Shown here: positions 1-64,000 of the stretch, in pieces
Layout of the letters: each line of letters opens with the position of its first letter
Numbering within the stretch: the stretch's first letter is position 1
DNA from: Alphaproteobacteria bacterium
GTDB lineage: Bacteria; Pseudomonadota; Alphaproteobacteria; Reyranellales; Reyranellaceae
Assembly: GCA_016870115.1 (NCBI GenBank)
Contig: VGCH01000012.1
Coordinates: 1-64,000 of the forward strand
Length of the DNA: 64,000 nt
Reading direction: 5' to 3'
Notes under the pieces: model-generated
Database searches by the model: none
Seen by the model: the letters and a program-made list of their open reading frames with translations, nothing else
Told to the model about the DNA's origin: nothing
Translations under genes and position numbers: made by a program

Positions 1-63
1 TCAAGACATCGGCTTGTCGGAGTCTCGAAACGATCTCTTCAGGCTTGTGCCTCTTCTTCGGCA
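1..63 (-). CDS. IS3-family transposase OrfA, N-terminal 21 residues only
   Basis: The minus strand from 63 reads MPKKRHKPEEIVSRLRQADV and continues off the left edge. This lysine/arginine-rich opening followed by EEI(V)xxLR is the usual start of the helix-turn-helix OrfA subunit of IS3-family transposases, which binds the element ends and is fused to the DDE catalytic OrfB by programmed frameshifting. A good Shine-Dalgarno sequence lies about 8 bases upstream of the ATG. Identification rests on only about 20 residues, but this opening is very characteristic. Confidence 0.75.
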   Translation of the reverse strand, partial: CRRRGTSLKRSFRDSDKPMS

Positions 64-127
64 TTGCAGTCCTCCTTCTTGTCAAAAGACATAGTTCAGG
101 GCGGACCACTTTTCAGGGGGAGGACCA
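1..127 (-). mobile_element. End of an IS3-family insertion sequence, cut by the window edge
   Basis: The right boundary appears to be at 127. Read on the minus strand, the element begins TGGTCCTCCCCCTGAAAAGT, a TG-starting terminal repeat of the kind found on IS3-family elements, followed by a ribosome binding site (aaggagg, 71-78) and the start of a transposase at 63. Only this end lies in the window, so I cannot tell whether the element is complete, and the matching inverted repeat and target duplication are not visible. Confidence 0.75.
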
Positions 128-376
128 ACCTCGGCAGGACTTGGGCGAGGCCGGCCAGGCAAAAACCGTTTCAGATCCATTTCGACTTTCATTCACTGTC
201 CGGCTCTTGGGGGATGAACCGGGCGCCGGATCATGGCCGACCTTTGCGCACACCGCCAGCGGGTTGTGCCACTGCTCGTTCATGCGCGCGGTTCCAGACC
301 GATGATAGGATTTACGCGCCTTGACGTCCTTCCTCTTTTGTCCTACTTCCGATCGACCTGCCGCTGGAAACCCCCG

Positions 377-901
377 ATGCCCGCAGCCCGAATCCTGAGT
401 AAACCCAAACTACGCCAACGCTATCTGGCTGCCCTCGCCCGCTCCGGGTCGGCCACCGACGCCGCCGCCATGATCGGCGTCGAGCGGACGACTCCCTATC
501 TCTGGCGCAAGCATGTGCCGGGGTTCGCGGCACTCTGCGACCAGGTGCGACGGGACGCGCGCATCGCCGGCCGGCGCGGCATGCCTCTGTGGAGCCATCC
601 CGCGATGAACGATCGTCGCCTGATGCGCGCGCTGGAGCGCCTGGACATCGCCGAAGCGAGGGCCCAGCGGCTGACACCGACAACCGTCGGGGAGCGATTC
701 TCGACAGTTTCGACGCCGGATTCGACGGCTAACGCGTTGAGAATACAGGAGCCCGGCGTGTCCTCGACACTCTCGACAAACTCGACACTCTCGACAGATC
801 AGGCCCGCAAGATCGCCGAGGTGGAGGCCGTGCTGGACGCGCTCATCCGCGAGCAAGCGGCGGACGACATCCCCGGTGCCCGGGCCTGTGGTACGTCTTG
901 A
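377..901 (+). CDS. Small helix-turn-helix protein with Ser-Thr-Leu repeat (phage-derived?)
   Basis: The 174-residue product starts MPAARILSKPKLRQRYLAAL and has an N-terminal region (about residues 8-50) that looks like a homeodomain-like helix-turn-helix: a helix, SATDAAAMIGV, then TTPYLWRKH. This layout is common in phage terminase small-subunit-like and transposon-associated proteins, but I cannot name a family. Around residues 129-141 a 9-bp DNA repeat encodes STLSTNSTLSTD, followed by a short predicted helix. The frame is open from 233, but the ATG at 377 is favoured because the upstream part has no protein-like composition. It ends 3 bases before the glycerate kinase gene. The adjacent IS end suggests an acquired segment. 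Confidence 0.55.
   Translation: MPAARILSKPKLRQRYLAALARSGSATDAAAMIGVERTTPYLWRKHVPGFAALCDQVRRDARIAGRRGMPLWSHPAMNDRRLMRALERLDIAEARAQRLTPTTVGERFSTVSTPDSTANALRIQEPGVSSTLSTNSTLSTDQARKIAEVEAVLDALIREQAADDIPGARACGTS
763..798 (+). repeat. Four tandem 9-bp units, consensus CTCGACAMW
   Basis: Four back-to-back nonamers occur: CTCGACACT, CTCGACAAA, CTCGACACT, CTCGACAGA. Isolated TCGACA or TCGACG copies occur just upstream at 700-727. The unit length keeps the reading frame, so the array encodes a Ser-Thr-Leu/Asn repeat in the helix-turn-helix protein. It is probably a slippage-prone linker; a DNA-binding role cannot be excluded. Confidence 0.8.
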
Positions 902-904
902 ACA

Positions 905-2176
905 ATGACTGACACCACGGCCCGCGCCCTGTTGCGCGACCTGTTCGACGCCGCGCTCGCCGCCGCCCGGCCCGCGACCTGTCTCGCGCCCTGGATCGCG
1001 GGCCTCAAGCCGCCCCGGGGCCGCACGATCGTGATCGGCGCGGGCAAGGCGAGCGCCGCCATGGCGCGCGCGCTGGAGGATGGCTGGCCGCATCCGCTCG
1101 AGGGGCTGGTGGTGACGCGGTACGGCTATGGCGAGACCTGCAAACGCATCGAGATCGTCGAGGCCGCCCATCCGGTACCCGACGAGCGCGGCCGCGCCGC
1201 CGCCGGGCGCATTCTGGCCAAGGTCCAGGGCCTCACGCCCGACGATCTCGTGCTCTGCCTGATCTCGGGCGGTGGCTCTGCGCTGCTGGCGGCCCCCGCC
1301 CCCGGGCTCGATCTCGCCAACAAGCAGGCGGTGAACCGCGCCCTGCTGCGCTCCGGCGCCAACATCGGCGAGATGAATACGGTGCGAAAGCACCTCTCGG
1401 CGATCAAGGGCGGGCGGCTCGCGATCACGGCGGCGCCGGCGCGGATCGTGTCGTGGCTGATCTCCGACGTGCCGCGCGACGATCCCGGCACCATCGCGTC
1501 GGGCCCGACGGTCGCGGACGCCACAAGCTTCGCCGATGCGCTCGCCGTGCTGGAGCGCTACCGCATCGAGCCGCCGGCCGCCGTGCTCGCCCATCTGCGG
1601 CGCGGCGCCGAAGGCGGGATCGAGGAGACGCCCAAACCCGGCGACCCGCGATTGGCCGGCACTGAACTGCATATCGTCGCCGCGCCGCAACGCTCGCTCG
1701 ACGCCGCCGCGGCGCTCGCCCGCGCGCGCGGTCTCGATGTCGAGCTGCTGGGAGACAGTCTCGAGGGCGAGGCGCGCGAGCTCGGCGCCGCCCATGCGCG
1801 TCTCGCGCTGGCTCGACGCATCATCCGGCCGCTGGTCCTGCTGTCGGGCGGCGAGACGACTGTCACGGTGCGCGGCAACGGCCGCGGCGGGCGCAATGTC
1901 GAGTATCTGCTGGGACAAGCCATCGCGGCCGATGGGGCGGCCAATGTCTGGGGGCTCGCCGCCGACACCGATGGCGTCGACGGTGCCGAGGAGATCGCGG
2001 GCGCGATCTTCGGACCCGACACGCTCGCCCGCGCTCGGGCGGCGGGGTGCGAGCCGCAAGCGGCGCTCGACAACAACGACGCGCACACGCTCTTCGGCAC
2101 GCTGCATGACTCGATTGTCACCGGCCCCACGCGCACCAACGTCAACGACTTCCGGGCCACGCTGGTGATGCCATGA
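905..2176 (+). CDS. gckA: Glycerate 2-kinase (MOFRL family)
   Basis: This 423-residue cytoplasmic enzyme is predicted to phosphorylate D-glycerate with ATP to 2-phosphoglycerate. It shows the family signature SGGGSALL at about residues 121-128 and the C-terminal MOFRL region (LSGGETTVTVRG, about residue 315), with the usual family length. Relatives in tartrate clusters were first named TtuD and annotated as hydroxypyruvate reductase. It leads a tight plus-strand run with OtnK, OtnI, LtnD and pyruvate kinase, overlapping the next gene by 4 bases. 2-Phosphoglycerate made here would reach pyruvate through enolase and the pyruvate kinase of the same cluster. Confidence 0.92.
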   Translation: MTDTTARALLRDLFDAALAAARPATCLAPWIAGLKPPRGRTIVIGAGKASAAMARALEDGWPHPLEGLVVTRYGYGETCKRIEIVEAAHPVPDERGRAAAGRILAKVQGLTPDDLVLCLISGGGSALLAAPAPGLDLANKQAVNRALLRSGANIGEMNTVRKHLSAIKGGRLAITAAPARIVSWLISDVPRDDPGTIASGPTVADATSFADALAVLERYRIEPPAAVLAHLRRGAEGGIEETPKPGDPRLAGTELHIVAAPQRSLDAAAALARARGLDVELLGDSLEGEARELGAAHARLALARRIIRPLVLLSGGETTVTVRGNGRGGRNVEYLLGQAIAADGAANVWGLAADTDGVDGAEEIAGAIFGPDTLARARAAGCEPQAALDNNDAHTLFGTLHDSIVTGPTRTNVNDFRATLVMP

Positions 2177-2586
2177 GAACGCATCCCGGCTCCTGCCATT
2201 GCGGCGCCATCACGATCAAGCTCACGCTCGACAAGTCACCGGAGGAAATGCGCGCCGGCCGCTGCGGCTGCAGCTTCTGCCGCCGGCACGGCGCCAGGAC
2301 GCTGGGCGATCCTGCGGGCCGGGTCGAGTTTCGCGCCCGCTCCGAGGCGCTGCAGCGTTACCGCTTCGGGCTTGGGATCACCGACTATCTTCTCTGCGCG
2401 CACTGCGGCACCTACGTCGGCGCCGTCATGCCGGATGAGGGTCTCGGTATCGTGAACGTGAACGCGCTTGAGTGCCGCGCGGTGATCGATCCGGCGCCGC
2501 CGCTGCACGACTACGACGGCGAGGACGCGGCGCGCCGCCGCGCCCGGCGCCGAAAGTTCTGGATGCCGGCAAGCATCCTCTCCTAA
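2173..2586 (+). CDS. GFA/CENP-V domain zinc protein
   Basis: This 137-residue protein belongs to the GFA (glutathione-dependent formaldehyde-activating-like) superfamily. Cysteine clusters CHCGAI (residues 8-13), CGCSFC (about 32-37) and CAHCGTY (about 76-82) form the two zinc sites of the fold. Members are small redox or thiol-adduct enzymes, and only a few truly act on formaldehyde-glutathione adducts, so the substrate is unknown. Its start overlaps the glycerate kinase stop (ATGA), indicating translational coupling within the sugar-acid operon. It may deal with a reactive aldehyde intermediate, but that is inference. Confidence 0.8.
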   Translation: MRTHPGSCHCGAITIKLTLDKSPEEMRAGRCGCSFCRRHGARTLGDPAGRVEFRARSEALQRYRFGLGITDYLLCAHCGTYVGAVMPDEGLGIVNVNALECRAVIDPAPPLHDYDGEDAARRRARRRKFWMPASILS

Positions 2587-2595
2587 GGTCAGCTC

Positions 2596-3852
2596 ATGCC
2601 ATTGCTTGGAGCCATCGCCGACGATTTCACCGGCGCCACCGACCTTGCCGGAATGCTGGTCAAGGGCGGTATGCGCACGATCCAGACGATCGGCGTGCCC
2701 GTCGCGAGCGCGATCCCGTCCGATGTCGATGCCGTCGTGGTCGCGCTGAAGTCGCGCTCTATCCCGGCCGCCGACGCTGTGCGCCAGTCGCTCGATGCGC
2801 TCGCGTCGCTGAAGGCGGCGGGCTGCCAGCGCTTCTTCTTCAAGTATTGCTCCACCTTCGACTCGACCGACGCCGGCAATATCGGTCCCGTGTCCGACGC
2901 GCTGGCCGACGCGCTGGGAGCCGGCATCGCCATCCAGTGTCCGGCCTTTCCGCTCAATGGCCGCACGATCTTCCGTGGCCATCTGTTCGTGGGCGATCTC
3001 CTGCTCTCGGACTCGCCGCTCAAGGATCACCCGCTGAACCCGATGACCGACGCCAGCCTGGTGCGCGTGCTCGCACACCAGACCTCGCGCGCGGTCGGTC
3101 TCGCGCGGCTGGCGGACGTGCAGGGCGGCAGTCACGCGCTGCGCGCTGCGCTCGATACGCTTGCCGGCCGCAGTGTCCGCCATGCCATCGTCGATGCCGT
3201 CACCGATTCCGATCTCGGCATCATCGGCGAGGCGGTCGGTGACGATGTGCTGGTGTGCGGCGGCTCCGGCGTCGCGCTTGGCCTGCCGGCGGCGTGGCGG
3301 CGACGCGGCCTGCTCGCCCATCGCGGCGATGCCGACGCGTTGCCCAAGATCGAAGGCGCCGCCGCGGCGATCGCGGGCTCCTGCTCGGCCGCCACACTGG
3401 GTCAGATCGCGTCGTTCGGTGGCGCCGCCCTGCGACTCGACACCACCGCGATCTGCGCCGGCGCACCGGTCGCGCGCGAAGCGCTCGATTGGGCCGCGCG
3501 CCGTCTGGGAACCGCGCCGATCCTGATCTCCGCCAGCGCGCCGCCGGCCGAGGTGCGCGCCTTGCAGGCCCGCTTCGGCGTCGAGAAATCCAGTGCGGCG
3601 ATCGAGGGCACGCTGGCCGAAATCGCGCGGGGCCTGGTCGGCGCCGGCGTGCGGCGCCTCGTCGTGGCCGGCGGCGAGACCTCGGGCGCCGTGGTCGGCG
3701 CCCTGGGTGTGCAGGGTCTGCGGATCGGCCGCGAGATCGACCCCGGCGTGCCATGGACGCTCGCCACGGGTCCGCAGCCCATCGCCCTTGCTCTCAAGTC
3801 GGGCAACTTCGGCGCGCCGGACTTCTTTGCCAAGGCCTTCGCCGTGTCATGA
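2596..3852 (+). CDS. otnK: 3-oxo-tetronate 4-kinase
   Basis: This 418-residue member of the four-carbon acid sugar kinase family (DUF1537) is expected to phosphorylate 3-oxo-tetronate on C4 with ATP. The N-terminal substrate domain has the hallmark ADDFTGATDLAGML at residues 8-21. The C-terminal nucleotide-binding domain carries GGETSGAVVGALG at about 357-369 and the closing KSGNFG motif at about 404-409. Length fits the family. It sits 9 bases after the GFA gene and is separated from otnI by 94 bases holding a perfect inverted repeat. In described threonate pathways it acts after LtnD and OtnI, both encoded directly downstream. Confidence 0.92.
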   Translation: MPLLGAIADDFTGATDLAGMLVKGGMRTIQTIGVPVASAIPSDVDAVVVALKSRSIPAADAVRQSLDALASLKAAGCQRFFFKYCSTFDSTDAGNIGPVSDALADALGAGIAIQCPAFPLNGRTIFRGHLFVGDLLLSDSPLKDHPLNPMTDASLVRVLAHQTSRAVGLARLADVQGGSHALRAALDTLAGRSVRHAIVDAVTDSDLGIIGEAVGDDVLVCGGSGVALGLPAAWRRRGLLAHRGDADALPKIEGAAAAIAGSCSAATLGQIASFGGAALRLDTTAICAGAPVAREALDWAARRLGTAPILISASAPPAEVRALQARFGVEKSSAAIEGTLAEIARGLVGAGVRRLVVAGGETSGAVVGALGVQGLRIGREIDPGVPWTLATGPQPIALALKSGNFGAPDFFAKAFAVS

Positions 3853-3894
3853 ACGTCTGCGACGATCTCTCCGCCACGGAGGCCCCTCCCTCGC

Positions 3895-3919
3895 CGTTCC
3901 AGATCACCGATCTGGAACG
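3895..3919. promoter_or_regulatory. Perfect 11-bp inverted repeat between otnK and otnI
   Basis: CGTTCCAGATC (3895-3905) and GATCTGGAACG (3909-3919) are exact reverse complements separated by ACC. It lies in the only sizeable gap of the operon. No T-run follows, so a simple terminator is unlikely. It could be an operator for an unlinked regulator or an mRNA hairpin that sets relative expression of the two halves of the operon. Confidence 0.65.
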
Positions 3920-3946
3920 CGTCTCTCCCTTCTGACCGGAGCCAAG

Positions 3947-4738
3947 ATGCCCAAGCTCGCCGCCAATCTGTCCTGGATCTTCCAGGAGGTGCCCTTCATG
4001 GAGCGCTTCGCGGCTGCCGCGCGACATGGCTTCACGGCGGTGGAGTTCATGTTCCCCTACGACTTCCCGGCGGCTGACATCGCGCGCGAGCTGAAGCGCC
4101 ATGGTTTGGTGCAGGCGCTCTTCAACCTGCCGGCGGGCGATGCCGCCAAGGGCGAGCGCGGTCTCGCCGCCCTGCCGGGCCGGGAGGCCGACTTCGCGGC
4201 GGCACTCGACCGTGCGCTCGACTACGCCAAGGCCCTCGACTGCCGCACCCTGCATGTGATGTCCGGGTTGATCCCTGCCGGTGCCGACCCGGCGCCCCTG
4301 CACCGCACCTTCGTGAACAATCTCAAGCGCGCCTGCGACCGCACGGCCAAGAGCGGCATCACGCTGGTGCTGGAACCGATCAACCGGCGCGACATACCGG
4401 GCTACTTCACCAACACCACGGGCCAGGCCAAGGCGATCATCGCCGAAGTGGGCGCGCCGCATCTGCGCCTGCAGCTCGACCTCTACCACCTGCAGGTGAC
4501 CGAGGGGGATCTCGCCAAGCGCACCGAGGCGCTCCTGCCGCTGGTCGCGCATGTGCAGATCGCGGGCAATCCCGACCGCAACGAACCCGACCGCGGCGAA
4601 GCGAACCACCTCCATATGCTGGGGCTGCTCGACCGGCTGGGCTACGCGGGTCATGTCGGACTGGAATACAAGCCGCTCACCACCACCGCCGCCGGGCTGG
4701 GCTGGGCCGCGCCCTACGGCATTCGGGCCAACCCATGA
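3947..4738 (+). CDS. otnI: 2-oxo-tetronate isomerase (hydroxypyruvate isomerase family)
   Basis: The 263-residue TIM-barrel protein starts MPKLAANLSWIFQEVPFMER, the typical opening of the Hyi/OtnI branch of the xylose-isomerase-like superfamily. Metal-site features include VLEPIN (residues ~143-148, glutamate), LQLDLYH (aspartate and histidine, ~176-182) and GLEYKP near residue 240. In tetronate breakdown it interconverts 2-oxo- and 3-oxo-tetronate; close relatives isomerise hydroxypyruvate to tartronate semialdehyde, and the sequence alone does not separate these. The ATG at 3947 fits the family start; the frame is open further upstream but lacks homology-like sequence. It overlaps ltnD by ATGA. 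Confidence 0.88.
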   Translation: MPKLAANLSWIFQEVPFMERFAAAARHGFTAVEFMFPYDFPAADIARELKRHGLVQALFNLPAGDAAKGERGLAALPGREADFAAALDRALDYAKALDCRTLHVMSGLIPAGADPAPLHRTFVNNLKRACDRTAKSGITLVLEPINRRDIPGYFTNTTGQAKAIIAEVGAPHLRLQLDLYHLQVTEGDLAKRTEALLPLVAHVQIAGNPDRNEPDRGEANHLHMLGLLDRLGYAGHVGLEYKPLTTTAAGLGWAAPYGIRANP

Positions 4739-5649
4739 GCGCGCTCACCCTCGCCGTCATCGGCCTCGGCTCAATGGGGCTCGGCATGGCGCGCAACCTC
4801 CTGAAAGCGGGCCATCGCGTCATCGGCGTCGACCCCGCACCCACCGGTCGCGACGCGCTCGTTGCGTCGGGCGGCACGATCGCGGCGACTCCCGCCGAGG
4901 CCGCGCGCGGGGCCGACGCGGTCATCGTCGTGGTGGTGAACGCAGCGCAGGTCGACGCGGTGCTGTTCGGTTCCGATGGCGCGGCATCGACGCTGCGGCG
5001 CGGCGGTCTTGTGATGCAATGCGCGACCATTCCGCCCGCGGCCACGCGCGCGTTGGCCGACCGGCTCGCCGCGTCAGGCCAACCGCTGCTCGATGCGCCG
5101 ATGTCGGGCGGACGCGCGCGCGCCGAGGACGGCCAGCTCACCTTCATGTCGTCAGGCAGTGCCGAGGCCTATGCCGCCGCCGAGCCGATCCTGAATGCGG
5201 TCGCCGCCAAGGTGTTTCGTCTCGGCGACGCGCCGGGGATCGGCTCGCTGGTCAAGACGGTGAACCAGCTGCTGGCCGGCGTGCACATCGCCACCGCCGC
5301 CGAGGCGATGGCGCTCGCCGCCCGCGCGGGCGCGGACACCCGCGCGGTCTACGAGGTGATCTCCGCCAGCGCCGGCAATTCCTGGATGTTCGGCAATCGC
5401 GTGCCGCATATGCTGGACGACGACTTCACACCGCTGTCGGCCGTCGAGATTTTCGTGAAGGATCTCGGCCTCGTGCTCGATACCGGCCGCGAGCTGCGCT
5501 TGCCGCTGCCGCTCGCCGCCGCCGCGCACCAGCAGTTCCTCGCCGCCTCCGGTGCCGGCCACGGTCGCCTCGACGACGCCGCGGTGGTCAAGGTTTACGA
5601 GGCCGCCGGCGGTTTCAAGGTCGCGGCCAAGACGTCGCGGACGGAGTAG
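4735..5649 (+). CDS. ltnD: L-threonate dehydrogenase (beta-hydroxyacid dehydrogenase family)
   Basis: The 304-residue NAD(P)-dependent enzyme opens with a Rossmann motif, VIGLGSMGLGMA (residues 8-19). It has the family substrate motif DAPMSGGRARAEDG near residue 121, the catalytic-lysine segment GSLVKTVNQLL near 172, and a C-terminal KDLGLVLD helix. The family contains L-threonate dehydrogenase and tartronate semialdehyde reductase. With OtnI and OtnK beside it, oxidation of threonate to 2-oxo-tetronate is the better call; the presence of glycerate kinase leaves the semialdehyde reductase role possible. It ends with TAG, 9 bases before pyruvate kinase. Confidence 0.85.
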   Translation: MSALTLAVIGLGSMGLGMARNLLKAGHRVIGVDPAPTGRDALVASGGTIAATPAEAARGADAVIVVVVNAAQVDAVLFGSDGAASTLRRGGLVMQCATIPPAATRALADRLAASGQPLLDAPMSGGRARAEDGQLTFMSSGSAEAYAAAEPILNAVAAKVFRLGDAPGIGSLVKTVNQLLAGVHIATAAEAMALAARAGADTRAVYEVISASAGNSWMFGNRVPHMLDDDFTPLSAVEIFVKDLGLVLDTGRELRLPLPLAAAAHQQFLAASGAGHGRLDDAAVVKVYEAAGGFKVAAKTSRTE

Positions 5650-5658
5650 ACTGCCCCG

Positions 5659-7071
5659 ATGCGTCGCCAGCGTGGAACCAAGATCGTCGCCACCGTCGGC
5701 CCGGCCAGCGCCGGGCGCGCCCAGCTGCGCGCCCTGTTCGAAGCGGGCGCGGATGTCTTCCGGCTCAACTTCAGCCATGGCAGCCATGACGATCACCGCA
5801 AGGTGGTCACCCACCTGCGCGCGCTCGAGACCGAGTTCGAGCACCCCGTGGCCATTCTGGTGGACCTGCAGGGCCCCAAGCTCCGACTTGGCACGCTCGC
5901 CAAGGGGCCAATGACATTGAAGCGGGGCCAGAAGCTCACCTTCGATCTCGATCCCGCGCCGGGCACGGCCAAGCGCTTGCCCCTGCCCCACCGCGAGATT
6001 TTCGCCGCCGCCCAGGCCGGCAGCCTCTTGCTGATCGACGACGGCAAGGTGCGGGTGCGCATTGTCGCGGCGCGCGAGGATTCGCTCGATACCGAGGTCG
6101 AGGTCGCGGGCACGATCAGCGACCGCAAGGGCGTCAACCTGCCCGATCTCGTGCTGCCGCTCTCGCCGCTCACGCCCAAGGACCGCAAGGACCTCGACTT
6201 CGCGCTGTCACTCGGCATCGACTGGGTCGCGCTCTCCTTCGTCCAGCGTGCCGGCGACATCGCGGAGCTGCGAAAGCTGGTGGCCGGGCGCGCTGCGGTC
6301 ATGGCCAAGCTGGAGAAGCCCGCCGCCATCGAGCATCTCGACGAGATCATCCACCAGAGCGATGGCATCATGGTGGCCCGCGGCGACCTCGGCGTCGAGC
6401 TGCCGCCCGAAGCGGTGCCGCCCCTGCAGAAGCGCATTCTCGCGGCCTGTCGCGCGATCGGCCGGCCGGCGATTGTGGCGACGCAGATGCTCGATTCGAT
6501 GGTGCATTCGCCGACGCCGACGCGCGCCGAGGCCTCCGACGTTGCGACCGCCGTCTATGACGGCACCGACGCGGTGATGCTGTCGGCGGAGTCCGCATCG
6601 GGCGACTATCCGCTGGAAGCCGTCCAGATCATGGACCGCATCCTGCGCAGCGTGGAGCGCGATCCGCTCTATCGCCGCCTGATGGATGCGAGCCGCCGCG
6701 AGCCGGAAGCCACGACAGCCGACGCGATCAGCGCCGCCGCACGGCAATGCGCTCACACGCTGAGCGCGGCCGCGATCGTCACTTACACGACCAGCGGCTC
6801 GACCACGCTGCGCGCGGCCCGCGAACGGCCGGACGTGCCGATCCTCTGCCTGACGCCCAGCCTCGAGACGTCGCGCCGCATGACGCTCGCTTGGGGTGTC
6901 CACCCGGTGCGCACCGAGGACGCGCACAATTTCGCCGACATGGTCCAGCGCGCGGTCCGCCTCGCCCGCCGCGAGGGCTTCGCCGCCGAGGGGCAGCGGA
7001 TCGTGGTCACCGCCGGCGTCCCCTTCGGAACGCCCGGCGCCACCAACATCCTGCGCATCGCCTACGTCTGA
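5659..7071 (+). CDS. pyk: Pyruvate kinase
   Basis: This 470-residue protein converts phosphoenolpyruvate and ADP to pyruvate and ATP. Visible landmarks are the N-terminal KIVATVGPAS, NFSHGSHDDH near residue 33, the catalytic-lysine strand VMAKLEKP near 214, and the metal-binding MVARGDLGVELP near 237, followed by a normal C-terminal domain. Full length. It ends the plus-strand operon and probably draws glycerate-derived carbon to pyruvate, like the ttuE kinase of tartrate operons. It is not evident whether it is the genome's only pyruvate kinase. Confidence 0.95.
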   Translation: MRRQRGTKIVATVGPASAGRAQLRALFEAGADVFRLNFSHGSHDDHRKVVTHLRALETEFEHPVAILVDLQGPKLRLGTLAKGPMTLKRGQKLTFDLDPAPGTAKRLPLPHREIFAAAQAGSLLLIDDGKVRVRIVAAREDSLDTEVEVAGTISDRKGVNLPDLVLPLSPLTPKDRKDLDFALSLGIDWVALSFVQRAGDIAELRKLVAGRAAVMAKLEKPAAIEHLDEIIHQSDGIMVARGDLGVELPPEAVPPLQKRILAACRAIGRPAIVATQMLDSMVHSPTPTRAEASDVATAVYDGTDAVMLSAESASGDYPLEAVQIMDRILRSVERDPLYRRLMDASRREPEATTADAISAAARQCAHTLSAAAIVTYTTSGSTTLRAARERPDVPILCLTPSLETSRRMTLAWGVHPVRTEDAHNFADMVQRAVRLARREGFAAEGQRIVVTAGVPFGTPGATNILRIAYV

Positions 7072-7138
7072 TCGCTGCGCGCCATTGATCGGTCGGCGTC
7101 TTCGAGGGTGACGCACCGGTCGCGCTTTGGCGGACTCT

Positions 7139-8428
7139 CTACTTCGGACGCAGATCGAGCACGCGTCGCGCCTTGCCCATCGACCGCTCGATTGCGTGGG
7201 GCGCCTCGATGCGGACGGTCGCGGTCACGCCGCACATGCCCTTGATGCGCGTCTCCAGCGCGCGCCCCGAGGCGAGCACCGTCTCTTCCGGTGTCGCCTC
7301 GCGCGCCTCAACACGGACGGTGAGCGTATCGAGCGCGCCCTCGCGTCTCAGCTCGATCAGGTAGTGGCCGGTGAGAAGCGGATCGCGCAGGATCTGCTCC
7401 TCGACCTGGCTCGGGAACAGGTTGACCCCCCGGACGATCAGCATGTCGTCGCTGCGGCCGGTTATTTTTGCCATCCGTCGCATCGCGCTCGCCGATCCCG
7501 GCAGCAGGCGCGTGAGGTCGCGGGTGCGATAGCGGATGACCGGCATCGCTTCCTTGGTGAGCGTGGTGAAGACCAGCTCACCCGGTTGCCCGTCCGCCAC
7601 CGGCGCGCCGGTCTCGGGATCGACAATCTCGGGCAGGAAGTGATCCTCCCAGATTGTGGGCCCGCCCTTGCTGTCGCCGAACTCGCAGGCCACCCCGGGA
7701 CCAATCACTTCGCTCAGCCCGTAGATGTCGGTGGCGACGATGCCGAGCCGTCGCTCGATCTCCTCGCGCATACTCTCGGTCCAGGGCTCGGCGCCGAAGA
7801 TGCCGATGCGCATCGCCGTGCCGCGCGGATCGATGCCCTGACGCTCGAACTCCTCGGCCACCGCCAGCATGTAGGAGGGCGTCATCAGCACGACCCGCGC
7901 CCCGAAGTCGCGGATCAGCTGCACCTGCCGCTCGGTGAAGCCGCCCGACATGGGCACCACGGTGCAGCCCAACCGTTCCGCGCCATAGTGCGCGCCCAGC
8001 CCGCCGGTGAAGAGACCGTAGCCATAGCCATTGTGGATGACGTCGCCCGGCCGCGCGCCCGCCACCGCCAGCGAGCGCGCCATCAGCTCCGCCCAAGTCT
8101 CGATGTCGCGCGCGGTGTAGCCGACCACGGTCGGACGCCCCGTCGTGCCACTCGAGGCATGGACGCGCACGCAACGCTCGCGTGGAACGGAGAACATGCC
8201 GAACGGATAGCCGTCGCGCAGGTCGGCCTTGGTGGTGAAGGGAAAGCGCGTGAGATCGTCCAGCGACCGCAGCTGGTCAGGATGCACGCCCGCCGCCTCG
8301 CACTTGGCGCGATAAGGCCTCTGGCTCGCATAGGCGTGACGCAGCGCCTCTTTCAGACGTGCAAGCTGCAAGGCTCGCAGCGCGTCGAGCGACAGCGCCG
8401 TCTCGGGGAAGCGTTCCCTCACGAACAT
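7139..8428 (-). CDS. paaK: Phenylacetate-CoA ligase family protein
   Basis: This 429-residue adenylate-forming enzyme would activate an aryl acid with ATP and CoA. It carries the PaaK-type phosphate loop SSGTTGRPTVVGYT (about residues 92-105), the YGLSE motif (about 218) and a C-terminal AMP-binding domain with VRGVNLFPSQVEE near residue 338. The start at 8428 is preceded by GAGG; the frame runs further upstream but into the TPR gene. No paa ring-degradation genes are nearby. It is the last gene of the minus-strand glycolate oxidase run, 10 bases after the TPR gene. Substrate specificity is not decided by sequence. Confidence 0.88.
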   Translation of the reverse strand: MFVRERFPETALSLDALRALQLARLKEALRHAYASQRPYRAKCEAAGVHPDQLRSLDDLTRFPFTTKADLRDGYPFGMFSVPRERCVRVHASSGTTGRPTVVGYTARDIETWAELMARSLAVAGARPGDVIHNGYGYGLFTGGLGAHYGAERLGCTVVPMSGGFTERQVQLIRDFGARVVLMTPSYMLAVAEEFERQGIDPRGTAMRIGIFGAEPWTESMREEIERRLGIVATDIYGLSEVIGPGVACEFGDSKGGPTIWEDHFLPEIVDPETGAPVADGQPGELVFTTLTKEAMPVIRYRTRDLTRLLPGSASAMRRMAKITGRSDDMLIVRGVNLFPSQVEEQILRDPLLTGHYLIELRREGALDTLTVRVEAREATPEETVLASGRALETRIKGMCGVTATVRIEAPHAIERSMGKARRVLDLRPK

Positions 8429-8438
8429 GAATCGATCC

Positions 8439-9008
8439 TCAGGTCTTGCCGGCGCCCGCGAGTGCGCGGGCCTTGTCCAGCTGCTCGCGCACACCCGCCA
8501 TGTGCGGATTGTGCAGAAGGGCGGCTTCCCAGGCCCGGATTGCGGCTTCGTATTGACCGCGCTCGGCGTAGATCATGCCGAGCCCCGACAGCGCCCCGAA
8601 ATGGCGGGGCTCGCGCTTCAGCGTCTCGGCGATATCGCGCACCGAGGCCTCGTGATCACTGTTGAGCCAATGCGCGGTCGCGCGCTTGTTCCAAGCCTCG
8701 GAGAGATGCGGCGCGCGCTCGATCAGTCGGTCGAAGCTCGCGATCGCGCCCGCGAAGTCGCGCCGCTGCAGGCGCCGGATTCCGTCCGCCATCAGCCCAG
8801 CAAGCTCGGGCTCGCGGAGCGTCACCCACTCGTCCCAGATCGCCGCTTCCAGCGCCTCGATCGCGCCGGGATCGGTGGCGGTCTTCAAGCGCTCGAACAG
8901 CGTGTCGAGGGTGCGCGATGAGGGTCCGGGCTGGGCCATGGCGGTCAGTCCGCACATCAGCGCGACCAGCACCGCGAGGCAAGTCGCGATCGGCCCGGCG
9001 CGCGCCAT
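8439..9008 (-). CDS. Secreted tetratricopeptide repeat protein
   Basis: The 189-residue product has a signal peptide (MARAGPIATCLAVLVALMCG, cleavage near AMAQ at residue 26) and then about three TPR units, for example GIRRLQRRDFAGAIASFDRL and GMIYAERGQYEAAIRAWEAAL. Short periplasmic TPR proteins of this size with no known enzyme activity are common in alphaproteobacteria. Its ATG lies 1 base after the glcF stop, so it is surely co-transcribed. A link to glycolate metabolism is not evident. Confidence 0.82.
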   Translation of the reverse strand: MARAGPIATCLAVLVALMCGLTAMAQPGPSSRTLDTLFERLKTATDPGAIEALEAAIWDEWVTLREPELAGLMADGIRRLQRRDFAGAIASFDRLIERAPHLSEAWNKRATAHWLNSDHEASVRDIAETLKREPRHFGALSGLGMIYAERGQYEAAIRAWEAALLHNPHMAGVREQLDKARALAGAGKT

Positions 9009-9009
9009 G

Positions 9010-10320
9010 TCAGCCGGCGAGCGCCCGGGGCTCCGGCCCGCCCGTCGCCCAGTCCAGCAGCTCGACCGTGTGCACCACTGGCAAGCCGCTGGCCGCACCG
9101 ATATGGCCCACGCAGCCGAAGTTGCCGGCCGCGATCGCGTCGGCGCCTGTGCGTTCCAGATTCCCGACCTTGCGCGCCCGCAGGCGCTGCGACAGCTCGG
9201 GCTGGAGGACCTGATAGGTGCCGGCCCAGCCGCAGCAGAGATGCGCCTCGCCGGGATCGACCACGGTGAAGCCGCAGCCCCGCAGCAGCGCCTTCGGCGG
9301 CTCCACGATCTTCTGGCCATGCTGCATCGAGCAGGCCGCGTGATAGGCGATTTTCAGCGGCCGTGGCGCGGTGCCCTTCACGCCAAGATCGCGGGCGACC
9401 TCGCTCACGTCGCGGGCGAGCTTCGCCACCACCGCCGCCCGCTCCGCCCAGGCCGGATCGTCGGCGAGCAGATGGCCGTAGTCCTTCAGCGTCGTGCCGC
9501 AGCCCGAGGCGTTGGCGACAATCGCGTCGAAGCCGCGGCCGCTCCACGCGGCCACGTTCGCGCGGGCCAAGGCGCGGGCCTGTTCGGTGCGGCCGACATG
9601 CAGCACCGACGAGCCGCAACAGCCGCTCCCCGCGACGATCTCGACCTCGGCGCCGTGGCGCGTCAGCAGACGGATCGTGGCCTCGTTGACCTCAGGTGCC
9701 AGCACCTGCTGCCCGCAGCCCGCCAGCAGCGCCACGCGCAGGCGCCGCTCGCCCTCGGCGGCAAAGACTTGCGGGCGGTCCATCGCCGACGGCGCCGGCA
9801 GGCGTCGCGGCACGGCATCGAGCATCGCGCGCAGCCGACGCAGGAACGTGGCGCCGCCCGGATCGGGACTGGTGGCTGGCAACAACGCCACGAACGGCCT
9901 GGCCAGCCAACCGGCGAGCGTCGTCAACCGGAAGAGCCTCGGATTGGGCATCAGCAACGCGAGCAGGCCCCGCATCAGCCGATCGCCGAGCGGCCGCGTA
10001 TAGCTATGCTCGATGTGCTGGCGGCCGTGATCGACCAGATGCATGTAGTGCACGCCCGAGGGGCAGGTCGTCATGCAGGACAGACACGACAGGCACCGGT
10101 CGAGATGGCGAACCTCGGATTCCGTTGGCGCCCGGGCGTCCTCCAGCATCGCCTTCATCATGTAGATGCGCCCGCGCGGCGAGTCGCGCTCGTCACCCAG
10201 CAGTACGAAGGTCGGACAGGTCGCCGTACAGAATCCGCAATGCACGCACTTGCGCAGCACCTTTTCACTGCGTGCGGTATCGGGATCGGCGAGCTGCGCC
10301 AGGGTGAAACTGGTCTGCAC
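9010..10320 (-). CDS. glcF: Glycolate oxidase iron-sulfur subunit
   Basis: The 436-residue GlcF subunit carries electrons from the GlcD/GlcE flavoproteins. It contains two 4Fe-4S motifs, CVHCGFCTATCP (about residues 26-37) and CLSCLSCMTTCP (about 74-85), and two CCG-type cysteine domains, seen as GCCGSSVLHVG near 239 and CCGWAGTYQ near 372. It starts with GTG (10320-10318) with AAGG upstream. It is separated from glcE by a toxin-antitoxin pair and begins 9 bases after the antitoxin gene, so it may be transcribed from the antitoxin promoter as well as from upstream. Confidence 0.93.
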   Translation of the reverse strand: MQTSFTLAQLADPDTARSEKVLRKCVHCGFCTATCPTFVLLGDERDSPRGRIYMMKAMLEDARAPTESEVRHLDRCLSCLSCMTTCPSGVHYMHLVDHGRQHIEHSYTRPLGDRLMRGLLALLMPNPRLFRLTTLAGWLARPFVALLPATSPDPGGATFLRRLRAMLDAVPRRLPAPSAMDRPQVFAAEGERRLRVALLAGCGQQVLAPEVNEATIRLLTRHGAEVEIVAGSGCCGSSVLHVGRTEQARALARANVAAWSGRGFDAIVANASGCGTTLKDYGHLLADDPAWAERAAVVAKLARDVSEVARDLGVKGTAPRPLKIAYHAACSMQHGQKIVEPPKALLRGCGFTVVDPGEAHLCCGWAGTYQVLQPELSQRLRARKVGNLERTGADAIAAGNFGCVGHIGAASGLPVVHTVELLDWATGGPEPRALAG

Positions 10321-10329
10321 GCGATCGCC

Positions 10330-10638
10330 TTACGTCGCTTCGCCAAGTTTCAGGCGCTCGGTCGTTCGCCTGATGCGGGTCCCGTCCTCAGCGAGGGCCT
10401 TCTCAAGCTCGTAGAGAGTCTGAAGATTCATCCAGGTTGCCGCGCTCATACCAAGGGCCCGCTCCAGCCGTAGCGCCGTCCCCGCGGTGATCCCACGATG
10501 GCCGCGTACGATGTTGCCGACCTGGACTTGCGACAGTCCCGTCGCCTGCGCCAGTCGGTACTGCGAGATTCCGGCGGGCTCCATGAATTCCTCCCGCAAG
10601 ATCCGCCCTGGGTGAACCGCCGCTGCTTTACGAGCCAT
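10330..10638 (-). CDS. higA: HigA-family antitoxin
   Basis: The 102-residue protein has the HigA/VapI layout: HPGRILREEFMEPAGIS at residues 9-25, then an XRE helix-turn-helix (YRLAQATGLSQVQVGNIVRG) and a dimerising C-terminal helix. HigA antitoxins bind and neutralise HigB and repress their own promoter. GAGG precedes the ATG. Its gene follows the toxin gene by 11 bases, the toxin-first order typical of higBA. A longer charged tail (RIRRTTERLKLGEAT) is seen. Confidence 0.9.
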   Translation of the reverse strand: MARKAAAVHPGRILREEFMEPAGISQYRLAQATGLSQVQVGNIVRGHRGITAGTALRLERALGMSAATWMNLQTLYELEKALAEDGTRIRRTTERLKLGEAT

Positions 10639-10649
10639 GTACCCGCTCC

Positions 10650-10937
10650 TCAGTGATAGTCGACCAACTCGATCTCAACCGCCCGCACCCCGTCCCAACC
10701 AAAGCAGATCCGCCACTGCTCGTTCACGCGAATGCTCCAGCGGCCCCTGCGGTCCCCTCTCAAGGCCTCCAGCCGGTTGCCGGGCGGTACCGCGAGGTCA
10801 TCCAGGCGATTGGCCGCGTAGACGAGTTTCAACTTGTTCTGCGCCCGCCGCGCGACAGTTTCAGGGAGACTTCGCACCCGCTCGCCAAGAAACGCGCGAA
10901 GCGTCGCCTGGTCGCGAAAGCGATCCTCGTCGATCAT
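10650..10937 (-). CDS. higB: HigB-family (RelE superfamily) mRNA-interferase toxin
   Basis: The 95-residue product matches the HigB fold in order: an N-terminal helix, the central ARRAQNKLKLVYAANRLDDL, then the strand motif GDRRGRWSIRVNEQWRICF typical of the family, ending in VEIELVDYH. HigB toxins cut mRNA on the ribosome. The ATG at 10937 has no clear Shine-Dalgarno, and the nearest promoter-like element would start the transcript only about 3 bases upstream, suggesting a leaderless message. It lies between glcE and glcF on the same strand. Confidence 0.88.
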   Translation of the reverse strand: MIDEDRFRDQATLRAFLGERVRSLPETVARRAQNKLKLVYAANRLDDLAVPPGNRLEALRGDRRGRWSIRVNEQWRICFGWDGVRAVEIELVDYH

Positions 10938-10944
10938 TTCGCAG

Positions 10945-10975
10945 CGATACTAACCATTTAGATTAGTATCGGCAA
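10945..10975 (-). promoter_or_regulatory. higBA promoter and palindromic operator
   Basis: CGATACTAA (10945-10953) and TTAGTATCG (10963-10971) form a perfect 9-bp inverted repeat with a 9-base spacer. On the minus strand TTGCCG (10975-10970), 17 bases, then TAGTAT (10952-10947) give a plausible sigma-70 promoter lying exactly on the palindrome. This arrangement fits HigA autorepression. The segment is strikingly AT-rich against its surroundings. Confidence 0.72.
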
Positions 10976-10978
10976 GCC

Positions 10979-12148
10979 TCACCCCATCCGGCCCGGGTTG
11001 AAGAGGCCCGTGGGGTCGAAGCTCTCCTTCACGCGGCGGGCGAGGTTCGCGAGCGCGGGCGGCTGCGGATGGAACACGGGCACGCGAGCGCGCACCGCCT
11101 CGGTGGCGCGCACGAGTGTCGCGTGACCGCCAGACGCGGCGAGTGCGCCGCGCACCAAAGCCGCCTGGGCGTCGTCGCCTTCGGGCAGGGCCAACCACAC
11201 CAGGCCGCCGGACCAGTCGTAGAACCAGCGGGCCACCGGCGCGCCAGCGCGGACGCGCGCAACCACAGCCGGTCCTTCAGTCGGCGGACAGGAGACGCGC
11301 CAGACCGCGTCGCCGGGGCGCGCCTCAAGCGGCCGCACGTCGCGGATGTCACGCCAGAAGGCGCGACTCTCCAGCGTTTCCAGGATCGCAAGCCGCGCGC
11401 CCGTCGCCGACAAGAGTTCGCGCAGGCCCGCGAGACGTGCTGCGACCGACGGCACGACGCCTTCCAAACGGATGGCGGTGCGGGCGCCGACATGCGCGGC
11501 ACCCGACACTTCGTGCGGACTGCCCATCGCTCGGCACATCGCCGCCACCGCGGCCGCGTCGTCGAGCCCGTCCAGGATCAGCGTCGCGGTGCAATCCGGC
11601 GCCGGCAGCACCTTCACGGAGAGCTCGTCCAGCACCGCGAGCGTACCCCAGGAGCCTGCCATCACCTTGGAGAGGTCGTAGCCGGTGACGTTCTTCATCA
11701 CCTTGCCACCCGACTTGAACGCCTCGGCGCGGCCATTGACGCCCGAGAAGCCCAGCAGGTGATCGCGCGCCGCACCGGCGCTGAGGCGCCGCGGCCCGGC
11801 AAGGTTGCCCATGACGACACCTGCCAGGGTGCCTTCGCCCGCAACGCCGCCCAGCAGCGGACCGAGGTCCGGTGGCTCAAAGGCAAGCATCTGGTTGCGC
11901 TGGGCGAGCAGCGCCTCGACATCGGCGAGCTTGGTGCCGGCGCGCAGTGTGACCACCAATTCTTCCGGCGCGTACTCAAGCACGCCATCCAGCCCTGAGA
12001 GATCGAGGATCGCGCCGCAAGCCATCGGCGCACCGAGCGCGATCTTGCTCGAGCGTCCCCGCACATCGAGCGTCGTACCCGATCCCAACGCCCAATCGAC
12101 CGCCTCGCGCACCTCCGCTGCATCGCGCGGCCTCAACGACGCCGTCAT
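10979..12148 (-). CDS. glcE: Glycolate oxidase FAD-binding subunit
   Basis: The 389-residue protein starts MTASLRPRDAAEVREAVDWA and carries a PCMH-type FAD domain with LDVRGRSSKIALG near residues 27-39 and the GRAEAFKSGGKVMKNVTGYD stretch near 140-159, which is diagnostic for GlcE. Length is normal. The ATG at 12148 is the family start; an open frame continues upstream without homology. It lies 128 bases after glcD; that gap holds a 7-bp inverted repeat (GGGCCTC 12196-12202, GAGGCCC 12216-12222) and no gene. Confidence 0.9.
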   Translation of the reverse strand: MTASLRPRDAAEVREAVDWALGSGTTLDVRGRSSKIALGAPMACGAILDLSGLDGVLEYAPEELVVTLRAGTKLADVEALLAQRNQMLAFEPPDLGPLLGGVAGEGTLAGVVMGNLAGPRRLSAGAARDHLLGFSGVNGRAEAFKSGGKVMKNVTGYDLSKVMAGSWGTLAVLDELSVKVLPAPDCTATLILDGLDDAAAVAAMCRAMGSPHEVSGAAHVGARTAIRLEGVVPSVAARLAGLRELLSATGARLAILETLESRAFWRDIRDVRPLEARPGDAVWRVSCPPTEGPAVVARVRAGAPVARWFYDWSGGLVWLALPEGDDAQAALVRGALAASGGHATLVRATEAVRARVPVFHPQPPALANLARRVKESFDPTGLFNPGRMG

Positions 12149-12276
12149 CAGAGGCGTTCCTTTGATCGTGCCAGGGGAATCACACCGCCTCGCATGGGCC
12201 TCACGGTCAAAACCCGAGGCCCCTCCGCTTCGCGCGGCGGCGCCCCGCTCCGGCCGGAACGACTGAGAAACATCCC

Positions 12277-13764
12277 TCAGAACCGCGGAATGTCGGGGAA
12301 CGGCAGGCGGTTCTGCGTCACCACCAGGCGACCCAGCTCGGCGCAGCGCCGCAGCTTCGGAAACACCTTGCCGGGATTGAGCAGATGGTCGGGATCGAAG
12401 GCGCACTTCACCCGCATCTGCTGGTCGAGATCGATGTCGGTGAACTGCTCGCCCATCAGGTCGCGCTTCTCGATTCCGACCCCGTGTTCGCCCGTGAGCA
12501 CGCCGCCCACCCGTACACAAAGCCGCAGGATGTCCGCGCCGAACTCCTCGCAGCGGCGGAGCTGATCGGGATCGTTGGCGTCGAACAGGATCAGCGGATG
12601 GAGATTGCCATCGCCCGCGTGGAAGACGTTGACCACGCGCAGGCCATGGGTCTTCGACATCTCGCGCATCTCGGCCAGCACCTGCACGAGCTTGCCCCGC
12701 GGCACCGATCCATCGAGGCACATATAGTCGGGGCTGATTTGTCCAACTGCGGGGAACGCCGCCTTGCGGCCGGCCCAGAACAGCACCCGCTCCGCCTCAT
12801 CGGCGCTGACCCGCACCGTGGTAGCGCCACGCTCGCGCGCGATCGAGGCGACGCGCTCCACCATATGGTCGACCTCGACCGGCGGGCCGTCGAGCTCGCA
12901 GATCAGCAGTCCCTCGGCGTCGAGCGGATAGCCGGCACCGACATAGGCCTCGGCGCACTTCACCGCCTCGCGGTCCATCATCTCCATGCCGCCCGGGATG
13001 ATGCCGGCCGCGATCACGGCAGCCACACAATCCGCCGCGGCCGACTCGGTTGGGAAGCCCAGCAGCACCGCGCGCGCGGTCGCGGGCTTGCGCAGCAGCC
13101 GGACCGTCACCTCGGTCACGACTCCCAGCAGCCCCTCGGAGCCGGTCATCAGCCCCATCAGGTCGTAGCCCTCGGCGTCGAGATGCTTGCCGCCCAGCCG
13201 CACCACCTCGCCCGACATCAGCACCATCTCGATGCCCAGCAGGTTGTTGGTGGTGAGCCCGTACTTCAGGCAATGCACGCCGCCGGAGTTTTCGGCCACG
13301 TTACCGCCGATCGAACAGGCGATCTGCGAACTGGGATCGGGCGCGTAGTAGAAGCCCTCGTGCTCGACCGCCTTGGTGATGCCGAGGTTGGTGACGCCGG
13401 GCTGCACGCGGGCGCAACGGTTGGCGTAGTCGATCTCAAGCACGCGATTGAACTTGCCGAGCCCCAAAAGGATGGCGTCGCCCACCGGCATCGAGCCGCC
13501 CGACAGCGACGTGCCGGCACCGCGCGGTACCACCTTCACGCCGGCGTCCTGGCAATAGCGCAGGATCGCCGCGACCTGAGCAACCGTGTCGGGCAACACC
13601 ACGACCAGCGGCATCTGTCGATACGCCGAGAGCGCGTCACACTCGTAGGGCCGCATGCCCTCCAGATCGTCGATCACGCCTTCGCCGGGCACCAGGGCGC
13701 GCAACGCGGCCACGATCTCGCCGCGGCGGGCGAGAATGGCGGGATCGTGCGGCGGCATCTGCAT
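12277..13764 (-). CDS. glcD: Glycolate oxidase catalytic subunit
   Basis: GlcD oxidises glycolate to glyoxylate with FAD. The product of about 495 residues shows the FAD-binding core VVPRGAGTSLSGGSMP near residue 74, the GGNVAENSGGVHCLKYG stretch near 144, and the C-terminal GEHGVGIEKR near 457. I chose ATG 13764; ATG 13758, with a GGGGG run ahead, is equally possible. The TTG at 13782 is unlikely because it falls inside the T-run of the rpmJ terminator. Being downstream of that terminator, glcD must have its own promoter or depend on readthrough. Confidence 0.92.
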   Translation of the reverse strand: MQMPPHDPAILARRGEIVAALRALVPGEGVIDDLEGMRPYECDALSAYRQMPLVVVLPDTVAQVAAILRYCQDAGVKVVPRGAGTSLSGGSMPVGDAILLGLGKFNRVLEIDYANRCARVQPGVTNLGITKAVEHEGFYYAPDPSSQIACSIGGNVAENSGGVHCLKYGLTTNNLLGIEMVLMSGEVVRLGGKHLDAEGYDLMGLMTGSEGLLGVVTEVTVRLLRKPATARAVLLGFPTESAAADCVAAVIAAGIIPGGMEMMDREAVKCAEAYVGAGYPLDAEGLLICELDGPPVEVDHMVERVASIARERGATTVRVSADEAERVLFWAGRKAAFPAVGQISPDYMCLDGSVPRGKLVQVLAEMREMSKTHGLRVVNVFHAGDGNLHPLILFDANDPDQLRRCEEFGADILRLCVRVGGVLTGEHGVGIEKRDLMGEQFTDIDLDQQMRVKCAFDPDHLLNPGKVFPKLRRCAELGRLVVTQNRLPFPDIPRF

Positions 13765-13780
13765 CCCCCGCTCATACGCC

Positions 13781-13816
13781 AAACGAAAAGGCGGCGGAAG
13801 CCGGAGCCCCGCCGCC
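13781..13816 (-). terminator. Rho-independent terminator of rpmJ
   Basis: On the minus strand GGCGGCGG (13816-13809) pairs perfectly with CCGCCGCC (13797-13790) around an 11-base loop and is followed by TTTTCGTTT. Just before it, 13838-13823 forms a second hairpin, GGACCC-TTCG-GGGTCC, with a stable UUCG loop. Together they end the rpmJ transcript immediately before glcD. Confidence 0.82.
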
Positions 13817-13843
13817 CTTCAGGGACCCCGAAGGGTCCGGACC

Positions 13844-13969
13844 TCAGCCCTGGCGCGCCTTGAAGCGCGGGTTGGTCTTGTTGATCACGTACACGCGGCC
13901 CTTGCGGCGCACGATGCGGCAATCCTTGTGCCGTGCCTTCACGGACTTGAGCGAATGGCGGATCTTCAT
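13844..13969 (-). CDS. rpmJ: Ribosomal protein L36 (bL36)
   Basis: This 41-residue protein, starting [20 protein letters not shown] and ending [13 protein letters not shown], is a large-subunit ribosomal protein. It is the zinc-ribbon-less form with a single cysteine, typical of alphaproteobacteria, where rpmJ stands alone outside the S10-spc operon. It has its own promoter (14052-14024), a short leader with a hairpin, and a downstream terminator, so it is monocistronic. Confidence 0.95.
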
Positions 13970-13987
13970 GACGGTCTCGCAAAACGA

Positions 13988-14007
13988 GGCCCCGCCGCAG
14001 CGGGGCC
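13988..14007 (-). promoter_or_regulatory. Leader hairpin of rpmJ (attenuator-like)
   Basis: GGCCCCGC (13988-13995) and GCGGGGCC (14000-14007) form a perfect 8-bp stem with a 4-base loop. On the minus strand it is followed by TCGTTTTG and then the rpmJ start 11 bases later, with no obvious Shine-Dalgarno. It begins about 10 bases after the predicted transcription start. It resembles a weak intrinsic terminator and could attenuate or stabilise the rpmJ message. Confidence 0.6.
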
Positions 14008-14023
14008 GATCAAGAGGGGCCGG

Positions 14024-14052
14024 AACATACGGAGGCCGCCCCGGCCCGTCAA
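14024..14052 (-). promoter_or_regulatory. Sigma-70 type promoter of rpmJ
   Basis: On the minus strand TTGACG (14052-14047), a 17-base spacer and TATGTT (14029-14024) make a strong vegetative promoter match. The predicted start near 14017 gives a leader of about 48 bases for rpmJ. Confidence 0.75.
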
Positions 14053-14137
14053 CCGCTTCCACAAGGCGATCCGGCACGGCTTTCCGGCCCGCGCCGGGGC
14101 GGCTAGAAGGGCCGCCAGCCCGGCCCGAGAGATCGCC

Positions 14138-15340
14138 ATGTTCCAGCCTGCCCAGCGTCTCAGCAACGTCCATGTCACCGCCTCGGCCGCGATGACCCGC
14201 AAGGCGCGCGAGCTGCGCGCGGCGGGGATCGCGGTCGTGAGCCTGTCCTCCGGCGAGCCCGACTTTGCGACGCCGCGGCACGCCATCGAGGCGGCCTACA
14301 AGGCGGCCCTAGCCGGCGACACCAAGTACCCGCCCCAGGATGGCACGCCGGCGCTGAAGGCCGCGATCCGGCGCAAGTTCCAACGCGACAACAAGATCGA
14401 CTATGCCAATGACGAGGTGATGGTCTCCAACGGCTCCAAGCAGATCATCTACAACGCTTTCGCCGCCAGCCTGAACGATGGCGACGAGGTGATCGTGCCG
14501 GTCCCGGGTTGGCTGTCCTATGCCGAGCAGGCGAAGCTGATGGGCGGCGTCCCGGTCCAGGTCTCCTGCCCGGAGAACAACCGCTTCAAGCTCCGACCCG
14601 AGGATCTCGATGCCGCGATCACGCCACGCACCAAGTGGGTCGTGCTGAACTTCCCCAACAACCCGACCGGTGCGGCCTGCACGCGGGCCGAGATGCGCGC
14701 GCTGTGCGACGTGCTGCTGAAGCACCCGCACGTGATGATCCTGGCCGACGACATCTACGAGCACCTGCGCTACGACGGCGCCGAGTTCTGCACGCCTGCC
14801 GAGATCGAACCGGCGCTGAAGGACCGCACGCTCACCGTCAACGGCGTGTCGAAGGCCTACGCCATGACCGGATGGCGCGTCGGCTTCTGCGGCGGTCCCG
14901 CGCCTCTCATCCGCGCCATGACCAACATCCAGGGCCAGATCGGCGGCGGCATCTCGACGGTCGGTCAGGCCGCGGCCGCCGCCGCGCTCGATGGGCCGCA
15001 AGGTGTGGTGGCGACGTGCGTCGCCGAGTACGCGCGCCGCCGCGACCTGGTGGTCGGCTGGCTGCGCGAGGCGCCCGGCATCGCATGTCACAAGCCCGAG
15101 GGCGCGTTCTACGTCTATGCCAACCTCGCGGGCTGCCTCGACAAGACAAGCGCGGGCGGAAAGCGGATCGCCACCGACACCGACTTCGTCCAGGCCCTGC
15201 TTGAGGAGAAGCACGTCGCGGCGGTGCAAGGCAGCGCCTACGGCATGGCGCCGTACCTGCGACTCTCCTACGCCACCGACCTCGAAACCCTGCGCGAAGG
15301 CTGCGCCCGCATCCGCGCCTTCTGCGAGGGGCTGCGCTGA
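14138..15340 (+). CDS. PLP-dependent aminotransferase (aspartate aminotransferase family, class I)
   Basis: This 400-residue fold-type I enzyme has SGEPDFATP near residue 38, the Y-P-rich cofactor loop [16 protein letters not shown] near 65, NFPNNPTG near 172, the PLP-contacting [11 protein letters not shown] near 206, and the Schiff-base lysine in [16 protein letters not shown] near 235. It is likely an aspartate/aromatic or related amino-acid transaminase. It is a single plus-strand gene diverging from rpmJ and converging on selO with 10 bases between the stops. Confidence 0.9.
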
Positions 15341-15350
15341 CGAGAGCGGG

Positions 15351-16826
15351 TCAGGTCCCGCAGAAGGTCCGATACTCGCGATCGACGACCGCCGGCGGGG
15401 CGGCGAGGTCGGCGTTGGCGGGCTGGTCGTCCCAGGGATGCGTGACCGCCTCGAACAGGCGATCGAACGGCGCCATGTCGCCGGTTTGGGCGGCGGCCAG
15501 AGCCTCTTCCACGCGGTGATTGCGCGGCACGATCCAGGGGTTCACGCGGCGCATCGCACTGGCCCGCGCGGCTGGCGTCACGCTCTCGCGGGCGAGCCGC
15601 GCCGACCAGCGCGCCGCCCAATCGTCGAACGTCATCGGGTCGGCGAAGAGAGGCCGGACGTCGGCGAGGCGCGCCGGCTCGGCGGCCGCCTCGGACAAGC
15701 GTCGGAACGTCAGCGTGAAGTCCGCGTGGCCCACTTGCATCGTATCGAGCAGTCCGTCGGCCAGCGCGCGATCGCCCTCTTCGGACCCGGCAAGGCCGAG
15801 CTTAGCGCGCAGCGTCGCGCCCCAGGCATCGCCGAACAAACCTGCGAACTTGGCGAGGCTCTCATTGGCGAGCGCCACGCCGCGGTCCACGTCGTCGTCG
15901 AACAGCGTCAGCATCGCCTCAGCGAGCCGCGCCAGATTCCATTGCGCAATGCCCGGCTGGTTGGCGTAGGCGTAGCGGCCCTGCTGGTCGATCGAGCTGA
16001 AGACGGTCGCCGGATGGAAGGCGTCCATGAAGGCGCAGGGGCCGAAATCGATGGTCTCGCCCGACAGCGTCATGTTGTCGGTGTTCATCACGCCATGGAT
16101 GAACCCCACCCCCATCCAGCCGGCGATCAGCCGTGCCTGGCGGCCCATCACCGCCTCGAACAGCGCGAGCGCCGGCCGCTCGGCGCCGCGCAGCTCGGGA
16201 TAATGCCGGCCGATCGTATAGTCCGCGAGCTTGCGCAGAGCCTCGGCATCGCGACGCGCGGCGAAATACTGGAACGTGCCGACTCGCAGGTGGCTCGCCG
16301 CCACGCGCGTCAAGACCGCGCCGGGCAAGGGTGTCTCGCGATAGACTTCCTCGCCGGTCGCCACCGCGGCCAGCGCGCGCGTCGCGGGGATGCCCATCGC
16401 GTGCATCGCTTCGCTGACGAGATACTCGCGCAGCACCGGTCCCAGCGCCGCGCGGCCATCGCCGCGGCGTGAGAAGGGCGTTGGCCCCGAACCTTTCAGC
16501 TGAATGTCGCGGCGCAGGCCGTCGCGCCCCACCACCTCACCCAGCAAGAGTGCACGCCCATCACCGAGCTGCGGCACGAAGTTTCCGAACTGGTGGCCGG
16601 CATAGGCGAGCGCCATCGGCGTCGCGCCCTCGGGCAGAGCGTTGCCGGCCAGCATCGCCGCCCCCTCCTCGCCCGCGAGACGCGCCGGGTCCACGCCCAG
16701 AGTCTCGGCGAGCGCGCGATTGACCCGCAGCACGCGCGGCGCGGAAACCCGCGCCGGCGCCTGCCGCGCGTAGAAGCGCTCCGGAAGTCCGGCGTAGCTC
16801 GTGTCGAAGGCGAAGGGTCCGCTCAT
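15351..16826 (-). CDS. selO: Protein adenylyltransferase SelO (YdiU family)
   Basis: The 491-residue pseudokinase-fold protein transfers AMP to proteins in characterised homologues and is linked to redox stress. Visible features are [18 protein letters not shown] near residue 73, the flipped-ATP-binding [17 protein letters not shown] near 108, and [19 protein letters not shown] near 239, containing the metal-binding residues. It ends FCGT, with cysteine in the usual C-terminal position. Its ATG overlaps the stop of the upstream class II aldolase gene by ATGA, so the two are translationally coupled. Confidence 0.93.
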
Positions 16827-17617
16827 TCGCGGAACGACGGGTCGATCCGGTCGAGCTTGCGCAGCAGCGCCGGCCAATCGCGCAGGCCGAAGCCGCCCCG
16901 AGTCTTGGGCTGATACATATTGTATGTCGCCACCACGATGTTCTGCGAGGGCTGCACCAGCTTGGTGCCGCAGGACATCGCCGCGACCTGGGTGCGGCAG
17001 GAGAGTTCCAGCCGGTGCATGGCGTTGAATGCTTCCGGCACGGTGCCGCACGCGACCAGCAGTCCGTGATTGCGCAGGATCAGCGCATTCTTGCTGCCGA
17101 GGCTCTTCACCAGATCGGCGCGCTCCTCGAGATTGACCGCCACACCCTGGTAGTCGTGATAGCCGATCTCGGCGAAGCGCATCGAGGTCTGGGTGTTGGG
17201 CAGCAGCCCGCACTCCATGGTCGAGACCGCCATTCCGGCCACCGTGTGGGTGTGCAGCACGCAATGCACGTCCTCGCGGGCGGCGTGGATGGCGCTGTGG
17301 ATCACGAAACCGGCGCGGTTCACGTTGTAGTCGGCGCCGTCGAACTCGGGCTTGGCCAGCACGTTGCCGTCATGGTCGATCTTGATCAGGCTCGATGCCG
17401 TGATCTCCTCGTAGAGCATGCCGTAGGCGTTGATCAGGAACGCCTCGGGTTCACCGGGAACGCGCAGCGAGATGTGGTTCGCGATGAGGTCGGACATGCC
17501 GTAGAGATCGACGAGGCGATAGCAGGCCGCGAGATCGACGCGGGCCTGCCACTCCTCGGGCGAGACCTTCTCCTTCAGCGTGGCGACGCGACGGGTCTTC
17601 AGCGCGTGGACGGACAT
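16823..17617 (-). CDS. Class II aldolase/adducin family protein
   Basis: The 264-residue cytoplasmic protein has the aldolase II fold: [14 protein letters not shown] near residue 44, [19 protein letters not shown] near 63, and the zinc histidine pair in [14 protein letters not shown] near 117, with a later NHGLL motif. It belongs to the longer 'adducin-like' branch, unlike the roughly 210-residue fuculose-phosphate aldolase/OtnC enzymes, so it is not a good candidate for the missing OtnC step. CAGGAG precedes ATG 17617. The substrate is unknown. Confidence 0.85.
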
Positions 17618-17700
17618 GGCGGCTCCTGCGGGAAGGCCCAACCTTAGCCCGCGCGGCCGGGGTCGACAACGCGGGGTCCCTCGACAAGCGTGGGGAGACG

Positions 17701-19293
17701 ATGCCCTACTCCGCGCCCATGTCCGACGTCTGGTCCCTGCTGGAGAGTCTCGCGGCCGGCTCGCCGCGCGCGACCGCGCTGATCCATGGGGCGGAGCGCC
17801 TCGACTTCGCGACCCTGCGCGAGCGCGCGCTGGCCGCCGCGCGCGGCCTCGCCGCGCTGGGAGTCGGGCCCGGCGATCGCGTCGCGCTGTGGCTGCCGAA
17901 CATTCCGGCCTACCCCGTTCTCTACTTCGCCTGCGCGCGGCTCGGTGCCATCGCGGTCGCCGTGAACACGCGCTACCGCGCCGGCGAGGTGGCCGACATC
18001 GTGCACCGCAGCGGCGCCCGGGTTCTCGCCTGTGCGCCGGCGTTCCGGCGCATCGACTTCCTGTCGATCCTGGCTGAGATCGACCCTGCCGCGCTCGATG
18101 GCCTCGCCGCGATCGTGACGGTGGGCGACGAGACCGCCGCGCCGCCGGCCCTCGCCGCGCGTCGTCGCGTCACCTACGAGCGGCTGCTGGAAGGCACCGG
18201 CACGGCCCCCCTCGGCGCCGGCCCCGACGCGCCCTGCAACATCTTCACCACGTCGGGCACCACGAGCCGACCGAAGTTCGTCTTCCATGCCCAAGCCGGC
18301 ATCGCCCGTCACGCCCACGATGTCGCGCGCCGCTTCGCCCTCGATGCGCCCGAGACGCTCACGCTTTCCGTGCTGCCGCTCTGCGGCGTGTTCGGCTTCA
18401 ACCAGGCCATGGCCACCCTCGCCGCCGGCCGGCCCGTGGTCCTGGTCGAGAGCTTCGACGTCGACGAACTCGCGCGGCTGATCGCCGAGCACCACCCGAC
18501 CTGGCTCGCCGGCAGCGACGACATGTATGCCCGCCTGCTCGACGCAGCACCCGGTGCGCGGCCGTTCCCCTCGCTGCGTTTCGCGATCTACGCCGCGTTC
18601 AACAACGAGCTGGCCGACATCGCCGACCGCGCCCAAGCACGCGGCCTCGCCCTCTGCGGGGTCTACGGCATGAGCGAGGTGCAGGCGCTCTACGCCCGCC
18701 GCGATCCCGCCCTGCCGCTCGGCGCCCGCAAGGCAAGCGGCGGCTCGCTCACCGCGCCCGACGCCGCGGTGCGTGTCCGCGATCCCGAGACCGGCACGCC
18801 GCTGGGTCCGGGCGAGGCCGGCGCGCTTGAGTGCGCGGGGCCCTCGCGGATGCGCGGCTACTGGGGCGACGAAGCCGCAACCAGGGCCGCGCTGACCGAC
18901 GACGGTTATGTGCGCACCGGCGATCTCGCAGCGCTCGATGGCGATGGCGGCTTCACCTTCCTCAACCGCATGGGCGATGTGCTGCGGCTGGGCGGATTTC
19001 TGGTGAACCCGCTGGAGATCGAACAGCATCTCCAGTCGCTGCCCGGGATCGCGGCGTGCCAGACCGTCGCCGTCGCGCGTCCCGGCGGCACCCGCGCCGT
19101 GTCGTTCGTGGTGCTGGCACCCGGCGCCACGTTCGATGAGGCGTCAGCCATCGCCCACTGCCGCCGCACGCTTGCGTCCTACAAGACGCCGCTGCGCGTG
19201 GTGGCGGTCGAGGCCTTTCCGACCACGCCCTCGCCCAACGGCGTAAAGATCCAGCGCGCGCGGCTGCGCGAGATGGCCGAACGCCTCTTCTGA
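17701..19293 (+). CDS. Acyl-CoA synthetase (AMP-dependent ligase, ANL superfamily)
   Basis: The 530-residue enzyme would activate a carboxylic acid through an acyl-adenylate to its CoA thioester. It contains the phosphate loop TTSGTTSRPKFVFH near residue 181, GVYGMSEVQALY near 320, YVRTGDLAALDGDGG near 403, and the C-terminal catalytic lysine in SPNGVKIQR near 513. GGGGAG precedes ATG 17701; an in-frame ATG at 17719 is an alternative. It stands alone, divergent from the class II aldolase gene. Chain length of its substrate is not readable. Confidence 0.87.
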   Translation: MPYSAPMSDVWSLLESLAAGSPRATALIHGAERLDFATLRERALAAARGLAALGVGPGDRVALWLPNIPAYPVLYFACARLGAIAVAVNTRYRAGEVADIVHRSGARVLACAPAFRRIDFLSILAEIDPAALDGLAAIVTVGDETAAPPALAARRRVTYERLLEGTGTAPLGAGPDAPCNIFTTSGTTSRPKFVFHAQAGIARHAHDVARRFALDAPETLTLSVLPLCGVFGFNQAMATLAAGRPVVLVESFDVDELARLIAEHHPTWLAGSDDMYARLLDAAPGARPFPSLRFAIYAAFNNELADIADRAQARGLALCGVYGMSEVQALYARRDPALPLGARKASGGSLTAPDAAVRVRDPETGTPLGPGEAGALECAGPSRMRGYWGDEAATRAALTDDGYVRTGDLAALDGDGGFTFLNRMGDVLRLGGFLVNPLEIEQHLQSLPGIAACQTVAVARPGGTRAVSFVVLAPGATFDEASAIAHCRRTLASYKTPLRVVAVEAFPTTPSPNGVKIQRARLREMAERLF

Positions 19294-19307
19294 TCGCGAG
19301 ACTGCGC

Positions 19308-20117
19308 CTACTTTCCGGGCAGGCGGAGGTCGGCAACGGCGGCGCCGACGAAGGTCTGCGGCTCGGAGGTGGCGCGGACCGCGAGCGTCCGCTCCAGCCC
19401 CTCGACGCAGGAGCGCGTAGTGGCGGCGAGCTCACGCCAGGTCGTCGCGGCATCGTATTGCCGCAGGAGGCACTGGTCGTAGTAGGTGAACACATCGCGC
19501 ACGCCGCAGCCAAAGCTCGTGCGATCCTTCGCCGCCGCCGTGAGAATGATCCGATTGGGCTTGCTCATCTCGGGTGTGATGAAGGTCCCCGAGTGACAGC
19601 CCGACAGGATCGCCACCGTCGGTACGTTACCGCAGCCGGAAAGCGCGGCATCGAGCTCGCGCGGTTCCACGAAGCGCCGGTCCTGGCGCATGAACATGCC
19701 CTTGGTCTCGCCGTGGGCGGTGATGAACACAAGACAGGCATCGCCGGTCATCCCGCGGACCGCCGAGCGCACGTTGCCGCTCGACGCGATCTGTCCCGCC
19801 GCCGCCTTGGCGGGATTGGTCGAGAGCAAGCGCACGTTCTGCACGCCGCGCGCGGCAAGCTTGTCGCGGAATGCCTCGATCGCGTTGTCGAAAGCCGGGC
19901 TGTTCACATCGCCCGCGACCAGCACCGCGCGCCACCGGTTGGCGGGGACCGCAGCAAGCGGCGCGCCGGTGGCCGGCGCGGGCGCCGGACTCCGCGCGGC
20001 GGGGCCGCTGGCACTCGCGACCTGGGTCGAGGGCGGCGGGCGGTCGGCGGCTCGTTGACCGCCGGTGCAGCCGGCGAGCAGGGCCACGGCCAGAAGGGCG
20101 ACGGGGACAGTGCGCAT
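19308..20117 (-). CDS. Lipoprotein with caspase/legumain-like (peptidase C13) domain
   Basis: The 269-residue product begins with a lipoprotein signal, MRTVPVALLAVALLAGCTGG, with Cys16 as the lipid-anchor residue, followed by a proline/alanine-rich linker to about residue 60. The rest fits the clan CD cysteine peptidase fold: a strand, then the histidine in ITAHGETKG (about 133-141), and the nucleophile in AILSGCHSGTF (about 169-179). GAGGAG precedes the start. It is third in a minus-strand operon after a phosphotransferase and a TetR regulator (11-base gap). A membrane-anchored periplasmic protease is the natural reading; the target is unknown. Confidence 0.75.
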   Translation of the reverse strand: MRTVPVALLAVALLAGCTGGQRAADRPPPSTQVASASGPAARSPAPAPATGAPLAAVPANRWRAVLVAGDVNSPAFDNAIEAFRDKLAARGVQNVRLLSTNPAKAAAGQIASSGNVRSAVRGMTGDACLVFITAHGETKGMFMRQDRRFVEPRELDAALSGCGNVPTVAILSGCHSGTFITPEMSKPNRIILTAAAKDRTSFGCGVRDVFTYYDQCLLRQYDAATTWRELAATTRSCVEGLERTLAVRATSEPQTFVGAAVADLRLPGK

Positions 20118-20128
20118 CGACGTTCTCC

Positions 20129-20764
20129 TCACGGCCGGGCGCCGACGGCGCGCAGCGCCATCTCGCCATAGAGACGCGCCATCTGCTCCTCGTCGAGCCG
20201 ACCGCCCGGACCGTACCACATCGAGATATGGGTGCACTGGTCCAGAAGCCCCATGGCGATCGCCCGCAATTCGCGCTTGCCGTCGATTCGCGGCGGGTCG
20301 AACGCGCCGGAGGCGGTCCCCTCCTCGAGAATCTTCACCAGGATGTCTCGAATCGCGCGCCGGCTGCGCCGGACATCGGCCGCCCGCTCGCCGTCCAGCC
20401 ACGACACCTCGCGATTGGCCACCAGCGCCTCGACCCGCAGGCGGCAATGGCGCGTCACGAACGTCCGGATGAACGCCGCAAGGCGCGCCCGTGGATCGGC
20501 GCCGGCCTCGGCCACCGCGGCCCGGCACAGTCGCTCCAGCTCGACTTGGGTCGAGGTCACGATGTCGTGCAGGAGCTCGTCCTTGGACTTGAAGTGATTG
20601 TAGAGCGCGCCCTGGGTGAGCCCGCAGGCCTGCATGATGTCGCGAACCGTGACCCCGGGGAATCCGCGCTCGGCGAACTGGCTGAACGCGGCGGCGCGGA
20701 TCGCCTCGGCCGGAGCTTTCAGCTCGCGCGGCGAGGGTGGCGGAACTTTGGGCCGGCGGCTCAT
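20129..20764 (-). CDS. TetR/AcrR-family transcriptional regulator
   Basis: The 211-residue protein has an N-terminal TetR DNA-binding domain: AIRAAAFSQFAERGFPGVTV, then RDIMQACGLTQGALYNHFKS with the recognition helix, at about residues 20-60. The C-terminal ligand domain is unremarkable. Its ATG overlaps the stop of the phosphotransferase gene (ATGA). It probably controls this operon in response to an acyl-CoA-like or small hydrophobic ligand, by analogy to similar gene pairs. Confidence 0.9.
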   Translation of the reverse strand: MSRRPKVPPPSPRELKAPAEAIRAAAFSQFAERGFPGVTVRDIMQACGLTQGALYNHFKSKDELLHDIVTSTQVELERLCRAAVAEAGADPRARLAAFIRTFVTRHCRLRVEALVANREVSWLDGERAADVRRSRRAIRDILVKILEEGTASGAFDPPRIDGKRELRAIAMGLLDQCTHISMWYGPGGRLDEEQMARLYGEMALRAVGARP

Positions 20765-21807
20765 CGCGCACCTGCGCTCAGGCGCTCGACCAGACTCCAG
20801 GCGAACTCCGCGGCGGGCCGCACCAGCTTGCCGGACTCGGCCGCCCGCACGTTGGAGGCCGTACCGTCGAGCGAGCGGGCATAGACGCCCTGGCGGATGC
20901 AGGACACGCGGAAGAGATTGTAGGCCATGTAGAACTCCCACAGCGCCGGCGACGGCGCCGCGCGGCCGGAGTGCGTGCAGTAGTGCGCCACCATCTCCGC
21001 CTCGGTCGGCAGGCCAAGCGCCGCAAGATCGAGCCCGGCGAGGCCTCCCATGTCGGAGGGGTTGCGCCACAGCATGCACAGGTAGGAGAGCTCGGCCAGC
21101 GGATCGCCCAGGGTCGAGATCTCCCAGTCGATGATCGCCAGCACACGCGGCCCGTCCTTCGCGTAGATCATGTTGTCGAGGCGATAGTCGCCATGGACCA
21201 GCACGGTCTCCTCGCTCGCCGGAAGATTGGCCGGCAGCCAGTCGAGCAGGCGATCCATCGCGTCGATGCGCTCGGTCTCGGACGCCTTGTACTGCTTGCC
21301 CCAGCGCGAGATCTGGCGCGCGACGTAGCTGCCCGGCCGGCCGAAATCGCCGAGACCGAGTGCTGCGTAATCGACGCCGTGCAACCGCGCCAGAGTCTCG
21401 AACTTCGCCGCGTAGATCGCGCGCCGCGCCTCTTTCGGGACCTCCGGCAGCAGCGGATCCCACAGCACGCGGCCGTCGCAGAACTCCATGATGTAGAACG
21501 CGGTGCCGACCACCGTTTCGTCCTCGCACAGCGCATAGGCGCGCGGCACCGGCACATCGGTACGATTGAGCGCGGCGATGACGCGGAACTCGCGATCGAC
21601 GGCGTGCGCCGAGGGCAGAAGCTTGCCGGGCGGCTTGCGACGCAGCACGTAGCCTCGGCCCGCGCCGTCGGTCAGCCGATAGGTCGGGTTCGACTGGCCA
21701 CCCTTGAATTGCTCGACGCGCACCGGCGGCGTGAAGCCCGCGACGTGCGCCTGCATGTAGGCCGCGAGCCGGGTCTCGTCGAAGCGATGCTTCTCCTGCA
21801 CCGGCAT
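20761..21807 (-). CDS. Phosphotransferase family protein (ACAD10/APH-like kinase)
   Basis: The 348-residue protein is an aminoglycoside-phosphotransferase-fold kinase of the branch fused to acyl-CoA dehydrogenase in ACAD10/11. It shows GGQSNPTYRLTD near residue 36, RKPPGKLLPSAHAVDREF near 56, the catalytic loop LVHGDYRLDNMI near 191, and the metal-binding IDWEISTLGDPLAEL near 211. In this branch it phosphorylates 4-hydroxy acyl-CoAs. I chose ATG 21807; a GTG at 21840 is possible. It leads the TetR and C13 lipoprotein operon. Confidence 0.85.
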   Translation of the reverse strand: MPVQEKHRFDETRLAAYMQAHVAGFTPPVRVEQFKGGQSNPTYRLTDGAGRGYVLRRKPPGKLLPSAHAVDREFRVIAALNRTDVPVPRAYALCEDETVVGTAFYIMEFCDGRVLWDPLLPEVPKEARRAIYAAKFETLARLHGVDYAALGLGDFGRPGSYVARQISRWGKQYKASETERIDAMDRLLDWLPANLPASEETVLVHGDYRLDNMIYAKDGPRVLAIIDWEISTLGDPLAELSYLCMLWRNPSDMGGLAGLDLAALGLPTEAEMVAHYCTHSGRAAPSPALWEFYMAYNLFRVSCIRQGVYARSLDGTASNVRAAESGKLVRPAAEFAWSLVERLSAGAR

Positions 21808-21912
21808 GGTGCCGATATACTCCGCTCCGCGTCGCGCCACCCCAGCCCCCTGAACGAGCGTTTACCCGCGCGAGTTTGCGCGCGCCTCGGGCCGCATGCA
21901 ACAACCGCGGCC

Positions 21913-22698
21913 GTGTTGGCGTTTCTGGACACCCTGACCCCGCTGGCCATCGTCGCGTTGCTTGCCACCGGCGTGCTGATCGGCGGCCTTGCCGGTCTGC
22001 TCGGCATCGGCGGCGGCATCGTCGCGGTGCCGGTGTTGATCGCAGTCCTCGCGATGACCGGCCTCGCGCCGGAGCGCGCAGTGCCAGTCGCCATCGGCAG
22101 TTCGCAAGCGACGATCCTGATCACCGGACTTGGCGCGGCGCTCGCCCATCGACGGGCCGGCACGATCGACGGGACGCTCGTGCGACGGTGGCTGCCCGCC
22201 CTGCTCGCCGGTGCTGCCGTGGGCCTGGTACTCGCGCGCCTGGTGCAGCCGGGAACGCTGACGGCAATCTTCGCCGTCGTCGCCGCAATGCTCGCCGTCC
22301 GCATGATGACGGGAGATCGGGCCGTCCTCGCACCGCGCTGGCGCGACGGCTTCGCCGGCCGGGGAGCGGCGCCCGGCGCGATCGGATTGCTGGCAGCGTC
22401 GGTGGGCGTCGGGGCGGGCACGCTGAGCGGACCGGTGCTCGCGCTGCTGGGCACGCCGCTGCGCGCGGCCGTTGGCGCAGGCGCCGCCTTCAATGTGGCC
22501 GTCGCCCTGCCGGCGGCCGCCATCGCGGCCATCGCCGGTGAGATCGCGTGGTTCTGCGTGGTGATGCTTTCGGGGCCTGCACTTATTGTCGCGCCCTGGG
22601 CGGCGCGCTGGTCTCGCAGCGCGCCAATCGCCCTGATGCGGGGAGTTTTCGCGCTTTGCCTCGTCGTCATTGCGGTCCGCATGGCCTTCGCCCGCTGA
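21913..22698 (+). CDS. TauE/SafE-family membrane transporter
   Basis: The 261-residue integral membrane protein has about eight hydrophobic segments and the family glycine motif GLLGIGGGIVAVPVL near residue 25. Members export sulfite, sulfoacetate or other organosulfur anions. No ATG is available in frame; GTG 21913 (or TTG 21916) starts just ahead of the first membrane helix. The open frame extends far upstream antisense to the phosphotransferase gene, but that part is not membrane-like. The promoter must overlap the divergent gene's leader. Confidence 0.85.
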   Translation: MLAFLDTLTPLAIVALLATGVLIGGLAGLLGIGGGIVAVPVLIAVLAMTGLAPERAVPVAIGSSQATILITGLGAALAHRRAGTIDGTLVRRWLPALLAGAAVGLVLARLVQPGTLTAIFAVVAAMLAVRMMTGDRAVLAPRWRDGFAGRGAAPGAIGLLAASVGVGAGTLSGPVLALLGTPLRAAVGAGAAFNVAVALPAAAIAAIAGEIAWFCVVMLSGPALIVAPWAARWSRSAPIALMRGVFALCLVVIAVRMAFAR

Positions 22699-22801
22699 AC
22701 TTGGCCCTTGGGGCCGGCCCCGAAATCGTGGTTAGCTCGAACCGACGGGCCAACAGAGCCCGCACAAGACATTCGCATATGTGCCGATCGGGGAGGCACC
22801 T

Positions 22802-23251
22802 TTGGGTAAGCTGCTGAGCAAGGACTTCCTGTCCGGGGTGATGTTCATCGCCTTCGGATTGATCGCGCTCTATTTCGGCCAAAAGCTGGCACTCGGCACG
22901 CCGGTCCGCATGGGACCGGGCTACGTGCCCCGGATGCTCTCCTTCATCCTGATCGGCCTTGGGCTGGTGATCTGCATCGTCGCGGTCGCGACCTCGCCAG
23001 AGCCGACCGAGAAGCCGCGCTGGAAGCCGATCGGACTGGTGACACTGGGCGTGGTGTGCTTCGGGCTGTTGTTCGAGCGCGCGGGGCTGCTGCCCGCGAT
23101 GATCGCGCTGATCTTCATCGCGTCGAACGCCGGCGAGGAGTTCGACCTCAAGGAAGTGATCGGCAACATGGTGGCTCTCGCCATCCTCTGTACCCTCGTC
23201 TTCAAGGTCGGACTGGGCATGAACATCTCCATCGTCAAGGGGATCTGGTAA
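22802..23251 (+). CDS. tctB: Tripartite tricarboxylate transporter small subunit
   Basis: The 149-residue protein has four membrane helices and the DUF1468/TctB layout: KDFLSGVMFIAFGLIALYFG, then a conserved short loop with GPGYVPRMLSF near residue 40. The start is TTG 22802, chosen because GGGGAGG lies 6 bases ahead; a GTG at 22781 would place this ribosome site inside the gene. The tctA gene follows after 1 base. A tctC receptor gene is missing from this locus. Confidence 0.88.
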   Translation: MGKLLSKDFLSGVMFIAFGLIALYFGQKLALGTPVRMGPGYVPRMLSFILIGLGLVICIVAVATSPEPTEKPRWKPIGLVTLGVVCFGLLFERAGLLPAMIALIFIASNAGEEFDLKEVIGNMVALAILCTLVFKVGLGMNISIVKGIW

Positions 23252-23252
23252 G

Positions 23253-24755
23253 ATGGACATGCTCCAAAACCTGGCGCTCGGTCTCAGCGTCGCCCTCACC
23301 CTCCAGAACCTGACCTACGCCCTGATCGGCTGCGTGGTCGGTACGCTGATCGGCGTCCTGCCCGGTATCGGCCCGGTGGCGACGATCGCCATGCTGCTGC
23401 CGATCACTTTCCATCTTCCGCCGGTCGCCGCCCTCATCATGCTCGCCGGCATCTACTACGGCGCCCAGTACGGCGGCTCGACCACCTCGATCCTGGTCAA
23501 CCTGCCCGGCGAGGCCGCTTCCGTCGTGACCTGCCTCGACGGTCACCAGATGGCAAAACGCGGCCGGGCCGGCGCGGCGCTCTCGATTTCCGCCGTCGGT
23601 TCGTTCTTCGCCGGAACCGTCGGCACGATCCTGATCGTCGCCTTCGCCGAACCGCTCACCCGGATGGCGCAGAAATTCGGGCCTGCGGACTATTGTTCGC
23701 TGATGGCGCTCGGCCTTGTGGCGGCCGTGGTGCTCGCCAGCGGTTCGGTCATCAAGGCGATCGCCATGGTGTTCCTCGGCCTGCTGTTCGGCCTGATCGG
23801 CACCGACGTGAACACCGGCGCGCAGCGCTTCACCTTCGACATTCCCGAGCTCAGCGACGGCATCGACTTCGCGCCCATCGCCATGGGGCTGTTCGGCATC
23901 GCCGAGATCGTGGTCAATCTCGAACGACGATTGGCGCGCACCAGCGCGGTCAAGGTCGACTCGCTGTGGCCGACGCGCGAGGAGGTTCGCCGCGCCATTC
24001 CCGCCGCCTTGCGCGGCACAGCGCTCGGCGCGACTTTGGGTGTGCTGCCCGGCGGCGGTCCGACGCTCGGTGCGTTCTCGTCCTATACGCTGGAGAAACG
24101 CATCTCCAAGAACCCGCAGGAGTTCGGCAAGGGCGCCGTCGAGGGCGTCGCCGCTCCGGAAGCGGCCAACAACGCCGCGGCGCAAACTTCGTTCATCCCG
24201 ATGCTGACGCTCGGCATCCCGTCCAACGCCGTGATGGCGCTGATGGTCGGCGCCATGATTATCCAGGGCATCCAGCCGGGGCCCGAGGTCATGACGAAGA
24301 AGCCGGATCTTTTCTGGGGCATGATCGTGTCGATGTGGATCGGCAACCTGATGCTGGTCATCATCAACCTGCCCATGATCGGCATGTGGGTGAAGCTGCT
24401 CACCGTGCCCTACCGTTTCCTCGCGCCGGCGATCCTTCTGTTCTGCTGCATCGGCGCCTACAGTCTGCAGAACAGCACCTTCCACGTCATGCAGGTCGCC
24501 GCCTTCGGCGTGCTGGGCTACATCTTCGCGCGGCTGGGCTGCGAGGGCGCGCCGTTCCTTCTCGGACTCGTGCTGGGACCGCAGATGGAGGAATACTTCC
24601 GTCGCGCGATGCTGCTCTCGCGCGGCGACCCGTCGGTGTTCGTCGAGCGGCCGATCAGCCTCGGCCTGCTGATCGTGACCGCGTTCCTGCTGATCCTGAT
24701 GGCGCTGCCCGCCGTCAAGAAAGCGCGGACCGAGGCCTTCAAGGAAGAAGGCTGA
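23253..24755 (+). CDS. tctA: Tripartite tricarboxylate transporter large membrane subunit
   Basis: The 500-residue permease has about 12 membrane spans and the paired family motifs GVLPGIGPVATIAMLLP near residue 32 and IYYGAQYGGSTTSILVNLPG near 68, repeated in the second half as GVLPGGGPTLGAF near 263. It works with TctB and a periplasmic TctC-type receptor to take up carboxylates driven by an ion gradient. The HMG-CoA-lyase-like gene follows after 13 bases, suggesting the imported acid feeds that enzyme. Confidence 0.93.
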   Translation: MDMLQNLALGLSVALTLQNLTYALIGCVVGTLIGVLPGIGPVATIAMLLPITFHLPPVAALIMLAGIYYGAQYGGSTTSILVNLPGEAASVVTCLDGHQMAKRGRAGAALSISAVGSFFAGTVGTILIVAFAEPLTRMAQKFGPADYCSLMALGLVAAVVLASGSVIKAIAMVFLGLLFGLIGTDVNTGAQRFTFDIPELSDGIDFAPIAMGLFGIAEIVVNLERRLARTSAVKVDSLWPTREEVRRAIPAALRGTALGATLGVLPGGGPTLGAFSSYTLEKRISKNPQEFGKGAVEGVAAPEAANNAAAQTSFIPMLTLGIPSNAVMALMVGAMIIQGIQPGPEVMTKKPDLFWGMIVSMWIGNLMLVIINLPMIGMWVKLLTVPYRFLAPAILLFCCIGAYSLQNSTFHVMQVAAFGVLGYIFARLGCEGAPFLLGLVLGPQMEEYFRRAMLLSRGDPSVFVERPISLGLLIVTAFLLILMALPAVKKARTEAFKEEG

Positions 24756-24768
24756 CCCGGAGGCGCCG

Positions 24769-25725
24769 ATGTCCGACCTGCCGCGCCGCGTCCATATCGA
24801 GGAGGAAGGTCCCCGCGAGGGGTTCCAGTCCGAGAAGGCCGCGATCGCGGTCAGCGACAAGGTGCGGCTGATCGAGGCGCTGGCCGAGGCGGGCCTGTCC
24901 AAGATCGCCTGCGTCTCCTACGTCAATCCCAGGCGCGTGCCGACCATGGCCGACGCGCCCGAGGTGGCCGCCGCGATCCGGCGCAAGCCGGGCGTCAGTT
25001 ACGGTGCGCTGTGGCTGAACCAGCAGGGGCTGGAACGCGCGCTCGCCGGTCCGCTCGATGTCTACGGTTCGGTGCGCATCACCGCCTCCGACACCTTCTC
25101 GCGCAAGAATGTCGGCAAGTCCGTCGACGACGCCATCGTCGAGCAGCGCCTCTCGCTCGCCACGCTGAAGGAACGCGGCATTCCGGTCGAGTGGGGCATC
25201 GTGCTCGGCGCCTTCGGCTGCAACTACGAGGGCGAGCTCTCGACCGCGACGATCCTCGCCCGTGTGCGCACGGTGCTCGACGAAGCCGAGGCGATGGGCT
25301 TCACGCTACGGGGCATCAAGCTCACAGACGCCATGGGCTGGGCCAATCCGAACTCGATCGAGCGGCTGGTCGGCGCGATCCGCGGCAAGTGGCCCGAGCT
25401 TGAGATCTCGCTGCACCTGCACGACACCCGCGGCCTCGGCATGGCCGCCGCCTACGCCGGACTGCGTATGGGCGTGAGCCGCTTCGACGCCTCGATCGCG
25501 GGCCTGGGCGGCTGCCCCTTCGCCGCCACCGATGGCGCGGCGGGCAACATCTGCACCGAGGATTTCGCCTTCCTCTGCGAGGAGATGGGGATCGAGACGG
25601 GCCTCGACATCGAGCGCCTGATCGAGGTCGCGCGCCTCGCCGAGGAGGTGGTCGGCCGGCCGCTGCCCGGCCACGTCATGCGCGGCGGCACGCTGCGCAA
25701 CGCCCGGCGCCGCGCCGCCGCTTGA
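24769..25725 (+). CDS. Hydroxymethylglutaryl-CoA lyase family enzyme
   Basis: The 318-residue DRE-TIM metallolyase has the N-terminal motif EEGPREGFQSE (residues ~11-21), where the usual D in 'GPRDG' is E, the metal-histidine motif LHLHDTRGLGMA near 216, and the catalytic cysteine loop GLGGCPFA near 246. Family members cleave 3-hydroxy-3-methylglutaryl-CoA to acetoacetate and acetyl-CoA; others act on citramalyl- or similar acyl-CoAs. The D-to-E change and the transporter neighbours argue for a related rather than identical substrate. Confidence 0.85.
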   Translation: MSDLPRRVHIEEEGPREGFQSEKAAIAVSDKVRLIEALAEAGLSKIACVSYVNPRRVPTMADAPEVAAAIRRKPGVSYGALWLNQQGLERALAGPLDVYGSVRITASDTFSRKNVGKSVDDAIVEQRLSLATLKERGIPVEWGIVLGAFGCNYEGELSTATILARVRTVLDEAEAMGFTLRGIKLTDAMGWANPNSIERLVGAIRGKWPELEISLHLHDTRGLGMAAAYAGLRMGVSRFDASIAGLGGCPFAATDGAAGNICTEDFAFLCEEMGIETGLDIERLIEVARLAEEVVGRPLPGHVMRGGTLRNARRRAAA

Positions 25726-25868
25726 GGCGGCGCCCTTCGCTCCAACCGCCGCGGTCGCGTTCTCTGGACACGCGCGGCCGGCTCCGACAGTATACGGACC
25801 AATCCGCCGACGGGTGAACCGCCGCGCGACCCCAGGGAGGGGACCAAGGCGGCATCGGCCGCAACACC

Positions 25869-25958
25869 GGACGGCCGCGCAATCGCGCGCCGTCCGCGAC
25901 CCTCCTCCTTGTGTCGCGGCGACGGCGTCCGGCGGGCCCGCTCAATGGGAGGAATTCA
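25869..25958 (+). promoter_or_regulatory. Structured leader of the first TAXI receptor gene
   Basis: The 233-base gap before the receptor gene contains a GC-rich hairpin (GGACGGC 25869-25875 with GCCGTCC 25889-25895, plus an inner GCGC stem). Next comes CCCTCCTCC (starting at 25900), which can pair with the GGGAGG ribosome site at 25948-25953. This could mask translation initiation. It matches no riboswitch class I know; the call rests only on complementarity. Confidence 0.35.
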
Positions 25959-27113
25959 ATGATCCGCAGGACATTTATCGCATCGGCGGTGGCGGGCGCG
26001 CTCGCGGCCGGCCCCGTGGCGGCGCAGGACATCAAGCTGCCGCCGTCGCTCACCATGACCGCCTACGATACCGGCACCTCCGGCTTCAATATCGTCGTCG
26101 CCATCGGCAAGGTGATGAAGGAAAAGCACAAGAGCGACCTCCGCGTCCTGCCTGCCGGCAACGACATCGCCCGCCTGTCGCCGCTCAAGGCGGGCCGCGC
26201 CCAGGCATCCGCGATGGGAATCGGCGGCTACTTCGCGGCCGAGGGAATCTTCGAGTTCGCGGCCAAGGAGTGGGGCCCGCAGCCGCTGCAGCTGATGCTG
26301 TCGACGATTTCCTGCAACGGCATCACCCTGAATGTCGCGAAGGACACCGGCGTCAAGGAGGTCAAGGACCTCAAGGGCAAGCGGATCGGCATCGTCGTAG
26401 GTTCCCCGGCGCTCAATCAGAACGCCTATGCGATCCTGGCGTTCGGCGGGCTGTCGAAGTCCGACGTGAAGCTGGTGGAGTTCTCGAGCTTCGGTGCCAT
26501 GTGGAAGGGCATGCTGAACAACGAGGTCGACGCCGCGATCGCCTCGACCATCACCGGCCAGGTGCGCGAGCTCGAGGCGTCGCCGCGCGGCGTGGTGATG
26601 CCGCCGACCCCCGCCGCCGACAAGGCCGGCTGGGAACGGATGCGCAAGCTCGGCCCGTATTTCTATCCGCACAAGACGACTTGCGGCGCCGGCGGCCTCA
26701 GCGCCACGAACGCGCTCGAGCTGCCGTCCTACCCCTACCCCATCTTCATGGCTTACGCCGGAGAGAAGGAAGACACGATCTACAACGTCACCAAGGCGAT
26801 GATCGTGGACTATCCCGAGTACAAGGCGGCGGCGCCCGGCGCCGATGGCCTGGAGGTCAAGCGCCAGATCCTGAACTGGGTGCTGCCCTACCATGCCGGC
26901 GCGGTAAAGGCGCTGCGGGAAGCCGGCGCCTGGACGCCCGAGGCGCAGAAGCACAACGAGATGCTGCTCAAGCGCCAGTCGACGCTCACCGCGGCCTGGG
27001 CCGACTTCAACAAGGCCAATCCGCCGGCCGACAAGGACGCATACACCAAGGCATGGATGGCCGCCCGCAAGGCGGCGCTGGTCAAGGCGGGGCTCGACCC
27101 GGTGTTCGAATAG
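25959..27113 (+). CDS. TAXI-family TRAP transporter solute-binding protein (first copy)
   Basis: The 384-residue periplasmic receptor has a signal peptide (MIRRTFIASAVAGALAAGPV, cleavage after AAQ) and then the TAXI-like opening TMTAYDTGTSGFNIVVAIG, a KGKRIGIVVGSPAL motif near residue 142, and a two-lobe binding fold. GGGAGG sits 6 bases ahead of ATG 25959. It binds its ligand, probably a carboxylate, and delivers it to the fused permease encoded 17 bases downstream. A second, closely similar receptor lies on the other side of the permease. Confidence 0.88.
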   Translation: MIRRTFIASAVAGALAAGPVAAQDIKLPPSLTMTAYDTGTSGFNIVVAIGKVMKEKHKSDLRVLPAGNDIARLSPLKAGRAQASAMGIGGYFAAEGIFEFAAKEWGPQPLQLMLSTISCNGITLNVAKDTGVKEVKDLKGKRIGIVVGSPALNQNAYAILAFGGLSKSDVKLVEFSSFGAMWKGMLNNEVDAAIASTITGQVRELEASPRGVVMPPTPAADKAGWERMRKLGPYFYPHKTTCGAGGLSATNALELPSYPYPIFMAYAGEKEDTIYNVTKAMIVDYPEYKAAAPGADGLEVKRQILNWVLPYHAGAVKALREAGAWTPEAQKHNEMLLKRQSTLTAAWADFNKANPPADKDAYTKAWMAARKAALVKAGLDPVFE

Positions 27114-27130
27114 AGCGGAGTTAGCGCGGC

Positions 27131-29122
27131 ATGTCGGAAGCAAACGCGGGAGATCCGGCGGAGTCGGAAGGACCCCGAACCCGTCGGCTCTCCCGTTTCT
27201 GGACGGCGATCCTGCTCGTCTGGACGGTCGTTTCAATCCTCCTGTGCTTCAATCAGCAGTTCACGCTGCGCTTCTTCGTCGGACTGACGCTGCTGGACAC
27301 CGAGTACTACTGGGGCCTTGTCCTGGTCCTGCTGCCGCTCGCGTTCATCGTCTACCCGGCGAAGCCCGGCCTGCACGCCGACCGGGTGCCGCTCTACGAC
27401 ATCGCCCTGTTCCTGCTCGCGACCGGAATCGCTGTCGCGCTGATCGCGACCGCGCGCGACTCGGCGGGCGGGGGCTGGGAGTACAGCGCCGCCACCGCGG
27501 CGCCGCGTTGGGCGATGTGGTCGGCGATCGCCATGTGGGTCCTGGTGCTGGAGGCGCTGCGCCGCGCCGGCGGCTGGGTCCTCTTCTTCATCATGGGCTT
27601 CTTCTCGCTGTTTCCGCTGTTCGCGGCGACGATGCCCGCGCCACTGACGGCGCAGTCGGTCGATCTGTTCGACGCGGCGGCCTACCACATCTTCTCCCGC
27701 GAGAGCGTACTCGGCATCCCGATGCGGGCTTTCGCCGAGACGGTGATCGGGTTCCTCGTGTTCGGAACCGCGCTGCAATACACCGGCGCGGGGGCGTTCT
27801 TCATCGATCTGGCTTTCGCGCTTTGCGGCACCTATCGCGGCGGCGCGGCCAAGGTCGCGATCTTCTCGTCGGGCTTGCTCGGCTCGATGAGCGGCAGCGT
27901 GATTTCCAACGTGCTGACCACCGGCACGATGACGATCCCGGCGATGAAGAAGACCGGGTTCCGCGCGCCGATGGCCGGCGCCATCGAGGCCTGCGCCTCG
28001 ACCGGCGCCGTGCTGGCGCCACCGGTGATGGGTGCCACCGCCTTCGTGATGGCCGAGTTCCTGAACATCCCCTACTCGGATGTGGCGCTGGCCGCCGCGG
28101 TGCCGGCGGTGCTGTTCTACTTCTCGCTTTTCATGCAGATCGATTTCTTCGCGGGCCGTCACCGGATGATCGGCCTTAAGCGGGAGGAGATGCCGCGCGT
28201 GCGCGACGTCATCCGCGACGGCTGGTACTTCGTGTTCGTCATCGTGCTGTTGGTCGTGCTGTTGCTGGTGATGAAGCGCGAGAACTGGGCGCCGTGGCTC
28301 GCGACCGGCCTGCTGTTGATTCTCAACCAGGCCTTCTCCAAGCGACGCTGGGGCCGCGGCGAGGTGCTCGCCTTCATCGACGGCAATGGGCGCGTCTTCG
28401 TCGAGCTGGTGGCGATCCTCGCCGGCGTCGGTCTGCTGGTTGGCGCCTTCTCGCTCACCGGACTCACGGGCACGCTGACCACCGAGCTGCTGCATATCGC
28501 CGGCAACCAGGCGCTGCTGCTGATCGTCATGGGCGCGCTGACCAGCTTCATCCTCGGGATGGGGATGACGATCACCGCCTGCTACATCTTCCTCGCGGTG
28601 CTGCTCGCGCCGAGCCTGATCCAGGCCGGCCTCAACCCGCTCGCCGTGCACATGTTCATCATGTACTGGGGCATGGTCTCGTTCATCACGCCGCCCGTCG
28701 CGCTCGCGGCGTTCGCCGGCGCGTCGGTCGCCAAGGCCAACCCGATCGAGACCGGCATCGAGGCGATGAAGATCGGCAGCATCATCTATTTCGTTCCCTG
28801 CTTCTTCGTCCTCAATCCATCGCTGGTCCTGCAGGGCGGCTTCATCGAGTTCGCCGGCCACTTCACGACGGCCCTGATCGGCATCGTCCTGATTTGCGCC
28901 GGGCTGCAGGGCTACATGGGCCGGATCGGGGATCTGCGTCTCTGCGGGTGGCTCGAATGGCCGGTGCGCGTGGCGCTGGTCGCCGGCGGCTTGCTCTTCG
29001 CGGCGCCCGGGGGCGGGTTGATGCCCCTGTCGTCGCTGGAAATGACCGCGCTCGCCATCGCCGTCACGCTCCCCGCGCTGGCGGTGGCGTGGGGCTCGGC
29101 GCGCCGGGCCGCGGTGCGATAG
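27131..29122 (+). CDS. TRAP transporter fused permease (4TM-12TM)
   Basis: The 663-residue membrane protein combines the small (DctQ-like) and large (DctM-like) TRAP subunits, as usual for TAXI systems. After an N-terminal cytoplasmic tail there are about four early spans and a long multi-span domain with GLLGSMSGSVISNVLTTGTM near residue 254 and the GMGMTITACYIFLAV motif near 477. It mediates ion-coupled uptake of the ligand carried by the flanking receptors. Confidence 0.92.
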   Translation: MSEANAGDPAESEGPRTRRLSRFWTAILLVWTVVSILLCFNQQFTLRFFVGLTLLDTEYYWGLVLVLLPLAFIVYPAKPGLHADRVPLYDIALFLLATGIAVALIATARDSAGGGWEYSAATAAPRWAMWSAIAMWVLVLEALRRAGGWVLFFIMGFFSLFPLFAATMPAPLTAQSVDLFDAAAYHIFSRESVLGIPMRAFAETVIGFLVFGTALQYTGAGAFFIDLAFALCGTYRGGAAKVAIFSSGLLGSMSGSVISNVLTTGTMTIPAMKKTGFRAPMAGAIEACASTGAVLAPPVMGATAFVMAEFLNIPYSDVALAAAVPAVLFYFSLFMQIDFFAGRHRMIGLKREEMPRVRDVIRDGWYFVFVIVLLVVLLLVMKRENWAPWLATGLLLILNQAFSKRRWGRGEVLAFIDGNGRVFVELVAILAGVGLLVGAFSLTGLTGTLTTELLHIAGNQALLLIVMGALTSFILGMGMTITACYIFLAVLLAPSLIQAGLNPLAVHMFIMYWGMVSFITPPVALAAFAGASVAKANPIETGIEAMKIGSIIYFVPCFFVLNPSLVLQGGFIEFAGHFTTALIGIVLICAGLQGYMGRIGDLRLCGWLEWPVRVALVAGGLLFAAPGGGLMPLSSLEMTALAIAVTLPALAVAWGSARRAAVR

Positions 29123-29226
29123 CCCGCGCGGAAGCCGGCGTCGCGGAACGATTGATGTCCGCGGGCGCCGCGGGCACAGTGGCCCGAGCCGGCCGGAGCG
29201 GCCGGCCGGACACCCGGGAGGAACAG

Positions 29227-30372
29227 ATGCTTCGTCGCTCAGCCATGGTTCTCGCGTCGGCCGCGGCGCTGGCGGCACCGGCCGCCTTTGCCCAGACAGG
29301 CCCGCGTGAAATGACCTGGACCGCCTACGACACCGGCTCTTCGGGCTTCAACATCGCGGTCGCGATCGGACAGGCCTTCAAGACCGGGGTCGGGGTCGAT
29401 GTCCGCATCCTGCCGGCGGGCAATGACGTCGCCCGCCTCAGCCCGTTGCGCGCGGGCCGCGCCGTCGCCTCGGCGATGGGCATCGGGACCTACTTCGCGC
29501 AGGAGGGCGTGCTTGAGTTCGGCGTGAAAGCCTGGGGGCCGCAGCCCATGCGCCTGCTGATGACCACATCTTCGTGCAACGGCATCACGCTTGCGGCCGC
29601 CAAGGATGCGGGCATCCGGGAAGTGAAGGACATCCGCGGCAAGCGCGTCGGCGTGGTCGTGGGATCGCCGGCGCTTACCCAGGGTGCGCTGGGCCTGATC
29701 GCGTTCGGCGGCCTCACCGAGAAGGACGTCAAGCTGGTGGAGTTCTCGTCCAACAACGCGATGTGGAAAGGCATGGTGAACAACGAGGTCGACGTGGCGC
29801 TGTCGTCCACCATTTCCGGCCAGTCGCGCGAGATGGACGCCTCACCCCGCGGCGTCGTGTGGCCACCCTTCCCCGCCGCCGACAAGGAAGGCTGGGCCCG
29901 CATCCACAAGCGCGCGCCCTACTTCGTCCCGGTCCAGGCGACCTGCGGCGCGGGCGGCCTGTCCAAGGACAAGCCGGTCGGCACGGCGGGCTACGCCTAT
30001 CCGATCTTCATGTCCTACGCCAGCGCGCCCACCGACGCGGTGCAGACCATGGTGCGGGGCTTCATCGAACAGTACGACACGTACAAGAACGCCGCGCCCG
30101 GCGCCGACGGCATGGCGCTCGACCGGCAGGTCTTCACCTGGGTCGTTCCCTACCACGATGGCGCGATCGCGGCCTTCAAGGCCAAGGGTGTCTGGAACGA
30201 CGCCGCGCAAAAGCACAACGACGCGCTGCTCGCACGGCAGAAGGTGCTCGCCGACGCCTGGAAAGCCTTCACCGCGTCCGCGCCGGCCGACGACAAGGAG
30301 TTCTCGGCGGCCTGGACGAAGGCGCGCGCCGCCGCGTTGCGCGCGCGCAACATGGATGTGATCTTCGAGTAG
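29227..30372 (+). CDS. TAXI-family TRAP transporter solute-binding protein (second copy)
   Basis: The 381-residue secreted receptor starts MLRRSAMVLASAAALAAPAA with cleavage after FAQ. It is clearly a paralogue of the first receptor: both share MTWTAYDTGSSGFNI-like openings, ILPAGNDVARLSPLRAGRA-like and GKRVGVVVGSPALTQ-like segments, and a KHNDALLARQ-type C-terminal helix. GGGAGG lies 5 bases upstream. Two receptors beside one permease imply either two ligands or differing affinities for one. Confidence 0.9.
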   Translation: MLRRSAMVLASAAALAAPAAFAQTGPREMTWTAYDTGSSGFNIAVAIGQAFKTGVGVDVRILPAGNDVARLSPLRAGRAVASAMGIGTYFAQEGVLEFGVKAWGPQPMRLLMTTSSCNGITLAAAKDAGIREVKDIRGKRVGVVVGSPALTQGALGLIAFGGLTEKDVKLVEFSSNNAMWKGMVNNEVDVALSSTISGQSREMDASPRGVVWPPFPAADKEGWARIHKRAPYFVPVQATCGAGGLSKDKPVGTAGYAYPIFMSYASAPTDAVQTMVRGFIEQYDTYKNAAPGADGMALDRQVFTWVVPYHDGAIAAFKAKGVWNDAAQKHNDALLARQKVLADAWKAFTASAPADDKEFSAAWTKARAAALRARNMDVIFE

Positions 30373-30428
30373 ACGGACCGGACAGCCCGGCGGGCGGCTC
30401 TGGGGTGGCGAGCGGGGGAGCGAACGAC

Positions 30429-31613
30429 ATGGCGGGCGTGCTTGAGGGCGTGCGGGTCCTGGATTTCGGCCGCTACATCGCCGGCCCCTTCTGCGGCACC
30501 ATGCTGGGCGATCTCGGCGCCGAGGTGATCCGCATCGAGAAGCTCGACGGCAGCGAGGATCGCTGGGTGACGCCGGTCGCCGAGGGCGGCGAGGGCGCGA
30601 TGTTCCTCCAGATGGGCCGCAACAAGCTCGGCCTCACCCTCAACCCGGTGAAGCCCGAGGGCCGCGAGATCGTGCGCAGGCTGGTCGCGCAGTCCGACGT
30701 GGTGATCGCCAACCTGCCCTACGAGAACCTTGTCGAGATGGGCATCGACTACGACACGCTGGCCGCGATCAACCCGCGCATCGTGCTCGCCACCACCTCG
30801 ACCTTCGGCTCCGAGGGTCCCTACGCCGCGCGCGTCGGCTTCGACACGATCGGCCAGGCGATGTCCGGCGCCATGTATCTGTCGGGCGACGGCGAGACCC
30901 CGACCCGCATCAACGCGCCGTTCGTCGATTTCGGCACCGCGCTCCTCAACACCGTGGGCGTGCTCGCCGCCCTCATGGAGCGCCAGAAGAGCGGGCGCGG
31001 CCAGAAGGTCGAGACGGCTCTCCTGCGCACCGCCATCAACATCACCAACAGCCACCTGATCGAGCAGTCGCTGCTGGCGCTGAACCGCGTCGCCACGATG
31101 AATCGCGGTTTCACCGCCGGGCCGTCCGACACATTCAAGTGCCGCGACGGCTGGATCTACGCCATGACCATCGGCCAGCCGCTCTTCGTGCGCTGGTGCC
31201 GGCTGATGGGCGATCCCGGGCTCGCCGACGATCCGCGCTTCAAGGACGACCTGGCACGCGGCGACAATGGCGAGGCGCTGTCGGAGATCATGCAGAAATG
31301 GTGCGCCACGCGCCCGGTTGCCGAGGCGCTGGCCGAGCTCGAGGCCAACCGCATCCCGGCCGGTCCGATCCTCTCGCCGCAGCAGGTGCTGGAAGACCCC
31401 CACGTGAAGGCCGCCCAGTTCCTGCACGAGATGGCCTACCCCGGCGCCGCCAAGCCGGTTCCGGTGCTCCAGGAGCCGGTCCGGCTCTCGCGGACCCCGC
31501 TCACCATCCGCCGCCGCGCGCCAAGGCTCGGCGAGCACACGGACGCGATTCTGGCCGAATTGGGGTACGGCCCGGCCGACATTGCCGCACTCCGGGCCAA
31601 ACGAGTGGTCTGA
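30429..31613 (+). CDS. CaiB/BaiF (family III) CoA transferase
   Basis: The 394-residue enzyme moves CoA between carboxylic acids through an aspartyl-CoA intermediate. It shows the opening GVRVLDFGRYIAGPFCGTML, the GADVIRIE-type LGAEVIRIEKLDGSEDRW, and NAPFVDFGTALLNTVGV near residue 160-177, whose aspartate is the likely catalytic residue. It closes the transport cluster and probably activates the imported acid to the CoA ester that the lyase at 24769-25725 cleaves. Confidence 0.9.
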   Translation: MAGVLEGVRVLDFGRYIAGPFCGTMLGDLGAEVIRIEKLDGSEDRWVTPVAEGGEGAMFLQMGRNKLGLTLNPVKPEGREIVRRLVAQSDVVIANLPYENLVEMGIDYDTLAAINPRIVLATTSTFGSEGPYAARVGFDTIGQAMSGAMYLSGDGETPTRINAPFVDFGTALLNTVGVLAALMERQKSGRGQKVETALLRTAINITNSHLIEQSLLALNRVATMNRGFTAGPSDTFKCRDGWIYAMTIGQPLFVRWCRLMGDPGLADDPRFKDDLARGDNGEALSEIMQKWCATRPVAEALAELEANRIPAGPILSPQQVLEDPHVKAAQFLHEMAYPGAAKPVPVLQEPVRLSRTPLTIRRRAPRLGEHTDAILAELGYGPADIAALRAKRVV

Positions 31614-31637
31614 TCCGCTGGCCCGGAGCGGCGTATA

Positions 31638-32357
31638 ATGGGCATGGTCAAGCTCATGTCCCGCTCCCTCCTCGCCCTTGTCGCCTCGGCGACGCTCGCC
31701 GGCACGGCTTCAGCCGCCGCCAACGACTTGCCCTACGGCGAGCGGCTGGCCTTCTCGGCGCTGCGCAACGGCCAGGAGGTCGGGCGCCATGAACTCAGCT
31801 TCAAGCGCGAGGGCGATCGGCTCACGGTCAGCGTCGCCATCGATCTGATCGGCCGACTGCTCGGGATCGTGGTCTACCGCTACAGCCATCGCGGCCAGGA
31901 GATCTGGCAAGGCGACCGCATAGAGACCCTGCGCACCGCCACCGATGCCAATGGCCGGAAGCTCGCGGTGCGCGGTCGCCTGGAGGCCGAGCGCTTCGTC
32001 GTCGAGCGCGAGACGGGGTCGAACGACCAGGTCAGCCAGCAGGACCAGGTCCGGCCGGGCGCCGCGGTCGAGCGCGAGGCGTTTCCCAGCGACATCTTTC
32101 CCTCCTCCCACTGGAACATCCGCCAGGTCGAGGCAAGGCGACTCCTGAACACCCAGTACGGCACGCTCTCCACCGTGCGCATCGAGCGCAAGTCGATCGA
32201 GCGCGTGCGTACCCGCTCCGGCGAGATCGAGGCGACGCGCTACGCCTACACCGGCGAGGTCGAAAAGGAGCAATGGTTCGATGCGCGCGGCCGCTGGGTG
32301 AAGACGCGCTTCAAGGCCTCCGACGGCTCGACCATCGAGTATCTGCTGCAGGATTGA
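31638..32357 (+). CDS. Secreted DUF6134-like protein
   Basis: The 239-residue protein has an N-terminal signal (SRSLLALVASATLAGTASA) and a beta-rich body starting GERLAFSALRNGQEVGRHEL. The alternating strand pattern and the final GSTIEYLLQD resemble the DUF6134/DUF3108-like periplasmic group of alphaproteobacteria. ATG 31656 is an alternative start. No enzymatic motif is visible. It converges on the EipB-like gene, another beta-rich envelope protein. Confidence 0.7.
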   Translation: MGMVKLMSRSLLALVASATLAGTASAAANDLPYGERLAFSALRNGQEVGRHELSFKREGDRLTVSVAIDLIGRLLGIVVYRYSHRGQEIWQGDRIETLRTATDANGRKLAVRGRLEAERFVVERETGSNDQVSQQDQVRPGAAVEREAFPSDIFPSSHWNIRQVEARRLLNTQYGTLSTVRIERKSIERVRTRSGEIEATRYAYTGEVEKEQWFDARGRWVKTRFKASDGSTIEYLLQD

Positions 32358-32405
32358 TCGTCGCGCCGAGAGAGGGTTTGGGCGCGGCGGCGCCGGCGGA
32401 GTGCC

Positions 32406-33185
32406 TTACGATCTCGGGCAGGACGGCATCGGGCGCAGGTCGAGCGTCTGCAGGTCGGCGGTGACGGAGACCAGACCCGTGTCGACGGTGAGCCGATCCA
32501 AGACGCCGTTCTCGTAAACCAGCGCCGACACGGCAAACAGAGGCCGCTGGTCCTGGAAGCGGCCGCGCGTGAAGCTGAGATGCACCGGCCACGCCCGCAT
32601 GCCGCGCGGCAGCAGATCCCGATCGACTGGCCGGCGCGCCCGCACGCCGTCCAGGAGGTTGGCCTCCACCAGAAAGGCGTCGGAGATCACCTCGGCATCG
32701 AACATCAGCGCCGGAAACGACGTGACCCCCGCGCGCAGGCGCTCGACCAGGTGGGCGATCCCCGCGACCGGCAGGAGCGTGCCCGGCGGCAGCACGATCT
32801 GCTGCGCGCCGTGCCCGCCTGCGATCTCGGCGCGGGTCTCGGCCGGCGTGCGCTCGACGCGGCCGCGACTGGTGCGCTCCGCGCCGTTCTGGAACTGGGT
32901 CGCACGGTAGCGCAGGCTCGATCCGCCGCGGCTTTCCTCGGCATCGAGCTTCGAGCCGACGCTCAGTTTCCACTGCGCAGTGAGCGCGATTTCGCTCGCG
33001 ATGTCGCGCCTCAGCTTCCAGCCCCCGCAGTCGGCCGCAAGATCGTGGGTTGCCTCGCCGATCCGCGGCGCATTGGCCGCCTGGCCGAGCCTCAGCGCGT
33101 ACTCAGCGCGATGCGGCACCGGTTCGGCGCGGGCGGCGGTCGGGAGACAGAGCGCGAGCGCGACAAGAACGGCGGGACGCAACAT
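32406..33185 (-). CDS. EipB-like cell envelope protein (DUF1849)
   Basis: The 259-residue periplasmic protein has a clear signal peptide (MLRPAVLVALALCLPTAARA). It begins PVPHRAEYALRLGQA and has one cysteine in LAADCGGWKLRRD (about residue 53) and one at the extreme C-terminus (MPSCPRS). In Brucella EipB two conserved cysteines at matching ends form a disulfide closing a beta-spiral; these positions fit. The family maintains envelope integrity and, in part, links to TPR partner proteins. Confidence 0.78.
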   Translation of the reverse strand: MLRPAVLVALALCLPTAARAEPVPHRAEYALRLGQAANAPRIGEATHDLAADCGGWKLRRDIASEIALTAQWKLSVGSKLDAEESRGGSSLRYRATQFQNGAERTSRGRVERTPAETRAEIAGGHGAQQIVLPPGTLLPVAGIAHLVERLRAGVTSFPALMFDAEVISDAFLVEANLLDGVRARRPVDRDLLPRGMRAWPVHLSFTRGRFQDQRPLFAVSALVYENGVLDRLTVDTGLVSVTADLQTLDLRPMPSCPRS

Positions 33186-33222
33186 CGTTCCACATTGCGC
33201 GGGACGGTGCGGAGGGTCAATC

Positions 33223-33762
33223 GTGGCGGCCGTGACCGGCCTTCAGATCGCCCTCCTGCTTGCCACGCTCGCGCTGCTGCTCGCCGCGCTGTGGTGGCGC
33301 TTCTGGCGGCGCCGGCCGCCGCCCGCGCCGGCGGCGGAACAGGCCGACGCGATACTGGTGCTGAAGGCTGCGCGTCGCCTTGAGTTGCGCCGCGGAGGCG
33401 CGGTGCTGCGCTCCTACCGCGTGGCGCTTGGCGGCGCGCCAGACGGCCACAAGGAGCGCGAGGGCGACAAGCGCACACCGGAAGGCCGCTACAGCATCGA
33501 CGCGCGCAACCCCCGAAGTGCGTATCACCTGTCCCTGCGCGTCTCCTATCCCGACGCTGCCGACCGCGCGCGGGCGGCAGAGGCCGGCGTCGATCCCGGC
33601 GGCGACATCTTCATCCACGGGCAACCCAACGGCTGGCGGGCGCTCACCACCGGACATCCGCGACGCGACTGGACGGTGGGCTGCATCGCCGTCACCGACC
33701 GCGAGATGCGCGAGATCTGGTCGCTCGTGCCGACCGGCATTCCGATCGAGATCCGGCCATGA
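33223..33762 (+). CDS. L,D-transpeptidase-like (YkuD domain) membrane-anchored protein
   Basis: The 179-residue product has one N-terminal membrane anchor (ALLLATLALLLAALWWRFW), then a YkuD catalytic domain with GGAPDGHKEREGDKRTPEG near residue 73, IFIHGQPNG near 128 and the catalytic cysteine in DWTVGCIAVTD near 148-158. Such enzymes cross-link peptidoglycan or attach proteins to it. The start is GTG 33223, supported by GGAGGG 6 bases ahead. It overlaps the pdeM gene by ATGA. Confidence 0.86.
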   Translation: MAAVTGLQIALLLATLALLLAALWWRFWRRRPPPAPAAEQADAILVLKAARRLELRRGGAVLRSYRVALGGAPDGHKEREGDKRTPEGRYSIDARNPRSAYHLSLRVSYPDAADRARAAEAGVDPGGDIFIHGQPNGWRALTTGHPRRDWTVGCIAVTDREMREIWSLVPTGIPIEIRP

Positions 33763-34463
33763 TCGACCTCGCGTTCGATTGCGCCGGCGAGCGGCTGCTT
33801 GCGACACCGGAAGGAGCGCTGTTCTGGCCGCGCGAGCGGTTGGTCGCCGTCGCCGACCTACATCTTGAAAAGGGATCTTCCTACGCCGAAGCCGCGCGCA
33901 AACTGCTGCCGCGCTATGACAGCCGCGAGACGCTGGATCGGCTGGCGGCGGTTCTGGAACGCACCGGGGCGCGCCGCGTCATCTGCCTCGGCGACTCGTT
34001 TCACGACCGCGCGGCCGCGACGCGTCTCCTGCCCGAGGACGCCGCCCGGCTCGAGATGCTGGCCGCGCGCGCCGCGTTCCACTGGATCGCGGGCAACCAC
34101 GACCCGGCACCGCCCGACGGACGCTGGGGCACCGCGTCGGAAGAGCTTGCACTACCGCCGCTCATCTTCCGCCACGAGGCGCAATTCGGGCCGGCGCGCG
34201 GCGAGCTGTCGGGACATTTCCATCCGGTGGCATCGCTCAGCGTACGCGGTCGCGGCTTTCGCAAACGCTGCTTTCTCGTCGATGGCCAGCGCACCATCCT
34301 GCCCGCCTTCGGCGCCTACGCGGGCGGCCTCAATGCGCTCGATCCCGCGATCGCCCAGCTCTTCCCCGGTGACTACGACGCGCTGGTACCCGGTCGCGAT
34401 GCGGTGCGCCGTCTCTCCTGCCGTCAGCTCCGCCCTGACCTCGGCGCGGCGCGATTGGCGTAG
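33759..34463 (+). CDS. pdeM: Ligase-associated DNA damage response endonuclease PdeM
   Basis: The 234-residue calcineurin-like metallophosphoesterase shows the dimetal motifs ADLHLEKG (residues ~32-39), CLGDSFHD (~75-82), GNHDP (~114-118) and GHFHPVA (~150-156). This compact form is the PdeM type often found with an ATP-dependent ligase, an Lhr helicase and an exonuclease in a DNA repair cluster. Those partners are not in this window, so the gene is separated from the usual set or acts alone. Confidence 0.85.
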   Translation: MIDLAFDCAGERLLATPEGALFWPRERLVAVADLHLEKGSSYAEAARKLLPRYDSRETLDRLAAVLERTGARRVICLGDSFHDRAAATRLLPEDAARLEMLAARAAFHWIAGNHDPAPPDGRWGTASEELALPPLIFRHEAQFGPARGELSGHFHPVASLSVRGRGFRKRCFLVDGQRTILPAFGAYAGGLNALDPAIAQLFPGDYDALVPGRDAVRRLSCRQLRPDLGAARLA

Positions 34464-34490
34464 CGATCGCGCCGCCCAAGGCAACCGCCG

Positions 34491-35291
34491 TTACTTGAGC
34501 GCGTGCTTCAAGGTCACCTCGCCCAGGCCCTCGATGCGGCCGACGGCGGTGCTGCCGGCGGGAACGAACTGGCAGGCGACCATGCTGCCCGACGACACGA
34601 TGGTGCCGGCCTTGAGCGGCTTGCCATGCTCGGCGAGCTTGTTGGCGAGCCAAGCCAGCGAATTGTAGCAATGGCCGAGCACATCGGACGACTTGCCGCG
34701 CGCCACCACCTCGCCGTCGAAGGCAATCGAGCCTTCCAGCGCGCCGAGATCGACCTTGCGCCAGTCCCGCGGTGGCTTCGCCAGCAGCGAGCCACCGTTC
34801 CAGCCGAGATCCATGATCAGCGCGAACGCGGTCAGACGGCTGTAGTCGGCGCCGCGATCCTCGATCAGCTCAAAGCCCGCCTGGGCGCCCCCGACATAGT
34901 CCGCGATCGATTCGCGATCCCACGGCTTCGCCGTCTTGCGCGGCAGGTCGGCGCCCACAGTCAGCACGATCTCAAGTTCCGCGCCCAGCCGCGTCCAGCG
35001 ATCGGCACGCACCGTGTGCTTGCCGCCGGTGAAGACCCGCTTGGCACGGATCGGCCCGTAGGCCGGGCTGCGCAGCCCGGTCTGTTCCCAGATCGCGGGC
35101 GCGGTGAGGCCGATCTTGTAGCCCACCACCTTGCCCTGGCGCGGGATCACCTTCTTCAGGAACGCATCCTGCACCCGGTAGGCCGTGCGCTCGTCGGCCG
35201 GCATGTGTGGTTTTGGCCACCAGCCGACCGTGGCCCGGTTGCGATCCACCCGATCGAGCCAGCGCGCCGTCGCCGCGACATTGAACGCCAT
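34491..35291 (-). CDS. 2-keto-4-pentenoate hydratase-like (fumarylacetoacetase family)
   Basis: The 266-residue enzyme is related to hydratases that add water to 2-hydroxypenta-2,4-dienoate in meta-cleavage pathways and to 4-oxalocrotonate decarboxylase. It shows GYKIGLTAPAIWEQTG near residue 57, the acidic ELEIVLTVG near 105, and SSGSMVACQFVPAG near 234. GGGAGGA precedes the start. No other aromatic-degradation genes flank it. The bases 35293-35302 around its ribosome site are identical to the unpaired segment of the sRNA candidate at 39917-39926. Confidence 0.82.
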   Translation of the reverse strand: MAFNVAATARWLDRVDRNRATVGWWPKPHMPADERTAYRVQDAFLKKVIPRQGKVVGYKIGLTAPAIWEQTGLRSPAYGPIRAKRVFTGGKHTVRADRWTRLGAELEIVLTVGADLPRKTAKPWDRESIADYVGGAQAGFELIEDRGADYSRLTAFALIMDLGWNGGSLLAKPPRDWRKVDLGALEGSIAFDGEVVARGKSSDVLGHCYNSLAWLANKLAEHGKPLKAGTIVSSGSMVACQFVPAGSTAVGRIEGLGEVTLKHALK

Positions 35292-35340
35292 CGTTTCCTC
35301 CCGCTTGCTCCCCTGCCCTCCGGCTTCGCATAGTGCGGCG

Positions 35341-36018
35341 ATGGCGGTCAATCGCGGCACGTCTGTTCTGGGTCCGGTGCGCGCCGGGGCGCTGGTCGGC
35401 GTCGTGCTGGCCGGGGGCGAGGGCCGACGCATGGGACCGGGCGTGGCAAAGCCACTACGCCGGCTGGGCTCGCGGCCGATGATCGCCCACGTGATCGAGC
35501 GGCTGCGACCGCAAGTGATGGACCTGGTCGTCGTCGCCAACGATCCCGGCTTCACGCGACTGGGCGCCACGGTGATCCCCGATCCGCCCGATGTGCGCGC
35601 CGCCGCCGAACGCGAGGGCCGCCGGTTGGGGCCGCTGGCCGGTGTACTCGCCGGCATGGAGTGGGCGGTCGCGCACCAGCCGCACGCCGGCTGGATTCTC
35701 AGCGTCCCCGCCGACGTTCCGTTGCTGCCCCTCGATCTCACGGTGCGCCTCTGCGGGCTGATGCATGTGCCCGAGCCGGATGTGCTCGCGATCCGCCACG
35801 GCCGCCGCCGCCATCCCGCCATCGCCGTCTGGTCGGTGAAGCTCCTTCCGGCACTGCGCCGGGCCGTGCTTGAGGAAGGCGTGCGCCGCGTCGAAGGTTT
35901 TGCCGAACGCCATGAGCGCGCCGAGCTCGCCTGGCCCGGCCCTAGCGGCCCGTTCCGGAACGTCAATACGCCAGCCGATCTGGCGGCGCTGTCTTCGGCG
36001 CTGCGAAAGCGGCCTTAA
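35341..36018 (+). CDS. mobA: Molybdenum cofactor guanylyltransferase
   Basis: The 225-residue protein attaches GMP to molybdopterin to make the bis-MGD cofactor. It has the nucleotidyltransferase signature GVVLAGGEGRRMG (residues ~19-31), a conserved lysine soon after (AKPLRRLG), LAGMEWA near 101, and PADVPLLP near 115. The ATG at 35341 follows a short divergent gap with the hydratase gene. It is about the usual length of MobA. Confidence 0.88.
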   Translation: MAVNRGTSVLGPVRAGALVGVVLAGGEGRRMGPGVAKPLRRLGSRPMIAHVIERLRPQVMDLVVVANDPGFTRLGATVIPDPPDVRAAAEREGRRLGPLAGVLAGMEWAVAHQPHAGWILSVPADVPLLPLDLTVRLCGLMHVPEPDVLAIRHGRRRHPAIAVWSVKLLPALRRAVLEEGVRRVEGFAERHERAELAWPGPSGPFRNVNTPADLAALSSALRKRP

Positions 36019-36114
36019 CCACACTCGCGTTTAGCCTTATTCCAGCGGCGGAATCGGCGATTGCAACATTGCTGCGGTGCAGCATGTCCGAGAAGATTGT
36101 CCCCGTTCGCGCCA

Positions 36115-36142
36115 TTGCGTCGGGCGGCGCGATTCATATACT
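36115..36142 (+). promoter_or_regulatory. Sigma-70 promoter of dksA
   Basis: TTGCGT (36115-36120), a 16-base spacer and TATACT (36137-36142) form a good promoter match 46 bases before the dksA start. The predicted transcription start lies near 36149. Confidence 0.65.
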
Positions 36143-36187
36143 CCGCGCGCCCGCGCCGGGCCCCCTCGTCAGGAGAGAACGGTTTCG

Positions 36188-36607
36188 ATGTCGATCACCT
36201 TGCCGCACAACTACCGGCCGACCGAACGCGAAAAGTTCATGAACCCGATGCAGCAGGAGTACTTCCGCCAGAAGCTCCTGAAGTGGAAGGGCGACCTCAT
36301 CGAGGAGTCGAACCAGACGCTGCAGAACATGCAGGAAGAAAGTCTGGCCCAGCCCGATCTCGCCGACCGCGCCACCGCCGAGACCGACCGCTCCCTGGAG
36401 CTGCGCACGCGCGACCGCTTCCGCAAGCTGATCTCCAAGATCGACCAGGCGCTCAAGAGCATCGAGGATGGTTCGTACGGCTTCTGCGAGGAGACCGGCG
36501 AGCCGATCGCGCTCAAGCGCCTCGAAGCCCGCCCGATCGCCACGCTTTCGGTCGAGGCGCAGGAGCGTCACGAGCGCATGGAACGTACCCGCCGCGACGA
36601 AGGCTGA
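36188..36607 (+). CDS. dksA: RNA polymerase-binding transcription factor DksA
   Basis: The 139-residue factor binds in the secondary channel of RNA polymerase and mediates ppGpp control. It has the coiled-coil arms (YFRQKLLKWKGDLIEESNQT and the helix after DRATAETDRS, which contains the tip region) and the globular end GSYGFCEETGEPI. Only one of the four canonical zinc cysteines is kept; the later pair is replaced in KRLEARPIAT. This is the form found in alphaproteobacteria, where DksA works without a zinc site. Confidence 0.93.
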   Translation: MSITLPHNYRPTEREKFMNPMQQEYFRQKLLKWKGDLIEESNQTLQNMQEESLAQPDLADRATAETDRSLELRTRDRFRKLISKIDQALKSIEDGSYGFCEETGEPIALKRLEARPIATLSVEAQERHERMERTRRDEG

Positions 36608-36620
36608 CGGCGCGCGGCCT

Positions 36621-38087
36621 TCAACCGCCGGCGCGCGACTCGGCCTGCAACTCCTGCAGGCGCAGCACGCGGCCCGCGCGGCCGCCTGCGGACTTGCCGT
36701 CACGCCAGACCGCCGCGCCATTGCAGAAAACGCTATGGATGCCGACCGCGGGGCTGATCGGCTTCTCGAAGGTTGCGGTGTCGATCACGGTCGCGGCATC
36801 GAACAGGCAGAGGTCTGCATAGGCGCCGGCGCGCACGGTCCCGCGCCCCGTGAGCCGGAAGCGTGCCGCGGGGTACGCCGTCATGCGCCGCACCGCGTCC
36901 TCCAACGGAAACAGCCCCAACTCGCGGCAGTAATGGCCCAGCACCCGCGGGAACGTGCCCCACAGCCTTGGATGCGGGTGCGTATCGAAGGGAATGCCGT
37001 CGGAGCCGATCATGGCGCCCGGATGGGACATCGCCGCCTGGACGTCGGCCTCGTCCATCATGAAGTAGATCGCTCCGGCGGGATGGATGCGATCGGCCGC
37101 CTCATGTGGCGTGCAGCCGAGCTCCCGGGCGACGTCGGCGATGTCGCGGCCGCTGGCCGACGGCATGGTGTCTGACCAGGTGACCAGCGTGCGCTCAGCA
37201 CGATCCAGCATCTCCTTGCGCAGGATCGTCGAGCCCGCGACGTAAGGATAGACGTCGAAGCTGATCTCCTGCCTCTTCATCGCGTCCTCGAACTTGGGCA
37301 GCGTCTCGCGCATGCGGCCGAAATTGCCGCGACCCGAGGTCTTGTGGTGCGAGACGATCACCGGTGCGCCGGCGCGGCGGCCGATCTCGAAGGTCTCGTC
37401 CATGGCGGCCAGAATGTCGTCGGCCTCGTCGCGCATGTGCGCGGTGTAGAGACCGCCCCACTTGCCGAGCGGAAGTGCCGTCTCGGCCACCTCGTCGGTC
37501 GTGGCCGCGCGCGCCACCGGATAGAACAGCCCGCTCGACATGCCGATCGCGCCTTCGCCCAGGCTGGCGTCCAGCAACTCGCGCATTTCGGCAGTCTCCG
37601 CCGTCGTCGCGGGCCGCATCAAGTCCTCGCCCATCGCACTCATGCGCAGCGTCGAATGGCCGACAAGGAACGCCCCGTTCAGTGCCGGGCCCGCGGCCTC
37701 GACCTTGGCAGCGAAACCCGCAAAGGACGGCGCGATGTTCTCCGGCTTCTTCACCAGCAGCGACAGGAAATGATTGATCTCGGCGCGCGTGTACGGAGAC
37801 GCCGAGGCGCCGCAATTGCCACACACCACCGTTGTCACGCCCTGGCTCGCCTTCATCGCCATGCCGGGGTTGTCGATCAGCGCGGTGTCGTCGTGGGTGT
37901 GCACGTCGATAAAGCCCGGCGCCACGATAAGCCCCGTCGCGTCGATCTCGCTGTCGCAGCGCAGGCTGCCGGGTGCGCCGACGGCCGAGATGCGATCGCC
38001 CTTCACGGCCACGTCGGCCGCGCGGCGCGGCGCGCCGGTGCCGTCGATCAACGTGCCGTTGCGCACCACAAAGTCATAGGCGGTCAT
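36621..38087 (-). CDS. N-acyl-D-amino-acid deacylase (D-aminoacylase)
   Basis: The 488-residue amidohydrolase removes N-acyl groups from D-amino acids in related enzymes. The metal site begins with GFIDVHTHDD (residues ~59-68), a conserved cysteine-rich VCGNCGAS near 88, HMRDEADD near 216, and VSHHKTSGRGNFG near 245, followed by the DEADVQAAM segment and GSDGIPF near 359. GAGGA precedes the ATG. It lies 54 bases after mlrC, so the two may be co-transcribed. Confidence 0.88.
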   Translation of the reverse strand: MTAYDFVVRNGTLIDGTGAPRRAADVAVKGDRISAVGAPGSLRCDSEIDATGLIVAPGFIDVHTHDDTALIDNPGMAMKASQGVTTVVCGNCGASASPYTRAEINHFLSLLVKKPENIAPSFAGFAAKVEAAGPALNGAFLVGHSTLRMSAMGEDLMRPATTAETAEMRELLDASLGEGAIGMSSGLFYPVARAATTDEVAETALPLGKWGGLYTAHMRDEADDILAAMDETFEIGRRAGAPVIVSHHKTSGRGNFGRMRETLPKFEDAMKRQEISFDVYPYVAGSTILRKEMLDRAERTLVTWSDTMPSASGRDIADVARELGCTPHEAADRIHPAGAIYFMMDEADVQAAMSHPGAMIGSDGIPFDTHPHPRLWGTFPRVLGHYCRELGLFPLEDAVRRMTAYPAARFRLTGRGTVRAGAYADLCLFDAATVIDTATFEKPISPAVGIHSVFCNGAAVWRDGKSAGGRAGRVLRLQELQAESRAGG

Positions 38088-38141
38088 GGCGATGTCCTCG
38101 AGCTGGTCGTGATCGGCATCCTGTCGTCCTGAGCGGGCCCC

Positions 38142-39641
38142 TCACGCCTCATTCCGGCCGAGCCGCATATCGAGGTCGAACGGATAGAGCGGCCGCCGCA
38201 CCTTCTCATACTTGAACAGGCGCAGGTCCGACGCCGTACAGCCGTCGCCGTCGCACATCACAATGTGCTTGGCGATCGGCTCGAAGCCGGCGCGGAAATG
38301 CTGTCGCGACTTGATCAGCACGTACTTCTTGCGCCTCGGATCGACGCCGCAGTGCGTGAAGACACCGAGATCGTAGGGTTCCGCGCGCTTTTCCGAGACC
38401 ACGATCTGCATCTTGCCGGTGTCGAGCACCGCTGTTCGACCCATCCGTACCGTCGTGCCTGTGGCCATCGGCCCGGTGACGGTGAACTGCCCGTCCGTGA
38501 TGCACTTCACGCGGCCGGTCACGCTGAGTGGCTTGCCCTTCAGACCCATTGCCGGCATGTCGATCTTGCCGCCGAGCTGGAGCGTCACCTCCGCGCCCAC
38601 ACCCGCCGCGATCATCTGCGCCACGCACCCCGGATCGCAGATCGGCCCGGCACACGCGTCTTCGAGGCCCTGCCGCATCGCCTCCTCGATCACGCTCATC
38701 ACGTCCTGCGTGCCGCCCGAAGCGGTATTGTCGCCGTGATCCGCCATGACGACCGGACCACCGTCGAGCGACTTCGCGCGGGCCACTTGCACCGATAGCG
38801 GCTCAGGATGAAACAGGAAGCCCTCGCGCTTCTCCCAGGCCGTATCGAGGATCCGGTTCAGCAGGATCTCGCCCTCCGCCGTGCGCTTGTCGCAGACGAT
38901 GACCGACGAGAGCGCCAGATGCGGGATGTCGGCCTGCGGGAATCCGCCGAACACCGAGGCGTTCAGTACCGCGCCCGAATCTTCGGCGTGGTTCGCCATC
39001 CCCATCAGCGTCTTCATCGGCTCGCGTGACGGCGTGTGGACCAGCGAGCTACTCATGATCGGCCGGCTGCCCCAGATCAGCTTCGGCTCGATCTCGCCGG
39101 CCAGCAGGCGCATAAGCGTGCGGCCGGCGCGTCGCGCCGTGTCAGCCATGTCGATATGCGGATAGGTGCGGTAGCCGGTCATGATGGTGGCGCCGCGCAC
39201 CATGGCGTCGGTCATCTGGGTATGGAAATCGAGCGCCACCGCGATCGGGACGTCGGGCGCGATCTTGCGCAGCCGGTTCAGCAGCTCGCCTTCGCCGTCG
39301 TCTGTCGGTTCCGCGACCATCGCACCATGCAGCGCGAGAAGGACCGCATCGCACCCCTGCTTCACCGCATCGACGATCGCGCCCGTCATCTGCTCATAGG
39401 CCGCCGTCGTCACCAACCCCGAGGGATGCGCCGACGCCGCCATCGGGCAGGTGAACTCCGCGCCCGCCTTGCGCGCCACCTCGATGAAGCCACCCAGCGA
39501 AGTGTTCGTGCCCTCCGCCTCCTTGATCGCGGCCGCACCCGACAAGGCGCCGGCCCGCGCGAACGACTCAATGGGCGTCGGCAGGGGCGAGAAGGTATTG
39601 GTTTCGTGCATCATCATCGCGACAACGAACTTGCGGGCCAT
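38142..39641 (-). CDS. mlrC: MlrC-type M81 family metallopeptidase
   Basis: The 499-residue protein matches microcystinase C-like zinc peptidases. It shows MMMHETNTFSPL (residues 9-20), LALHGAMVAEPTDDGEGE near 102, VALDFHTQMTDAM near 134, and MADHGDNTASGGTQDV near 314. GAGGAGG lies 7 bases ahead of ATG 39641; the open frame upstream has no homology-like sequence. Most M81 members are not tied to microcystin and probably open cyclic or modified peptides or ureides. The D-aminoacylase next door suggests action on D-amino-acid-containing peptides. Confidence 0.88.
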   Translation of the reverse strand: MARKFVVAMMMHETNTFSPLPTPIESFARAGALSGAAAIKEAEGTNTSLGGFIEVARKAGAEFTCPMAASAHPSGLVTTAAYEQMTGAIVDAVKQGCDAVLLALHGAMVAEPTDDGEGELLNRLRKIAPDVPIAVALDFHTQMTDAMVRGATIMTGYRTYPHIDMADTARRAGRTLMRLLAGEIEPKLIWGSRPIMSSSLVHTPSREPMKTLMGMANHAEDSGAVLNASVFGGFPQADIPHLALSSVIVCDKRTAEGEILLNRILDTAWEKREGFLFHPEPLSVQVARAKSLDGGPVVMADHGDNTASGGTQDVMSVIEEAMRQGLEDACAGPICDPGCVAQMIAAGVGAEVTLQLGGKIDMPAMGLKGKPLSVTGRVKCITDGQFTVTGPMATGTTVRMGRTAVLDTGKMQIVVSEKRAEPYDLGVFTHCGVDPRRKKYVLIKSRQHFRAGFEPIAKHIVMCDGDGCTASDLRLFKYEKVRRPLYPFDLDMRLGRNEA

Positions 39642-39827
39642 GCCAACCTCCTCAACTCGCGCGTAAGCGCTTGATCCGGCGTATAAAATGGCAAACTCAC
39701 GGGACGTGCCAGCTTTGCGGGCAGTGCAAATCTGATAGGCAAAATTTTGGTGCGTTGCGAAAACGCCACACCCTGACTGCCTCACAAAACTATCGCAAGC
39801 CCCAGAAAAATTGCGCGAAACTGACCC

Positions 39828-39856
39828 TTGAACTCTCTTCGCACCTGCATCATTTT
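39828..39856 (+). promoter_or_regulatory. Candidate promoter of the intergenic sRNA
   Basis: TTGAAC (39828-39833), a 17-base spacer and CATTTT (39851-39856) give a moderate sigma-70 match. The -35 element is good and the -10 weak. It would start a plus-strand transcript near 39863, at the base of the first hairpin. The rest of 39642-39827 is AT-richer than the surroundings and presumably holds the mlrC promoter; I see no gene in it. Confidence 0.45.
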
Positions 39857-39861
39857 GAGGA

Positions 39862-39962
39862 GGCAGCAAACGCCGCGCCTGCGGCCTCTTTGTTTGCTGC
39901 AGTGCCCGTCTTGGGCGTTTCCTCCCTAAACTCGGGCCGCGCCTGTCGCGGCCCCTTTTTTT
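39862..39962 (+). ncRNA. Candidate trans-acting small RNA with unpaired CCUCCC
   Basis: A roughly 100-base plus-strand transcript is predicted between two minus-strand genes. It would fold into: hairpin 1, GCAGCAAAC (39863-39871) with GTTTGCTGC (39892-39900) enclosing GCCGC-gcct-GCGGC; hairpin 2, GCCC (39904-39907) with GGGC (39913-39916); a single-stranded GTTTCCTCCCTAAACTC (39917-39933); and a strong terminator. CUCCUCC-like anti-Shine-Dalgarno loops between hairpins are the hallmark of several alphaproteobacterial sRNA families that silence transporter and enzyme mRNAs. I cannot assign it to a named family. Confidence 0.6.
39934..39962 (+). terminator. Strong rho-independent terminator on the plus strand
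   Basis: GGGCCGCG (39934-39941) pairs perfectly with CGCGGCCC (39947-39954) around CCTGT, followed by C and seven T. It points in the plus direction, yet both neighbouring genes are on the minus strand, and read on the minus strand it has no T-run. It therefore ends a transcript that no protein gene explains. Confidence 0.9.
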
Positions 39963-39966
39963 GCCC

Positions 39967-40845
39967 CTACTCCGCCGCCAGCGCTCGCGGGACGACCAGG
40001 TCCGTGGCGAGCCGGCCCGCCTCGCGCAGGAACGCCGTCATCAACTCGGCCAGCGGCTCGAAATCGGCGGTCGGCATCATCTGCCGCTCGTCCATGTAGA
40101 GCGCGCGATTGAGTTCGATCTGCACCGCGTGGCGGCCCGCCCCTGGCCGACCGTACCGTTGGGTGGTGTAGCCGCCCGCATAAGGCTGGTTGCGTCGCAC
40201 CCGCAGCCCCTGGCGCCGCAGCCAACTCTCCAGCGCACCCATCAGGGCCGGCGCGCAGGCCGCGCCGTGATTGTCGCCCAGCACCACGTCCACGCGGCCA
40301 CCCCGCCCGACACCGGCCGCCGCCGAGGGCATCGAATGGGCGTCGATCAGCAGCACACCGCCGAACTCCGCCGCGGCCTCGTCGCAAAGCTGCGCCAGCA
40401 CCGTGTGATAGGGGCGCCAGCAACTGGCCAGCCGCCGTTCGATCTCCTCGGCCGGCAGCCGCCCGCCATAGATCGCCTCGCCGCTCGCCGCGACGCGCGG
40501 GATGGCGCCGAGGCCGGCGGCGACCCGCACGGTGCGCGGCGTCAGCCCGTCGGGCAGTGGCCCCTCGAACATGGCGGGGTCCATCTCGCCGGCCTCGCGA
40601 TTGGCATCGAGGTAGGTGCGCGGGAAGCGCGCGGCGAGGAGCGGTGCGCCGAGCGAGGGCGCCGCCCCGAACAGCAGGTCCACAAAGGCGTCCTCGGTGT
40701 GCCGCAATGCCACCAGGTCGAGGACAGACTGGGCGAGAAAGCGCTCGGGATAGGCGGCGCCGCTATGCGGCGAGGCAACGACCAGCGGCACAAGCATCGC
40801 CGGCAGGCGCGCGAGCCGGACCGCATCGTTCGGACCGAATTCCAT
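39967..40845 (-). CDS. hutG: N-formylglutamate amidohydrolase family protein
   Basis: The 292-residue zinc hydrolase releases formate from N-formyl-L-glutamate in histidine breakdown, or acts on related N-formyl compounds. It contains ASPHSGAAYPERF near residue 25, DANREAGEMDPAMF near 77, LIDAHSMPS near 163 and QIELNRALYMDE near 242. ATG 40845 has GGAGG almost directly ahead; TTG 40881 is an alternative. No hut operon genes accompany it, so the physiological substrate is open. Confidence 0.87.
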   Translation of the reverse strand: MEFGPNDAVRLARLPAMLVPLVVASPHSGAAYPERFLAQSVLDLVALRHTEDAFVDLLFGAAPSLGAPLLAARFPRTYLDANREAGEMDPAMFEGPLPDGLTPRTVRVAAGLGAIPRVAASGEAIYGGRLPAEEIERRLASCWRPYHTVLAQLCDEAAAEFGGVLLIDAHSMPSAAAGVGRGGRVDVVLGDNHGAACAPALMGALESWLRRQGLRVRRNQPYAGGYTTQRYGRPGAGRHAVQIELNRALYMDERQMMPTADFEPLAELMTAFLREAGRLATDLVVPRALAAE

Positions 40846-40921
40846 GCCTCCGTGATAGCCCGCGCCGGCCGGACTTGCCAATCCGGAGGCCCCGCGATAG
40901 ACGAACCCTCCCGATGGCGAT

Positions 40922-40996
40922 GGGCGCGTAGCTCAGCGGTAGAGCACTGTCTTGACATGGCAGTGGCCACAGGTTCGATCCCTGTCGCGCCCACCA
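40922..40996 (+). tRNA. tRNA-Val (anticodon GAC)
   Basis: A full cloverleaf is visible: acceptor GGGCGCG/CGCGCCC, D arm GCTC-AGCGGTA-GAGC, anticodon stem CTGTC/GGCAG with loop TTGACAT (GAC at 40954-40956), and T arm ACAGG-TTCGATC-CCTGT. The 3' ACCA is encoded, with CCA at 40994-40996. Anticodon GAC reads GUC and GUU valine codons. No repeat of the 3' end is seen nearby, so there is no sign of an integrated element here. Confidence 0.95.
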
Positions 40997-41103
40997 TCGC
41001 CTCCCTGGAAATCCGGCAAATCCCGCTCGAGCGGCCGCGCCCGACTATTCCGGCAGCCCCGCCATACGGAGTCCCTCAAGGTAAATGGTAAGAAGCGCGG
41101 AGC

Positions 41104-42330
41104 TCACCAGGGGGTCGTCTGTCGGTAGCGGGTGATCGTCATGTTGGGATGGACCCGCGGATACTGGCCGATGATCTCGCGCGCCTCGTCCGTTCGCCCG
41201 GCGTGGGCGAGCGCCACGGCCAGCATGCGCTGCGCGAAGCGGGCCTCGGGCTGCATGGACATGCATTTCCTGATGGTTGTGACGGCGTCCTCGAACCACC
41301 CCAGTCCGAGATACGCCCCGCCCATGCCGAAGACGCCATTGAAGTTGAGCGGATCCAGCGGACTGATGCGGATGCCGCGGTCGAAGTGCTCCAGCGCGAG
41401 CTCGTAGCGCTCCAGATAGAAATTGTGCCAGCCGCTCCGTTGCCAGGTCCACGCGGAGTTGGGATTGAGCAGCAGCGCTTTCTCGAGCAACGGTCCGGCG
41501 CGGGTGTGGTCGCCGCTCAGCGAATACGCCGCCGCCAGGACCGCCAGAACAACCTCGTCCTCGCTGTCGAGGCGGGCCGCGGCCTCGGCGAGCTGCACGG
41601 CGAGCAACCGATCGTGTGACGGATCCTCGCCGTCATAGGTCGTGCTCTGGGCATGGCACCAGGCCGCGAGCGCCACCGGCAACGCGTAGTGGGGATCGAG
41701 CGCGATCGCGCGTTGCAACTGCCGCAGGGCTTCGGCCCTCGCAGCGGGATCGAACGACCACACCGCGGGCATGGCGCGCATGACGCAGGCATAGGCGTCC
41801 AGACTGTCCGGCCGGCGGCGCTGCGCCTTCTCGATCTCGACCTGGCGCAGCTTCGGCGCGATGGCACCGACGACGGTGGTGGTGATCCGGTCCTGGAGGT
41901 CGAAAATGTCCTCCAGCGCGGCATCGAAGCGATCGGCCCACAGATGCGCGCCGTTTCCGCAGTCGATCAGCTGTCCGCTGATGCGCACCTTGCCGCCCGC
42001 CTTGCGCACGCTGCCCTCGAGCACGTAGCGCACGCCAAGCTCGCGGCCGACCTGGCGGATGTCGGGGGATTTCCCTTTGTAGGTAAAGCTCGAGTTCCGC
42101 GCGATCACGAACAGCGACTTGAAGCGCGACAGCCCGGTGATGATGTCCTCGACCAGGCCATCGACGAAGTATTCCTGCTCGGGATCGCCGCTCATGTTCT
42201 GGAACGGCAGCACGGCGATCGAGGGCCGGTCGGGCAGCGCGAGCGGCGCATCGCAAGCGGCGGCCGCGGCGACGGGCGGCGCGATCGGCGGCGGCGCGGA
42301 AACCTTCCAGTCGGCGGCCTCCCATCCCAC
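41104..42330 (-). CDS. TolB-like/TPR output half of a split adenylate cyclase gene
   Basis: The 408 residues continue in the same frame directly after the TAG that ends the cyclase half. They begin with a proline/alanine linker and then a TolB-N-like domain (SIAVLPFQNMSGDPEQEYFVDGLVEDI-type sequence from about residue 37, ending GKVRISGQLID). Tetratricopeptide repeats follow, e.g. HTRAGPLLEKALLLNPNSAW. This is the normal C-terminal half of single-chain cyclase-TolB-TPR regulators of about 560-600 residues. The only start available, GTG 42330, has no ribosome site, so the half is probably translated poorly or only by readthrough. Confidence 0.75.
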   Translation of the reverse strand: MGWEAADWKVSAPPPIAPPVAAAAACDAPLALPDRPSIAVLPFQNMSGDPEQEYFVDGLVEDIITGLSRFKSLFVIARNSSFTYKGKSPDIRQVGRELGVRYVLEGSVRKAGGKVRISGQLIDCGNGAHLWADRFDAALEDIFDLQDRITTTVVGAIAPKLRQVEIEKAQRRRPDSLDAYACVMRAMPAVWSFDPAARAEALRQLQRAIALDPHYALPVALAAWCHAQSTTYDGEDPSHDRLLAVQLAEAAARLDSEDEVVLAVLAAAYSLSGDHTRAGPLLEKALLLNPNSAWTWQRSGWHNFYLERYELALEHFDRGIRISPLDPLNFNGVFGMGGAYLGLGWFEDAVTTIRKCMSMQPEARFAQRMLAVALAHAGRTDEAREIIGQYPRVHPNMTITRYRQTTPW

Positions 42331-42339
42331 CCTGAACGC

Positions 42340-42846
42340 CTAGACGGGCCGCTCGATGTTCTTGAGCTCAAGCCCGCCGAGATCGTCGAACCGGGCGTTC
42401 AGCCGGCCGGCGACGGCGTCGCGCACGCTGTACGAGACCGCGATGCCGCCCGGCGGCGCCGCCGCCTCCAGTCGAGCCGCGACATTCACGCCATCGCCAT
42501 AGAGATCGTCGCCATCCACGATCAGGTCGCCGAGATGCAGGCCGATCCGGAAAACGATGCGCGTATCCTCGGCCTGCTCCCGGTTGTCCTCTTCCATGGC
42601 CTGCTGGAACTCGATGGCGGCGCTCAGCGCATCCACGGCGCTCGCGAACTCGACCAATGCGCCATCGCCGGTCAGCTTCACCAGCCGGCCGCCGCGGCGG
42701 GCCAGCGTCGGTTCGAGACGATGCGTTCGAACCTCCCGCAAGCGGACGTGCGTGCCGCTCTCGTCCCGTCCCATCAGGCGAGAGTAGCCGACGACGTCCG
42801 CTGCCAGGATCGCCGCCAGTCGCCTTGTGACCCGCTCGCCGGTCAA
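42340..42846 (-). CDS. Class III adenylate/guanylate cyclase domain, cut off by in-frame TAG
   Basis: The 168-residue piece is a complete class III cyclase catalytic domain: a first metal aspartate in LAADVVGYSRLMG, then LTGDGALVEFAS with the second, and the transition-state region YGDGVNVAARLEA. It ends LKNIERPV followed by TAG (42342-42340). The next codons, AFRVGWEAADW, are the natural continuation in relatives, so the TAG looks like a nonsense change in a longer gene. Start TTG 42846 is the best candidate; GTG 42879 is possible. The truncated domain could still make cAMP. Confidence 0.7.
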   Translation of the reverse strand: MTGERVTRRLAAILAADVVGYSRLMGRDESGTHVRLREVRTHRLEPTLARRGGRLVKLTGDGALVEFASAVDALSAAIEFQQAMEEDNREQAEDTRIVFRIGLHLGDLIVDGDDLYGDGVNVAARLEAAAPPGGIAVSYSVRDAVAGRLNARFDDLGGLELKNIERPV

Positions 42847-43102
42847 ACAGCCCCCCAGAGATCGCCAGGTCCCCGCCACCCGTCGCGGTGCGGCGGCCTC
42901 GCACTCTAGAGAACCGCCGCGATGGTGTCTTGTTCGTTCCGGATCGACCACGAAGGCTTTACGCACGCCGGACCGACGTCCGCCGAATCGGCATCCGTCG
43001 AAACCCGCCAGAATGATAGCATTGGCGCCATCCCGAGCGTTGATCCGGGGAATGCATGCTGAAACCGGCGGCATCGCGACGCCGCGCACCGAGGACATCG
43101 CC

Positions 43103-43912
43103 ATGAACCGAGTAGCCGTTCTTCTCGTCGCGACTCTTTCCGTCGCGCTGGGTGCCGCCGCCGCCCGCGCGCAGGAGGTGCAGTTCGCCGCCGCCGCCGT
43201 TCCGGGCGTCGCGGAAGCCGCGACCATCAAGGGGCGCGTATTCAAGCCCGCCGGCAACGGCCCCTTCCCAGCGATCGTGCTGCTGCACGGCTGCGGCGGA
43301 CCGGGCGCCCATCACCAGGCCTGGGCGGAGAAGCTCGCGTCGTGGGGTTATGTCGCGCTTGTCGCCGACAGCTTCGGCTCGCGCGGCAAGAGCGGCGTCT
43401 GCCAGAACCCGATGGCGGTGCCGCCGCCGGCGCGGGTTGCGGATGTCGCCGGCGCGGCGCGCTTCCTCGCCACCCAGCTTTACGTCGCCCGCGACCGACT
43501 GGCGGTCATTGGCTTCTCGCACGGTGGCTGGACCGCGCTGAAGGGAGCGCAGGCGAGCGGCGACTGGGCTGCACTCGGCATCCGCTCCGTCGTCGCCTAC
43601 TACCCCTATTGCACCGCGCCGGCCGATCGCCGCATCGCATTGCCGTTCCTGATCCTGATCGGCGACAAGGACGACTGGACGCCGGCGGATCGTTGTCGCG
43701 CCCTGATGCAGGACCTGGAAAAGCCGGCGCTGGTCGAGGTCGTGTACTACCCCGATGCGACCCACGCCTTCGACCTCGCCCAACCCACGAGCTGGGTGCA
43801 GGGCGTCGGTTCCGACGGCCGCACGACCGCCCGCAAGCTCGAATACGACCGCGGCGCCGCTCGCGACGCCGAAGCCCGTACGCGCGCGTTCTTCGAGCGA
43901 ACGCTCCGATAG
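43103..43912 (+). CDS. Secreted dienelactone hydrolase family protein
   Basis: The 269-residue alpha/beta hydrolase has a signal peptide (MNRVAVLLVATLSVALGAAA, cleavage after ARAQ). The oxyanion-side motif LLHGCGGPGAHHQAW is near residue 63, the nucleophile serine in GFSHGGWTA near 136, the acid in GDKDDWTPADRC near 186, and the histidine in YPDATHAFDLA near 215. Periplasmic location separates it from cytoplasmic muconate-pathway enzymes. The 256 bases before it contain no other gene. Confidence 0.88.
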   Translation: MNRVAVLLVATLSVALGAAAARAQEVQFAAAAVPGVAEAATIKGRVFKPAGNGPFPAIVLLHGCGGPGAHHQAWAEKLASWGYVALVADSFGSRGKSGVCQNPMAVPPPARVADVAGAARFLATQLYVARDRLAVIGFSHGGWTALKGAQASGDWAALGIRSVVAYYPYCTAPADRRIALPFLILIGDKDDWTPADRCRALMQDLEKPALVEVVYYPDATHAFDLAQPTSWVQGVGSDGRTTARKLEYDRGAARDAEARTRAFFERTLR

Positions 43913-44136
43913 TCCTCCCACCGTCGCGTTTCAGGCTCACGTATGCTGGCACGCGCAAACCGTCGCCGTGCGCGATGGCGGCGTGTGCACGTGCCGAACC
44001 GCGTTGGGGACTGATGTTCTCTGTCTGAACGAGCTGTCGCGGCACCGTCAGCCAAACCGCATACCCAGCGATATTAAATTGCGTTGACGCGCGTTGAACG
44101 GCGGCCCGATCATTCGCCTTGGTCCGGGAGGACCGG

Positions 44137-44709
44137 ATGCGAGTTCTGTGGTCGATGATCGTGGCGGTGATGCTGTCGCTTGCACCGACAGCCTGGGCGC
44201 AGGAAAAACCCACGGTGATCCTGTCGACATACGCCGCTTGGGGCCCCTGCCTGCACTGGAGCCGAACGCACGAGGCTTCGTGGCGGGCATCCGCTCAGTT
44301 TGAGCGGGTCAACTACCGATACATCTACGCCCATCAGTGGCGCATGATGCTGACGGAGCAAAACTGGCTCCGCACGCTGCCGAACTGGGACCCGAGCCTT
44401 GTCTGGGTATTGCGATCCTTCCTCGCCGACCAGGCGCGCTGGAAGGCGCTGGACCCGGGCGCGAATCAGGAGCGACACTTCGAGTATTACTCGCCGCGGT
44501 TCTTCGTCAGCGGCTCCAGCGGATCCGATGCCCTCGCGGGAGCGGTGAATCCCGATGGCCGGTTCGCGGCGGGCAATTCGGGGGGCGCCAGCGGACTCGT
44601 CGTCAGTTGGAGCGGCAGGGCGCAGTGGGCACCCAACCGCTGGTCGGGCTCGGGCACGTGGGCCGGGCGCGGGTCCTACACCTGCGCGGGCTCATGGACG
44701 TCCGACTGA
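44137..44709 (+). CDS. Secreted protein of unknown function
   Basis: I do not recognise this 190-residue product. It has a signal peptide (MRVLWSMIVAVMLSLAPTAW, cleavage after AQ), an aromatic-rich middle (for example NYRYIYAHQWRMMLTEQNWL), and a C-terminal third rich in Gly, Ser and Trp (SGSGTWAGRGSYTCAGSW). Two cysteines could form a disulfide. GGGAGG precedes ATG 44137. Its base composition is less extreme than its neighbours, hinting at a different origin. The flanking gaps (43913-44136, 44710-44854) contain nothing else I can identify. Confidence 0.65.
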   Translation: MRVLWSMIVAVMLSLAPTAWAQEKPTVILSTYAAWGPCLHWSRTHEASWRASAQFERVNYRYIYAHQWRMMLTEQNWLRTLPNWDPSLVWVLRSFLADQARWKALDPGANQERHFEYYSPRFFVSGSSGSDALAGAVNPDGRFAAGNSGGASGLVVSWSGRAQWAPNRWSGSGTWAGRGSYTCAGSWTSD

Positions 44710-44854
44710 CCCTGGGGCCCCGCGCGAACGGGCGCCGGCTTCACCGCATCCCGGCGCGATGTTAGGTCTTGCGTCGTTCCGGGGCGTCACCCGGAAGAAC
44801 GCCGGATAAAGGTTCCATGACCGACTTGCCGCCCCTCGTCGAAGCCGTGCCCGC

Positions 44855-46051
44855 ATGAAGATCACCGCCGTCGATACGCTGAGGCTCGGCGAGTTTCCCA
44901 ATCTGGTCTGGGTCAGGCTGCACACCGACCAGGGTCTGGTCGGGCTAGGCGAGACCTTCATGGGCGCGGCCGCCGTCGAGGCCTATATCCATGAAAGCGC
45001 GGCGCCCAAGCTGCTAGGCCGCGATCCGATCCAGATCGAGGCGCTGAACCGCCATCTCCTCAACTATCTCGGCTGGCGCGGCACCGGCGTGGAGACTCGC
45101 GGCAATTCGGCGATCGATCTCGCGCTGTGGGACATTTTCGGCAAGGCCGCGGGACTGCCAATCTGCGAGGCGCTGGGTGGCCGCAGCCGCGATCGCATCC
45201 GCGTTTACAACACCTGCGCCGGCTACAAGTACATTCGCGACGAACGCAGCCAGGCCGTCGCCAACTGGGGCCTGGGCAAGAAGGCCGGTCCCTACGAGGA
45301 CCTCGAGGCCTTCCTCCATCGCGCCGACGAGCTTGCCCTTTCTCTGCTGGAAGAGGGCATCACCGGCATGAAGATCTGGCCGTTCGACATGGCCGCCGAG
45401 CGCACCGGCGGCTGGGACATCTCGCCGGCCGAACTCGAGGCCGCGCTGGAGCCCTTCGCGAAAATCCGCAAGGCCGTGGGCGACCGCATGGATGTCATGG
45501 TCGAATTCCACTCGCTGTGGAGCCTGCCCATGGCGCAGCGACTGGCGCGCGCGCTGGAGCCGTTCGGAACCTACTGGCACGAAGACCCGATCCGGCTCGA
45601 CAATCTCGCCGACCTCAAGGCCTACGCCCAGCACTCCAAGGCGTGGGTCTGCGCCTCGGAGACGCTCGCCTACACCCATTCCTTCCGCGAGTACCTCGAA
45701 ACGGGTGTGGCGGGCGTGGTGATGCTCGACCTCTCCTGGTGCGGCGGCCTCTCGGAGGCGCGCAAGATCGCGGCCCTCGCCGAAGCCTGGCACGTCCCCG
45801 TCGCGCCGCACGACTGCACAGGGCCAGTCGTCTATGCCGCGTCTTGCCACTTCTCGCTGCACGCGCGCAACGCGCTCATCCAGGAGAGCGTTCGTGCCTT
45901 TTATTCCGGTTGGTACAAGGAACTCGTCACCGAGCTGCCAGCGATCACCCGGGGTGAGGTGACGGTGAACATGAGACCGGGCCTCGGCCTCGAGCTGCTG
46001 CCCGACATCGACCGCCGCAAGGACGCCATCGTTCGTACGACGCGGGCGTAG
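44855..46051 (+). CDS. Mandelate racemase/muconate lactonizing enzyme family protein
   Basis: The 398-residue enolase-superfamily enzyme has the N-terminal capping domain and a barrel with the lysine motif GITGMKIWPFDMAA near residue 168, metal ligands in MVEFHSLW near 210 and YWHEDPIRLD near 240, and CASETLAY near 266, then a histidine-containing VAPHDCTGP near 314. It most likely dehydrates or racemises an acid sugar. The substrate cannot be read directly. The gene stands alone; the rhodanese gene starts 115 bases later. Confidence 0.87.
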   Translation: MKITAVDTLRLGEFPNLVWVRLHTDQGLVGLGETFMGAAAVEAYIHESAAPKLLGRDPIQIEALNRHLLNYLGWRGTGVETRGNSAIDLALWDIFGKAAGLPICEALGGRSRDRIRVYNTCAGYKYIRDERSQAVANWGLGKKAGPYEDLEAFLHRADELALSLLEEGITGMKIWPFDMAAERTGGWDISPAELEAALEPFAKIRKAVGDRMDVMVEFHSLWSLPMAQRLARALEPFGTYWHEDPIRLDNLADLKAYAQHSKAWVCASETLAYTHSFREYLETGVAGVVMLDLSWCGGLSEARKIAALAEAWHVPVAPHDCTGPVVYAASCHFSLHARNALIQESVRAFYSGWYKELVTELPAITRGEVTVNMRPGLGLELLPDIDRRKDAIVRTTRA

Positions 46052-46166
46052 GCGCGGCCCGCCGAGCCGCCGAACTCAGGCTCCCGAGCCGGGAACGCCG
46101 CCGCATCTTGACTTCCCCCCCGCCCCGTATTCAATCGACCGCGCACCTCCAACCGCGCGGGTTCCG

Positions 46167-46568
46167 ATGAAACTGAAGAAATCCGTCAAACAAATGGTCG
46201 ATGAGGCGTCGGCCGCCATCGAGACCCTGACGCTCGCCGATGCGCTCGCCCTGCACGGCAAGCCGGATGTCACCTTCATCGATATCCGTGATCCGCGCGA
46301 GCTGTGGCGCGATGGCACGATCCCGGGCGCGATCAACGTCACGCGCGGCATGCTCGAGATGTGGATCGACCCCGAGAGCCCCTACGCCAAGGACTATTTC
46401 CAGACCGGCAATCGCTTCGTCTTCTTCTGTGCCGGTGCCTGGCGCTCCGCGCTCGCGACCGCGACGGCCAAGGATATGGGCCTCAGCCCGGTCTGCCACT
46501 TCGAGGGCGGCTTCTCGGCCTGGAAGAAGGCCGGCGGACCGGTCGCCACGGTCGAGCCCAAGCACTGA
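46167..46568 (+). CDS. Single-domain rhodanese-like sulfurtransferase
   Basis: The 133-residue protein has a short helical N-terminus and a rhodanese domain: VTFIDIRDPRELWRDGTIPGA near residue 35-55 and an active-site loop FVFFCAGAWRSALAT near 88-102, with the catalytic cysteine. It may carry persulfide sulfur or act as a phosphatase-like scaffold. The acyl-CoA synthetase gene follows after 2 bases, so they are expressed together. Confidence 0.85.
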   Translation: MKLKKSVKQMVDEASAAIETLTLADALALHGKPDVTFIDIRDPRELWRDGTIPGAINVTRGMLEMWIDPESPYAKDYFQTGNRFVFFCAGAWRSALATATAKDMGLSPVCHFEGGFSAWKKAGGPVATVEPKH

Positions 46569-46570
46569 CC

Positions 46571-48178
46571 ATGCCCGCAAGACCCGCCGCGCCGCTGGTA
46601 CCGCAGCCCGCGGTCGACGACATTCCCGACTTCGTGTCGCTGCCCGAGCGCATCGCGCGCAACGCGGCGGCGACGCCAGACAAGATCGCCGTCGAATGCG
46701 ACGGTGTCGCGGTGTCGTGGCGCGCCTTCGACGCTGACGTGAACCGGATCGCGCGACGCCTCGCCGATCTTGGCCTCGGCCGCGGCGACAAGGTCGCGAT
46801 CCTCGCGGAAAACTCGATCGCCGCGCTTGCGACCTTCATGGGCGCGCTGCGCGCCTGCGTCTGCGTCGTGCCGCTGTCGACCATGGCGGCCGCCGACGCG
46901 CTGGAGAAGATGCTGGACGACTGCGACGCCCGGCTTCTCTTCGTGTCGGACCGCTATCGCGCCCTTGTCGAGCCTTACGAGACGCGGCTGCCCAAGCTGC
47001 TCGAAGGCGGCCGGATCGCCTACGACTTCACGCGGCCCGGCTGGATCGGCTTCGAGTCATGGCGCGCCGTCGCGAGCGACGCGCCCTTCGTCGCGCCGAT
47101 CGAGCCGCTCGACGATTTCAACATCATCTACAGTTCCGGCACGACCGGCCTGCCGAAGGGTATCCTGCACAGCCACATGCTGCGCGCGCAGTTGCCGGTG
47201 CGCTTCGCCAACTGGGGGTATGGGCCCGACACGATCTCGCTTGCCTCCACGCCGCTCTACTCCAACACCACGCTGGTCTCGGTGCTGGCGACGATCGGCG
47301 GCGGCGGCACCACCATCCTGATGCGCCGCTTCGACGTCGAACAATTCCTGAAGATCGCCGAGGCGCGGCGCGTCACCCATGCCATGCTGGTGCCGGTGCA
47401 GTACCAGCGCCTGCTGGCGTATCCCGGCTTCGACGGCTACGACCTGTCCTCGTTCCAGGCCAAGCTCTCGACCAGCGCGCCGCTGCGCGCCCACATCAAG
47501 GCCGATTGCCTCAAGCGCTGGCCGGGGCGGTTGATCGAGATCTACGGCCTCACCGAGGGCGGCGGCTCCTGCACGCTGGAGGCCGATCTCTATCCGCACA
47601 AGTTGCACACCGTGGGCAAGCCAGGCGCGGGCGTGGAGCTCAAGGTGCTCGACGAAGCGGGCAACGAGCTGCCCCAGGGCGAGGTCGGCGAACTGGTCGG
47701 CCGCGCGCCGCTCATGATGAAGGGCTACTACAAGCAGGACGCCAAGACGCGCGAGCTGTTCTGGCACGACCGCGACGGGCGGCTTTTCTTCAAGTCGGGC
47801 GACATGGGTCGCATCGACGAGGACGGCTTCGTCGTGCTGCTCGATCGCAAGAAGGACATGATCATCTCCGGCGGCTTCAACGTTTATGCGGCGGACATCG
47901 AGGTGATGCTGCTCGGCCATCCCGACATTGTCGACGTGGCGGTGATCGGCATCCCAAGCGACCAATGGGGCGAGTCCGCGCACGCGCTCTGCGTGCGCCG
48001 CGCAGGCGCCGCCACCGACGCCGAGGCGATCAAGTCCTGGGCCAACGAGCGGCTGGGCAAGACCCAGCGGCTGGCCGGTGTCGAGTTCCGGGACTCGCTT
48101 CCGCGCAGCACCATCGGCAAGATCATGAAGCGCGAGCTGCGCGAGCCCTACTGGGCCGGACGCGGCGCCAAGATTTGA
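46571..48178 (+). CDS. Acyl-CoA synthetase (AMP-binding, ANL superfamily)
   Basis: The 535-residue ligase activates a carboxylic acid to its CoA ester. It shows the loop YSSGTTGLPKGILHSH near residue 187, EIYGLTEGGGSC near 322, LFFKSGDMGRIDEDG near 406, DRKKDMIISGGFNVY near 424, and the catalytic lysine in PRSTIGKIMKRELR near 514. It resembles aryl or alicyclic acid ligases. It lies between a rhodanese gene and a DUF3237 gene in one operon. Confidence 0.88.
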   Translation: MPARPAAPLVPQPAVDDIPDFVSLPERIARNAAATPDKIAVECDGVAVSWRAFDADVNRIARRLADLGLGRGDKVAILAENSIAALATFMGALRACVCVVPLSTMAAADALEKMLDDCDARLLFVSDRYRALVEPYETRLPKLLEGGRIAYDFTRPGWIGFESWRAVASDAPFVAPIEPLDDFNIIYSSGTTGLPKGILHSHMLRAQLPVRFANWGYGPDTISLASTPLYSNTTLVSVLATIGGGGTTILMRRFDVEQFLKIAEARRVTHAMLVPVQYQRLLAYPGFDGYDLSSFQAKLSTSAPLRAHIKADCLKRWPGRLIEIYGLTEGGGSCTLEADLYPHKLHTVGKPGAGVELKVLDEAGNELPQGEVGELVGRAPLMMKGYYKQDAKTRELFWHDRDGRLFFKSGDMGRIDEDGFVVLLDRKKDMIISGGFNVYAADIEVMLLGHPDIVDVAVIGIPSDQWGESAHALCVRRAGAATDAEAIKSWANERLGKTQRLAGVEFRDSLPRSTIGKIMKRELREPYWAGRGAKI

Positions 48179-48185
48179 GGACCGA

Positions 48186-48656
48186 ATGACCGACGTTAGT
48201 TTGCGCACCGCGCATCTGTTCACCATCTCGATCGATGTCGACCCCGTAGTGGTCGATCTCGGCGAGACGCCCTATGGCCGGCGCCGCATCGCCACGGTGC
48301 GCGGCGGCAAGTTCGAGGGCGAAGAGCTGCGCGGAACCGTCGATCCCGCCCCCGGCGGCGACTGGTTGCTGCTGCGGCGCGACGGCATTCTGCAGCTCGA
48401 CGTGCGGCTCACGCTGCGGACCCACGACGACGCGCTGGTCTACATGACCTACTGGGGCATGCGGCACGGCCCGCCCTGGGTGATCGACCGGCTGAACAAG
48501 GGCGAGAAGGTCGACCCGTCGGAGTACTATTTCCGCACGACGCCGCGCTTCGAAACCTCGTCGGAGAAGTACCGCTTCCTGAACCGCATCGTGAGCGTCG
48601 CCACCGGACGCCGCGAATCCAACGGCCCGGTCTACGACGTGTTCCAGGTGCTCTGA
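48186..48656 (+). CDS. DUF3237 family protein
   Basis: The 156-residue protein belongs to the DUF3237 beta-barrel family: opening LFTISIDVDPVVVDLGETPYG, a middle GDWLLLRRDGILQLDVRLTL and a closing FETSSEKYRFLNRIVSVATG. The family often sits with ring- and acyl-CoA-degrading genes but has no proven reaction. GAGGA lies 4 bases ahead of the ATG. It is the third gene of the rhodanese/acyl-CoA synthetase operon. Confidence 0.82.
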   Translation: MTDVSLRTAHLFTISIDVDPVVVDLGETPYGRRRIATVRGGKFEGEELRGTVDPAPGGDWLLLRRDGILQLDVRLTLRTHDDALVYMTYWGMRHGPPWVIDRLNKGEKVDPSEYYFRTTPRFETSSEKYRFLNRIVSVATGRRESNGPVYDVFQVL

Positions 48657-48770
48657 CACCACGCGTTCAAGTCGCTCTCCCCCGGGGAAGCGCGCCACAG
48701 GCCGCGACGCGGGCGTCATCCGGCCCGGCGGCCGGCGCGTACCAGGGAACAACGCACTCCAAAGGAAGCC

Positions 48771-50195
48771 GTGTCCGTCCGTCTTGTCTGGTTCCGTTCC
48801 GATCTGCGTCTCGACGACCAGCCCGCGCTCGCCGCCGCCCTGGCGGCGGGCGGCGCGGTCGTGCCGGTTTATGTGCTCGACGAAACCCGGAGCGTCCTGA
48901 CCCCGGGTGCGGCGAGCCGCTGGTGGCTGCACGGCAGCCTCGCCGCGCTGGACACGGACTTGCGCGCGCGCGGCGCGCGGCTGGTGCTGCGCCGCGGCGA
49001 TCCCGCCACCCAAATCGAGCGGCTGATCGCCGAGACCGGCGCCACCGCGATCCACTGGACGCGGCGCTACGCCAAAGCACATCGCGATGCCGACGCCGCA
49101 CTCAAGACGCGGCTGCGTGAGAGTGGCGTCGAGGCCCACAGCCACAATGGGGCGTTGCTGCACGAACCGTGGGAGGTCACCACGGGTGCGGGGGGCTGGT
49201 TCAAGGTTTTCACTCCCTTCTGGAAAGCCTGCCTCGCGCGACCCGCGCCAGCCGCGCCCGTGCCTGCTCCCGCCCATATCACCGGGCCCGCGACGTGGCC
49301 CGCTTCAGATGCGCTCGCCTACTGGCGTCTGCGGCCGACGGCGCCCGACTGGGCGATCGGCCTCGCGGCCGAATGGACGCCGGGCGAGGCGGGCGCGCAG
49401 GCACGTCTCGCGTCGTTCCTCGATCACGCGTTGGACGGCTATCGCGGGGGCCGCGATCTGCCAGGCCGCGAGAGCACCTCGCGTCTCTCGCCACACTTGG
49501 CGTTTGGCGAACTCTCGCCGCGCCGCGTCCTGCAGGCTGTACGTGCGCGGCCTCCGTCGGCCGACGCCGACAAATTCCTTGCCGAGTTGGGCTGGCGCGA
49601 GTTCTCGCACAATCTCCTATTCCACCACGACGATCTGGCGACGCGCAGTTTCCGACCCGAGTTCGACGCTTTCCCCTGGGCGACCGATGCCCGTGCGCTC
49701 ACCGCCTGGCGGCGCGGCCGCACCGGCTATCCGCTGGTCGATGCCGGCATGCGCGAGCTCTGGACCACCGGCTGGATGCACAATCGCGTGCGCATGGTGG
49801 TGGCCTCGTTCCTGGTGAAGCACTTGCTGATCGACTGGCGCGAAGGTGAGCGCTGGTTTTGGGACACGCTGGTCGACGCCGATCCCGCCAACAATGCCGC
49901 GAGCTGGCAGTGGGTTGCCGGTTGCGGCGCCGATGCGGCTCCCTACTTCCGAGTGTTCAATCCGGTTCTGCAGGGCGCGAAGTTCGATGCTGACGGCGCC
50001 TACGTGCGGCGCTGGGTGCCCGAACTCGCCGCGCTCCCCCATGCGCATCTGCATCAGCCCTGGGCAGCGCCGTCCGCGATCCTTGCGGCCGCGGGGATCA
50101 CGCTTGGCAAGGATTATCCGCGGCCGATCGTCGAGCACAATGCCGCGCGCACGCGCGCACTTGCCGCTTTCGCGACGTTGCGGAACGCGGCATAG
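48771..50195 (+). CDS. phrB: Deoxyribodipyrimidine photolyase
   Basis: The 474-residue DNA repair flavoprotein uses light to split cyclobutane pyrimidine dimers. The antenna domain starts VRLVWFRSDLRLDDQPAL; the FAD-binding domain contains STSRLSPHLAFGELSPR-type sequence near residue 236, WREFSHNLL near 278, and the region with GYPLVDAGMRELWTTGWMHN and NNAASWQWVAG near 320-385. The start is GTG 48771 with AAAGGAAG ahead. It opens a five-gene run with an FAD oxidoreductase, DUF1365, CFA synthase and MFS transporter. Confidence 0.93.
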   Translation: MSVRLVWFRSDLRLDDQPALAAALAAGGAVVPVYVLDETRSVLTPGAASRWWLHGSLAALDTDLRARGARLVLRRGDPATQIERLIAETGATAIHWTRRYAKAHRDADAALKTRLRESGVEAHSHNGALLHEPWEVTTGAGGWFKVFTPFWKACLARPAPAAPVPAPAHITGPATWPASDALAYWRLRPTAPDWAIGLAAEWTPGEAGAQARLASFLDHALDGYRGGRDLPGRESTSRLSPHLAFGELSPRRVLQAVRARPPSADADKFLAELGWREFSHNLLFHHDDLATRSFRPEFDAFPWATDARALTAWRRGRTGYPLVDAGMRELWTTGWMHNRVRMVVASFLVKHLLIDWREGERWFWDTLVDADPANNAASWQWVAGCGADAAPYFRVFNPVLQGAKFDADGAYVRRWVPELAALPHAHLHQPWAAPSAILAAAGITLGKDYPRPIVEHNAARTRALAAFATLRNAA

Positions 50196-50215
50196 CTGGG
50201 CTGGGGAGTAGCTTC

Positions 50216-51589
50216 ATGAAGATTGCCGTGGTCGGTGCCGGCGTCGCCGGTATGGGCGCCGCCTGGTTGCTAAGCCGCCGCCACCAGGTGGTGGTGTACG
50301 AGCGCGAGGACCGTTTCGGCGGCCACGCCTGCACGGTGGACGCGCCGACGCCGCTGGGTCCACGCGCGGTCGATGCCGGCTTCATCGTCTACAACAAGGT
50401 GAACTATCCCAACCTGGTCGAGCTGTTCGACCATCTTGGCGTCCCGACGCAGCCCTCCGACATGTCTTTCGCCGTCAGCCTCGCGGGCGGCGGCTTCGAA
50501 TATGGCAGCGGCAACGCGGCCTTCCTCGGGCAGCGCCGCAACGCGCTGCGCCCCTCATTCCTGCTCATGGCGCGCGACATCCTGCGCTTCAATCGCCTCG
50601 CGCCGCGCCTGCTCGCCCGCGCCGAGGATCTCGACTACACGATCGGCGATTTCGTGGCCGACACGCGGCTCTCCGATTCGTTCCGCGACCGATATCTGGT
50701 GCCGATGGCGGCCTGCATCTGGTCGACGCCAGCCGGCGAGATGCTGCGCTACCCCGCGCAGACCTTCGTGCGCTTCTTCAACAATCATGGTCTGCTGACC
50801 GTCGGCGACCAGCTCAAGTGGCGTACCGTGACCGGCGGCAGCCGTGCCTATGTCGAGCGGCTGGCAACGCCGCTGCGCGCACGGGCCCGGCTCGCGACGC
50901 CAGCGCGCCGCGTGCGCCGGCTCGAGGGCGGCGGCGTCGAGATCGCCGATGCGCGGGGCCAACACGACCGCTTCGACAAGGTGGTCATGGCCTGCCATGC
51001 CGACCAGGCACTGGCGCTCCTCGATGACGCCGACGGCGCGGAGCGCGGCCTGCTCGGCCGCTTCGACTATTCGACCAACGAGGTCTGGTTGCATGCCGAC
51101 GCCGCGCTGATGCCACGACGCCGCAAGGTCTGGTCGTCCTGGAACTACGTCGCCGATCGGCCCGACCCCGCCTCGCCGGTCAGCGTCACCTACTGGATGA
51201 ACCGCCTGCAGGGCATCCCCGACGCCGCGCCGCTGTTCGTGTCGGTCAATCCCGGCCGTCGGCCGACGCCACACCTCGCGCACGCGCGTTTTTCCTTCGA
51301 GCATCCGATGTACGACGCCGCCGCGATCCGCGCGCAGCGCGGTCTGCACGCGCTGCAGGGCGTGCGCGACACGTTCTTCTGCGGCAGCTACTGCGGCTAC
51401 GGCTTCCACGAGGACGCGCTGTCGGCCGGCCTCGACGTTGCCGAACAACTGGGCGTCGAGCGACCCTGGCGGCGGCCGGCGGAACACCGCCGGATCGGCG
51501 ATCCGCCCCGGGTCGTGGCCGAACCGCTGCCCGGAGCGCTGCCGGTGCCGCTGCCGGGCGTCGCCCGCACGGCCGTCGAGCTGCCGTGA
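50216..51589 (+). CDS. NAD(P)/FAD-dependent oxidoreductase (amine oxidase fold)
   Basis: The 457-residue protein begins with an FAD-binding Rossmann motif, KIAVVGAGVAGMGAAWLLSR, then YEREDRFGGHACTVD near residue 34-48. A C-terminal CGSYCGYGFHEDALSAG near 388 closes the flavin site. It is the homologue that commonly accompanies DUF1365 and a CFA-type methyltransferase; in Rhodobacter furan-fatty-acid synthesis a related flavoprotein acts on methylated acyl chains. It overlaps the next gene (GTGA). Confidence 0.87.
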   Translation: MKIAVVGAGVAGMGAAWLLSRRHQVVVYEREDRFGGHACTVDAPTPLGPRAVDAGFIVYNKVNYPNLVELFDHLGVPTQPSDMSFAVSLAGGGFEYGSGNAAFLGQRRNALRPSFLLMARDILRFNRLAPRLLARAEDLDYTIGDFVADTRLSDSFRDRYLVPMAACIWSTPAGEMLRYPAQTFVRFFNNHGLLTVGDQLKWRTVTGGSRAYVERLATPLRARARLATPARRVRRLEGGGVEIADARGQHDRFDKVVMACHADQALALLDDADGAERGLLGRFDYSTNEVWLHADAALMPRRRKVWSSWNYVADRPDPASPVSVTYWMNRLQGIPDAAPLFVSVNPGRRPTPHLAHARFSFEHPMYDAAAIRAQRGLHALQGVRDTFFCGSYCGYGFHEDALSAGLDVAEQLGVERPWRRPAEHRRIGDPPRVVAEPLPGALPVPLPGVARTAVELP

Positions 51590-52356
51590 CCGCCACGCCC
51601 CACCGCGTGCTCGATGCCACGGTGGTGCATGCCCGCACCCGGCCGCGGGCCAACGCCTTTCGCTACAAGGTGGGCTATCTGGCGCTCGATCTCGACCGGC
51701 TGTCCGAGGCCAAGGGCCGGCTGCTGAAGCTCGATCGCGCCGGCGCCCTCGCCTTCCACCGCGCCGACTATGGCGCGCGCGACGGCTCGGAGCCGGCCGC
51801 CTGGCTGCGCGGCGTGCTCGCCGAGCACGATCTCGCGCAAGCCTGCGACGGACGGCTGGTGCTGCTCACCCTGCCGCGCCTCTTGGGCTACGTCTTCAAT
51901 CCGGTCAGTTTCTGGTTCGCACACGACCGCGCGGGCGCGGTGCGGGCGGTGCTTTGCGAGGTGAACAACACCTTCGGCGAGCGGCACTGCTACCTCGTGC
52001 ACCATGCCGACCGGCGGCCGATCGGACCCGCCGATTGGCTGGACGGGCGCAAGGTGTTCCATGTCTCGCCGTTCCTGCCCGTGGCCGGGGCCTACCGCTT
52101 CCGCTTCCGGCTGGACGAGGGCCGCGCCCATGTCGACGTGAACTACCACGACGAGGGCGGGCTGATGCTCGCGACCTCGGTGGGTGGTCCGCTCGGCCCG
52201 CTGGGCGACGGGGCCATCCTGCGCCGCTTCCTACTCAATCCCTTGATGACCCTCGGGGTGGTCGCCCGGATCCATTGGCAGGCCTTGAAACTTTGGCAAA
52301 AGCGGGCGAAGCTTCACCGCAAACCGGACCCGCCGCAACGCTACATCACTTCGTGA
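51586..52356 (+). CDS. DUF1365 family protein
   Basis: The 256-residue protein has the family features: a start RVLDATVVHARTRPRANAFRYKV, then LGYVFNPVSFWFAHD near residue 102, a conserved EVNNTFGERHCYL near 125, and KVFHVSPFLPVAG near 153. Its reaction is not established; it is nearly always paired with the amine-oxidase-fold protein and a CFA synthase. The start GTG 51586 overlaps the upstream stop. The CFA synthase gene begins 4 bases downstream. Confidence 0.85.
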   Translation: MTATPHRVLDATVVHARTRPRANAFRYKVGYLALDLDRLSEAKGRLLKLDRAGALAFHRADYGARDGSEPAAWLRGVLAEHDLAQACDGRLVLLTLPRLLGYVFNPVSFWFAHDRAGAVRAVLCEVNNTFGERHCYLVHHADRRPIGPADWLDGRKVFHVSPFLPVAGAYRFRFRLDEGRAHVDVNYHDEGGLMLATSVGGPLGPLGDGAILRRFLLNPLMTLGVVARIHWQALKLWQKRAKLHRKPDPPQRYITS

Positions 52357-52360
52357 TCCG

Positions 52361-53530
52361 ATGAGCATCGCCGCCCGCTTCGCGCTTCACGCGCTCCGCC
52401 GCCTGGCGGTGGGTGGGCTCGCGGTCACGCTCCCCGACGGCACGGCACGCCGCTTTGGCAGCCTGGATGGCCCGCAGGCCGCAATTTCGATCTCCGACCC
52501 GCGCTTTTTCCGCCGCGTGCTGGCCGATGGCGATATCGGGCTCGCCGAAGCTTACATGGAGGGCTGGTTCGAGACGCCCGATCTCGCGGCCCTGATCGTG
52601 CTGCTGGCGACCAACGAGCGCGCGCTGGGCGGGATCGCGCGCGCCAATGGGCTGAAGAACCTGCTGCTGCGGTTGCTGCACCGTCGCAACGACAATTCCC
52701 GTGAGGGCTCGAAGCGCAACATCCACGCCCACTACGATCTCGGCAACGAGTTCTATGGGCTGTGGCTCGATCCCACCATGTCCTACTCGTCGGCGCTCTA
52801 TGCCGACGATCCCACGCGGCCGCTTGATGCCGCGCAGATCGCCAAGTACGAGCGCATCCTCGATCGCCTGGGCGCCCGGCAGGGCGACACGGTGCTGGAG
52901 ATCGGCTGCGGCTGGGGCGGCTTCGCGGAGGTGGCGGCGCGGCGCGGTCTGCGCGTGAGCGGCATCACCATCTCGAAGGAGCAGCTTGAGTTCGCGCGCG
53001 CGCGGCTCCAGCGCGCCGGGCTGGCCCACCGCGCCCAGCTCGAGTTCCGCGACTACCGCGATCTTGCGGGCCGCTACGACCATATCGTGTCGATCGAGAT
53101 GATCGAGGCGGTGGGCGAGCGGTACTGGCCGGACTATTTCGCCACTCTGAAGCGCCACCTCGTGCCCGGCGGTTCGGCGGTGGTTCAGGCGATCGTGATC
53201 GCCGACGAGTTCTACGAGGGCTATCGCACGCGGCCCGATTTCATCCAGACCCACATCTTTCCCGGTGGCATGCTGCTCACGCCCCGCCACATCGCCGAGC
53301 ATTGCCGACGGGCCGGGCTGGCGGTGGCCGAGCTCTACAGTTTCGGCATGGATTATGCCCGCACGCTCGATCTCTGGCTCGACCGCTTCGACCGTGTCGC
53401 GGACCAGGTGCGCGGGCTGGGCTTCGATGAGCGTTTCCGCCGTATGTGGCGCTATTATCTCGCCTATTGCTCCGCCGGCTTCGCCACCCGCCGGACGGAC
53501 GTATTGCAGGCGCACTTCAGGCCTATATAA
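52361..53530 (+). CDS. cfa: Cyclopropane-fatty-acyl-phospholipid synthase family methyltransferase
   Basis: The 389-residue enzyme transfers a methyl or methylene group from S-adenosylmethionine to unsaturated acyl chains of membrane lipids. It shows the substrate-binding HYDLGNEFYGLWLDPTMSYS near residue 124-143, the SAM motif VLEIGCGWGGFAEVAARR near 178-195, and VSIEMIEAVGERYW near 243-256 including the catalytic acid. The final residues and an MFS gene 57 bases downstream complete the lipid cluster. Confidence 0.9.
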   Translation: MSIAARFALHALRRLAVGGLAVTLPDGTARRFGSLDGPQAAISISDPRFFRRVLADGDIGLAEAYMEGWFETPDLAALIVLLATNERALGGIARANGLKNLLLRLLHRRNDNSREGSKRNIHAHYDLGNEFYGLWLDPTMSYSSALYADDPTRPLDAAQIAKYERILDRLGARQGDTVLEIGCGWGGFAEVAARRGLRVSGITISKEQLEFARARLQRAGLAHRAQLEFRDYRDLAGRYDHIVSIEMIEAVGERYWPDYFATLKRHLVPGGSAVVQAIVIADEFYEGYRTRPDFIQTHIFPGGMLLTPRHIAEHCRRAGLAVAELYSFGMDYARTLDLWLDRFDRVADQVRGLGFDERFRRMWRYYLAYCSAGFATRRTDVLQAHFRPI

Positions 53531-53587
53531 GGGGCCGGAGTAGGCCGCTCTTCAGAGGCGCGCCGCCAGACAGGAAGGCTTCCCAGA

Positions 53588-54958
53588 GTGCACGGTCCCT
53601 CGCGCGGCGGTTCGCCCGCCGCTTCGGTCAAGCTGCCGCTCGATCGCCTCATCGCCTACTCCGCCCTGCAGTTGCCGCTCGCCATGTGCGCGCTGCCCGT
53701 GGTGCTGAATGTCAGCCACTACTACGGCGAGGTGTTGAAGCTCTCCTTCGGCGTCATGGGCGCGATCTTCATCGCCGCCCGCATCATCGACGCCATCCAG
53801 GACCCGATCCTGGGCCTCATCAGCGACCGCTTCACCCATCGCGGCCGCTGGGGTCGCATGGTGTTCGTGGGCATGATGGTGCCGTTCCTGATGGCCGGCT
53901 TCTTCATGCTGTTCGACCCGCCAGACGCCATCGTCGGCAACGGCACGATGCTGGCGGGATGGCTGTTCCTCGCACTGTTTATCGTGCATCTGGGTTATGC
54001 CGGCGTCTCGATCAGCTACCACGCGCACGGCGCCGAGCTGAGCGACGACTATCACGAGCGCACCAAAGTCACGGTCGGCCGCGAAGTGTTCGGCCTCACC
54101 GGCATGACGCTGGCGGTCGTTTTGCCGACGTATCTCACCTCGCAGTTCGGCGAGGCGGACGGCTATGTCTGGCTCGGGATCCTGTTCCTGCCGATCGCGC
54201 TCGCGTGCGCGGTGCCTTCGCTTCTCTGGTCGCCGCCGTCGGTCAACAAGCCGGTCGTCCATGAAGGTCGCAACCCCTTCGCGCCCTTCTTTGCGCCGCT
54301 CAAGAATCGCCTGTTCCGCCGCCTGCTGCTGGTGTTCGTCGTGAACGGAGCGGCGCTGGGTGTCGCTGTCACTGTGATGCTGTTCTACGTCGAGCACGTG
54401 CTCAAGGGCGGCAAGCTGCAGGCCGGCCTGATCCTGCTGGTCTATTTCATCGCCGGCGCCGCCTCTGTGCCCTTGTGGCTGATCCTGTCGCGTCGGCTCA
54501 CCAAGGCCGCTGCCTGGTTCATCGGCATGGTACTGACCGTTTTTGCCATGGGTATGGCGGTGTTCGTGGGTGCCGGTGACTTCTACTGGTTCCTCGGGAT
54601 TTCGGTCGTGACCGGGCTCGGCATTGGCGCCGACTATGGCCTTCCGCCCTCGATCCTCGCTGACGTGATCGACAGCGAGGAAGGCGGCGACACACGTGGC
54701 AAGACGGGCACCTATTTCGGCCTCTGGGCGCTCGCCACCAAGCTCGCGACGGCGATCGGCGCGGCGGGCTCGCTGCCCGTGGCCGCGTGGCTGGGTTTCA
54801 ACCCCGCCAAGGGCCAGTACGACACGGACGCGCTGGTGATCGTCTATATTGTCGTTCCGGTCTGCATCAAGATCGCGGCCGCCATCCTGATCTGGTTCAT
54901 CAAGATCGAGGCCACACGCGACTCCGTCCGCGTCGAACTCGGCGCCCGCCGCGTCTGA
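53588..54958 (+). CDS. MFS transporter (GPH/MelB-like)
   Basis: The 456-residue carrier has about 12 membrane helices and the glycoside-pentoside-hexuronide signature region: DAIQDPILGLISDRFTHRGRWGR near residue 71-93 and a mirrored FFAPLKNRLFRRLLLVFVVN near 237. The start is GTG 53588, with AGGAAGG about 10 bases ahead. Relatives beside CFA-type genes may carry lipid-linked or sugar substrates; the substrate here is unknown. Confidence 0.88.
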   Translation: MHGPSRGGSPAASVKLPLDRLIAYSALQLPLAMCALPVVLNVSHYYGEVLKLSFGVMGAIFIAARIIDAIQDPILGLISDRFTHRGRWGRMVFVGMMVPFLMAGFFMLFDPPDAIVGNGTMLAGWLFLALFIVHLGYAGVSISYHAHGAELSDDYHERTKVTVGREVFGLTGMTLAVVLPTYLTSQFGEADGYVWLGILFLPIALACAVPSLLWSPPSVNKPVVHEGRNPFAPFFAPLKNRLFRRLLLVFVVNGAALGVAVTVMLFYVEHVLKGGKLQAGLILLVYFIAGAASVPLWLILSRRLTKAAAWFIGMVLTVFAMGMAVFVGAGDFYWFLGISVVTGLGIGADYGLPPSILADVIDSEEGGDTRGKTGTYFGLWALATKLATAIGAAGSLPVAAWLGFNPAKGQYDTDALVIVYIVVPVCIKIAAAILIWFIKIEATRDSVRVELGARRV

Positions 54959-54980
54959 CGGCGGCTCCCAGCCTGACCGC

Positions 54981-56066
54981 TCACGCGATGAGGTCGAGAC
55001 GGGTCGGCTGGCGCAGGCCGAAGTCGCGCTCCAGCGACCAGGCGGCGCGGGCGAGGCTCGCGAAGTACGCGCGGAAATCCAACGTGTGCTTGAGGTCGCC
55101 CTCCTGGAGGTCGGCAAGCGACGGCGTCGTCCCCTGCAAGCCACCCTTCACGCCGCCGCCCATCACGAAATGCGGCGCGGCCGTGCCGTGGTCGGTGCCG
55201 CCGCTGGCATTCTGGCGCGCCCGCCGGCCGAACTCCGAGTAGGTCGCGACCAGCACGTCGTTCCATCGGCCAGCCGCGATCAGATTGCGGCGCAGCGTGG
55301 CGAGGCCCTGGCCGAGCTGACCCAGCAGTCGGTCGTGAGTCTGGAGCTGGTTGGCATGGGTGTCGAAGCTCCCGATCGCCACCTTTATGGCGCGCACCGG
55401 TGTTTGCGCCAGCACCAGCCGCGTCGCGAGATCGAGCTGGCGACCGAGTGTTCCTTTCTGGGCATACGACTCGGCTGGCGAGGCGCCTGCACTTAGCCGG
55501 TCACGCAAGCCGACCGCCGCCTGGTTCACCTCGGCTTGAATGCCCAGCACGTGACGCAACGCCGGATTGGCGCCGGCGCGCTCGCGTTCCATCGGCTTCA
55601 GCTGGCTCGCCTGGCGCAGGAAGCTCTCGGCATCCTGCATCACCACGGTGCGCAGGCCGGGACCGACCATCGGCAACGCATTGGTATCGACCACGATGCC
55701 CTCGACGCCGGGACCCGCCGGCCGGGGCACGTCTTTGAAGGCCTGCGCGATCCAGCCTTCCGACAGCGTCTGGTTGGACGCCGACGCGGTGTCCCAGATT
55801 TCGATCGAACGGAAATGCGAGCGGTTGGGATAGGGGTATCCCAGCCCCTGCACGATCGCGAGGTCCTTGGCCTGCCACGATGCCATCAGCGGCTCGAGCT
55901 TGCCGTGCAGGGCGAGACGCTCGTCGAGCGGTACGACCTGCTCGCGTGAGAGGCCGATGCCCGGCCGCAGTGTGCGATAGAGCGGGTCGGCATAGGGCAC
56001 GAGCGTGTTCAGCCCGTCATTGCCGCCTTTGAGTTCCACCAGGATCAGGATGCGATCGCGCGCCAT
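54981..56066 (-). CDS. DUF1501 family protein
   Basis: The 361-residue protein starts MARDRILILVELKGGNDGLN and belongs to the DUF1501 group, related to the alkaline-phosphatase/sulfatase fold. Conserved histidine and aspartate clusters appear in GYPYPNRSHFRSIEIW near residue 77 and GGTDHGTAAPHFVMGG near 292-307. No signal peptide is visible, although relatives often carry a Tat signal. It is the last gene of the sigma-factor operon and follows DUF1800 by 8 bases; the pair is conserved in many bacteria but not understood. Confidence 0.88.
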   Translation of the reverse strand: MARDRILILVELKGGNDGLNTLVPYADPLYRTLRPGIGLSREQVVPLDERLALHGKLEPLMASWQAKDLAIVQGLGYPYPNRSHFRSIEIWDTASASNQTLSEGWIAQAFKDVPRPAGPGVEGIVVDTNALPMVGPGLRTVVMQDAESFLRQASQLKPMERERAGANPALRHVLGIQAEVNQAAVGLRDRLSAGASPAESYAQKGTLGRQLDLATRLVLAQTPVRAIKVAIGSFDTHANQLQTHDRLLGQLGQGLATLRRNLIAAGRWNDVLVATYSEFGRRARQNASGGTDHGTAAPHFVMGGGVKGGLQGTTPSLADLQEGDLKHTLDFRAYFASLARAAWSLERDFGLRQPTRLDLIA

Positions 56067-56074
56067 GGTGTGGC

Positions 56075-57589
56075 TCACTTCAGCTGGTAGGCGGGATCGA
56101 GGAGGGCCTGCGCCACCGCGACGCCGGGCGCTGCCATCTCGATGTCGCCGAGCGGCGCACGCGCCAGCAGCGCCTGGACGAGCTGTGGCGGGTCGACGCC
56201 GCGCAGGCTCGGCCCCAGCCGCGCCTCGGCGCCGGCACCCCGCAGGCTGCGCCCCTCGACCGGACGCCCGTCCATCCCGGCCATGTCGCGCGGCGCCATG
56301 GCCTGCCCGTCCCGCGTCGGTCCGCGCATGCCGCCGCCCAGCCCCTCCATCACCGAGACGGTCGTCGCCTCGACGATGCGGCGCAGCTGTTGCTGGCGCA
56401 GCAGCAGCGTGTGGGTGGAGATCCACGCCGTGCCGCCCGGCCAACCCTTGACGTTGGGTGGATCGAACGGCACCTGCCCCTGCCCGCTCATCATCCGCAC
56501 GAGCTGGGTCTTTTCGGGCACCGGCAGACCGAGCACGCGCACGGTGCCAACGATCAGGTCGGCCGGCGACTTGATCAGCGCGGCGCGGTTGGCCGGATCA
56601 AGGAAGGCGGGTGACGTGAAGAGCGCACGCAGGAGCGGCCGCATCTCGTAGCGGGCGCCACGCAAGACGCCGGCGAGCCGCTTCACTTCGCGCGCATCGG
56701 GCTCCAGCGAAACGAACTCGCGCCAGAGCTTTTCGACCAACGTCTCGGCGGTGCGCGGGTGGGCAAGAAGGATATCGAGCACGGCATCGCCATCGAAGGA
56801 CCCGCGCTTGCCGAGAAAGACCTTCTCGCCGCCATCGTGTTGGGCGGCGTTGAACTGGAACGCAAAGGTTTCGCGATCGATCGTGCGACCGGTGAAGGCG
56901 CGGGCGGCGGCCTTGATGTCGGACTCGCCGTAGTGGCCCTCGCCCAGGGTGAACAGCTCAAGGAGCTCACGGCCGAAATTCTCGTTGGGATTGCGCGCCA
57001 CGCTGCGCACGCCGTCGAGATAGACCAGCATCGCCGGATCGCGCGCGACGGCCTTCAGCAACGTCGCGAAATTGCCGAGCGCGTGGGCACGGTACAGCTC
57101 GTTCTGGCGATAGAGCGCCGGTACGTACCGCACCTTCTGGAAGCCGCTGGTGAAATGGTTGTGCCAGAACCAGGTCATGCGTTCGACCAGCGGCCGCTCG
57201 CTCACCAGCATTTCGGCGACCCACCAGTTGCGCAGCTCGCGGGCCTGCTCCTGCAGCGGCCGCAAGATCTGAAGCGTGCGATCGCCCTGCCCCTTCTTGC
57301 CGGCCTCCTGCAGCTCCCGGATGCGCTCCGGCCCCTCGGTCACCCATTCGGGCACTGGCGTCGTGGCCTTGTGCGGGCGCGCGTCCAGCAGACGGTCGAG
57401 AACCGCGCCATAGTCCATCGCCGCCGTCGCGGCGATCTCAGCCGGGGTCGGGCCCCAGGCCGTGCGCAGCAGCAGGTGCCGAGCGAGATCGCTGCCCATC
57501 GGTGCCGCCCAGGCGACGCGCGGGACCATCGCCAGCCCGCCTGACGCGGCGGCGAGCCCGACGAGATGGCGGCGGCCTATCCGACTCAT
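56075..57589 (-). CDS. DUF1800 family protein with probable Tat signal
   Basis: The 504-residue product begins MSRIGRRHLVGLAAASGGLA, a twin-arginine-like export signal, cleaved near WAAP. It then has the DUF1800 core: HLLLRTAWGPTPAEI near residue 37, MTWFWHNHFTSGFQ near 138, NFGRELLELFTLGEGHY near 202, and PPNVKGWPGGTAWIS near 373. A disordered Gly/Arg-rich insert (about 409-450) precedes the end. It probably forms an exported partner for DUF1501. Confidence 0.9.
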   Translation of the reverse strand: MSRIGRRHLVGLAAASGGLAMVPRVAWAAPMGSDLARHLLLRTAWGPTPAEIAATAAMDYGAVLDRLLDARPHKATTPVPEWVTEGPERIRELQEAGKKGQGDRTLQILRPLQEQARELRNWWVAEMLVSERPLVERMTWFWHNHFTSGFQKVRYVPALYRQNELYRAHALGNFATLLKAVARDPAMLVYLDGVRSVARNPNENFGRELLELFTLGEGHYGESDIKAAARAFTGRTIDRETFAFQFNAAQHDGGEKVFLGKRGSFDGDAVLDILLAHPRTAETLVEKLWREFVSLEPDAREVKRLAGVLRGARYEMRPLLRALFTSPAFLDPANRAALIKSPADLIVGTVRVLGLPVPEKTQLVRMMSGQGQVPFDPPNVKGWPGGTAWISTHTLLLRQQQLRRIVEATTVSVMEGLGGGMRGPTRDGQAMAPRDMAGMDGRPVEGRSLRGAGAEARLGPSLRGVDPPQLVQALLARAPLGDIEMAAPGVAVAQALLDPAYQLK

Positions 57590-57596
57590 GCTGCAC

Positions 57597-58166
57597 CTAT
57601 TGCTGCTGCGGACGCGGCGGCGGCGAACGCTGGCCACCCGGGCCGCCCGGCCTCGGTCCGCGTGACCCCGGCCCCGGACCAAACCCCAGCAGCCGATCGG
57701 CCATGCTCGCCTGCAGGCGCTCGCGCTGGTCGTCGCGCAGGTAGCCGCTCATTTCGGAGACGACGCGCAGGTTCTCCTTCTGGGATTCCACCCGCAGCTG
57801 GGCGGAGCGTTCGAGGATGGCGTCGATCTTCTGATAGCTGGGCTGGGTTTGCTTCAGCTCGGCCACCGCCTGCTGGCGCAGTGTTGAAAGCTCGCGACCG
57901 CGCTCGCGCCGGTTGGGGCTGCGGCTGTCGGCGATCGCCAGGAAGCGCGCGCGCTGCTGCTCGTCGAGCTCGAGGTCGCGCATCATCGCTTCAAGCGGCG
58001 GCAAGGGCGGTCGCGCGCCCGGCGTCAGGTGCACACCGGCGTTCATGCCCTGCATCGGCGCGATCGTCGGCGGCTTGACCCAGGCGTTCCAGACGAAGCC
58101 CGCCAGCACGAAAGCGTTCACCGCCGCCGACAGGCCGAACAGGATCCAGGGAAGTCGCGATGTCAT
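57597..58166 (-). CDS. Periplasmic heavy-metal-sensor/CpxP-like protein
   Basis: The 189-residue protein has an N-terminal membrane segment (ILFGLSAAVNAFVLAGFVWN) then a helical domain with LELDEQQRARFLAIADSR near residue 65 and a second arm ending SEMSGYLRDDQRERL near 141. This pattern matches CpxP/CnrX-like periplasmic sensors. The C-terminus is a Gly-Pro-Arg tail ending in glutamines. It follows the anti-sigma-like gene by 1 base, so it may pass an envelope signal to it. Confidence 0.75.
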   Translation of the reverse strand: MTSRLPWILFGLSAAVNAFVLAGFVWNAWVKPPTIAPMQGMNAGVHLTPGARPPLPPLEAMMRDLELDEQQRARFLAIADSRSPNRRERGRELSTLRQQAVAELKQTQPSYQKIDAILERSAQLRVESQKENLRVVSEMSGYLRDDQRERLQASMADRLLGFGPGPGSRGPRPGGPGGQRSPPPRPQQQ

Positions 58167-58167
58167 G

Positions 58168-58620
58168 TCAGCCTCCCTCGCCAAGAAGATCGTCGAGCGC
58201 ACTCAGCGGATCGGCAGCGAACGCCGCTCCGGCCTGGCGATCGAGCGCATAGGACGTGCCGAGACCGCCGCCCATGGTGAACCCGCCGGCCGAGAGTACG
58301 ATGGCCAGCACCGCGACACCGGCCGCCTGCACGGCCTTGCGGAAGCCGCCGAACAGGAACTCGGCCAGCAGCGAAGGCCCACGCGCTGCGGCGCGCTCCG
58401 CCTCGAAGCCGACCAACGCCTGAGCCCGCACGACGAGCCGCTGCGGCGCCGCCGGCAGGGGTTGGCCCAGAACGAAGGCCAGGTCGCGCGCTGCGGCAGC
58501 CAACGCCGGGTCGGCCGCCATGGCGGTCTCGAGAGCCCGCGTCTCGGCCTCGGACAGCCGGCCGTCGAGCCAGGCGGCGAGCGCCTGATCGGAAACGGAG
58601 GGGGCGGACAGGGTGGTCAT
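58168..58620 (-). CDS. Anti-sigma factor-like membrane protein
   Basis: The 150-residue protein has a short N-terminal cytoplasmic domain (QALAAWLDGRLSEAETRALE, a typical anti-sigma zinc-less helix pair near residues 12-31). One membrane span (AVQAAGVAVLAIVLSAGGFT, about 95-114) and a short periplasmic tail follow. AGGAG precedes the start. It sits directly after the sigma factor gene, the usual place for its inhibitor. Confidence 0.75.
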   Translation of the reverse strand: MTTLSAPSVSDQALAAWLDGRLSEAETRALETAMAADPALAAAARDLAFVLGQPLPAAPQRLVVRAQALVGFEAERAAARGPSLLAEFLFGGFRKAVQAAGVAVLAIVLSAGGFTMGGGLGTSYALDRQAGAAFAADPLSALDDLLGEGG

Positions 58621-58669
58621 GGAAAGCTCCTGAATTTCATACGTAACTTGGGGCCGGGTCATCCCCGCT

Positions 58670-59215
58670 CTAGGAAGAATCGATCCGGAAATGTTCTCGC
58701 AGCCGCAGCAGAGCCTTGTGATGGGTGCTCCGCACGGTCTGTGCGTCGACGCCCAAATCGGTCGCGACTTCGGCCACATCGCGGTCCTCGTCGTAGAGAA
58801 GGCGGAGGATCAAGGTCTGGCGCTCGGTCAGAAGTCCCTGGGGAATAACGATTTTCTCGACATGCTTGTCCTCAACGGCCAGCGCGGATTCCGGAGCATC
58901 CTCCAGCGCCTCGGTCGCCTGCCGGCGGCGGCGGACATGGTCGATCGCGGCCGAGCGCGCCACCACCGCCAGCCAGGTGGAGAGCTTCGCCCGCGCCGGA
59001 TCGTAGGTCTTGAGGAGCCGCATCTCCTGGGCGCAGAGGCGGACAAAGACATCCTGGGCGGCGTCCAGCACGTCGTCCTCACCCAGCCGATAGGAAGCGA
59101 GTGCGCGGCGCACCACAGCGTTGATCAGCGGCGCCGCCGCGACCACGAAGCCGTCCCAGGCGCGTTTGCTGCCCGCGGTGAGGCTACGCAGGTCGGTGTC
59201 ATTCAGTTCCGCCAC
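58670..59215 (-). CDS. ECF-family RNA polymerase sigma factor
   Basis: The 181-residue sigma factor has region 2 (DAAQDVFVRLCAQEMRLLKT near 51-70, then WLAVVARSAAIDHVRRRR near 82-99) and region 4 (LTERQTLILRLLYDEDRDVA then the helix-turn-helix DLGVDAQTVRSTHHKALLRL near 149-168). It leads a five-gene minus-strand operon with an anti-sigma-like protein, a CpxP-like sensor, DUF1800 and DUF1501. It probably directs its own transcription. Confidence 0.92.
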   Translation of the reverse strand: MAELNDTDLRSLTAGSKRAWDGFVVAAAPLINAVVRRALASYRLGEDDVLDAAQDVFVRLCAQEMRLLKTYDPARAKLSTWLAVVARSAAIDHVRRRRQATEALEDAPESALAVEDKHVEKIVIPQGLLTERQTLILRLLYDEDRDVAEVATDLGVDAQTVRSTHHKALLRLREHFRIDSS

Positions 59216-59334
59216 GCGCGCCAGTGTAGGTCGCGACCTCCGGACGCGCCACTGCGGCCGCGCGCCGTTGTCGTTTGTGCCGGCGCGTCGGGCCGGTAAA
59301 GTCCGCCGGACATGAACCGGAGGACATCGTTCCG

Positions 59335-60888
59335 ATGAGCGAATCGCTGACCAGGCAGCAGAAGATCGTCAAGGACGCCGCGCGCGGGAGCGGCGTCGTG
59401 GTGGCGCAGAATGTGCGCGCGGCCGAAGTCGGCACCGAGGTGCTGCGGGCCGGCGGCAACGCCATCGACGCCGCCGTCGCCACCGCCATGGCGCTGGGCA
59501 CGCTGGAACCCTGGATGAGCGGCATCGGCGGCATCGGTTTCATGACCGTATGGGACGCCAAGGCCGGCCGCGCCTGGACCATCGACTACGGTCCGATCTC
59601 GGCGCGTGGCCTCGATCCCGCGACCTACCCGCTGACGGGCGAAGGGGCCTCAGACCTGTTCGGCTGGGCGCCGGTCGTCGGCAACCGCAACATCCACGGC
59701 TACCACTCGATCGCCGTGCCCGGCCAGGTCGCCGGCATGGCGCTGGCCCTTGAGCGCTTCGGCACGATGAAGTGGAAGGATCTGCTGCAGCCGGCCATCA
59801 AGCTAGCCGAACGCGGCATGGAGCTCGACTGGTACATGACGCTCCTGATCGCGACCAGCGCGCGTGAGCTGTCGTTGTTTCCGACCTCGCGCGCCACCTA
59901 TCTGCCGGGTGGGCATCCGCCGGTGCAGGACTGGGCGGCCAGCCGCAGCTTCCTGAAGCTCGGCAATCTCGGCACGACCATGCGCCGCCTGGCCGAAGGT
60001 GGTGTGCGCGACTACTACGAAGGCGACCTCGCGCGCGACATCGTGGCCGACCTCAACGCGGGCGGCTCGCCGATCTCATTGGCCGATCTGGCGGCCTACA
60101 AGGCGCGACTGGTCGATCCGCTCTCCTTCGAGCACAACGGCACCACGATCAATGTGGCGGGCGGATTGACCGCCGGCCCGACACTGCGCCGCGCGCTGGA
60201 GTTGACCGCCGGCCGCACCCGCGGCTCGGGCGCGCCAGATGCCGCGTTCTTCGTCTCCGTCGCAGAGTCCATGCATCGCGCCTACGAGGAGCGCCTCGCG
60301 ACCATGGGTGAGAAGCCCACCGATTCCTGCACCACGCATTTCTGCGCCGCCGACCGGCACGGCAACATGGTGGCGCTGACTCAGACGCTGCTGTCGCTGT
60401 TCGGCAGCCGCGTGATGCTGCCGCATACTGGCATCCTGATGAATAACGGCATCATGTGGTTCGATCCCGAACCCGGAAAGCCGAACTCCATCGCGGCGGG
60501 CAAGCGGCCGCTCACCAACATCTGCCCCGTCGTTGCGAGCAAGGACGGCAAGGCCCTGTTCTGCATCGGCGCCTCGGGCGGGCGGCGCATCGTGCCGGCG
60601 GTGGCACAGCTTTCGATGATGATGATCGATCGCGGCCTCGATGTGCATACCGCGTTCCACACACCGCGCATCGACATTTCCGGCGTCGGACCGATCCGCC
60701 TGAACCGCGACCTGCCCGACGCCGTCAAGCGCGCCATTGCCGAGAAGCTGCCGACGACCAACGTGGCCAACGTCGTCTATCCGCTGAACTTTGCCAACCC
60801 GTCCTGCATCGCGCGCGACCCGGCGACCGGCCTGCTCACCGGCATGAACGAGGTGCAGTCGCCCTGGGCGGGCGGAGCCGCGGTATGA
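59335..60888 (+). CDS. ggt: Gamma-glutamyltransferase family protein
   Basis: The 517-residue Ntn hydrolase would cleave or transfer gamma-glutamyl groups, normally after self-cleavage before a threonine. That threonine is in SCTTHFCAADRHGN near residue 335. Other landmarks are AGGNAIDAAVATAMALG near 41-57 and TGILMNNGIMWFDP near 364-377. No signal peptide is seen, so it may be cytoplasmic, and it lacks part of the usual small-subunit spacing. It overlaps the binding-protein gene by ATGA. Confidence 0.9.
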   Translation: MSESLTRQQKIVKDAARGSGVVVAQNVRAAEVGTEVLRAGGNAIDAAVATAMALGTLEPWMSGIGGIGFMTVWDAKAGRAWTIDYGPISARGLDPATYPLTGEGASDLFGWAPVVGNRNIHGYHSIAVPGQVAGMALALERFGTMKWKDLLQPAIKLAERGMELDWYMTLLIATSARELSLFPTSRATYLPGGHPPVQDWAASRSFLKLGNLGTTMRRLAEGGVRDYYEGDLARDIVADLNAGGSPISLADLAAYKARLVDPLSFEHNGTTINVAGGLTAGPTLRRALELTAGRTRGSGAPDAAFFVSVAESMHRAYEERLATMGEKPTDSCTTHFCAADRHGNMVALTQTLLSLFGSRVMLPHTGILMNNGIMWFDPEPGKPNSIAAGKRPLTNICPVVASKDGKALFCIGASGGRRIVPAVAQLSMMMIDRGLDVHTAFHTPRIDISGVGPIRLNRDLPDAVKRAIAEKLPTTNVANVVYPLNFANPSCIARDPATGLLTGMNEVQSPWAGGAAV

Positions 60889-62015
60889 AGCGCGCGCTTC
60901 CGCTCCTGCTGGCGTTGGCGCTCGCTCCTACGACCGCGCCGCGCGCGCAGGACCTTGCCTTGCCGATCCTGGTGCCGCTCACCGGCTTCGCCGCGCTGGA
61001 GGGCACCAGCCAGCGCAACGGCGCCCTGCTGGCGGCGCGCGAGATCGGCGACATCGCCTTCAAGCCCGAGGTGCTGGACACCCAGACCACGCCCGAAGGC
61101 GCCATCGCCGCCTGGAGCCGCGCGGTTGGCCCGGGCAACCTGCCGCCCGCCGTCGTGGGACCGATCCTGGGCACTCAGATGCTCGCCCTCCTGCCGCTCG
61201 CCCAGCAGCGCGGCGTGTCCATGCTCACCGTCTCGGGAACGGCACGGCTGTCGGAGATGGGCAACCCGCAGCTCTTCCGCTTCTTCCCGTCCGACCAGGT
61301 GGTGAAGGTGGCGCACGCCCGTTACGTGGCGCAAACGCTCGGCGCACGGCGCCCCGCCGTCATCTTCCAAAGCACGGCCTACGGCCAGTCGGGCCGCGAG
61401 CAGCTCGCGCGATCCTTCGCCGAGCTCGGCACGCCGCCGGTGCTGGAGGAGAGCGTCGGCCCGCAGGTGAATGACCTCACGCCCGCACTGGTGCGCGCGC
61501 GGGCTGCCAACGCCGACGTGCTCGTGCTGCACCTTCACGCGCCCTCGACGGCGCTTGCGGTGCGCCAGGCGCGTCAGTTGATGCCGTCGCTGCCGATCGT
61601 GGCCGGCTCCGCCATGCACCAGCCGGCGACGGCGGCGCTCCTCGAACCGGCCGAACTGAAAGGCATCTGCGCCGAAACCGCGTCCTCGCCGGTGAGCGCG
61701 ATCAGCCTGCCGATGCGGGCGTTCCTCGACGCCTATCGCGCGCAGTGGCGGGGCGATCCCGACGCCTTCGCCGCCGCCCAGTACGACTCCGTGCACATGC
61801 TGGCCCGCGTGATCCGCCGGCTGCGTGCCGCCGGCAAGCCGGCCGACGCCGCCTCGGTGCGCGACGGCCTCGCACGCGAGGAGTGGCGCGGCGTCGCGGC
61901 CTCCTACCGCTCCGACGGACGGGGCAACATGGCCCACGAAGCCGAGATCGTCTGCTACGACGGGCTGAGCCGCGTCCCCAAACTCGCCACCCGCTTCTCG
62001 TTCCCGCCGGGCTGA
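60885..62015 (+). CDS. Periplasmic branched-chain amino acid/amide-type binding protein
   Basis: The 376-residue protein has a signal peptide (MKRALPLLLALALAPTTAPR, cleavage after AQ) and the type 1 periplasmic binding fold used by LivJ-like receptors: LPILVPLTGFAALEGTSQRNGALLAAREIG at the start, and a hinge region with AAQYDSVHMLARVIRRL near 302. Its gene overlaps the gamma-glutamyltransferase stop, pointing to uptake of peptides or amides that the enzyme processes. No permease genes follow. Confidence 0.87.
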   Translation: MKRALPLLLALALAPTTAPRAQDLALPILVPLTGFAALEGTSQRNGALLAAREIGDIAFKPEVLDTQTTPEGAIAAWSRAVGPGNLPPAVVGPILGTQMLALLPLAQQRGVSMLTVSGTARLSEMGNPQLFRFFPSDQVVKVAHARYVAQTLGARRPAVIFQSTAYGQSGREQLARSFAELGTPPVLEESVGPQVNDLTPALVRARAANADVLVLHLHAPSTALAVRQARQLMPSLPIVAGSAMHQPATAALLEPAELKGICAETASSPVSAISLPMRAFLDAYRAQWRGDPDAFAAAQYDSVHMLARVIRRLRAAGKPADAASVRDGLAREEWRGVAASYRSDGRGNMAHEAEIVCYDGLSRVPKLATRFSFPPG

Positions 62016-62027
62016 GACCCGCGCGGG

Positions 62028-64000
62028 CTAGAAGCTGAAGCCCAGGCGGAATTGCAGCGTCCAGATGTCGAGCCCGACGAGGCCCAGCGAATCGTAGCTG
62101 CCCTAGAGGCGCGCGCTCAGCCCGTCGCGGCTCTGCACGCTCAACCCGCCGCCCAGCGAGCCCGAGACATTGCCGCGCGTGGCCACCTGCACGCCGTTGT
62201 TGAACACCGCGGTGGAGCTGTTCACATAGTTGATGTTGAGCCGACTGGTGGCGAAGGGCTCGATGTCCCACGCCCCGTCCGCGCTCTTGAAGCGATAACC
62301 GATCTCCGGCCCCGCCGCGATCGTGCCGAAATTCACGGTCTGCTCGGGCACCCGCGTGCCGGCGCTGTCGACGTAGGATTGCTGCTGCTCGGTGCCGTAG
62401 CTGAGCGACACCGAGGGCTGGAAGCGCCACGGTCCCTCCTGCCATTGGCCGGTCACCGCGCCGCCCATCAGGAAGCGCACCGCCGCGAAGCGCGCCGACA
62501 CCCCGGCCGCCGGATTGCTGTCGTAGCTGAGCGACGAGATCGCGCCGAACAGCGTCGCCGTCACGTTGGGATCGAGCCGCACATTGGCATAGGGCGCCAG
62601 CGAGAGCCCGATCGTGCCGATCCGCGTGCTGGGTGCGCCCAGCCGGGTCTCGAAGCTCTCGACCGCGCCCGACAGGCCGCCGGTGATCCAGGGCGCGAAG
62701 CGATAGTCGAAACCGACCGCGCCCACGAAGCCCGCGCTGTTGCTGTTGGCCAGCCGATCCCGCACGCCGGTGAGACGCCCCTCGCCCCAGACATTCCACT
62801 TGCCGGCCATCGCGTCGCGCAGCGGGTTCGATCCATCGGGCCGCTGCGCGAGTTCATAGAAATCCGCGATGTCGAACCGCAGGCGCGAGGGTCCGCCCGT
62901 GGGCCGCGTCGGCCGACCATCCATCGCGAGTGCATCCTGCTTCTCCAGTGATGCCTCCAGCGCGCTCCGCATCGCCGCCCGCCGCGCCGCCGCTGAGGCT
63001 GCCGGCGGGGCGGGGAGCGGTGCGACACGTTCGGCGCTTTGCGACTCCGCCCGTGCGCGCTCCAGCTCGGCCTTGATCGAATCGCGCTCAGCGCGGGCGT
63101 TGTTGGCCTCGCTCTCGGCCCGATCGACCCCCCTGCTCTCGATCTCTACCCTATCAAAGGCCAGTTGACGCTCACGCTCTGCGCGCTGCACGCGTGGATC
63201 CTTGTCCGCCTCCTGTTGCAGCCTGAACTGATTGGCGTTGTTCTCACGCCGCTCCGCTTCGGCGCGCGCCACCCCGGCCTCGAGCAGTTGCTTCTCTCCG
63301 GGACCGAGATTGGGGTTCTTGAGCTGCTCACGGAAGTCCCGCACCAACTCATCCAGGCGGTTTGCGTCCGCTTCGAGGTCGCGCAGTTCAGGGATCGCCT
63401 GCCGGCGCGCTTCCGCGCGGGCCTCCTGGGCGGCTTTCGCCCTTTCGGTAGCGCGCTCCAGCTCCTCGCGCTGCTCTTTCTCGGCGGCCTCCGCCTCGAC
63501 CACCCGCTGCTCAGCAGCCCGCAGCCGCGCCTCGATCTCCGGACAGCGCGGGCAACCGCGCGGCGCCGGCGGGTTGTCGATCGGCGTGGTCGGAGGCAGT
63601 TGAGAGGCAATACGGAAGAACTCGAAGGACGCGTCCGCCACGAAGCCGGCCTGCGCGTGCGCGATCCCGGCGTTGAGCTGAGTCTGGAAGCTTGCCCCCG
63701 TGGCACCGCCCACGCGGCAGGTGAAGGTGAACGTGCCGGCGCCTGCCTGCCCGTTGCCGCTCACGGTCAATTGTGATTGCCGCTCGTCGGGATAGTGATC
63801 GAGGTCGCGCCGGGCATCGCGATGCCGGCATTGGTGATCCCGGCACCCGACATGCTGAAGGTGCCGCCGGTCGACGTGACCACCGTCCCGGTGACGATCT
63901 CGCCGGCATTGTAGGGATGCGGCCCGGCATCGTTGAATATCCAGGCCCCCACCGCGGAAACCGCCGTGCTGCGCCCATTGATGAAGCTGCACCCCGCGGA
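62028..64000 (-). pseudogene. Autotransporter/outer-membrane beta-barrel protein, degraded, 5' end beyond window
   Basis: On the minus strand the frame from 64000 to about 63772 encodes a secreted-like Gly/Thr-rich start (FINGRSTAVSAVGAWIFNDA) and stops at TGA 63767. Shifting by one base near 63772 continues smoothly as QLTVSGNGQAGAG in the frame ending at 62103. That frame encodes a long charged coiled coil (about 63580-62990) and an autotransporter-type beta barrel. A TAG at 62105-62103 falls inside the barrel end, after which GSYDSLGLVGLDIWTLQF and a terminal LGFSF follow in frame to TAG 62028. A frameshift and a nonsense codon together indicate a decaying gene, unless they are sequence errors. 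Confidence 0.75.

Follow-up and report, generated by a model that had tools for sequence, protein, structure and literature searches.

The first description of the αR8 (suhB) family of small RNAs, from Agrobacterium, was of an RNA transcribed opposite to suhB and equipped with a promoter, an unstructured conserved core, and a terminator (PMC1273637). The family includes MmgR of S. meliloti (PMC7143759; PMC8401924) and SisA to SisD of Caulobacter (PMC12559287), and in most species a single copy adjoins an N-formylglutamate amidohydrolase (FGase) gene (PMC12559287). MmgR is a 77-nt Hfq-dependent sRNA with three predicted stem-loops (PMC7143759); it restrains both the accumulation of PHB and the level of phasin, and no target with which it pairs directly has been identified (PMC8401924, PMC12559287). 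SisA represses an mRNA via an anti-Shine-Dalgarno 10-mer, and Hfq assists this pairing (PMC12559287).

Family assignment and layout of the locus

In an Rfam covariance search of the window (the whole 64,000-nt stretch of DNA that was analyzed), two families matched: RF00519 (suhB/MmgR, αR8; "Makes More Granules Regulator RNA"), on the plus strand at 39897-39969 (59 bits, E = 1.4e-9), and tRNA, at 40922-40993. The RF00519 match is above the gathering score of 41 and spans positions 1-77 of the 77 in the model. An earlier note on this DNA had described an sRNA whose sequence matches no family it could name and had proposed a covariance search against Rfam; that search returned a known family above its curated cutoff, and FGase is the published typical neighbor of αR8, so this part of the note was wrong. 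Its interpretation of the locus as an sRNA that acts in trans and carries an anti-Shine-Dalgarno loop has good support. The locus is a genuine, ordinary member of the long-known αR8 family, to which it adds one more genome, and we have high confidence in the joint claim that it belongs to αR8 and shares the general mechanism in which the seed would block ribosome-binding sites.

The sRNA lies in a 325-base gap (39642-39966) between two minus-strand genes. The length of this gap agrees with that given earlier, and the promoter boxes, hairpins, unpaired CCUCCC, and terminator previously named are all present where the note had placed them:

38142-39641, minus strand: MlrC-type (M81) gene (PF07364 and PF07171), with its ATG at 39641
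39828-39833, plus strand: -35-like box TTGAAC, from sequence; relatives have CTTGMA at this position
39839-39849, plus strand: dyad GCANNTGC in the promoter spacer, conserved in relatives; putative operator
39851-39856, plus strand: -10-like box CATTTT, from sequence; CATTNT in relatives
39863-39900, plus strand: 5' hairpin of the sRNA, from the fold; among relatives, 6 of its 14 pairs show changes on both sides
39904-39916, plus strand: second hairpin, GCCC-GUCUU-GGGC, from the fold and the Rfam alignment
39917-39933, plus strand: unpaired anti-Shine-Dalgarno seed GUUUCCUCCCUAAACUC, from the fold and conservation
39934-39962, plus strand: intrinsic terminator with U7, called from sequence
39967-40881, minus strand: FGase gene (PF05013, E = 1.4e-73), its frame counted from a TTG and its start provisional

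The terminator is built as had been claimed: its stem-loop (39934-39954) has a perfect stem of 8 G-C pairs and a 5-base loop and is followed by one C and then seven T (39956-39962). On the opposite strand, the FGase gene ends with its stop codon at 39967, 4 bases past the T run, and the two transcripts may therefore overlap at their ends. Such proximity would suit a cis-acting element that serves the convergent FGase gene as a terminator or an antisense 3' region, with no free sRNA. We consider this very unlikely, however, because the locus has a conserved promoter of its own, hairpins, and an invariant core, and because other lineages keep the core even where the FGase gene is 600 to 800 bases away or was not found in the flank examined. 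The tRNA gene, on the plus strand, lies just past the FGase gene, on its 5' side. A 142-amino-acid plus-strand open reading frame (39671-40099) matched no Pfam family and was rejected as coding.

Two other groups of alphaproteobacterial sRNAs resemble this locus. AbcR1 and AbcR2 (αr15) are Hfq-binding RNAs with CU-rich anti-Shine-Dalgarno motifs and a terminator, and αr15 members are partly homologous to suhB (PMC7143759); SorY (RF02651) has its hairpins, CCUCCC, and terminator arranged in much the same order and was the sole other plus-strand sRNA family to appear at E values up to 10. Yet suhB is the best match, whereas SorY reaches only 17.3 bits against a gathering score of 111 and fails. 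Unlike AbcR1 and AbcR2, which have two anti-Shine-Dalgarno motifs, tandem copies, and other neighbors, the RNA described here has one motif and, in a search of this genome with the suhB model, a single locus, and its FGase neighbor suits αR8. It is thus highly improbable that this RNA is of the AbcR type, or another anti-Shine-Dalgarno sRNA such as SorY, in place of αR8.

Structure and conservation of the RNA

Folded as RNA, positions 39863-39962 reach -47.5 kcal/mol (z = -5.1 versus dinucleotide shuffles), and the fold recovers the two hairpins and the unpaired CCUCCC that the earlier note had expected upstream of the terminator. Within the seed, the core UUUCCUCCCU (39918-39927) is unpaired in the fold and invariant in 24 relatives. 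The start site of the sRNA is probably close to 39863. A GAGGAGG motif (39857-39863) could on paper fold onto and sequester the CCUCC, but we rejected this pairing because the motif is unconserved and for the most part precedes the likely start site.

In the same family, whose named members are mostly Reyranella, 35 of 36 genomes carry the αR8 RNA. Each of the 28 distinct family loci examined keeps both neighbors, FGase and MlrC (the table has 29 rows, with the window's own locus entered twice). An exact-match scan of named genomes for the core found it on 55 contigs; many belong to Reyranella or carry the label Enhydrobacter aerosaccus, and the remainder are mostly Rhodospirillales or Alphaproteobacteria bins, so the source of the window probably lies in or near Reyranellaceae. 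Across the class, a model of the full RNA finds it in 111 of 240 genomes.

In a covariation alignment of 24 sequences, 98.8% of cells are paired and 8 pairs are changed on both sides, 6 of them in the 5' hairpin. None of 500 shuffles reached the covariation score, and sliding the pairing partners destroys the pairing. Because both sequence and structure are kept in relatives with compensatory changes, these signals are not due to chance, and the conservation of the hairpins and CCUCCC core on which the earlier note had made its reading depend is borne out. The same evidence bears on whether this could be a decayed or silent αR8 copy that has lost its expression. The weak -10 box CATTTT would be in keeping with such a loss; against it, this is a single copy with an intact core, an intact terminator, and a covarying hairpin under constraint across the whole family, and we regard silence as extremely unlikely.

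The Rfam suhB model starts within the 3' arm of the 5' hairpin, so the covarying hairpin (39863-39900) falls almost wholly outside it; the model thus omits a structurally conserved element. Loci outside the family also fold a hairpin at this position, from unrelated sequence (median z of -2.0), which excludes the hairpin as a novelty of this lineage and indicates that it is a general, sequence-variable feature. A general 5' hairpin fits the prediction of three stem-loops in MmgR. The RNA resembles MmgR in its core sequence, second hairpin, seed, terminator, and single copy, and differs in that the predicted transcript is approximately 100 nt, with a long 5' hairpin.

Promoter and possible PhaR control

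The two promoter boxes are separated by 17 bases. Their match to consensus is weak, and a scan for sigma-70 promoters did not report 39828-39856; nevertheless, the positions of the boxes are conserved in relatives. Both boxes of the TTGAAC-N17-CATTTT promoter proposed in the earlier note are present as stated. The dyad between the boxes, GCANNTGC, is common to the αR8 genes of same-family genomes and may be an operator; a dyad between the promoter boxes has likewise been reported in the regulation of mmgR (PMC8401924). One out-of-family relative carries a compensated form of the dyad, GCGATCGC.

AniA/PhaR, a repressor that senses PHB, binds the mmgR promoter of S. meliloti, for which the listed site is CAATTGTGCACCGCAGCATTA (PMC12542648). 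The locus described here differs in having no PhaR/AniA-like motif near its start and a different dyad in its promoter spacer. The motif TGC[AG]NYGC, a pattern picked after the published sites and some of these sequences had been seen and hence not a blind test, occurs a short way upstream of the core in 27 of 30 loci from outside the family, compared with 11 of 354 control windows and none of the 29 family rows (the window's locus counted twice). This genome does encode PhaR, and its phasin promoter carries a canonical PhaR site, TTGCTGCGCTGCACA. The distribution of the motif suggests that PhaR control of αR8 may be class-wide and absent from this genome's family.

Proposed mechanism and candidate targets

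Most likely, by analogy, this sRNA works as SisA does in Caulobacter, assisted by Hfq and using its CCUCCC loop to block ribosome-binding sites. The two share the αR8 family, the anti-Shine-Dalgarno core, and the FGase neighbor; Caulobacter, however, has four siblings and a sponge, CrfA, whereas one copy and no sponge were identified here (PMC12559287 for Caulobacter). We infer expression, Hfq binding, and mRNA repression by base pairing at this locus from such characterized homologues. An RNA of approximately 100 nt would be read from the vegetative-type promoter at 39828-39856 and would end at the terminator near 39962, both ends being predicted. Its seed GUUUCCUCCCUAAACUC would pair with AGGGAGGAAACG-type ribosome-binding sites and block translation, probably with the assistance of Hfq, for which this genome has the gene, while the 5' hairpin probably shields the 5' end and holds the seed open. 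Likely targets would be carbon and nutrient functions, the best candidates being phaB and a solute-binding protein.

These two candidates turned up when this genome was searched for sequence complementary to the core; their sites adjoin the start codons of long open reading frames, and they were selected from a pattern that shows no overall excess of sites genome-wide (37 versus 43 for the reversed pattern). The acetoacetyl-CoA reductase gene phaB, which acts in PHB synthesis (TIGR01829, above cutoff), has the site GAGGGAGGAAGCG-ATG, which forms with the core a continuous 12-bp duplex of -23.1 kcal/mol that ends at the start codon. Among 140 genes sampled from this genome, no run with the core reaches 11 bp. 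GGGAGG is found at the phaB ribosome-binding site in 21 of 22 orthologues (21 genes of the same family, including this genome's own, and one of the same order). The background rates, estimated on 300 kb sampled from this genome and 400 kb from its relatives, are 6 of 140 (4.3%) and 5 of 179 (2.8%) sampled genes, and the comparison is conservative because the background gene starts were chosen for a good Shine-Dalgarno sequence. Two control genes chosen for carrying GGGAGG in this genome keep it less often (metK, 10 of 26; ccmC, 6 of 24). A strong ribosome-binding site can be conserved even where no sRNA acts on it, and the orthologues, being of common ancestry, are not independent. On this evidence phaB is a possible direct target of αR8, at less than even probability, and a testable one.

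The two leads could be combined: in this genome's family, αR8 may repress phaB directly while its gene has left the PhaR control that appears to be widespread elsewhere in the class. We rate this combined proposal as rather unlikely; if true, it would tie αR8 to carbon storage directly and in a conserved manner. The main value of the locus lies in comparison, and the phaB and PhaR leads outweigh the gene itself.

MmgR controls phasin in S. meliloti, whereas the phasin gene here has no strong pairing site; its only site is weak, with a 7-bp run, and we rejected phasin as a direct target. The solute-binding protein gene (minus strand) has the site GTTTTTGGGAGGAAACG-ATG, with two mismatches and pairing of 11 bp plus 4 bp, and several of its orthologues retain GGGAGG near the start.
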